Assembly (NCBI GenBank): GCA_025361285.1
Contig: JANYAP010000099.1
Coordinates: forward strand, 1-34,495
Length of the DNA: 34,495 bases
Direction: 5' to 3'
Origin: Bacteroidales bacterium
GTDB lineage: Bacteria > Bacteroidota > Bacteroidia > Bacteroidales > JAAUTT01
The position numbers and the translations under genes were made by a program. Under the pieces are notes generated by a model. That model ran no database searches and had not been told where the DNA came from. It saw only the letters and a program-made list of their open reading frames with translations. Positions 1 to 34,495 of this stretch are shown in pieces; the first letter of the stretch is position 1; the number at the start of each line of letters is the position of its first letter.

Positions 1-267
1 TTTTCAACTATTTGATAATCTGCGAATCTGTGGCATGTATTTTTTAGAATTAAAAATTATTTCGACATTACGGATAGACACTAATTAATAGGCAGTATAC
101 CAGCTGGCATTAATTTGGGCGAAATGATATACTGGGGTGGGTAAATGGGTAATAATTTCCATACTTCTTTAAAAGTAACAATTCAAACAGATGAATAACT
201 AAATTATAAACGCGAGCCAAACATTTGAATTATAAGCGGTTTTTTTATGTTTTATAGTGTAAAAATA

Positions 268-304
268 AAAAACCTTTGTAAGTATTTAATTTACAAAGGT
301 TTAT
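268..304 (-). terminator. Rho-independent-type terminator downstream of tmRNA
   Basis: Inverted repeat AACCTTTGTAA-gtatttaa-TTACAAAGGTT flanked by A/T-rich tracts, just 3' of the minus-strand tmRNA. Confidence 0.7.
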
Positions 305-313
305 TTTTATTAG

Positions 314-708
314 TTGTGGAGCTGGAGGGAGTCGAACCCTCGTCCAAACAAGAAACCGATAAACTTTCTACATGTTTATTTGATTATTGGTTTTCGAATT
401 GCAAGTGGAAACCAACATCCGATTGCAACCTTATTCCCTTAATTTTGCCCGAAAAGCAGGACATTTTTCGAACTAGCCCGAACTCACGTACACCACTGGG
501 TCGGAAAGCGCCAGGCGGGCTCGCCGAGTGATGTCTTGTCCCAAGCACCTAGGCGAGGGATTAAGCTTTATTCACTTGGTGAATTAAGCAGCAAGAGCGT
601 AATTATTTTCGCCTTTTATAGTTTGTACCCCCAGATTAAAGAGCGGTTGATACGTGGCTCCACATGCTTACTTACCTATTTGCCTTGCTGTCAATACCGG
701 CCAGCCCC
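314..708 (-). ncRNA. ssrA: tmRNA (transfer-messenger RNA)
   Basis: Reverse complement begins GGGGCTGGCCGGTATTGACAGCAAGG... and ends GGACGAGGGTTCGACTCCCTCCAGCTCCA. The ends pair as an acceptor stem. An internal tag ORF reads GGC GAA AAT AAT TAC GCT CTT GCT GCT TAA = GENNYALAA. Confidence 0.96.
584..613 (-). other. tmRNA proteolysis-tag reading frame (GENNYALAA-stop)
   Basis: Direct translation of the minus strand at 613..584 ends in ALAA-stop, the classic degradation tag. Confidence 0.93.
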
Positions 709-746
709 AAATAGACTGCAAAGGTAATAACTTTAAACAATATACT

Positions 747-3700
747 CTATAATATTTTTAAACAATGCCTCAATACTTCAAAAAGCTCGGTTTTTCGAAT
801 AGGCTTCGAAATATAGCCATTAAACCCATCTTTCAAAAAACTTTCCTTTTCTTCGTTAAGCGCGAAGGCAGTTTGAGCAATAATTGGTACGGTTGAATTG
901 AATTTGCGTATTTCATGCATTGTTTCGGTACCATTAATACCAGGAAGTTTAATATCCATAAGTATTACAGATATGTAGTTATTATTTCGTGCAATATCAA
1001 TTGCTTCGTCTCCATTCTTGGCCCAAAGCATGGTGGCGTTAAAATCTTTAAGTAATGCTACTAGATATAGGTAGTTTACTTCAATATCTTCAACAATAAG
1101 TATTTTGTCGATACTTATGCCCAAAATATCGGAAGTAAATGCTTCGGTGGTTTTTTCGGCATTAGGTGTTTGTAACATAACAGGCATAGTAAAATAGAAG
1201 GTACTACCTATATTTAACTCCGATTCAACCCAAATGGAACCGCCCATCATCTCTACAAGCCTTGCAACAATAGAAAGGCCTAAACCGGTGCCACGATATA
1301 AATTATGCGTATCTGTTTCAATTTTTCGAAACCTATCGAATATGGCAAGCTTGTTTTCGGAAGCTATACCTATGCCAGTATCTTTAACATAAACTGTAAC
1401 TAACTCGTTAACAATAGGTTTGACGCCTATTTCAATAGTGCCTAAATCGGTAAATTTTAAAGCGTTCGATAACAAGTTGTTAAATATTTGGTTAAGCCTA
1501 AACGGGTCGGCAATAACGTAGTATTCATTTGTGCTATCGGGCAACGTAAGAATTATTTTAATATCGTTTTTGAGATTGATTTTGGAAAATGTTTCGAAAA
1601 CTTGTTGTAAAAATGAGCTTATTTTTATTGGCAACACATTAATTTCAATTTGCCCTGCTTCAATTTTGGCCAAATCGAGAATATCGTCGATAAGATTTAG
1701 CAGAGACTCGGAATTTGATTGAATAATTGTAATGTAAGTATCTAATTTTTCGGAAGTTAATGCGCCATCGTTTAACAGCGACGAAAACCCTACTATAGCA
1801 TTTAATGGTGTACGAATTTCGTGCGACATATTTGCTAAAAACGATGATTTAAGTTGATCGGATTCTTCGGCTTTATGTCGGGCAATTTCTAATTCGCCAG
1901 TGCGGTTTTGCACTAATATCTCTAAATTGTTCCTGTGAATATGTAATTCGTAATTTTGGGCTTGTATTTCGTTGGTTTGCTTTGCTAAAACATCGTTTAA
2001 CACGAGTACTTCGTCGCGTTGAGCTTTTACTTCTTCCTTTTGTTGTTCAAGTTCTTCCTTTTGCTCTTCTAATTCTTCCTTTTGTTCTTCGAGTACTTGA
2101 TTGGTTTCCGATAGTTCGATAGTTCGTATTTTTACTAGGTTTTCGAGGGTTAGGGCATTTTTTTTTAAGCTCGTAACTTTAAGGTTATACCATACAAATA
2201 CTGATAATGTTATTATTAGGATAATACCAACTCTAAACCACCATGTTTCCCAAAAAGGAGGTATTATTGTTATTTTGATAGTTGTTGGTGTTTCATTCCA
2301 AACTTGATCGTTGTTGGTTGCTTTTACCATAAATGTGTACACTCCTGGGTCGAGGTTGGTATATGTAACAAAGCGTCGCTTGTAGGTTGTATAATTCCAT
2401 TTTTTTTCAAAACCTTCCAATTTATAGGCAAAAATCGATTTTTCGGGAAAGGTGTAATTTATGGCTATAAAACCGAATGAAAATATCGATTCCTTATATG
2501 AAATAACAATCTCCTTGGTTTCCTCAATAGTTTGAGTTAACGGCGAATTTGGCGAATTAGGAGTTATGAGTTCGTTAAATATTTGAAATTCATTTATATA
2601 TACTGAAGGGATGTATTTATTTATTTTTATGCTATCGGGATTAAATGTTACCAATCCGCTTCCTGTGCCGAAATAGAATAATCCATTATTTGCCTTTTCA
2701 CGACAGTACACTTTAAAATTACTTGTCGGTAATCCATCTGCAATATCAAAATACCTAAATGTTTTATCCAAAAGATTGTACCTACTTAAACCTTTATCTG
2801 TTGAAATCCAAAGGTTGCCATTATTGTCTTCCAGCATTCCGCTAATACTGTTCGAAATAAAGCCGTTTGCAGTGTTATGTTTTTCAATTTTTCCTGTTGT
2901 ATCTATCATCCATAATCCTTCTCGAAATGTAGCGAACCATTTGTTGTTGTGGCTGTCCGTATAAACATCTATTAAATGAACGCTATCGAGTGGTTCGTAC
3001 TTTGTAAATGAGTGGTTATTAACATTAAAAAGCCAGTAGCCTATTGGAGTAATCAATCCCAATTCGTTAGAGTTAACTGGCACTATTAGATCTATAAAAG
3101 TTTTGGGAATGGAGTTTGGATTGTGAGGATTATTGCGAAATTTCTTAACTACCCCTTTATCAATATCAAACATATCCATTCCTGTGGGGAAGTACGTTAA
3201 CCAAAGGTATCCATTGATATCGAATTTTAAACCTAATACTTCTTTGTACGATATGGCATTGGGGTTGCTTGCGTTTGGCAAATAATGTTTAAACTTGCCA
3301 CTTTTTCGCTCAAACCTATTTAAACCTTCAAAATTTGTCCCAATCCAAATATCGTGGTTTCTGTCTTCATCAATTCCAATTATATAATTATCGCTAATGC
3401 TGTATGGGTCATTTGAATTGTGAGAGTAATTAGTGAAAATATTCGTTGTGGGGTTAAAAATGCTAATACCTCCATCTAAAGTTCCTATCCAAATTAAACC
3501 ATAAGAGTCTTGAAAAACAACGAGAACAACCTTGTCGACCAATGAATACTTATCATTAGGGTTTTTTTGGAAAACATCAAATTTGTAGGTTTTTGGATTG
3601 TTAATGCTTATTCCGCTCGATTCGGAACCTGCATAAAGTATTCCTTCACTGTCTTTATAAATAGATATTATTGAATTACTACACAAGCTATTAATTTTGC

Positions 3701-4673
3701 TATCGTTAACGGTACAATATTCAATTGCATTTGAATTTAGATCAAGCCTGTTTATACCAGCATTCCATGTTGCCAAATACAAATAGTTATCGTTGCCCAG
3801 GCAAATATCCATTATCACCTTGCTATTAGTGCCTCTTCCATCATCCGATATAGCAAATCGTTTAAATTTGCCCAATTTCGGATTGTATGAAATAAGCCCA
3901 TTAGCCCTAGTTCCAACCCAAACAACGCCTGTTTTATCAATCACAATACTGTTTCGCTCATTGAATGACGATCCAATAATATCGTCATTTCGAAAACTCT
4001 CATATTTGTTTGTATTTGTATTAAAACGCCATAAAACAACACCGCATGCACCCCAAATATTGCCATCGGCATCAATGCCTAATTTATCGAAATAATAATT
4101 CTCAAGCAGCTTGCTTTGATTATAAGGGACTTTATATCTAATAAAACTTTGCTTTTCATTTATCCATTTGTTTAATCCATCCTGACAAGAAACCCAAAGG
4201 CTGCCCTTCTTATCTTCCATAATGGAGTTTACCCAATTATTGCTAATGCTGGAAGTATTAAAATTATCTGAAATAAATTTTGTAAAAGTTTCAGTTTTAC
4301 GGTCAAATTTATTAAGCCCAGCGCTTGTTCCAATCCATAAATTATTAAATCGATCCTCGTAAATACAGGTAATTAGGTCATCTGAAATGCTGTTTGCTTT
4401 CGATAAATCTTTCGAGAAAGATTTAACACTTGTTCCATCAAAACGGTTTAATCCATTTTGAGTTCCGATCCACAGATAGCCTTTGCTATCGTGTAGTAAG
4501 CAGAGAGGTCTACTATTTGAAAGTCCATTTTCGGTACTAAGTGTTTTGAATTTCAGATTCCGAAACTGACAATTAGTTGATTCGAAGCTATATAGCCAAA
4601 ATATCGAAAATAAGACATGAAGTACTGTACCTTTCATAGTGTCATTTATTGAACAAAGATGATAACTAATCAA
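747..4673 (-). CDS. Hybrid two-component sensor: N-terminal Reg_prop beta-propeller, Y_Y_Y domain, TM, long coiled coil, HisKA/HATPase_c and C-terminal receiver
   Basis: 1308-aa ORF. Repeated 'G(Y/N)LWIGT..GLNRF' propeller motifs; TFPEKSIFAYKLEGFEKKW (Y_Y_Y); SSFLANMSHEIRTPLNAIVGF (H-box); GTGLGLSIV (G-box); ILMDIKLPGINGTE (REC). No AraC HTH at the C-terminus. Confidence 0.93.
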   Translation of the reverse strand: MISYHLCSINDTMKGTVLHVLFSIFWLYSFESTNCQFRNLKFKTLSTENGLSNSRPLCLLHDSKGYLWIGTQNGLNRFDGTSVKSFSKDLSKANSISDDLITCIYEDRFNNLWIGTSAGLNKFDRKTETFTKFISDNFNTSSISNNWVNSIMEDKKGSLWVSCQDGLNKWINEKQSFIRYKVPYNQSKLLENYYFDKLGIDADGNIWGACGVVLWRFNTNTNKYESFRNDDIIGSSFNERNSIVIDKTGVVWVGTRANGLISYNPKLGKFKRFAISDDGRGTNSKVIMDICLGNDNYLYLATWNAGINRLDLNSNAIEYCTVNDSKINSLCSNSIISIYKDSEGILYAGSESSGISINNPKTYKFDVFQKNPNDKYSLVDKVVLVVFQDSYGLIWIGTLDGGISIFNPTTNIFTNYSHNSNDPYSISDNYIIGIDEDRNHDIWIGTNFEGLNRFERKSGKFKHYLPNASNPNAISYKEVLGLKFDINGYLWLTYFPTGMDMFDIDKGVVKKFRNNPHNPNSIPKTFIDLIVPVNSNELGLITPIGYWLFNVNNHSFTKYEPLDSVHLIDVYTDSHNNKWFATFREGLWMIDTTGKIEKHNTANGFISNSISGMLEDNNGNLWISTDKGLSRYNLLDKTFRYFDIADGLPTSNFKVYCREKANNGLFYFGTGSGLVTFNPDSIKINKYIPSVYINEFQIFNELITPNSPNSPLTQTIEETKEIVISYKESIFSFGFIAINYTFPEKSIFAYKLEGFEKKWNYTTYKRRFVTYTNLDPGVYTFMVKATNNDQVWNETPTTIKITIIPPFWETWWFRVGIILIITLSVFVWYNLKVTSLKKNALTLENLVKIRTIELSETNQVLEEQKEELEEQKEELEQQKEEVKAQRDEVLVLNDVLAKQTNEIQAQNYELHIHRNNLEILVQNRTGELEIARHKAEESDQLKSSFLANMSHEIRTPLNAIVGFSSLLNDGALTSEKLDTYITIIQSNSESLLNLIDDILDLAKIEAGQIEINVLPIKISSFLQQVFETFSKINLKNDIKIILTLPDSTNEYYVIADPFRLNQIFNNLLSNALKFTDLGTIEIGVKPIVNELVTVYVKDTGIGIASENKLAIFDRFRKIETDTHNLYRGTGLGLSIVARLVEMMGGSIWVESELNIGSTFYFTMPVMLQTPNAEKTTEAFTSDILGISIDKILIVEDIEVNYLYLVALLKDFNATMLWAKNGDEAIDIARNNNYISVILMDIKLPGINGTETMHEIRKFNSTVPIIAQTAFALNEEKESFLKDGFNGYISKPIRKTELFEVLRHCLKIL

Positions 4674-4690
4674 TTAAACAAGATATTAGC

Positions 4691-4849
4691 TGTAAATTAG
4701 TGTCCATTCGTAAAGTCGATAATTTGCGTAGTTAATCCCGACACGTTTTCGGTAATATATAACGTTCTGATAATTACACATTACCAACGTTTTATAAAAT
4801 ACAAAACCTGTCAGGATTTTACACTTTACGGATAGACACAAATTAACAA
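4691..4849. repeat. MITE-like unit with imperfect ~22-bp terminal inverted repeats
   Basis: Left end aattagtgtccattcgtaaagt; reverse complement of right end aatttgtgtctatccgtaaagt (19/22 identical). About 115 bp of non-coding sequence between them. Confidence 0.5.
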
Positions 4850-5086
4850 TAAATACTGTGTACTAAGATAATAAAAAAGCTAATACCGACCAATGTATAT
4901 TTAGTAGTTCAATAAAAAAATAAGTAGCTTAAAATAAATACGTTAAAAAATACAAAAAGTTGATGTTTTATGTATTGCAGTTGGCATTTTTAGGAGGGGG
5001 CTTTAGTGGCTAAATAACAGCTGTAAAAAGCACACTTAATTACATTACTTAGTGTATAACCGTAATGTTGTTTTTTTCAATAACTC

Positions 5087-5205
5087 TGGCATTTATGCCA
5101 TAGAAAATGACGATAGAAAGATGGGCTTTAGCCCAAATAATATATTGATATTTAGGCTAAAGCCGCAATTGTTTGTATTATTGTTCAACGAGCTAAAGCT
5201 CGTTG
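5087..5205. repeat. Cluster of four short palindromes (REP/BIME-like)
   Basis: TGGCATTTATGCCA (5087-5100), TGGGCTTTAGCCCA (5122-5135), GGCTAAAGCC (5155-5164), CAACGAGCTAAAGCTCGTTG (5186-5205). Confidence 0.6.
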
Positions 5206-5236
5206 CTAATCAAAAACCAGTATTTACGGATAGGCA

Positions 5237-6277
5237 CTACTTATAATCCAATTTCACCGAACCGCCATAAGTAGATAGTTGCACCAATGTTCCACCGCCA
5301 TTCATATCGCCTTTAATACGATCCCTTTTTGCTGTACCTGTAAAGTTCGAAAGCTGCGTATCAACCGATTCGCCAGAAAGGTTTAGCGTTATGCCAATAC
5401 CTTTGGGAATGGTAGCTTTTACATCGCCACCACTGGTTTCGAGTACTATTTCACCGGTAAGTTTTGTAATACCTGCTTCTATATCGCCACCACTGGTATT
5501 GGCTTTTGTTGAGCCTTCGATGTTTAAAAGACGAACATCGCCACCTGAAGTGCCAACATCGACAGAACCAATTACGCTTTGAAGATTTATATCGCCGCCG
5601 CTGGTATGTGCCTGTAACATAGGTTTAACTGTGTTTGCTGTAATATCGCCACCACTGGTTGACACAACAGTGTTTCCATCGATATTGTTTAGTTGAATAT
5701 CGCCGCCGCTGGTAGAGGCATTAATGGTGGCTACGGTTTTGGATATTTTAATGTCGCCACCAGATGTTGTTGTGGTTATATTTCCCGATATATCGCTAAA
5801 AATCAAGTCGCCACCGCTAGTTACTATGTTTTGATTGCCCTTAACGCCAGTTAATGTAATATCGCCACCACTGGTAACAAAGTTACACGATGTTTGCTTA
5901 GGAGTTTTAATTATAAACCCAACGCTCATGCGCCTTTCGAACATTTTTTTTACATTAATTTCGAGCTTGTTAGTATCGTTAATAATTTCAATTTGTGCTA
6001 ATTCCTTAAGCTGTTCTAGGGTGATATCGAGCACTTTATTATCCTTACGCACAACAAATGCTACTTCAACTTTATTGCTGTTTGCGGTTGTTGCTGTTAT
6101 ATCGCCAGCTGAGGTTGCTATTTTAACAACTGCTGGTGTCGACACCGAAAATTCTTCGGTAAACGAAAAATCTTTATTGGTGGTATTGTATTTACCGTCG
6201 TTCGACACGAACGAACCATCGATACATGATGTAAGTATTACATTTACAAGGACTACTAATGCTAAATTTGTTTTCAT
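5237..6277 (-). CDS. DUF4097-type beta-strand-repeat (putative adhesin) lipoprotein
   Basis: 346-aa ORF. Lipobox-like VILTSC signal; about ten TSGGD(I/V) repeats, seven with exact 18-residue spacing. Confidence 0.85.
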   Translation of the reverse strand: MKTNLALVVLVNVILTSCIDGSFVSNDGKYNTTNKDFSFTEEFSVSTPAVVKIATSAGDITATTANSNKVEVAFVVRKDNKVLDITLEQLKELAQIEIINDTNKLEINVKKMFERRMSVGFIIKTPKQTSCNFVTSGGDITLTGVKGNQNIVTSGGDLIFSDISGNITTTTSGGDIKISKTVATINASTSGGDIQLNNIDGNTVVSTSGGDITANTVKPMLQAHTSGGDINLQSVIGSVDVGTSGGDVRLLNIEGSTKANTSGGDIEAGITKLTGEIVLETSGGDVKATIPKGIGITLNLSGESVDTQLSNFTGTAKRDRIKGDMNGGGTLVQLSTYGGSVKLDYK

Positions 6278-6313
6278 TGTTGATTTTGGTTTAAGTTTAG
6301 AGACAACACCCTA

Positions 6314-7033
6314 CTACTCATTATGCTTTGTAAAACTTCCAATTGACTTATTACTTACGTTTTTGATAACGCCTTTTCCATAAGCATCGAGCGACCCAAT
6401 GCCCGAATTTTCGATATTCATCAACTTGTTTGCAAATACTATGGTTTCGCCAATAGATGCATTTTTAAGTTCTAAATCATCGCATTTTAGTTTCATGGCA
6501 TCAAATTTACCAACCGAATTATTATTGATTTTGAGGTATTTGCACGTACCACTTAATTCGGTAATTCCTACTGCATTATTATTAAACACAATACTATCGG
6601 CTTCAAAAGTAAGGTTTGTACTTCCAACAGCATCATTATTAACCAATAGCGTAGATGTTTTTATACCACCATTGCTGGTTAAAGTGCCTACCGATTTATT
6701 GGTTAAGCTGTTTATTCGTTTAAAATAAATCGTCATTTTCCCACAGGCTTCCTTGCCGTGTTTCAAATCCGAATCCATTGTAATGGTAAGCATATTAGCC
6801 GAATTTTCAATAACTAACTGTTTGTGTATTTGCTCGGTAGCTTCAATAACAACTTTTTCGGAATCGGAAGGAACTAGAATTGTTTCGAATACAACACCTA
6901 TTGAGAGTGCATTAAATGGTTTTACGGCAATTTCCCTTTTAGTAAGTTTATCGTTATCAACCATTTTTGAACAATCGTAATTTGCACACGAGGATGCAAA
7001 AATTGTAAGAATAAAAAATACTAGTGTTTTCAT
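6314..7033 (-). CDS. GIN-domain (DUF2807) lipoprotein
   Basis: 239-aa ORF. Lipobox FASSC; 'REIAVKPFNALSIGVVFETILVPSDSEKVVIEA' is typical of head GIN domains; C-terminal short beta repeats. Confidence 0.75.
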   Translation of the reverse strand: MKTLVFFILTIFASSCANYDCSKMVDNDKLTKREIAVKPFNALSIGVVFETILVPSDSEKVVIEATEQIHKQLVIENSANMLTITMDSDLKHGKEACGKMTIYFKRINSLTNKSVGTLTSNGGIKTSTLLVNNDAVGSTNLTFEADSIVFNNNAVGITELSGTCKYLKINNNSVGKFDAMKLKCDDLELKNASIGETIVFANKLMNIENSGIGSLDAYGKGVIKNVSNKSIGSFTKHNE

Positions 7034-7076
7034 TTTAAATTTGTTAGTTATGAATCAAATATAATTAAATATCAAT

Positions 7077-9497
7077 CTAAAACATCACTTTTCCGCCACC
7101 TTTTGGCTCATTTTGTTCGCGGTTAAGTTTTTTAATTTTATCGGCTCGCTGCTGAAAAGTGAAGGAGAAGGTAACAGTCCAGAAATTAGCAATATCGATT
7201 GACATTTTAGAGGTTTCGAAATAATTTTTTCGGTTTATTTCTGAATTATTGGCATCGAAGGTAGTTAAAAATGGATTGATGGTTAGAATTGATATCTTTC
7301 CATTCTTATTTTTAAGTAGTTGTTTTTCAACACCAAACCCAAAAATTACGCCTCGCTTGTTGGTGCTTTGACTTGTAATATAAGGACTACTATAACTAAA
7401 AAAGTTAAACACCGTAAAGCTTTTCGGTAAAGAAAAAACATTGTATAAATTGGTTCGGTACGATACTTTGCTTGCACCTTCAATGTTGTATTGCTCAATT
7501 TGAGTTATATCCATCTTAAACACACTAATATAAGGGTTTATTGTCCACCACTTTGCAACATTAACTGCTCCCGATAGGCTTAAACCATATTCGAAGCCTG
7601 TGCCAACATTTTCGACGCGGGTTTTCGATTTATTGCCAGTTACAACTGTTACCGATTCGAAACCATCGTTAAAATAGTTTACATAAGCACTAGGCGACAG
7701 GTAGTTACTGCCAAGCTGAATAGGATACGCCAATTCAACTTTGTTGTAATACGATGGTTTAAGATTAGGATTACCACTTGATGTATTCAAGGAATCGCCA
7801 CTATGCAATACGATTGGGTTTAAGTTCTGAATACTAGGTCGTTGTATCGATCGCCGATAGCTAAGCTTAATTGATTGCTTATCGTTAATTTTTTGTTGAA
7901 CAGATACTTGAGGAAGTAAACACAAATAATCGATTGGGGAAAAGGTGCCAATTTCCACCTTTGCCGATTCGAGGCGTAAACCCCCTTGCCAGCTAAAATT
8001 TTTTATTGAACCTGAAATGTTAGCATATACCGAATTCAAAAATTGGTTATGTTGAAAGGTGTTTGCAAAGGCATCAGATGAGAGATAAAATTTTGATTTA
8101 TAACGTGTTGTGATATTTTGGTAACCCAAACCGAGTTTTATTTTTTTAAATATTGGCTGCATGTAATCGGCCTTAACAACAAGTCCTTCGGCATACGTAT
8201 CGGTTGTTTCTCTATGGTATTCAACATCTCCGAATTTCGTTAATTTATCCATCAAATAATTCTGCACATTATATTGATTATCGGATAATATATCTGAAAA
8301 ACAATAATTTGCATCTATAGTCAATTCCTGTTCGGGTTTCGCGAAATTACGTTTGTAAAATACACCATAGTACCTATCATTACCCGAATTTATTTGATTA
8401 GAAGGTGAATTAGTTAGAAATTTGGATCTTATTCCATCTGTAAGCCACTCTTTTGTAATACTATCGGCCTTATTTTCAAATTTATTTTTAGGGTTGAAAC
8501 TTGCATAGAAGTTAACGGTATTTTTGTCATTTACGAACCAATCTATACCGAATTCTAAATTGCTCCACATGCCTGTTTCTATATTTGTGCCCTTCTGAAT
8601 AAATTCTGTAACAGTGTTACCCTCAGTCGATTTTCGATAAGTACTACTTTTGAATGTTAGTTTTTCGGGATATGCATTGGCAGAGGCATACAGCCGTATT
8701 TTACTTGTTCCGTATTCGATATTTGCCCTTGAGCCCGACGATATAACATTAAAGTTAATGGGTACTTCAGCCGAAAAGCCACCAGCAAAACCACCTTTCC
8801 GATCCTTTTTAAGTTTTATGTTTATAACACCCGTTACATCGGCTCCATATTTAACCGATGGATTAGTCATTATCTCAATTTTATCGATGGTTTTTGGGTC
8901 AATTTGCGCCAGATAATTCTTGTCTCGAACCCTATCGTCAACTAAAATTTGAATATTGCTACTACCTTCTAGCAATACATTTTTTTGAAAATCGACACTT
9001 ACTGCTGGCACTTGGCGTAATAATTCTAAACCCGAATTGGCAGTTGCTGCAGCCTTTTCGCTAACTGTATAAACCGTTTTATCAACTTCGGCCACACCTT
9101 TTAGGCGCTCACCTATAATTGTAACTTCGGCTAAACTTTTGGTTTCCTCGTCCATCGTTATCTTATCGATATGCACTAAAGGGTTTGACGATGAAAGTAT
9201 TACACCCTCTTTAATTGTTCTTTTATAGCCTATACTCGAACACTTTAATACGTAATTACCAAATGGTAAATCGTTAAAAGTGAATAGCCCAGTTGTATCG
9301 GTGCTTACACCTGTTACAAGTGCGCTGTCGGGCAAACTGTGCAGCGAAATGGTTGCATACTCAATTGGCTTGTTCGAAGCCGAACTTAACAAACGACCTT
9401 CTATTTTGCCTGTGTTTAACGCGTTTGCTAACGAACAAATACCTAAAAATAAAAGCGATAGGTTTCTTTTTCGATTGTAAATTAATAGTTTTAACAT
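7077..9497 (-). CDS. Outer-membrane beta-barrel / TonB-dependent-receptor-like protein with CarboxypepD_reg-like N-terminus
   Basis: 806-aa ORF. N-terminal GKIEGRLLSSASNKPIEYATISL..., plug-like region, 'SIKLSYRRSIQRPSIQNLNP...GNPNLKPSYYNKVELAY' barrel signature. Confidence 0.85.
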   Translation of the reverse strand: MLKLLIYNRKRNLSLLFLGICSLANALNTGKIEGRLLSSASNKPIEYATISLHSLPDSALVTGVSTDTTGLFTFNDLPFGNYVLKCSSIGYKRTIKEGVILSSSNPLVHIDKITMDEETKSLAEVTIIGERLKGVAEVDKTVYTVSEKAAATANSGLELLRQVPAVSVDFQKNVLLEGSSNIQILVDDRVRDKNYLAQIDPKTIDKIEIMTNPSVKYGADVTGVINIKLKKDRKGGFAGGFSAEVPINFNVISSGSRANIEYGTSKIRLYASANAYPEKLTFKSSTYRKSTEGNTVTEFIQKGTNIETGMWSNLEFGIDWFVNDKNTVNFYASFNPKNKFENKADSITKEWLTDGIRSKFLTNSPSNQINSGNDRYYGVFYKRNFAKPEQELTIDANYCFSDILSDNQYNVQNYLMDKLTKFGDVEYHRETTDTYAEGLVVKADYMQPIFKKIKLGLGYQNITTRYKSKFYLSSDAFANTFQHNQFLNSVYANISGSIKNFSWQGGLRLESAKVEIGTFSPIDYLCLLPQVSVQQKINDKQSIKLSYRRSIQRPSIQNLNPIVLHSGDSLNTSSGNPNLKPSYYNKVELAYPIQLGSNYLSPSAYVNYFNDGFESVTVVTGNKSKTRVENVGTGFEYGLSLSGAVNVAKWWTINPYISVFKMDITQIEQYNIEGASKVSYRTNLYNVFSLPKSFTVFNFFSYSSPYITSQSTNKRGVIFGFGVEKQLLKNKNGKISILTINPFLTTFDANNSEINRKNYFETSKMSIDIANFWTVTFSFTFQQRADKIKKLNREQNEPKGGGKVMF

Positions 9498-9537
9498 AGT
9501 TGTATGGTTTGTTGGTTATTTATTGATTATATGTAAG

Positions 9538-9675
9538 ATTAATAGGCATTAGACTGGAGGCTGGAGGCTGGAGGTTTTAGACTGGAGGCTGGAGGCTGGA
9601 GGAACTTCGTTGGAGCTCATCTAAAGCGCCTCTAACCTCTATCCTAAAGCCTCTAGCCTAATTCCTAAAATTAAT
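9538..9675. repeat. Inverted pair of 7-bp-period arrays (imperfect long hairpin)
   Basis: Left arm attaataggcattagact(ggaggct)n. Reverse complement of right arm attaattttaggaattaggctagaggctttaggatagaggttagaggc. Confidence 0.7.
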
Positions 9676-10417
9676 TCATACTAAAAATCCCACCAGTGTT
9701 CACATCCTGACGCTTTACCAATGGCTTTCCGATGCATTTTATAACGCAGCCGGTATTAGCTTCAACGCTAATTTCATCCGAAACACTAACGTTCATAACA
9801 GCACCAGTATTGCCCGATATGCTTGCGATTTTAGATGCAAAGTTATCGGCATTAAATACACAACCTGTTGATTCTACAGCTGTTAATTGCTCGGTTTTGC
9901 CCGACATATTACCTACCGTGCCTGTATCCATTTTCAAGTTTACGAAGTTATATTCTCCCGTAATTTCAAATACCGAGCCTGAAAGCGCAACTATTTCGAA
10001 ATTAGTGCTATACATTTTATTCATTGAAACAAAATCGGCGCCATTTTCAAGACCTAAATAATCGATGCTATCATTGGTAACGTAAATTTCAACGGGGTTA
10101 GCTATTTCAACATCATCAACAAAATATAACTGAAGTTTTCCATCGGTAACTTTTGTTATAACCATTTCGATAATTGCACTATCGGCAACTACACGCACCT
10201 GGCGCATATTGCCTTGCGTGTATTTAACTTTAACATGCCCCATACCGCCAATTTTATAAAACGCTGGCACAACACGTTGTTGTTCAATTATTTTACCGCT
10301 CATTTTTGTGTTAACATTAGCAAACCGCATTTCGCTTTTTGCAAATATTAACAACGAGGTTATCGATAATAAAATAAACGCTAAAAGTCCTAATAACAGA
10401 ATATTACTTGTTTTCAT
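9671..10417 (-). CDS. GIN-domain (DUF2807-like) protein
   Basis: 248-aa ORF with N-terminal hydrophobic anchor and the 'VPAFYKIGGMGHVKVKYTQGNMRQVRVVADSAII' head GIN-like motif. Confidence 0.7.
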   Translation of the reverse strand: MKTSNILLLGLLAFILLSITSLLIFAKSEMRFANVNTKMSGKIIEQQRVVPAFYKIGGMGHVKVKYTQGNMRQVRVVADSAIIEMVITKVTDGKLQLYFVDDVEIANPVEIYVTNDSIDYLGLENGADFVSMNKMYSTNFEIVALSGSVFEITGEYNFVNLKMDTGTVGNMSGKTEQLTAVESTGCVFNADNFASKIASISGNTGAVMNVSVSDEISVEANTGCVIKCIGKPLVKRQDVNTGGIFSMN

Positions 10418-10428
10418 TGTTTTACAAT

Positions 10429-10791
10429 TTATTTGTTAATTGTTTCGTTATAAAGTTTTTCCAAATCGGCACAGGTTAAGTTCAACAGGTGCATGGTTTT
10501 AAAGAACGCTGGAACTTCTTTTCGTATGAAAGCGTTTTTGCGCAATTCCAATGCTTTGGTATACCCGTCTAAATCAACAAAGTAGCCAATACCTCGTCGG
10601 TTTTGTATAATGCCCTGATCCTGAAGAAAATTGAACGCTCGCATAGCCGTGTTAGGGTTAACTTCCACAAGTACAGCAATTTCGCGTACCGATGGTATTC
10701 GTTCGTTAGCTTTCCATTCGCGCGACAGAATATTTTGGCAGAAATAATCGGCTATCTGCATGTAAATGGGTTGATTATCGATAAAATCCAT
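10429..10791 (-). CDS. GntR family transcriptional regulator (YtrA-like, short)
   Basis: 120 aa: 'QPIYMQIADYFCQNILSREWKANERIPSVREIAVLVEVNPNTAMRAFNFLQDQGIIQNRRGIGYFV' winged-HTH signature. Confidence 0.92.
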   Translation of the reverse strand: MDFIDNQPIYMQIADYFCQNILSREWKANERIPSVREIAVLVEVNPNTAMRAFNFLQDQGIIQNRRGIGYFVDLDGYTKALELRKNAFIRKEVPAFFKTMHLLNLTCADLEKLYNETINK

Positions 10792-10792
10792 A

Positions 10793-11575
10793 TCATACCT
10801 CTCTTTCTTTTAGTCGGAAATAAGCTACGGTTAAGAAAAATGGAGCCATTGCACCCCAAAATAAAAACTCACCTATTGGCTTAAGTACGTTATCGCCAAC
10901 ATATTTATAGTGTTCAACTTTTGCTTTTGAAAAATGATCATTGAACCACATGTTGTTGAACGATACGGAATTAAAAAGCAGTTTGGCAGAAATACCAATG
11001 AATAATATAATTCCGATTATACACACAAATACTGTAAGTAAAGTTTTAAAAAAATTAGACTTTCGGAAATATATTGCTCCTAATAAGAATACGGACTGTG
11101 TAACCATATAAACGCCATACGTTTTAAGCATTTCTATAGAAAAAACATTAATAAACTCTATTGATTTCGATAAAACAAGCACAGCAAATAGCCAAAAAAG
11201 AATGTTAATCATGTAAATTACAATAATACTGTACATTACATAAATTATGGTGGTTGTGAGCCAAGCCGACATTAATTTTTCGAACGTTGAAGCTGGCAGC
11301 GTTAGATATAAATAACCCCTATGTGGCGCGTTTAACTCGGTGAAAATTATACTTGTGAAAATATATCCGCCAATTATAAAGAATCGAAAAATAGAGCCTT
11401 GTAACTCATTAATATTAAACGAATTATCGGAAAAAACCATTGAAACAATACCAGAAAATAATACAATGCCAACAACCACAGCCGTAGCAATTAGTAAATT
11501 TTTATGATTAAAAAATATTTGTCGTAAAACCAAGTGTTTCAATCGGTTAATATCAAAAAAGGAATTTGTATTCAT
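10793..11575 (-). CDS. ABC transporter permease-like membrane protein
   Basis: 260 aa with multiple hydrophobic segments, directly between the GntR and ABC ATPase genes in the same orientation. Confidence 0.75.
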   Translation of the reverse strand: MNTNSFFDINRLKHLVLRQIFFNHKNLLIATAVVVGIVLFSGIVSMVFSDNSFNINELQGSIFRFFIIGGYIFTSIIFTELNAPHRGYLYLTLPASTFEKLMSAWLTTTIIYVMYSIIVIYMINILFWLFAVLVLSKSIEFINVFSIEMLKTYGVYMVTQSVFLLGAIYFRKSNFFKTLLTVFVCIIGIILFIGISAKLLFNSVSFNNMWFNDHFSKAKVEHYKYVGDNVLKPIGEFLFWGAMAPFFLTVAYFRLKEREV

Positions 11576-11580
11576 AACTA

Positions 11581-12411
11581 TCAGTTTTTAAATTCGTTAG
11601 TAACTTTTTGTGGGTTCGAAACCACACCGTTAAAGAGAAGTTCCAAATCAATTTCGGTTTCCTCGTCGGTTTTGCGGCACATGGTGGCATAGCCTCCCAT
11701 AACTAGCTCACTATAAACAACATCCAATTTATCGGTATTTTTGGTTAGCGTAAACGACAGCTTCTTCGAAATATCCTCGGTACTTTGGTGAAACACCACT
11801 TTACCGCTTTCGAGAATTATAATATGGTCGATTAAACTGGCTAAATCCCTTACCTGATGGGTTGAGATGATGATGCTCCGTTCCTCGCCCATCGAAGCAG
11901 CAATTATTCGCCGAAACTGGCTTTTCGAAGGAATATCTAGTCCGTTGGTGGGTTCGTCGAGAATTAACAATCGGGTTCGAGTGGCAAGTCCAAAGGCTAT
12001 TAAAAACTTTTTCTTTTGTCCGTACGAAAGCGCCGAGAGCTTAGCGTTGTTATTTATCTCAAATTCAATCAAATACTTATCGAGAATTACCTTATCGAAT
12101 TTAGGATAGAACGGTGCATGCATTTTGGTAAACAAGCTCATTGAAATTGCAGGCAGCTGAAATTCCTCGGGAATAAAATATACATCGCTTAACACTTCGG
12201 GCAAACGTTCGCGCGCTGGTTTATCGAATACCAAACACTCACCTTTTACAGGAAACAAAAGACCTAAAATCTGCTTTAGAAGCGTTGTTTTACCAGCTCC
12301 ATTGCGCCCCAGTAATCCATAAATATTTCCAGCGGGTATATTAAGATTCAGATCATCAAATAGATACCTTTTTTTAGTGTATCCGAACGTCAAGTTTTTA
12401 ATTTCTATCAT
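11581..12411 (-). CDS. ABC transporter ATP-binding protein
   Basis: Walker A GLLGRNGAGKTTLL, signature LSYGQKKK, Walker B RLLILDEPTNGLD, H-loop STHQ. Confidence 0.96.
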   Translation of the reverse strand: MIEIKNLTFGYTKKRYLFDDLNLNIPAGNIYGLLGRNGAGKTTLLKQILGLLFPVKGECLVFDKPARERLPEVLSDVYFIPEEFQLPAISMSLFTKMHAPFYPKFDKVILDKYLIEFEINNNAKLSALSYGQKKKFLIAFGLATRTRLLILDEPTNGLDIPSKSQFRRIIAASMGEERSIIISTHQVRDLASLIDHIIILESGKVVFHQSTEDISKKLSFTLTKNTDKLDVVYSELVMGGYATMCRKTDEETEIDLELLFNGVVSNPQKVTNEFKN

Positions 12412-12574
12412 AGTATGTTATTTAATTAGTGTACTACTTAACTAATACAGTGCAAATATATGAAGGTTTTTTATTATTGCAATTATTTCGTCATTTTTTT
12501 TTAACTTATTTTGTGATTTTTTTTACGAACATTAACTAAGCTGCATTTGTTGGGCTATAACAATAATCTGAATT

Positions 12575-14890
12575 ATGAAAATTTGCCAATTGCTGTGTAT
12601 CATTCTTCTAACAAATACCTTGAGTAGTAATATTTTATCGAGCGAACTTCCTCACAAAACCTTAACAGGTAAAGTGACCGACAAGTTAACTCAAACCAGT
12701 TTGCCAGGAGCAACCGTGTATATAACCGATTTAAAAATAGGTGTAATTACCAATGGCGAAGGTACTTATCATTTCAATAATCTTCCGGCGGCACGTATGC
12801 TGGTGCAAGTAAGTTTTATAGGCTATAAAACTATTGCATTGCTGGTCGATTTCGAAAAAACTGCCAATCTCAATTTCGAATTAGAGCAATCATCTATCGA
12901 GGTTTCCGAAGTAGTTATTACCGGAAGCGGTGTATCGAGCGACATACGACATACCAGCGTATCGGTGTCGACCATAAAAGGTAAAGAATTGTTAGCTATT
13001 CCTTCAACCAATCTTGTAAATGCATTAACTTCAATACCAGGTATTTCGGCAATAACAACTGGTGGTGCGGTTTCCAAACCCGTTATTCGAGGTTTGAGCT
13101 ATAACCATGTAATAACGCTCAACGATGGTATGCGCCAAGAAGGCAATCAATGGGGAGATGAGCATGGTATTGAAATTGACCAGTTTGCAGTCGATCGCAT
13201 TGAAATTCTGAAAGGTCCGGCTAGTCTTTTGTACGGTTCCGATGCTCTTGGCGGAGTAATTAACATAATGGAGCCTACACCAACCCATGTTGGGCATATT
13301 GATAATGAGGCTGCTTCGCGGTTTTCAACAAATAACAATTTAATTTCCACATCGTTAATGAACCAAGGAAACCTAAACGGATTTATTTGGAAAGTTCGGG
13401 GAACGTATAAAAATGCAGCCTCCTATAAAACGCCAACCGAATACGTTTATAATTCGGGCTTTAACGAGAAAGATATCAGCGGAACATTTGGTATTAACCG
13501 TTCGTGGGGATATTCTCATCTACATGTAAGTTCCTATCAATCAAATATTGGCAGCGTAGAGGCTGAACGCGATTCAATTACCGAAAAATTTGTAAACCAG
13601 CAAGGTCAAATTGTACCGACCAATAAATTAAAAGGACGATTGCTCGATACTCCATTTCAATCGGTTACACACCAAAAAATTGGGTTAGTAAATAACTTTT
13701 ATTTAGGGAACAATAATCAATTAAAACTAAATATTGGTTACCAAACCAACAATCGTAAGGAGTTTGTCGATTCGAAGTTTGTTCCAGGGTTGTATTTTCA
13801 CCTTAACACATTTACATACGACGCTAAATTTATCGTCGGCGAACACCGTGGATGGGAACCAGTTGTAGGCTTTTCGGGCATGTCTCAAAATAACTATAAT
13901 CTTGGTAATGAATATCTTATACCAAACTATCAATTACTCGACGGAGGAGCATTTTTCTATTTGAAGAAGACTTTGCCGAAATTTACCTTCAACGGAGGTG
14001 TACGTTACGACTTTCGTGATATTCAGGCACATGAACTTATATTACCAAATATGGAAGTTCGTTTCTCGGATTTCGACACCAAGTTAACGGCGTTTTCGGG
14101 AGCGTTGGGAATGACGTGGGAATTAAGCCACACGTGCGACTTTAAACTTAATTTGGGGCGTGGTTTTCGGTCGCCAAACATAGCCGAACTTGCCTCGAAT
14201 GGTGTGCACGAAGGTACTTTTCGTTACGAATTGGGAAACAGCACGTTAAAGCCAGAGACAAGTATGCAGCTCGATGGAGAATTTGCTTTTCACAACACAA
14301 GGTCATCTATCACTATTAGTGGCTTTTACAATCATATCAAAAACTACATTTACGAACGAAACGTGAACGGAGAAATTAAAACCATCTACGGAAATAATTA
14401 TCCAGTTTATCGTTTCGATCAAGGTAATTCGTTACTAGTAGGTTTTGAGGTATTTGCCGATATTCACCCACTAGAAATTATCCATTTCGAAAATAGCGTT
14501 TCGTATGTACATGCTCAAAACCAACTTACAAACAATCCGTTACCACTAATTCCTCCACTGCATTCGAAACATAAGGTTAAATGGGTTGTAACAAAAACGA
14601 AAGGCATTTTTATAGAACCATACCTAAGCCTAGGTATCGACCTGATATCCAAACAGAATCGTTACGATGCATTCGAAACCGTTACCGATGGTTATGCACT
14701 TATTAATGCTTCGATTGGAACCGATTTGATGCTTGGAAAAACCAAAACAACTTGGTTTATAAGTGGCTCAAATTTAACTAATAAGAGTTATTTCGATCAC
14801 CTAAATAGATTAAAATATGTAGGTGTTTACAATCCGGGGAGAGACATTACGTTTGGTATAGTTATCCCGTTCGAAAAAGAATTAAAATAA
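12575..14890 (+). CDS. TonB-dependent receptor, ZnuD/heme/siderophore-like
   Basis: 771 aa. CarboxypepD_reg-like N-terminus (TGKVTDKLTQTSLPGATVYITD); plug (VNALTSIPGISAITTGGAVSKPVIRGLSYNHVITLNDGMRQEGNQWGDEHG...VDRIEILKGPASLLYGSDALGGVINI); barrel end (FRSPNIAELASNG...ELGNSTLKPETS). Confidence 0.93.
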   Translation: MKICQLLCIILLTNTLSSNILSSELPHKTLTGKVTDKLTQTSLPGATVYITDLKIGVITNGEGTYHFNNLPAARMLVQVSFIGYKTIALLVDFEKTANLNFELEQSSIEVSEVVITGSGVSSDIRHTSVSVSTIKGKELLAIPSTNLVNALTSIPGISAITTGGAVSKPVIRGLSYNHVITLNDGMRQEGNQWGDEHGIEIDQFAVDRIEILKGPASLLYGSDALGGVINIMEPTPTHVGHIDNEAASRFSTNNNLISTSLMNQGNLNGFIWKVRGTYKNAASYKTPTEYVYNSGFNEKDISGTFGINRSWGYSHLHVSSYQSNIGSVEAERDSITEKFVNQQGQIVPTNKLKGRLLDTPFQSVTHQKIGLVNNFYLGNNNQLKLNIGYQTNNRKEFVDSKFVPGLYFHLNTFTYDAKFIVGEHRGWEPVVGFSGMSQNNYNLGNEYLIPNYQLLDGGAFFYLKKTLPKFTFNGGVRYDFRDIQAHELILPNMEVRFSDFDTKLTAFSGALGMTWELSHTCDFKLNLGRGFRSPNIAELASNGVHEGTFRYELGNSTLKPETSMQLDGEFAFHNTRSSITISGFYNHIKNYIYERNVNGEIKTIYGNNYPVYRFDQGNSLLVGFEVFADIHPLEIIHFENSVSYVHAQNQLTNNPLPLIPPLHSKHKVKWVVTKTKGIFIEPYLSLGIDLISKQNRYDAFETVTDGYALINASIGTDLMLGKTKTTWFISGSNLTNKSYFDHLNRLKYVGVYNPGRDITFGIVIPFEKELK

Positions 14891-14912
14891 TATGATTAAT
14901 GGCAACACCTAC

Positions 14913-15590
14913 TTAGAATACTGTACTTTCGTGAAATTTTTTTATCAACAACTCCGATTTTTTTACCGATAGTTTTAGCCATTCGAGCATTAGCTCGGTT
15001 TTTTCGGTAGGCGATAGCCGCCAATCCACTTCCGACAATCGTATTTTTTCGATTAGCCTATTTAATATCATGGCATTAGAAACCGACAAGTTATAACTTT
15101 CGGTAAAACCGTACATTGGAATAGTAATTAATTCGTCGGCATTTTGCTTTACAGTTTCGCTAATACCCAGATGCTCAGTACCTAATACTATTGCAAATTT
15201 TCCTTTGCATACGTCAAAATCTTGCAGTTGAGTACAATTCTTACCTGGCAACGTTGCCACAATTCTATAACCATCGGCCTTTAATGCGTTAATAGCTTCT
15301 AATGAATTGTTTTCGAAAGTGTTGTATTTGTGCTGATTAACCCATTTTCCAGCACCTCTTGCAACTCGTTTACTATAATAGTATTGATTTAAATTTTCGA
15401 CGATATGCAAATTCTGAACTCCCAAGCACTCGCAAGTACGAAGAACGGCATTTGCATTTTGTGCATCGCTAATATCTTCGAGCAACACGGTAACGTATTT
15501 TGTACGGTTTTCAATTACCTTTTCAATTACTGCTAACCGTCGTTCCGATACAAAGCTCGAAAGGAAATCGATGAGTTTATTAGTTATCAT
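14913..15590 (-). CDS. TrmH/SpoU family RNA 2'-O-methyltransferase
   Basis: Start trimmed from the provided ORF to MITNKLIDFLSSF (15590). Motifs NRTKYVTVLLEDISDAQNANAVLRTCECLG, IVLGTEHLGIS, IPMYGFTESYNLSVSNAMIL are SPOUT/TrmH. The extra N-terminus in the ORF track overlaps HU and is spurious. Confidence 0.9.
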   Translation of the reverse strand: MITNKLIDFLSSFVSERRLAVIEKVIENRTKYVTVLLEDISDAQNANAVLRTCECLGVQNLHIVENLNQYYYSKRVARGAGKWVNQHKYNTFENNSLEAINALKADGYRIVATLPGKNCTQLQDFDVCKGKFAIVLGTEHLGISETVKQNADELITIPMYGFTESYNLSVSNAMILNRLIEKIRLSEVDWRLSPTEKTELMLEWLKLSVKKSELLIKKFHESTVF

Positions 15591-15603
15591 AACCTTATAT
15601 AAA

Positions 15604-15635
15604 CAAAAAAGGGAGCATAAAGCTCCCCAAAATAT
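15604..15635 (-). terminator. Rho-independent terminator of HU gene
   Basis: Minus strand GGGGAGCTTTATGCTCCCTTTTTTG: GC-rich hairpin followed by a T tract, immediately 3' of the HU stop. Confidence 0.8.
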
Positions 15636-15648
15636 TTTTAGTAATAGA

Positions 15649-15921
15649 TTATTGAACTCCTCCAACGAGATCAGAGCCAGCTTTAAACTTAACCACTTTC
15701 TTAGCCTTAATGCTAATAGGCTTGCCTGTTTGAGGATTACGACCATTACGCGCGCTGCGTTTTGCAACCGAAAACGAACCAAAACCAACTAATGCCACAC
15801 GTTCACCAGTCTTTAATGCATCGCTAGTAGCTTTAATGTAAGCATCGAGGGCTTTTTTCGAATCTACTTTAGTCAACTTTGTTTCAGCAGCAATTGCATC
15901 GATTAATTCACCTTTGTTCAT
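15649..15921 (-). CDS. HU family DNA-binding protein
   Basis: 90 aa: MNKGELIDAIAAETKLTKVDSKKALDAYIKATSDALKTGERVALVGFGSFSVAKRSARNGRNPQTGKPI, canonical HU. Confidence 0.97.
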   Translation of the reverse strand: MNKGELIDAIAAETKLTKVDSKKALDAYIKATSDALKTGERVALVGFGSFSVAKRSARNGRNPQTGKPISIKAKKVVKFKAGSDLVGGVQ

Positions 15922-15968
15922 AATAAATTTTTTAGGGTTAGTAAATAATAAATTTGTATTTCTTATCG

Positions 15969-15976
15969 CAAATATA
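15969..15976 (-). promoter_or_regulatory. Bacteroidota-type -7 box (TATATTTG) upstream of HU
   Basis: Reverse complement of caaatata matches the TAnnTTTG consensus. Confidence 0.45.
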
Positions 15977-16132
15977 GAGATTTTCTGATGTTTAGCAAAT
16001 GTTAGTGAAATAAAATGCTAAAAAACATAAAAATATCGTTTTTTTTTGCTAAGGATAAAACTAAACAGATCCAACGTTAACATAATTTTACATTTTTTAT
16101 AAAAGACGTGTTTAAAATACAAAATATAATTA

Positions 16133-16140
16133 TACTTTTG
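16133..16140 (+). promoter_or_regulatory. Bacteroidota-type -7 box (TACTTTTG) for tRNA-Ser
   Basis: Exact TAnnTTTG match 5 nt before the mature tRNA 5' end. Confidence 0.6.
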
Positions 16141-16145
16141 TCGCC

Positions 16146-16235
16146 GGAGAAATGGCAGAGTGGTCGATTGCGGCAGTCTTGAAAACTGTTGAACCTTTGC
16201 GGGTTCCAGGGGTTCGAATCCCTTTTTCTCCGCCA
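16146..16235 (+). tRNA. tRNA-Ser (anticodon TGA)
   Basis: GGAGAAATGGCAGAGTGGTCGATTGCGGCAGTCTTGAAAACTGTTGAACC...GGGTTCCAGGGGTTCGAATCCCTTTTTCTCCGCCA: paired acceptor stem, long variable arm, T-loop GGTTCGAATCC, encoded CCA. Confidence 0.97.
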
Positions 16236-16259
16236 AGCCGAGTGCATTGCTAAGGCGAA

Positions 16260-16297
16260 AATCCTGTAATTAACATCAATTACAGGATTTTTTTTTC
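16260..16297 (+). terminator. Terminator after tRNA-Ser
   Basis: AATCCTGTAATT-aacatc-AATTACAGGATT followed by a run of T. Confidence 0.85.
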
Positions 16298-16350
16298 TCG
16301 TATTGTGTAGCTAAACACTTTCAGTCTAAACACTTATAAAAATTATTAAC

Positions 16351-16809
16351 ATGAAAACATTCAGAAATACTTCGTTCTTTGTTATCATTCTCATTGTTAT
16401 AAGCTTAACTAGTTGTGGCAAAATGGAAGAGTTGCAAATAGGCGATATTACTAACATTCAACTTAAAGGTTTTAGTAATAACCTTGTTACTTTGCAAGTT
16501 ACTGTACCAGTAAAAAACCCAAACCCCTATCGGCTTACTATTAAAGGTGGCGACATAAATGTTTCTGCTTTTAACACGGAGCTCGGCAAAGTTAAGCAGA
16601 TGGACAATCTTACATTGGCTGCAAAATCGGCAAAAGATTACACAATAAATATAGTGGTGGAAATTACCAATATGGCAGGCGGACTTTCTTCGGCATATAA
16701 GCTGGCACAGGGCGATAATGCCAATATTCGATTATCGGGGAAAATTAAGGTGCAATATTTTCTGTATAGCAAAACAATTGAAATTGAAGACTATAAAATA
16801 TCCCGCTAA
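16351..16809 (+). CDS. LEA14-like (LEA type 2) lipoprotein
   Basis: 152 aa. Lipobox SLTSC; 'LVTLQVTVPVKNPNPYRLTIKGGDINVSAFNTELGKVK' matches the LEA_2/WHy pattern. Confidence 0.75.
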   Translation: MKTFRNTSFFVIILIVISLTSCGKMEELQIGDITNIQLKGFSNNLVTLQVTVPVKNPNPYRLTIKGGDINVSAFNTELGKVKQMDNLTLAAKSAKDYTINIVVEITNMAGGLSSAYKLAQGDNANIRLSGKIKVQYFLYSKTIEIEDYKISR

Positions 16810-16886
16810 GGGAATGTTCGAGAATACCCAAATCGTTTAATATTTTAATTAATTTTGTACCCGAATAACGAAGATATTCTTGATAA

Positions 16887-17348
16887 ATGAAATCGCCAAT
16901 AATTTTCTGTATATTACTGATATTTACAACTATACAGCTTTTTTCGCAAAACACGCCATCGACTAGTAATGTACTCATTATTAAGTCGTTGCAACAGTAC
17001 GAGAGTGGAAAAGGGCAAATTCAGATAATTCAGAATAAAAAAATCGACAACATTATCGCCCAATATATCAACAATAACCCTCACCAACGAACCATTCCAG
17101 GATACCGAATTCGTATTTTTTCCGATAGCAACCAAGGCAATAACAAAAAGGCGCTAGAAGTAAAAGCTAAGTTCATGAACAACTTTTCTGATATTGAGCC
17201 ATATATGGAATATATCTCCCCTTGGCGATATATTTATGTGGGCAATTTTCGCACCCTTGGCGACGCATTTAGGGCGAAAAACCAAATAGAAATATATTTC
17301 CCCAATGCCTTTATCGTTGAAAAGGAAATTGATTATACAAAACTTTAA
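16887..17348 (+). CDS. SPOR-domain-like secreted protein
   Basis: 153 aa with signal peptide; 'GYRIRIFSDSNQGNNKKALEVKAKFMNNF...YIYVGNFRTLGDAFRAKNQIEIYFPNAFIV' is SPOR-like. Confidence 0.75.
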   Translation: MKSPIIFCILLIFTTIQLFSQNTPSTSNVLIIKSLQQYESGKGQIQIIQNKKIDNIIAQYINNNPHQRTIPGYRIRIFSDSNQGNNKKALEVKAKFMNNFSDIEPYMEYISPWRYIYVGNFRTLGDAFRAKNQIEIYFPNAFIVEKEIDYTKL

Positions 17349-17364
17349 ATAAGAAGGATTTAAC

Positions 17365-19266
17365 ATGAGCGATGCATTGCAGCATGATTGTGGTATTGCT
17401 ATGGTTAGGCTACTTAAGCCTCTGGAATATTATCAGTTAAAGTACGGAACATGGATGTATGGCTTGCAAAAGCTGTATCTGCTAATGGAAAAACAACGTA
17501 ACCGCGGACAGGACGGGGCTGGCGTGGCATGCCTAAAGTTCGATTCGGAACCTGGCAGAGAATTCATTCACCGCCATCGGTCTATTGAAGACAATTCTAT
17601 CGACCACGTTTTTCGAAAAATAAATAAAGATTTTGAAGATATAGGAAAGGATCATAATGGAATTATCGAAGATCCATACTCCGCCAAGCAATACCTGCCT
17701 TTTGCTGGCGAAATTTATCTCGGTCATTTGCGTTACGGAACCTTTGGCAACAACACAATAAACAACGTGCATCCTGTATTGCGGGTTAACAACTGGAAAA
17801 CTCGTAACCTTGTAATGGCTGGCAATTTCAACCTTACCAATGTCGACGAGCTTTTTCAAGTACTCATTAACCTGGGGCAGCATCCAAAGGACTTTTCCGA
17901 CACGGTTACAATACTCGAAAACGTTGGGCATTTTCTCGATCGCGAAGTACAAAAACTGTTTAACAAGTTCAAAACTCAAAACAAGGACAACATTGAGATT
18001 ACCAAGCTTATAGCCGAACATATGGACGTGAAATCGATACTAAAAGAATCGAGCAAACGTTGGGATGGTGGCTATGCAATTGCCGGCGTAATGGGCCATG
18101 GCGATTCGTTTGTATGCCGCGATCCGTGGGGTATTCGCCCTGCATTTTATTATTGCGACGACGAAGTGGCGGTAGTAGCTTCAGAACGACCAGTAATTCA
18201 AACCGCTTTTAACCTTAAATCGACCGATATTAAGGAGTTAAAGCCAGGACATGCTTTAATAATTAAAAAAAACGGAACAATTTCCGAAGAACAAGTTCGC
18301 GATTCGCAACAGCGTAAGTCGTGTTCGTTCGAACGAATATATTTTTCGCGTGGCAGCGATTGCGATATTTACCGCGAGCGAAAAAAACTTGGAGAGCTTC
18401 TTATTCCCGACATCTTAAAAGCCGTTAATTTCGATTTGGAAAATACCGTTTTCTCGTTCATTCCAAACACTGCCGAATCGGCCTTTTATGGCATGATTAA
18501 AGGCATGGAAGACTATATGAACGAACGAAAGAAGAAACGAATTCTCGAAGCTGGCTCAACCCTTACCCCCCAATTGCTCGATACAATAATGAACGACAAT
18601 TTTAGGGTCGAAAAAGTAGCAATTAAAGATGCAAAGCTACGTACTTTTATTTCGCAAGATAAGGGACGCAAAAACATGGTGGGGCATGTGTACGACATTA
18701 CATACGACACAGTAAAAAAAGGTACTGATAATCTGGTTGTTATCGACGATTCTATTGTTAGAGGTACAACATTGAAACACAGCATAATAAAAATACTCGA
18801 TAGGTTAGATCCTAAAAAAATTATTATAGTATCGTCATCACCACAAATTCGTTACCCCGATTGCTACGGTATCGATATGGCTAAACTAGGCGATTTTATT
18901 GCGTTTCAGGCAGCAATTACACTTTTAAAAGAAACGGGCAAGTCGCACATTATTAACGAAGTGTACAAAATATGCAAGGAGAATATGGTAGAACATAAAA
19001 ACCATATCGCCAATCAAGTAAAAGCAATATACGCTCCGTTCACACCCGAACAAATTTCAACAAAAATTGCTTCGATGTTGCGCACACCCGAAACAAAAGC
19101 GGAAGTAGTGGTAATTTATCAAACTGTTGAAAATTTGCACCAAGCAATACCTAACGATTTGGGCGATTGGTACTTCACCGGCGATTATCCAACACCAGGA
19201 GGAAACAAAGTGGCCAACAACTCATTTATAAATTACGTTGAAGGCAAGGACAGACGGGCATATTGA
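17365..19266 (+). CDS. Amidophosphoribosyltransferase-like protein (class II glutamine amidotransferase + PRTase; PurF family)
   Basis: 633 aa. HDCGIA near the N-terminus; RNRGQDGAGVA; YLGHLRYGTFG; RDPWGIRPAFYY; PRPP-loop-like NLVVIDDSIVRGTTLKHSI. Confidence 0.88.
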   Translation: MSDALQHDCGIAMVRLLKPLEYYQLKYGTWMYGLQKLYLLMEKQRNRGQDGAGVACLKFDSEPGREFIHRHRSIEDNSIDHVFRKINKDFEDIGKDHNGIIEDPYSAKQYLPFAGEIYLGHLRYGTFGNNTINNVHPVLRVNNWKTRNLVMAGNFNLTNVDELFQVLINLGQHPKDFSDTVTILENVGHFLDREVQKLFNKFKTQNKDNIEITKLIAEHMDVKSILKESSKRWDGGYAIAGVMGHGDSFVCRDPWGIRPAFYYCDDEVAVVASERPVIQTAFNLKSTDIKELKPGHALIIKKNGTISEEQVRDSQQRKSCSFERIYFSRGSDCDIYRERKKLGELLIPDILKAVNFDLENTVFSFIPNTAESAFYGMIKGMEDYMNERKKKRILEAGSTLTPQLLDTIMNDNFRVEKVAIKDAKLRTFISQDKGRKNMVGHVYDITYDTVKKGTDNLVVIDDSIVRGTTLKHSIIKILDRLDPKKIIIVSSSPQIRYPDCYGIDMAKLGDFIAFQAAITLLKETGKSHIINEVYKICKENMVEHKNHIANQVKAIYAPFTPEQISTKIASMLRTPETKAEVVVIYQTVENLHQAIPNDLGDWYFTGDYPTPGGNKVANNSFINYVEGKDRRAY

Positions 19267-19374
19267 ACGTAAACCTTTTAAAAGCAACTTGTTACAAAAC
19301 AGTTTTTATAATATTGGCACTATTATTATTCGTAACGTATTGAAATACATAGAAATATTTTTTTATCGTTTAGT

Positions 19375-19422
19375 TAAGCCTGAAGGGCTTTAATATGAAT
19401 AACCACGGGTGTAAACACGTGG
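19375..19422. repeat. Palindromic intergenic repeat (REP-like)
   Basis: agcctgaagggctttaatatgaataaCCACGggtgtaaacaCGTGG: two adjacent short hairpins downstream of purF-like gene. Confidence 0.5.
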
Positions 19423-19488
19423 TAAAAATAACAAAGTCAAAAACATGGTTGTATGTCAATATTTATAATAAGTTTTCAAGTTTTTTTC

Positions 19489-19556
19489 TTGTTACTTTTT
19501 TATTCGCTTTCGCTCATGAGAGCGCCTTCGGCTAAGTTATCGAAAAAAGTAACAAC
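19489..19556. repeat. Inverted repeat, 13-bp arms
   Basis: TTGTTACTTTTTT ... AAAAAAGTAACAA around a GC-richer loop. Confidence 0.55.
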
Positions 19557-19716
19557 TTAGCGATAGCGATTTCATGAACACATTAAAAATAATATGATGT
19601 GAATAAAGAAGAGTTTTCTTAGAGGCACTATGAATTTAAATTCATTTCTAAAATATTAGAAATGAATTATTTGTGAAATATTTACCGAACCATTACAATT
19701 CAAAACTATCCATTTA

Positions 19717-22083
19717 ATGTCCGAAAAAAAAACTAAACCCAAAGCAAAAAAAGCAGGTTTCTTAGGATTTTTAAAAGACGAGAAATTTCGTATCATTCTC
19801 GGTCTTTTTATCATTTTCTTTGCAGCCCTACTATCGCTTGCCTTCGTTTCGTATTTCTTTACATGGAAAAACGATTCCAGTTTCGAATGGGGACAGGTAT
19901 TTTCGAGCTCCACGGTGCAAGTCGAAAACTGGTCGGGAAAAACAGGCGCCAAACTAGCTCTATTTTTTATTACCAACGGAATAGGCATTGCCGCGTTTTC
20001 CATACCGTTTCTGCTTTTCGTTATAGGCTTTAGGCTACTAAGCATAAGGCTAATGCCATTACGCAAAACCCTTCGCAATACCTTAATTGGTTCGTTATTA
20101 ACATCGTTAATTCTGGGCTTTCTGTTAGGTACTGCTAATGGATATTTGGGCAGCGGGCTTGGAGGTAACCACGGTTTTTTTGTATCAAATTATTTTAATG
20201 CAGTTTTGGGCAAGATAGGTACCGCATTTATGCTTCTTTTGGCTTCTATGGCATTCATTTTCTTCACAATACCGGGCTCGGCAACATCGTTTAAAGCGTT
20301 CGTATCTAAATGGATGGCGAAACTATTTAATAGTAAAACAAAACCAGCTTACCAAGCCGAAATTCAAGCAGAAATTAACGACACTACTGATGATCAATAT
20401 GATGACGATAAGGATGATAGCGATTTTAAAATAATACAAAAACAAACGTTGCCTGAAGATGAAATAATTGACGACGATGTGGAGTTAACCATTGAGCATC
20501 CGAAAGTTATAGAAGAAAAATTTACCGAAATACCAAAACCCGAGCCGCCTCGCATGCCTATGGGCGATTACGACCCTAAGCTCGACCTGTCGCGATACGT
20601 TTACCCGCCCATTGAGCTTTTGGAAGATCACAAATCGACCAATTCGGAGGTTAGTAACGATGAACTTATCAATAATAAGAATAAAATTGTTGAAACGCTA
20701 GGCAATTATAAGATACAGATTGACAAGATTAAAGCCACCATCGGGCCAACCGTTACACTTTACGAAATTGTTCCGGCACCAGGCGTGCGTATTTCGAAAA
20801 TTAAAAGCCTCGAGGACGATATCGCGCTAAGCCTTTCGGCACTAGGTATTCGTATTATTGCACCAATGCCTGGCAAAGGAACTATTGGTATTGAGGTGCC
20901 TAACCTAAAGCCCGAAATTGTTTCGATGCGGTCGATAATATCGTCGCGCAAGTTTCAGGAAAATACTTTTGAGCTTGCCATAGCTCTAGGTAAAACAATA
21001 TCGAACGAAACTTATGTGTTCGATCTTACCAAAATGCCCCACTTGCTGGTTGCAGGTGCCACAGGGCAAGGTAAATCGGTAGGCTTAAACGCCATAATTT
21101 CATCGCTTCTTTACAAAAAACACCCTTCGCAACTAAAATTTGTTCTAGTCGACCCGAAAAAAGTTGAGTTAACGCTATACTCAAAACTGGAGCGTCATTT
21201 TCTGGCTAAGCTGCCCGATTCCGAAGAAGCCATTATTACCGATACGCAAAAAGTAATACACACCCTTCATTCGCTTACAATAGAAATGGATCATCGGTAC
21301 GAGCTTTTAAAACACGCTCAGGTTCGTAACATTAAGGAATACAACGACCGTTTTGTTGCTCGTAAACTTAATCCTCTGGAAGGCCATAAATACCTACCAT
21401 ACATAGTGGTAGTTATCGATGAGTTTGCCGACTTAATTATGACCGCTGGTCGCGAAGTTGAAACCCCTATTGCACGGTTGGCGCAACTTGCCCGAGCCAT
21501 TGGTATTCACCTTATTATAGCAACACAGCGCCCTACAACCAATATTATTACTGGGGTAATTAAAGCCAACTTCCCTGCACGTATTGCATTTAGGGTAACA
21601 TCAATGATCGATTCGCGTACCATTCTCGATTCGCCTGGCGCTAACCAGTTAATTGGTCGTGGCGACTTGCTAATAGCTCCCGGAAGCGATATGGTTCGTG
21701 TGCAATGTGCTTTTATCGATATTCCCGAAATTGAAAAAATTACCGATCATATAGGTTCGCAACAAGGTTATCCAACCGCTTTTATGCTACCCGAATTTGT
21801 TGGCGAAGATGGCAAAAACGACCTTAGCGAAGTGGATTTGAATAAACGCGACGACATGTTCGAGGACGCCGCTCGATTGGTTGTTATGCATCAGCAAGGA
21901 TCAACATCGTTAATACAACGTAAATTTTCTATCGGCTATAACCGTGCAGGGCGCATAATCGACCAACTGGAGGCAGCTGGTATTGTAGGGCCGTTCGAAG
22001 GTAGCAAAGCCAGACAAGTACTTTATGTTGATGAAGTATCTTTGGAACAATATTTGAGTACGTTTACAAAAGCAGGCAGCTAA
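19717..22083 (+). CDS. ftsK: DNA translocase FtsK/SpoIIIE
   Basis: 788 aa. N-terminal TM segments, Walker A VAGATGQGKSVGLN, Walker B YIVVVIDEFADLIM, C-terminal gamma winged helix (LVVMHQQGSTSLIQRKFSIGYNRAGRIIDQLEAAGIVGP). Confidence 0.97.
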   Translation: MSEKKTKPKAKKAGFLGFLKDEKFRIILGLFIIFFAALLSLAFVSYFFTWKNDSSFEWGQVFSSSTVQVENWSGKTGAKLALFFITNGIGIAAFSIPFLLFVIGFRLLSIRLMPLRKTLRNTLIGSLLTSLILGFLLGTANGYLGSGLGGNHGFFVSNYFNAVLGKIGTAFMLLLASMAFIFFTIPGSATSFKAFVSKWMAKLFNSKTKPAYQAEIQAEINDTTDDQYDDDKDDSDFKIIQKQTLPEDEIIDDDVELTIEHPKVIEEKFTEIPKPEPPRMPMGDYDPKLDLSRYVYPPIELLEDHKSTNSEVSNDELINNKNKIVETLGNYKIQIDKIKATIGPTVTLYEIVPAPGVRISKIKSLEDDIALSLSALGIRIIAPMPGKGTIGIEVPNLKPEIVSMRSIISSRKFQENTFELAIALGKTISNETYVFDLTKMPHLLVAGATGQGKSVGLNAIISSLLYKKHPSQLKFVLVDPKKVELTLYSKLERHFLAKLPDSEEAIITDTQKVIHTLHSLTIEMDHRYELLKHAQVRNIKEYNDRFVARKLNPLEGHKYLPYIVVVIDEFADLIMTAGREVETPIARLAQLARAIGIHLIIATQRPTTNIITGVIKANFPARIAFRVTSMIDSRTILDSPGANQLIGRGDLLIAPGSDMVRVQCAFIDIPEIEKITDHIGSQQGYPTAFMLPEFVGEDGKNDLSEVDLNKRDDMFEDAARLVVMHQQGSTSLIQRKFSIGYNRAGRIIDQLEAAGIVGPFEGSKARQVLYVDEVSLEQYLSTFTKAGS

Positions 22084-22219
22084 ATGCAAAACAAGCTATA
22101 ATGTAATGAACATTGAATCTGGCAATAAAGGTTGTTTTAGTCTAAGAAAAAATGCACCGAAACATAGAAATTGTTGCTATTAAAGTTAACTTTGAGATAT
22201 GGGTTTTTCAGGGCGATTT

Positions 22220-22335
22220 ATTACATTTCACGGACAATACTTTTCAGAGTTTTATATTCAGCAGTCTTAAGATGTGCAAGAAAAAATAGAATATGTTTTG
22301 CACATTGTTAGGCAAGTTGAGCTTGATAAATAAAA
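22220..22335 (+). pseudogene. Decayed RelE/HigB (Gp49)-like toxin fragment
   Basis: Frame from 22220 reads ITFHGQYFSEFYIQQS*DVQEKIEYVLHIVRQVELDK*: resembles the N-terminal half of phage-derived Gp49/HigB toxins, with in-frame stops and no C-terminal half recognised. Confidence 0.45.
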
Positions 22336-22481
22336 ATCTGCGCCGTCAATTTGGTGAAATTTAGTGCTATAGTGCGTTGGTGGCTTATAAAGGTTTAAAA
22401 ACCAGACTCATAGCATTGTTGTTATGGGAATGCAAAACACCTTCATAATGTGAACATTAGTAAAATAAAATACTTAAAAAA

Positions 22482-23141
22482 ATGATCGTGAAAAACTCTC
22501 TGTTAATACTGCTTATATCGTTAACTATAAGCTCGTTTGCTCAAACCGAAAATCAATCGGCACAAATACTCGAAAAATCGTCGGTTAAAAACAATGGATA
22601 CAAAACCATTAAGGTCGATTTTAAATTCAGTACCACCAATCTGCAAAACGAGAAGGCAATAAACGAAAATGGGCAAATATTAATGAAAGGCGACAAATAC
22701 TATTTACAGCTCTCGAACACCGAAATTACCTTCGATGGAAAAGCCGTCTACACGTATTTGAAAGATGCCAACGAAGTAAACATAACTAAACCAATTGCAT
22801 CGAAGAAAGACAAAGGCGATTTCTTTTTTGCAAACCCACGCGACGTATTTAAATTATACAGTACCGATTTTAAGTCGAAACTTATACAGGAAACTAGCAT
22901 ATTATCAACCCCTTGCTACGAGATAGACCTTTACCCAATAGATTTAAAAACCAAATACTCACGTATTCGCGTACATATAAGCAAGGAAAACCTACAAATA
23001 ATCGATTTTAAAATATTTCAGAAAGACGGCACATTGCACTTTCTTGAGTTTTCGAACTTCCAAGCCAATATCGAAATCAAAGATATAACTTTCGACCCGA
23101 AAAAATACCCCAAAGCCGAAATTAACGATATGAGGTTTTAG
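22482..23141 (+). CDS. LolA-like outer membrane lipoprotein carrier
   Basis: 219 aa with signal peptide; 'YKTIKVDFKFSTTNLQNEKAINENGQILMKGDKYYLQLSNTEITFDGKAVYTYLKDANEVNI'. Located just after ftsK, a common Bacteroidota order. Confidence 0.85.
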   Translation: MIVKNSLLILLISLTISSFAQTENQSAQILEKSSVKNNGYKTIKVDFKFSTTNLQNEKAINENGQILMKGDKYYLQLSNTEITFDGKAVYTYLKDANEVNITKPIASKKDKGDFFFANPRDVFKLYSTDFKSKLIQETSILSTPCYEIDLYPIDLKTKYSRIRVHISKENLQIIDFKIFQKDGTLHFLEFSNFQANIEIKDITFDPKKYPKAEINDMRF

Positions 23142-23198
23142 TGGGAATAGTCTGAAATAAGACAATAAAACATCGAAACCAACTCAAAAATTAAAACA

Positions 23199-23975
23199 AT
23201 GAACGAACTGGAACAGTACTTTAGACAAAACAATAAAAATCTAATTAATAAGTGGATACATTATTTTGATATATACGACAGGCATTTCGCACGATACAAA
23301 GGCAAGGAAGTTACAATACTTGAGATAGGTGTATCTCATGGCGGAAGTCTTCAAATGTGGAAACAATATTTTGGCGGTAATGCAAAAATATATGGAATAG
23401 ATATTAACCCTGAATGCAAAAAGCTTGAAGAAGAAAATATTAAGATATTTATTGGTTCTCAAGCCGATAGAAGCTTTTTAAGAGATATTATTAAATCAAT
23501 CCCACCAATCGACATTATAATTGAAGATGGTGGGCACATGATGAACCAACAAATAATTACTTTTAAAGAGTTATTCGACTACGTGAAAGATGATGGTGTT
23601 TATTTAAGTGAAGATTTACACACATCGTATTGGGTAAAGTTTGGTGGAGGGCATAAAAGAAGGGGTACCTTTATAGAATACAGCAAAAATTTAATTGATG
23701 CATTAAATGCACACCACACAGAACAGAATTCGTTAAAAGTGAGCAGGTTTACAAATAGTGCCGATTCTATTCATTACTACGACAGTGTTATAGTAATTGA
23801 AAAAAGGAAAAAAGGAAAACCGTATTGCGAAATGTTCGGGAAAGAAACATTCACTGAAACAAATCCTAAACAAAGCATAGCCGCAAAATTGGCTTTTAAA
23901 TATAATAACTCGTTAATTAAGAGAATAAATAAGCTATTGCGGTATTTTAGATTACCTAGTTTTATTTGGAAATAG
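23199..23975 (+). CDS. Class I SAM-dependent methyltransferase (CmcI / Methyltransf_24-like)
   Basis: 258 aa: TILEIGVSHGGSLQMWKQYFGGNAKIYGIDINPECK; IDIIIEDGGHMMNQQIITFKELF. Confidence 0.8.
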   Translation: MNELEQYFRQNNKNLINKWIHYFDIYDRHFARYKGKEVTILEIGVSHGGSLQMWKQYFGGNAKIYGIDINPECKKLEEENIKIFIGSQADRSFLRDIIKSIPPIDIIIEDGGHMMNQQIITFKELFDYVKDDGVYLSEDLHTSYWVKFGGGHKRRGTFIEYSKNLIDALNAHHTEQNSLKVSRFTNSADSIHYYDSVIVIEKRKKGKPYCEMFGKETFTETNPKQSIAAKLAFKYNNSLIKRINKLLRYFRLPSFIWK

Positions 23976-24168
23976 CTGACTTTAGTCAGAAAAATAAGTG
24001 CCTAAAAGCATTCTATTTCATGAAGTTAGCAATAAATAACAGACACCGAAATGAGGAAGTGTTTAAATTTATTCGTTAGGTAGCATTACCACCGAAACGC
24101 AATATTCACATTTTAAATAGATTAGATTACAAGCAATTTAATTGTACAAAAAATTATAACGAATTGAT

Positions 24169-24176
24169 TATCTTTG
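24169..24176 (+). promoter_or_regulatory. -7 box (TATCTTTG) upstream of HEPN/MNT
   Basis: Exact TAnnTTTG match 16 nt before ATG at 24193. Confidence 0.4.
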
Positions 24177-24192
24177 TTTGACAAAACTTTCA

Positions 24193-24592
24193 ATGGATGC
24201 AAAAATAGACATAGAAAAAACTGTCAATCACTGGATTAACACATCTGATAAAGATTTCCCGGACTATGATACTTTTGTTTAATGCAAAAGATTATAGCTG
24301 GTCATTATTTATTGGGCATATTGTTCTAGAAAGGCTTTTAAAAGCAGGTGTTGTTAAATTAACTCAGAAACATGCTCCATATTTACATGATTTATCTAAA
24401 TTATCAAAAGTTGCAAAGTTGAATTTTTCAGAAGAGCATTTAGATTGGCTGGATACAATTTCAACGTTTAATCTGAATGCTCGATACGACACATACAAAG
24501 AAGCTTTTTACAGGAAATGCACTCCTGTTTTTACTGCAGAATGGATTAATAAAATTAAAATTTTACAAGCATGGACAAAGGAGAAGCTTTGA
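24193..24592 (+). pseudogene. HEPN-domain protein with an early +1-nt frameshift
   Basis: ATG 24193 reads MDAKIDIEKTVNHWINTSDKDFPDYDTFV*. The 24266 frame continues MILLFNAKDYSWSLFIGHIVLERLLKA... Removing one C from CCC at 24258-24260 joins them as ...TSDKDFRTMILLFNAKDYSWSLFIGHIVLERLLKA, a normal HEPN N-terminus. Confidence 0.8.
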
Positions 24593-24882
24593 AAATTGCC
24601 AATTTGTATGTTGATACTATCAGCAATAAATATACAATTATACAAGCATTTTTATTTGGTTCTTTTGCTAAAGGAACAAACCATGACGATAGTGATATTG
24701 ATGTAGCTATTGTTGTTAATAATGTTTCAGATATAATTGACACCCAAATTGAGATGATGAAATTACGTAGAAAGATTGATTTAAGAATAGAACCTCATCC
24801 ATTTATAAAAAGCGATTTCAATCAAAATGATCCTTTGGTAAGCGAAATTTTAAAGCACGGGATAAAAATAAACGTTGCCTAA
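24571..24882 (+). CDS. MNT-type nucleotidyltransferase (HEPN partner/antitoxin)
   Basis: 103 aa: AFLFGSFAKGTNHDDSDIDVAIVV, minimal nucleotidyltransferase GSx(n)DxD motif. Confidence 0.92.
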   Translation: MDKGEALKIANLYVDTISNKYTIIQAFLFGSFAKGTNHDDSDIDVAIVVNNVSDIIDTQIEMMKLRRKIDLRIEPHPFIKSDFNQNDPLVSEILKHGIKINVA

Positions 24883-24930
24883 CACAGGATATAAATCATA
24901 GCTGGCTCATCGCAAGGGGCGTGTTTAGGC
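24877..24930. repeat. attC-like imperfect inverted repeat overlapping the MNT stop codon
   Basis: GCCTAACAC ... GTGTTTAGGC pair with one bulged T, over a 54-nt span; the TAA of the MNT gene lies in GCCTAAC. Confidence 0.35.
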
Positions 24931-25010
24931 TCACGTAGCACAAACGTGGTATAAAAAATCGATTTGTTCGTCCCGCACCACTAAATAAAGATGTGTTCGT
25001 TTTGAATATT

Positions 25011-25991
25011 TTATTCTCTATTTTTACAACAACTTGCTAATCTATAAAGTAGGTGTTTGGGTAATAACCCTATTAAGGTTTTGGAATAAATTCTTAATCT
25101 CTTACTATAACGTATTTTGCGAGTAAATAGTAAGGCTTTTCCATGCTTTAACCAAAATGCAAAATAGCCAAAACAGAGTACTTGATATCGTTGCCTAGCA
25201 AATAAATAGGCGAACTTACTTAATAATGCTTTTTGTTCGGGGGTATTATATACATAGTTACTAAGTATTGTGTAATGAGCAAGGCTATTATCGAAACGTT
25301 TAAATGCTTCCCATTTTTTAATGTTTTTTTTGCCAGAGACAAAATTACTTATGTCGGAAGTGTTATTCGAATGAATTCTGTATTTCACAAGTGGTGCAGC
25401 TATGTATATTATATTGCCAGTTAAAGCAGCAATATACGCAATCCACCAGTCGTGGTAAAGTAGGTTTGGGAATGGAAGAATATATTTAAGTAAATCGCGC
25501 TTAAAAAGCATCGAATGCCCTGATATACAATTAGATATTATAAAGTTTCGATAATCATTGCCGTCAGCAAAAACAACTTTGTCAGTCATTTTTTCACCAG
25601 TAATTGCACCAGTATGGTCAATAAATTCCGAATCGGAGTATATTAAAACATGGTTGTCAATCTTATTAATAAGGGTTTCCAATTTATTACTGTGCCAAAT
25701 ATCGTCCTGATCGGCCAAAGCGATGAAGTCGCCGTTACATAGCGATATTGCCTTTTCGTAATTGCGGTAAAACCCAAGCCTCGATGAATTGCGGAAAACA
25801 GACACTTCGAAAGGAGCAATTGTTTTAAATTTTTCTAAAATATCGATTGTGGAATCGGTAGAATAATCGTCGCAAACAATAAGCTCACTAATTGTAATAG
25901 TTTGTATTACAAGAGAATCTATAAATTCTTGAAGGTATATACCTGCATTATATGTACAAAGTGCAACGGATATTTTTCTGGAATGGTTCAT
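25011..25991 (-). CDS. Glycosyltransferase family 2
   Basis: 326 aa: KISVALCTYNAGIYLQEFIDSLVIQTI..ELIVCDDYSTDSTIDIL...FIALADQDDIW. Confidence 0.93.
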   Translation of the reverse strand: MNHSRKISVALCTYNAGIYLQEFIDSLVIQTITISELIVCDDYSTDSTIDILEKFKTIAPFEVSVFRNSSRLGFYRNYEKAISLCNGDFIALADQDDIWHSNKLETLINKIDNHVLIYSDSEFIDHTGAITGEKMTDKVVFADGNDYRNFIISNCISGHSMLFKRDLLKYILPFPNLLYHDWWIAYIAALTGNIIYIAAPLVKYRIHSNNTSDISNFVSGKKNIKKWEAFKRFDNSLAHYTILSNYVYNTPEQKALLSKFAYLFARQRYQVLCFGYFAFWLKHGKALLFTRKIRYSKRLRIYSKTLIGLLPKHLLYRLASCCKNRE

Positions 25992-26174
25992 CTAATAGTT
26001 TAAATGTCAAATATTTAAACAACCAATAAGTAGTTGTGGTAATAATTTGGCAAAATGTTTCAGCAAAGATAAATAATTTCTCAAAGTATTTATTATTCTG
26101 AGGCTTTGGCTATTTTTGCCTCGTCAATTGTACCACACTAAAATGAGAATTCGTAAATATTACAATGTTAAGGG

Positions 26175-27014
26175 ATGAAAACTGCTATTGTATTTGTACA
26201 CTTCGACACTTCAAATGTGGTTAAAGATTATGTTATGTATTACTTACAAGAATTACGTAAACTATCCAGCCACATAACGTTTGTTTCAACTTCATCACTT
26301 CCAAAAAATCAAATTGCCAAGGTAAATAACCTTTGCTCCCAAGTTATAATAAGAGAAAACTTAGGATATGATTTTTTTAGCTATAAGGTTGGTTTAGATA
26401 TAATTAAGCCCTTATCAGACTGGGATGAAATAATTCTTTGTAACGATAGTGTATATGCTCCTATTTATCCTTTTGAAGCAATGTTTGGCACAATGCGCAG
26501 AATGAGTTGCGATTTCTGGGGTCCAACAATATCATTCGAAATAACAAAACATCTACAAAGTTATTTTATGGTTTTCAATAAGCGATGCTTTGAAAATTCT
26601 TATTTTCAAACCTTTTGGAGCAACCTTGAAGTCATTAATAATCGTGATCAAGTAATAGATAAGTACGAAATAGGACTATCCAACCATCTTTTCTCTCATG
26701 GAATGCAGTCGGGAGCGTATTTGCAAACCATAAAACCATGGAATTACTTTTATATTATCTTAGCACTTTGCAATATTCTACTACAACAAATACGCATGAG
26801 AAATTTTAGTAACCTCATAATGTATATATTAACTGGTAATCTCGACAATATCAAAATTAACCCTACCATAGCTCTATGGAAAGCACTAATTCAATTAAAA
26901 GTGCCTTTTTTAAAGAAAAGCGTGGTTAGAAAATTTGAAAAAGAAAATAGACAAAGTATTGTTTTAGAGGAAATTAGTAAATATTCCAACTATAATAATG
27001 AATTTCTAAAGTAG
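26175..27014 (+). CDS. RgpF-like (rhamnan synthesis F family) glycan biosynthesis protein
   Basis: 279 aa: AIVFVHFDTSNVVKDYVMYYLQEL...IIRENLGYDFFSYKVGLD...EIILCNDSVYAPIYPFEAMF...DFWGPTIS. Confidence 0.85.
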   Translation: MKTAIVFVHFDTSNVVKDYVMYYLQELRKLSSHITFVSTSSLPKNQIAKVNNLCSQVIIRENLGYDFFSYKVGLDIIKPLSDWDEIILCNDSVYAPIYPFEAMFGTMRRMSCDFWGPTISFEITKHLQSYFMVFNKRCFENSYFQTFWSNLEVINNRDQVIDKYEIGLSNHLFSHGMQSGAYLQTIKPWNYFYIILALCNILLQQIRMRNFSNLIMYILTGNLDNIKINPTIALWKALIQLKVPFLKKSVVRKFEKENRQSIVLEEISKYSNYNNEFLK

Positions 27015-27142
27015 TTTGCATTTTAGTTTTAACAAAAGCAAAGCATTCTGTTCAATAAAAAACTAATCAACTACAATTAGTTACTCAATTTTACCCCTTC
27101 GTATGAGGCAATAGCAAAGAGGTACAGCAATTGATTGTTGCA

Positions 27143-29119
27143 TTATAGCCCAAGCTTCATAACGCCTATATTGCCAATATTTTGTTCATTTACCGATGTG
27201 AATGTAATAAAAACCTCCCCTACTGTATTGCAGTAAACCGCGCCCGATCCGGAAACTTTTGCATTATAAATTTGTACCGATTTAATTTCCAAGCCTTTGT
27301 CGTCGAATACACGTATGTTAACTTGGTTTTGTGTAGTTTCGAGGCTTAGCAATCGCTTATTTGGTAAGCCAATGCAGGTAATGGTTTGTGCTGCTTGTGA
27401 GGTTAATGAATATATTTCGCTGGAAAGACTACCAAATTCGTTTATTTTCGAAATTATTGGAAGCGTATTGCGACTTCCACAAAGTGAGAGCATACCTGCA
27501 GCATACCTAGGTGCATAAATACTGTCGGTTTCGGAATATATTTTTTCCCAAACAATGTACCCTTGTTTATCGATTCGCCAAAACCAGCGACCTGCAGCAC
27601 AAACTATCTCGTTTTTCGCATTTAATGCTATACCGTTTAAACTGCCGCGTTTGAGGTATTGTCGCGACCATAATTTTTGCACATCGGCATTAAGTTTTAT
27701 GAGAAATGTTTTCATTCGTAGCGAATCGTCGAACATATAGCCACTAAGGTACATTTCGTTTTCGGCAGTTAGTGCGAAATCCTTCACTTCGTTGCCTTCC
27801 ACGGTTTTCTCCCAAATACCGTTTCCGTTTTGTGCCACCTTAAATATCCAAGCGCGGCGGGCAATGGAATCGGTTGATGCTCCAGCCCAGCCTGTTACAA
27901 TTAAATCGCCTTTGGGGGTAATTGCCATTTGGTTGGAATGGTTATATGTTTTTGAACCAAACGCTTTGTTCCATAGTACTTTACCAGTATTATCGATACA
28001 AATAAGCCAACTTTGCGTACCCACCTCGTCGGTTTTTGTGCGGTTGGCTGCAATAATTGTTTTTTCATCTGTGGTAACTACAATTCCGCCAGCTTCGTCG
28101 TCCTTTTCATCGAAATCGAAACCTTTAATCCACTGAATAGCTTCTTTGTTACCCTGTATATTTTCGGTCATTTTCTGACCTAAAACGTTCGATTTTAAAT
28201 TGAAGATATCGACAAAGTACTCGCCATCGGGGTATTTTGAAATGTAATCGTTGTAGGCTTCCAACGTATTCACTTCTTTTGCTTTGTCGTACAATAGTTT
28301 ACGAAGAATTGTACGTGCTGTCATTATTTGTAGAGCTTTCGGATAGGTATCAATAAAGCCTTCGATTGATTCGATTGTGTTTCGTTTTTTCGCATCGTCG
28401 AACGCTAGTAAATCGCGGTTACGCAAAGCCACAAAATACTGGTCGGCCTTGGGATAATTCGTAATAAATGTTGTGTAAGAGGCAATTGTGTTTTCTTTTT
28501 TGGCAATATCGAAAGCCAAAGTGTAACAGGCATTTATGGCTTTAGGTATTTGGGCTGCATCGGGATACGTTTTTATAAATTCGTTATAAGCCTCTAAAGT
28601 ATTGGCTTTTTCGGCAGTACGAAATTTTATATGATTACGTATGTGCAACACGTTTTCGTAATATTTCGAGTTTGGATATACTGCCAGAAAATGCTCGGCA
28701 ATAGCTACGTTGTTTTCTTCGCGTACATATTTAATAAGCTTATTTTCAATTGCTTTCTCTTCGGTGTCGAAATTAAAACGTATTGTTTTATTCCGCTTTC
28801 GAGGGTCGCTGGCGGTGAAATATTCTTTTAAAAAAGCTGTTTCGTCGGCTGTAATTTTCGAAAACGATTTGTTGGCCTTAAAATAGCTGTCCCAAGCCTT
28901 AAAATAGTCGCGTGTGGGATTATTATCGTTCGAGAAAACCAGAGCTAAGCCAAAGTGAGCAACGCTGCTGGCGGTATCATCTTCCAAATATTTTGTAAAA
29001 ACTTCAATTGCTTTGTCGTATTCCGCCTTTTCAATATACTTAAAACCTTTGGTTGACGACTGTGAATAGCCACAAATAGTTATTAGCGCTAAAATTGCAG
29101 CAATATATAATATCTTCAT
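27143..29119 (-). CDS. Secreted TPR-like repeat + beta-propeller-like protein
   Basis: 658 aa. Signal peptide, TPR-like 'AEYDKAIEVFTKYLEDDTASSVAHFGLALVF', about 35-aa repeats 'NTLEAYNEFIKTYPDA / NTIASYTTFITNYPKA / NTIESIEGFIDTYPKA / NTLEAYNDYISKYPDG', C-terminal propeller-like WLICIDNTGKVLWNKAFG repeats. Confidence 0.7.
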   Translation of the reverse strand: MKILYIAAILALITICGYSQSSTKGFKYIEKAEYDKAIEVFTKYLEDDTASSVAHFGLALVFSNDNNPTRDYFKAWDSYFKANKSFSKITADETAFLKEYFTASDPRKRNKTIRFNFDTEEKAIENKLIKYVREENNVAIAEHFLAVYPNSKYYENVLHIRNHIKFRTAEKANTLEAYNEFIKTYPDAAQIPKAINACYTLAFDIAKKENTIASYTTFITNYPKADQYFVALRNRDLLAFDDAKKRNTIESIEGFIDTYPKALQIMTARTILRKLLYDKAKEVNTLEAYNDYISKYPDGEYFVDIFNLKSNVLGQKMTENIQGNKEAIQWIKGFDFDEKDDEAGGIVVTTDEKTIIAANRTKTDEVGTQSWLICIDNTGKVLWNKAFGSKTYNHSNQMAITPKGDLIVTGWAGASTDSIARRAWIFKVAQNGNGIWEKTVEGNEVKDFALTAENEMYLSGYMFDDSLRMKTFLIKLNADVQKLWSRQYLKRGSLNGIALNAKNEIVCAAGRWFWRIDKQGYIVWEKIYSETDSIYAPRYAAGMLSLCGSRNTLPIISKINEFGSLSSEIYSLTSQAAQTITCIGLPNKRLLSLETTQNQVNIRVFDDKGLEIKSVQIYNAKVSGSGAVYCNTVGEVFITFTSVNEQNIGNIGVMKLGL

Positions 29120-29144
29120 AATTAGTTATTTATAAACCGTAATA

Positions 29145-30554
29145 TTACTTCTTTACAAGAAAAAACTCAACTCGCCGGTTAATGGCTTTACCTTCAGCGG
29201 TAAGATTGGTTTCAATTGGTTTAAGTTTGCCGTAACCCATTGCTCGTAAACGCGTTGGCTCAATTCCTTTCGACACCAAATAATCGACAACAGCTTTGGC
29301 ACGACCTAGGCTTAGGGTAGTGTTGTATTTATCCGATCCATCGCTATCGGTATGTCCGCCAATTTCGATAAGATGAACGCCAGTTTCGGTAATAAACGCA
29401 ACAACCTTATCGAGTTCGGCAAACGATGCTGGTAAGAGTGTTGTTTTTCCGTATTCGAAAAAGAGATTTTTAAGAACAATAGCGGTACCTTCCTGAATGC
29501 TTTGTAGTCCATCGGTTAAAGCATCGGCAGGTATTTCGGGTTCGTTAAAAATTATTTTTCCCGATGATGTGCAATTATACATGTCGTTAGCTGTGTATGA
29601 ATATGTTCCGGGTGGAAGGTTTGTTAACTTAGTGCCTGTTTGATTGTTGGACCATTTTATATTGTATGGTGCTGTGCCTCCGCGTATTGCAAGCGTTATT
29701 TTGCCATCGTCCTTTTTACCTTTAAATATTCCGGTACGAGGGTCGAATCCACCAGTATAGCTCGAATCGATAAGAGCAACATCCATAGAATGAGGCACAC
29801 AAGGGCAGTCGTTACAATCTTTTAACTCCTTGATTGTAAAATCGTCGAAAAAATAAAAAGCGTACGATTTGTTACGTAAGTTAGTGGCATTCTTATCGGT
29901 AACTACATAGTTGGTGTGGTCGTAATTTTTAAAATTGCCAACGGTAAAATATCGCTCGTTGCCCGATGATATATAAACTTGGCAGTATCGCTCCCAGTCG
30001 GCAATATTATCGAGGAAAAGACCGGCTTTATTGTTTAGTTGCGCTTCTACGGCAAGATTTTCCTTCGAAGTTGTTTTAACTTCTTGCTGACTAAAATACA
30101 TACTTAACTGATCGACAGCGAATTTTGAGTACGACGCCAATCGGTAATAGAATGTAATACAGTACTTTTTGTCTTTTTCGAGCGGTTTGCTTAACGAGCC
30201 TTGAAAGTATTCGCGGTAGTTGTACTCGGTACCAGTTAAAATGGCTCCCATATATGCGTTTCCGGTGTGTGGTTCGCTCTGTCCGGCAAAATTATTAGGC
30301 ACGCGCACCTCGCCAGTACTACATTTGTTGAAATAATCGGGCGTTGCCGACGTTGGATACGTCCAATTGGGGATAAGCTTATGCGAATAATCCATTGACG
30401 TAGGTGACTCGGGGCATTTTTCGTATGTTTCGAAGCTAGGGTTTTGCACCAAGTTGTTGTCCAGAGAATTAGAGGTCTGTCCTTGTATTTGTATAGAAAA
30501 TACTGCACCAGCAATTATGCTAAGTACTTTTGATTGGGTAGATATTGTTTTCAT
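29145..30554 (-). CDS. OmpA-family protein with SprB-like repeat
   Basis: C-terminal LIEIGGHTDSDGSDKYNTTLSLGRAKAVVDYLVSKGIEPTRLRAMGYGKLKPIETN (OmpA); GGTAPYNIKWSNNQTGTKLTNLPPGTYSYTANDMYNCT (SprB-like). Start trimmed to MKTISTQSKV. Confidence 0.9.
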   Translation of the reverse strand: MKTISTQSKVLSIIAGAVFSIQIQGQTSNSLDNNLVQNPSFETYEKCPESPTSMDYSHKLIPNWTYPTSATPDYFNKCSTGEVRVPNNFAGQSEPHTGNAYMGAILTGTEYNYREYFQGSLSKPLEKDKKYCITFYYRLASYSKFAVDQLSMYFSQQEVKTTSKENLAVEAQLNNKAGLFLDNIADWERYCQVYISSGNERYFTVGNFKNYDHTNYVVTDKNATNLRNKSYAFYFFDDFTIKELKDCNDCPCVPHSMDVALIDSSYTGGFDPRTGIFKGKKDDGKITLAIRGGTAPYNIKWSNNQTGTKLTNLPPGTYSYTANDMYNCTSSGKIIFNEPEIPADALTDGLQSIQEGTAIVLKNLFFEYGKTTLLPASFAELDKVVAFITETGVHLIEIGGHTDSDGSDKYNTTLSLGRAKAVVDYLVSKGIEPTRLRAMGYGKLKPIETNLTAEGKAINRRVEFFLVKK

Positions 30555-30593
30555 TAATTTAGGTGTTATCGGCATGTGCTAGTAATGAAATAA

Positions 30594-30922
30594 TTACTGT
30601 GTTTCCAGCAATTTAAAAATGTTTAATAAACTAATATTCAATTGATTAATTTCATTAACATTAAGGCAGTCTAAAATACCCAACGCTAGTTCTACATCAA
30701 TGGTTGCAATTTTATTAATACGAATAAGTGATATTGTTTTCAGACCATTTTCGATTGTTGGCCTCACAATGATATCGTGTTTTTCCTGCCAGTGAAGTTC
30801 GGAGGTTATAAAGCAGACCGTAACATCTACCTCATTTGAAAATAGAATAACTGCAGGTGGTATCTTGCTCCCTTTCAGTCGGTAAATGGAAAACGAATGA
30901 GAATAATATCGCCCTTATTCAC
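30594..30922 (-). pseudogene. PemK/MazF-like toxin with a single-nucleotide frameshift
   Basis: Starts GTG overlapping the antitoxin stop (GTGA): (M)NKGDIILIRFPFTD* then frame continues LKGSKIPPAVILFSNEVDVTVCFITSELHWQEKHDIIVRPTIENGLKTISLIRINKIATIDVELALGILDCL...LLETQ*. Adding one base at ~30876-30882 restores FPFTDLKGSKIPPAVILFS. Absent from the supplied ORF track. Confidence 0.8.
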
Positions 30923-31146
30923 TTAAATTTTACTTTTAAATCGTTCACAGAATAGAGTTCAGGTTCGCTATTCAAAAAATTGTATAATTTTGAAGTTGAA
31001 GCAATTTCTTGTATCCCTTCAGTAATAATCTGATTATCAATTTTATTAAGAAGGAAGTCGACGAAATCGTTCACTTCACTAATTCGCGATTCGGGCAATT
31101 TTTGAATATTTACAATTGTTTTTTGTAGAACAAAGCCGTAATCCAT
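30919..31146 (-). CDS. Small antitoxin-like protein (DUF2281/VapB-like) of the PemK locus
   Basis: 75 aa, 'LPESRISEVNDFVDFLLNKID' motif; stop overlaps the GTG start of the downstream toxin frame. Confidence 0.6.
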   Translation of the reverse strand: MDYGFVLQKTIVNIQKLPESRISEVNDFVDFLLNKIDNQIITEGIQEIASTSKLYNFLNSEPELYSVNDLKVKFK

Positions 31147-31180
31147 ATATTTAAAATATTAATTATCAAAATATTAAATA

Positions 31181-31219
31181 AAATAAAAGCAGACCTGTAA
31201 GCCGGGTTCTGTCGCCGCC
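31181..31219 (-). repeat. Duplicated 3' end of RNase P RNA (copy A)
   Basis: aaataaaagcagacctgtaagccgggttctgtcgccgcc matches 32406-32444 at 37/39 positions; the latter is the 3' terminus of rnpB. Confidence 0.9.
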
Positions 31220-31327
31220 TTATCGAACTGCAGTGAAACGGGGCGGATGTTCGAAGCGCATAATTTTCAACATGCAACCTACAATGCACCCACTTTGGTA
31301 TATAATGCGTGTTGACAACTAGGCATT

Positions 31328-32188
31328 TTACAATTTTTCGATTTCGTCCTTAGTTAATCCTGTTGATTTCGTAATAATCTCAATCGCTACGCCATTATTT
31401 TTAAGTCCTTTTGCAAGTTTATATTTTTCGTCTAATCTTATTTTATCCTCTGCATCAACTTTCATAGTCCAAGCCATACTAGCGCTATAATGCAAATCCT
31501 CAATATGTTTTAGATACTTTTTACGCTCATCATCAGAAAGACTATCAACACGCCAAAGTTCTTTAGCTTTATCAATCCCTTTAGCGTTGAAATAATCCTT
31601 AATCTCGTTGTTTTTAAAGTAATAAATCCATTGATCTAATGAATCTTTGGCTACATTGTTGAAGTTATTTACCTTAATCACATAATACTCAAGGGAAATT
31701 TGAAAAGGTTCTATCTTCCCTCCTAGAAGTTCGGTTTGCTTTGATGATAATTTTAATTTGTCTGACGTATGCAATCCAATAAAATCAGTCTTACCATGAT
31801 AAACATAATCTTCTCCTTGTCCTAAATCAAAATATACGATGTTTATCGAATAGACTTTTTTAATATTTTTATATGGTTCTCCAACTGAAATATATTCACT
31901 AATTACCTTAGCGGTTTCATAAGCCATTCGATGAAAATAATCATATTCGTTTTCATTCTGAACCTCAATAATTACAAGCTCTTCCTTGGAATTTTTAACC
32001 AACAAATCTACACGGTTAAATTTATCAGAATTAATTTTTTGATTACTCTCGCTTTCAAGTATGGAAAGTATATTAATATCATCCTTTAAAAGTTCTGAAA
32101 GAAATCCCTCCAATACCGAGAAATCGGCTTTATTTCGCAGTAATCTTTTTATCGCCCAATCGAACCGTATTAAATTCCTATTTTTCAT
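31328..32188 (-). CDS. Rpn-family recombination-promoting nuclease / PD-(D/E)XK putative transposase
   Basis: LIRFDWAIKRLLRNKADFSVLEGFLSELLKDDINILSILESE...KFNRVDLLVKNSKEELVIIEVQNENEYDYFHRMAYETAKVISEYI: (D...E.Q) nuclease core. C-terminal KLAKGLKNNGVAIEIITKSTGLTKDEIEKL is typical of the family. Start trimmed to MKNRNLIRF; an upstream ATG exists at 32209. Confidence 0.88.
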   Translation of the reverse strand: MKNRNLIRFDWAIKRLLRNKADFSVLEGFLSELLKDDINILSILESESNQKINSDKFNRVDLLVKNSKEELVIIEVQNENEYDYFHRMAYETAKVISEYISVGEPYKNIKKVYSINIVYFDLGQGEDYVYHGKTDFIGLHTSDKLKLSSKQTELLGGKIEPFQISLEYYVIKVNNFNNVAKDSLDQWIYYFKNNEIKDYFNAKGIDKAKELWRVDSLSDDERKKYLKHIEDLHYSASMAWTMKVDAEDKIRLDEKYKLAKGLKNNGVAIEIITKSTGLTKDEIEKL

Positions 32189-32405
32189 TTTCCAAGCTAT
32201 TATGGGCAAATTTAATCATTTAATTGGAATCCAGATATATACTCATGGTCGACACTATTTGCATTGTTGCCAACGGATGATTAAAACAAATTGAAATATT
32301 TAACCGCGCTTCTCACAAAGCTTAAAATCTTTTTTAAAACGATTTGTATATCTGATTTGTGCAAGTTGCCATAATAATTACGCTTTTTTCATAAAATGTC
32401 GAAAA

Positions 32406-32803
32406 AAATAAAAGCAGGCCTATAAGCCGGGTTCTGTCGCCGCCCGAGAGCGGGTTCTATCATTTATCTGGGATTGGCGTCGCCGCCAACCACTAGCGAC
32501 CTACCCCTCACGACTGCTTTTGGCATCAATGCGAGCAGCTCTGTATTCGTTTTGCAACGAAAATCGTGATATACATGGTCTTACAACCCATCAGACACAC
32601 GGCTGCCAATGTTGCCACCAGCACCGGTGAGCTCTTACCTCACCTTTTCACCCTTACTAAGCTGCAACACGTTGCGGCAAAGCGGTTGTTTTCTGTTCTG
32701 TTACTATACCATCGCTGGTATCTTCCCGTTAGGAAGCATGGTGCCCTTCGTTGCCCGGACTTTCCTCCCCAGTTTTCACCGAAGCGATAGAACGACCTGC
32801 TTT
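32406..32803 (-). ncRNA. rnpB: RNase P RNA (bacterial)
   Basis: Minus strand AAAGCAGGTCGTTCTATCGC...GAGGAAAGTCCGGGC...GGTAGGTCGC...GACAGAACCCGGCTTATAGGCCTGCTTT. The P1 ends pair perfectly (AAAGCAGGUC/GGCCUGCUUU). Confidence 0.95.
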
Positions 32804-32808
32804 ATTTT

Positions 32809-32888
32809 AGTACTGAGTACTAATTATCAATTATATACCAATATACTTTACTATCATAATAATTCTATATACTTGGTACTTAGTACTT
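32809..32888. repeat. Inverted pair of short 7-bp-period repeats between rnpB and the DUF2027 gene
   Basis: Left AGTACTG AGTACTA ATTATCA ATTATAT A. Right arm reverse complement AAGTACTA AGTACCA AGTATAT A. Confidence 0.55.
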
Positions 32889-33998
32889 CACCATAACCAT
32901 CGTTGCCCCAAAGCCATATTCCTTAAACGAGGCATCCTGATATTTAAGGTGTTTGTATTTGGTGTCCAATGTTTTGCCTATTTCGTACTTTAATTTTCCA
33001 TTGCCTACGCCATGGATAAATACTATTTTTTTTACATTGCCACGAATAGCGCCATCGAGAGCAATGGTAAAACGTGCTAGTTGTAAATCGATAATTTCGC
33101 CAGCACTCATAGATGAATGATTATCAACTAGTTCTTCGATATGAAGATCCACTTCTTCAATATCGGATTTTGTGGTTGACTTTGCCGATGATTGCAGTTT
33201 TTTTGTCGATGGAGCTGTATCTTTTCGAATTTTTTGAATTATGTATTTATCTTCGTTTTCCGACACAACACGTTCTATCTCATACAGTAAGCTTTCCTCG
33301 GTTATGTTTATTACTATGGCTTTTTCGTCGAAATAGTCGTTCACCAACCAATTAGATGGCTCAACCATTTTTAAAACATCAATTTTATATTCGTAAATAA
33401 CAGGCTCGTGTGGAAGAAAAATTCCCTTCTTGTAAAAAATACATGATAATTTAAGTGCCTGTAATTGTTTTAGTTCCGTTGTTGTAAGTGTAAGTATGTG
33501 TAGCTTCGAATCGTCCTCAACCATTCCAGCTTTTTTGCCGTACACAAAATTATCTTTAACCACCGAAAGCGAGTACATCATTCGATAGGTGCAATCGCTA
33601 ATTATAAACAACTTAAAATCTGGTTCGTTGCGGCCTTTTAGCTGAACGGGCACCAACCCCAAAAGTATGTTTAGAGTGCAGTTTTCGGAGGTAATAATCT
33701 CATCGTCGTTATAACCAAAAGCTTCATCTTCAACAACTTCATCGGGAATAAAATTAATATCCTTCTTAGCAACATTAGCTTCCGATTTAGTGCTTATCGA
33801 TTGTTTAATTGGTACAACAGCGGCTTGCCTCATGTCGCCAAAACCAGCTTCTATCACAATAATTAAATCGGCAAACGGCGATGGAATTTCAAAACCATCG
33901 GAATTTTGCACAAAAGCCACTTTATCTCTAACTTTTGTAACAACGCCGCCACCCACATCGTTCAAAAACTTTACTTTATCGCCTACTTTAAATGTCAT
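32880..33998 (-). CDS. DUF2027 domain protein with C-terminal Smr domain
   Basis: 372 aa. N-terminal MTFKVGDKVKFLNDVGGGVVTKV; C-terminal VDLHIEELVDN...IVFIHGVGNGKLKYEIGKTL (Smr). Confidence 0.92.
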   Translation of the reverse strand: MTFKVGDKVKFLNDVGGGVVTKVRDKVAFVQNSDGFEIPSPFADLIIVIEAGFGDMRQAAVVPIKQSISTKSEANVAKKDINFIPDEVVEDEAFGYNDDEIITSENCTLNILLGLVPVQLKGRNEPDFKLFIISDCTYRMMYSLSVVKDNFVYGKKAGMVEDDSKLHILTLTTTELKQLQALKLSCIFYKKGIFLPHEPVIYEYKIDVLKMVEPSNWLVNDYFDEKAIVINITEESLLYEIERVVSENEDKYIIQKIRKDTAPSTKKLQSSAKSTTKSDIEEVDLHIEELVDNHSSMSAGEIIDLQLARFTIALDGAIRGNVKKIVFIHGVGNGKLKYEIGKTLDTKYKHLKYQDASFKEYGFGATMVMVKY

Positions 33999-34015
33999 TT
34001 TTTGTAGATTGAATT

Positions 34016-34343
34016 TGAGGTTGTAAAGGTTGTAGAGGTTTTAAAGGTTATAGAGGTTGTAGAGGTTGTAGAGGGTGTAGAGGTTGTAGAGGTTGTAAAG
34101 GTTGTAGAGGTTGTAGAGGTTTTAAAGGTTGTAGAGGTTAGAGGTTGTAGAGGTTGTAGAGGTTGTAGAGGTTGTAAAGGGTGTAAGGGTTGTAAAGGGT
34201 ATAGAGGTTGTAAAGGTTATAAAGGTTGTAGAGGTTTTAAAGGTTATAGAGGTTGTAAAGGTTATAAAGGTTGTAGAGGTTTTAAAGGTTATAGAGGTTG
34301 TAAAGGTTGTAGAGGTTGTAAAGGGTGTAAGGGTTGTAAAGTT
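34016..34343. repeat. Tandem array, 9-bp unit AGGTTGTAG and variants
   Basis: About 36 contiguous degenerate copies of aggttgtag/aggttataa/aggttttaa/agggtgtaa, including a perfect 45-bp (5-unit) higher-order repeat twice at ~34205-34294. Confidence 0.95.
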
Positions 34344-34350
34344 ATACTGC

Positions 34351-34495
34351 TTCTATATCTTCTATATCTTCTATATCTTCTATATCTTCTATATCTTCTA
34401 TAACTTCTATAACTTCTATATCTTCTATATCTTCTATATCTTCTATAACTTCTATAACTTCTATATCTTCTATATCTTCTATATCTTCTATAACT
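34351..34495. repeat. Tandem array, 9-bp units TTCTATATC / TTCTATAAC (continues past window end)
   Basis: 16 units in order A A A A A B B A A A B B A A A B (A=ttctatatc, B=ttctataac). Confidence 0.97.

Follow-up and report, generated by a model that had tools for sequence, protein, structure and literature searches.

Gene content of the rnpB locus

The window, i.e. the whole stretch of 34,495 nucleotides that was analysed, belongs to a fragmented Bacteroidales draft genome (3.2 Mb, 202 contigs). Towards one of its ends it harbours a complete RNase P RNA gene (rnpB) with an Rpn-family nuclease gene downstream, a second, detached rnpB 3′ end (copy A, as opposed to copy B within the intact gene) and a toxin-antitoxin gene pair (Table 1). 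A tmRNA gene is located at the opposite end of the window (314-708, minus strand).

Table 1 Features of the rnpB-Rpn region with their positions in the window.
Feature	Position	Strand	Remarks
OmpA/SprB-repeat gene	29145..30575	-	Downstream rnpB neighbour in G001
Frameshifted PemK/MazF-like toxin gene beside the antitoxin gene	30603..30935	-	PF02452, 28.2 bits (intact part)
DUF2281 (VapB-like) antitoxin gene beyond copy A	30919..31146	-	PF10047, 29.5 bits; weak NF050009 match below cut-off; gene absent from the G001 locus
Copy A, detached second rnpB 3′ end	31181..31219	-	37/39 identical to copy B
Filler from the Rpn stop codon to copy A, no gene	31220..31327	.	No relatives found; unlike the rnpB body
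Rpn-family PD-(D/E)XK nuclease gene, 286 aa	31328..32188	-	PF12784, TIGR01784; conserved start
Upstream part of the Rpn module	32189..32274	-	Common to L081; blastn match from about -86 of the start codon
Filler from rnpB to the Rpn module, no gene	32275..32405	.	Without counterpart in L081
Copy B, rnpB 3′ end within the intact gene	32406..32444	-	Direct-repeat partner of copy A
rnpB, RNase P RNA class A, complete	32407..32803	-	RF00010, 226.1 bits, model 1-367
DUF2027/Smr-domain gene, upstream neighbour	32880..33998	-	Conserved beside rnpB in congeners

The Rpn gene is intact, and its protein matched PF12784 with 85.5 bits (cut-off 27.4) and nearly the whole TIGR01784 model with 85.8 bits (cut-off 52.1). 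Its translation likely starts at 32188; the ORF tool had chosen a TTG codon at 32209, and homologues begin at residue 8 of this longer ORF. The closest relative (L081) shows 88% protein identity over the matched part, and the DNA common to both loci starts about 86 nt before the Rpn start codon, which leaves about 130 nt between it and the rnpB repeat. As described in the first-pass annotation, Rpn is the sole gene between the two rnpB ends, and no integrase gene was found between the repeats or near the insert. The GC content is 29-31% in the Rpn gene, its upstream filler and the antitoxin gene, compared to 36% for the window. Neither Rpn nor the toxin-antitoxin pair had a match in PADLOC, and no third repeat was found at the toxin-antitoxin insert beyond copy A.

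The rnpB 3′ end is present in two copies

Copies A and B form a direct repeat in the same orientation with 37 of 39 positions identical. This is far above chance, as neither 100 shuffles of the downstream region nor the rest of the window gave more than 23/39, and the recurrence of the last 39 nt of rnpB with two mismatches, from which the first-pass annotation had started, is thereby confirmed. Only two copies exist in the 3.2 Mb genome, which rules out an origin of the block from a dispersed repeat family unrelated to rnpB, a concern raised with the initial proposal. When searched with the RNase P RNA model, copy B lies inside the complete gene, and copy A appears as a partial match (E 6.4e-5).

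Both mismatches fall into the 3′ strand of the P1 helix and pairing is kept at each. The first reading had interpreted them as a replacement of G-C by a wobble pair. According to the RF00010 alignment this holds for one mismatch, where G-C is replaced by G-U, whereas the other goes in the opposite direction, with G-U in copy B and G-C in copy A.

An ungapped extension of the two copies reaches 52 nt at 88% identity, with an AT-rich added part. Beyond the block of 39-40 nt, the flanks of copies A and B show no similarity above that of shuffled sequences on either side, and no residual rnpB similarity was found adjoining copy A. Such sharp edges would fit a block of identity as for an att site, unlike a longer duplication that has decayed; the latter is disfavoured because it would leave more similarity in the flanks. 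Furthermore, copies A and B have the motif GGCGGCG in common, which is missing from the congeners, and therefore probably share an origin in their own lineage that postdates the split from G001. It is copy B, not copy A, that is like G001 at the two differing bases and in a T-run. This resemblance is consistent with a native copy B and a foreign or drifted copy A, for which two bases constrained by pairing are weak evidence.

The site is empty in a sister species

Next, we compared the locus with its counterparts in related genomes. The gene order in the sister species G001 (locus L049) is collinear, comprising the Smr gene, rnpB, a gap of about 110 bp, the OmpA gene and a TPR gene. The empty site that had been predicted for relatives is thus present, with a single rnpB end and no Rpn gene or copy A; the toxin-antitoxin pair is missing there as well. 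Judging by this collinearity, the insertion is real relative to G001. Another congener (G004) has a different gene again downstream of rnpB, and this gap is therefore variable in the genus.

Compared with the usual signs of an RNA-gene island, the locus has an intact rnpB with the displaced gene end at the distal side and an empty site in a relative, but no integrase gene inside the element. Among 393 genomes of the order, the rnpB-end motif is present in 123 and doubled only in the genome under study. In the phylum sample, G722 alone has a further double motif; there, a copy of the rnpB 3′ part lies beside an rRNA operon, which is a different event. This second copy is found at locus L176 (contig C1 of G722, about position 3786758).

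Integrases adjoin rnpB ends in viral contigs

To see rnpB ends in mobile elements, the motif was sought in the viral contigs of IMG/VR. A motif with full P1 was not found in this collection; looser patterns yielded many intact rnpB genes, either in host flanks or on phage contigs with tRNA arrays, as well as cases with an integrase. In three viral contigs, a tyrosine integrase confirmed by Pfam adjoins the rnpB 3′ end. Contig L096 (6185-7756) contains a complete rnpB followed by an integrase on the opposite strand, which ends 62 nt past the motif start, and L120 (1-1240) carries the last 124 nt of rnpB and then an integrase whose end lies 59 nt beyond the start of the motif. The temperate-phage-like contig L108 (557-1859) has no rnpB body, and the stop codon of its integrase is located about 100 nt from the rnpB-end motif. 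In its sequence layout, this arrangement resembles attP. On L105, a candidate integrase-like frame overlaps the motif. Consequently, rnpB is plausible as an att target.

On two further viral contigs (L106, L107), arrays of tRNA genes surround a complete rnpB. The four motif matches from the phage collection that were inspected look like ordinary bacterial rnpB loci and were discarded. A host rnpB matching the attP-like motif of L108 was not found in the genomes tried, which probably represent the wrong group, and the motif searches of IMG/VR gave no Bacteroidota element with an rnpB attP. In the open-licence papers searched, we found no description of rnpB as attB.

Origin of the insertion

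The most likely reading, to which we give about an even chance, is that an integrase-less insertion carrying Rpn as cargo left a unique att-like scar at the rnpB end, through a recombinase that we infer. The 39-nt pair would then be an attL/attR-like remnant of a small integrative insertion at the rnpB 3′ end. A DNA circle bearing a near-copy of this end would have recombined with the chromosomal end, keeping rnpB whole, leaving the other copy about 1.2 kb downstream and adding the sequence in between. The recombinase would probably have been a tyrosine integrase, either lost afterwards or acting from elsewhere. The Rpn nuclease, probably a defence or toxin-type gene, may have arrived with or into the element, and the toxin-antitoxin pair beyond copy A could have entered the same gap between rnpB and the OmpA gene independently, probably at an earlier time.

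This explanation is supported by a repeat that is unique and above chance, by a block covering the 3′ end of an RNA gene that itself stays intact, by the empty site in G001, by the viral integrases at rnpB ends, by GGCGGCG in both copies and by the low GC content of the insert genes. Against it count the missing integrase, the uniqueness of the event (1/123 motif-bearing genomes of the order), the lack of a Bacteroidota element with an rnpB attP among the IMG/VR matches, the similarity of copy B to G001 and the lack of a third repeat at the locus. The first-pass annotation had proposed rnpB as an att-like target of an Rpn-carrying unit, with copy A as the displaced old end. Its att-like part agrees with the insertion relative to G001, the sharp block and the precedent of the viral integrases. 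The assignment of copy A as the old end is not favoured, and neither Rpn as the agent nor rnpB as a habitual Rpn target is supported.

The main rival to an att-type scar is a process free of any recombinase, in which foreign DNA served to repair a staggered break or a replication slip close to the end of rnpB, with gap filling or template switching as the source of the 39-40 nt duplication on the two sides of the insert. Such a course is possible, although we regard it as rather unlikely. It would agree with the absence of an integrase, with the single occurrence in the order and with the short, sharply bounded duplicated unit, and the copy beside the rRNA operon of G722 demonstrates that partial rnpB copies do arise in other ways. 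However, the edge of the block coincides with the functional 3′ end of the RNA gene, which is the usual place of an att block, and a random duplication need not end there.

A direct repeat with an insert would also result from short-homology recombination or transformation, if a relative's fragment consisting of an rnpB end followed by Rpn had crossed over at rnpB; copy A would then be the recipient's own end. We consider this improbable, since an arrangement of rnpB followed by Rpn was found in no relative, a homology of 39 nt is short for RecA, and the lineage-specific GGCGGCG is present in both copies.

Rpn genes at other loci

As Rpn proteins of E. coli promote RecA-independent recombination (PMC5350276), the Rpn protein could also have brought its own gene to the end of rnpB; the repeat would then be a recognition site or a long target duplication. 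A possible parallel is found in L071 (4930-7385), where direct repeats of 37 nt (36/37), with no further copy in the 6.5 Mb genome, enclose an AAA ATPase gene and an Rpn gene of 77% identity. In addition, 7 of about 49 other Rpn loci are flanked by repeats scoring at least 25, compared to 3/160 control windows, with several of these seven being dispersed repeats or tandem genes. The more general idea that Rpn units insert by their own mechanism and leave target duplications of about 37-40 nt, so that the rnpB block and the L071 pair would be two footprints of it, nevertheless appears highly doubtful.

For the locus itself, we likewise regard a move driven by Rpn as very improbable. It had been expected that Rpn genes elsewhere would be flanked by rnpB ends, but not one was: in the 18 genomes of the order whose rnpB was located, none of the 39 homologues lies on the rnpB contig, the flanks of 20 GTDB homologues (a set with many distant Bacteroidota at 65-79% identity) contain no rnpB motif, tRNA or tmRNA, and the five other Rpn loci of the same genome show no such repeats and no RNA genes. 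The module shared with L081, as described above, starts about 130 nt away from the repeat. Terminal inverted repeats are not a general feature either, as Rpn flanks scored no better against their own partner than mixed flanks. Furthermore, the E. coli rpn genes have been described as not autonomously mobile (PMC10327210). No close relatives of the Rpn protein were found in IMG/VR.

Two known types of mobile unit were considered and rejected. For an IS or transposon with Rpn as its transposase, the conserved inverted repeats and target duplications of such ends were not found at the Rpn loci, most of which have no flanking repeats; for an integron gene cassette, neither the window nor most homologues have the core boxes GTTRRRY and RYYYAAC where they would be expected. 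The Rpn-ATPase unit of L071 is followed by a nucleotidyltransferase/HEPN-like pair. Rpn units at L078 (9914-10890) and L129 (1418-2381) are 85% identical with sharp homology edges of the form GTTGGGG...CCCCAAC; similar ends are weaker in L070 and in the window and are not general across Rpn loci.

An assembly artefact of the metagenome-derived contig is extremely unlikely: a 39-nt repeat in a fragmented draft of 202 contigs could mislead an assembler, but both flanks are collinear with G001, neither junction occurs on any other contig, and two errors would be required.

Comparison with known systems

The Rpn protein belongs to the same Rpn/PDDEXK_2 families as the Rpn nucleases of E. coli (PMC5350276, PMC10327210), which have been described as phage-defence toxins with internal antitoxins (PMC10327210). 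The E. coli proteins are of the PF04754 type, whereas the one found here matches PF12784/TIGR01784. With regard to Rpn biology, our analysis gives mainly a negative result, namely a nuclease gene without a general link to rnpB.

Site-specific integration at the 3′ ends of RNA genes has been described mainly for tRNA and tmRNA genes. Like islands and prophages of this kind (Islander/TIGER class), the insert lies directly past an RNA gene that is kept whole, with the displaced end at the far side; in contrast to them, the target is rnpB, and the insert of about 1.2 kb contains a single gene, which is not an integrase. CIMEs are integrase-less remnants flanked by att sites. The locus resembles them in having att-like repeats without a recombinase in between, and differs in that no related autonomous element with the same ends was found. 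The contigs L096, L120 and L108 likewise have the rnpB 3′ end as an apparent att site, but they carry an integrase, appear from their sequence to belong to other phyla and are unrelated in sequence to the insert described here. Altogether, the scar at rnpB and the integrase-bearing viral contigs elsewhere suggest that rnpB ends should be included in searches for genomic islands.
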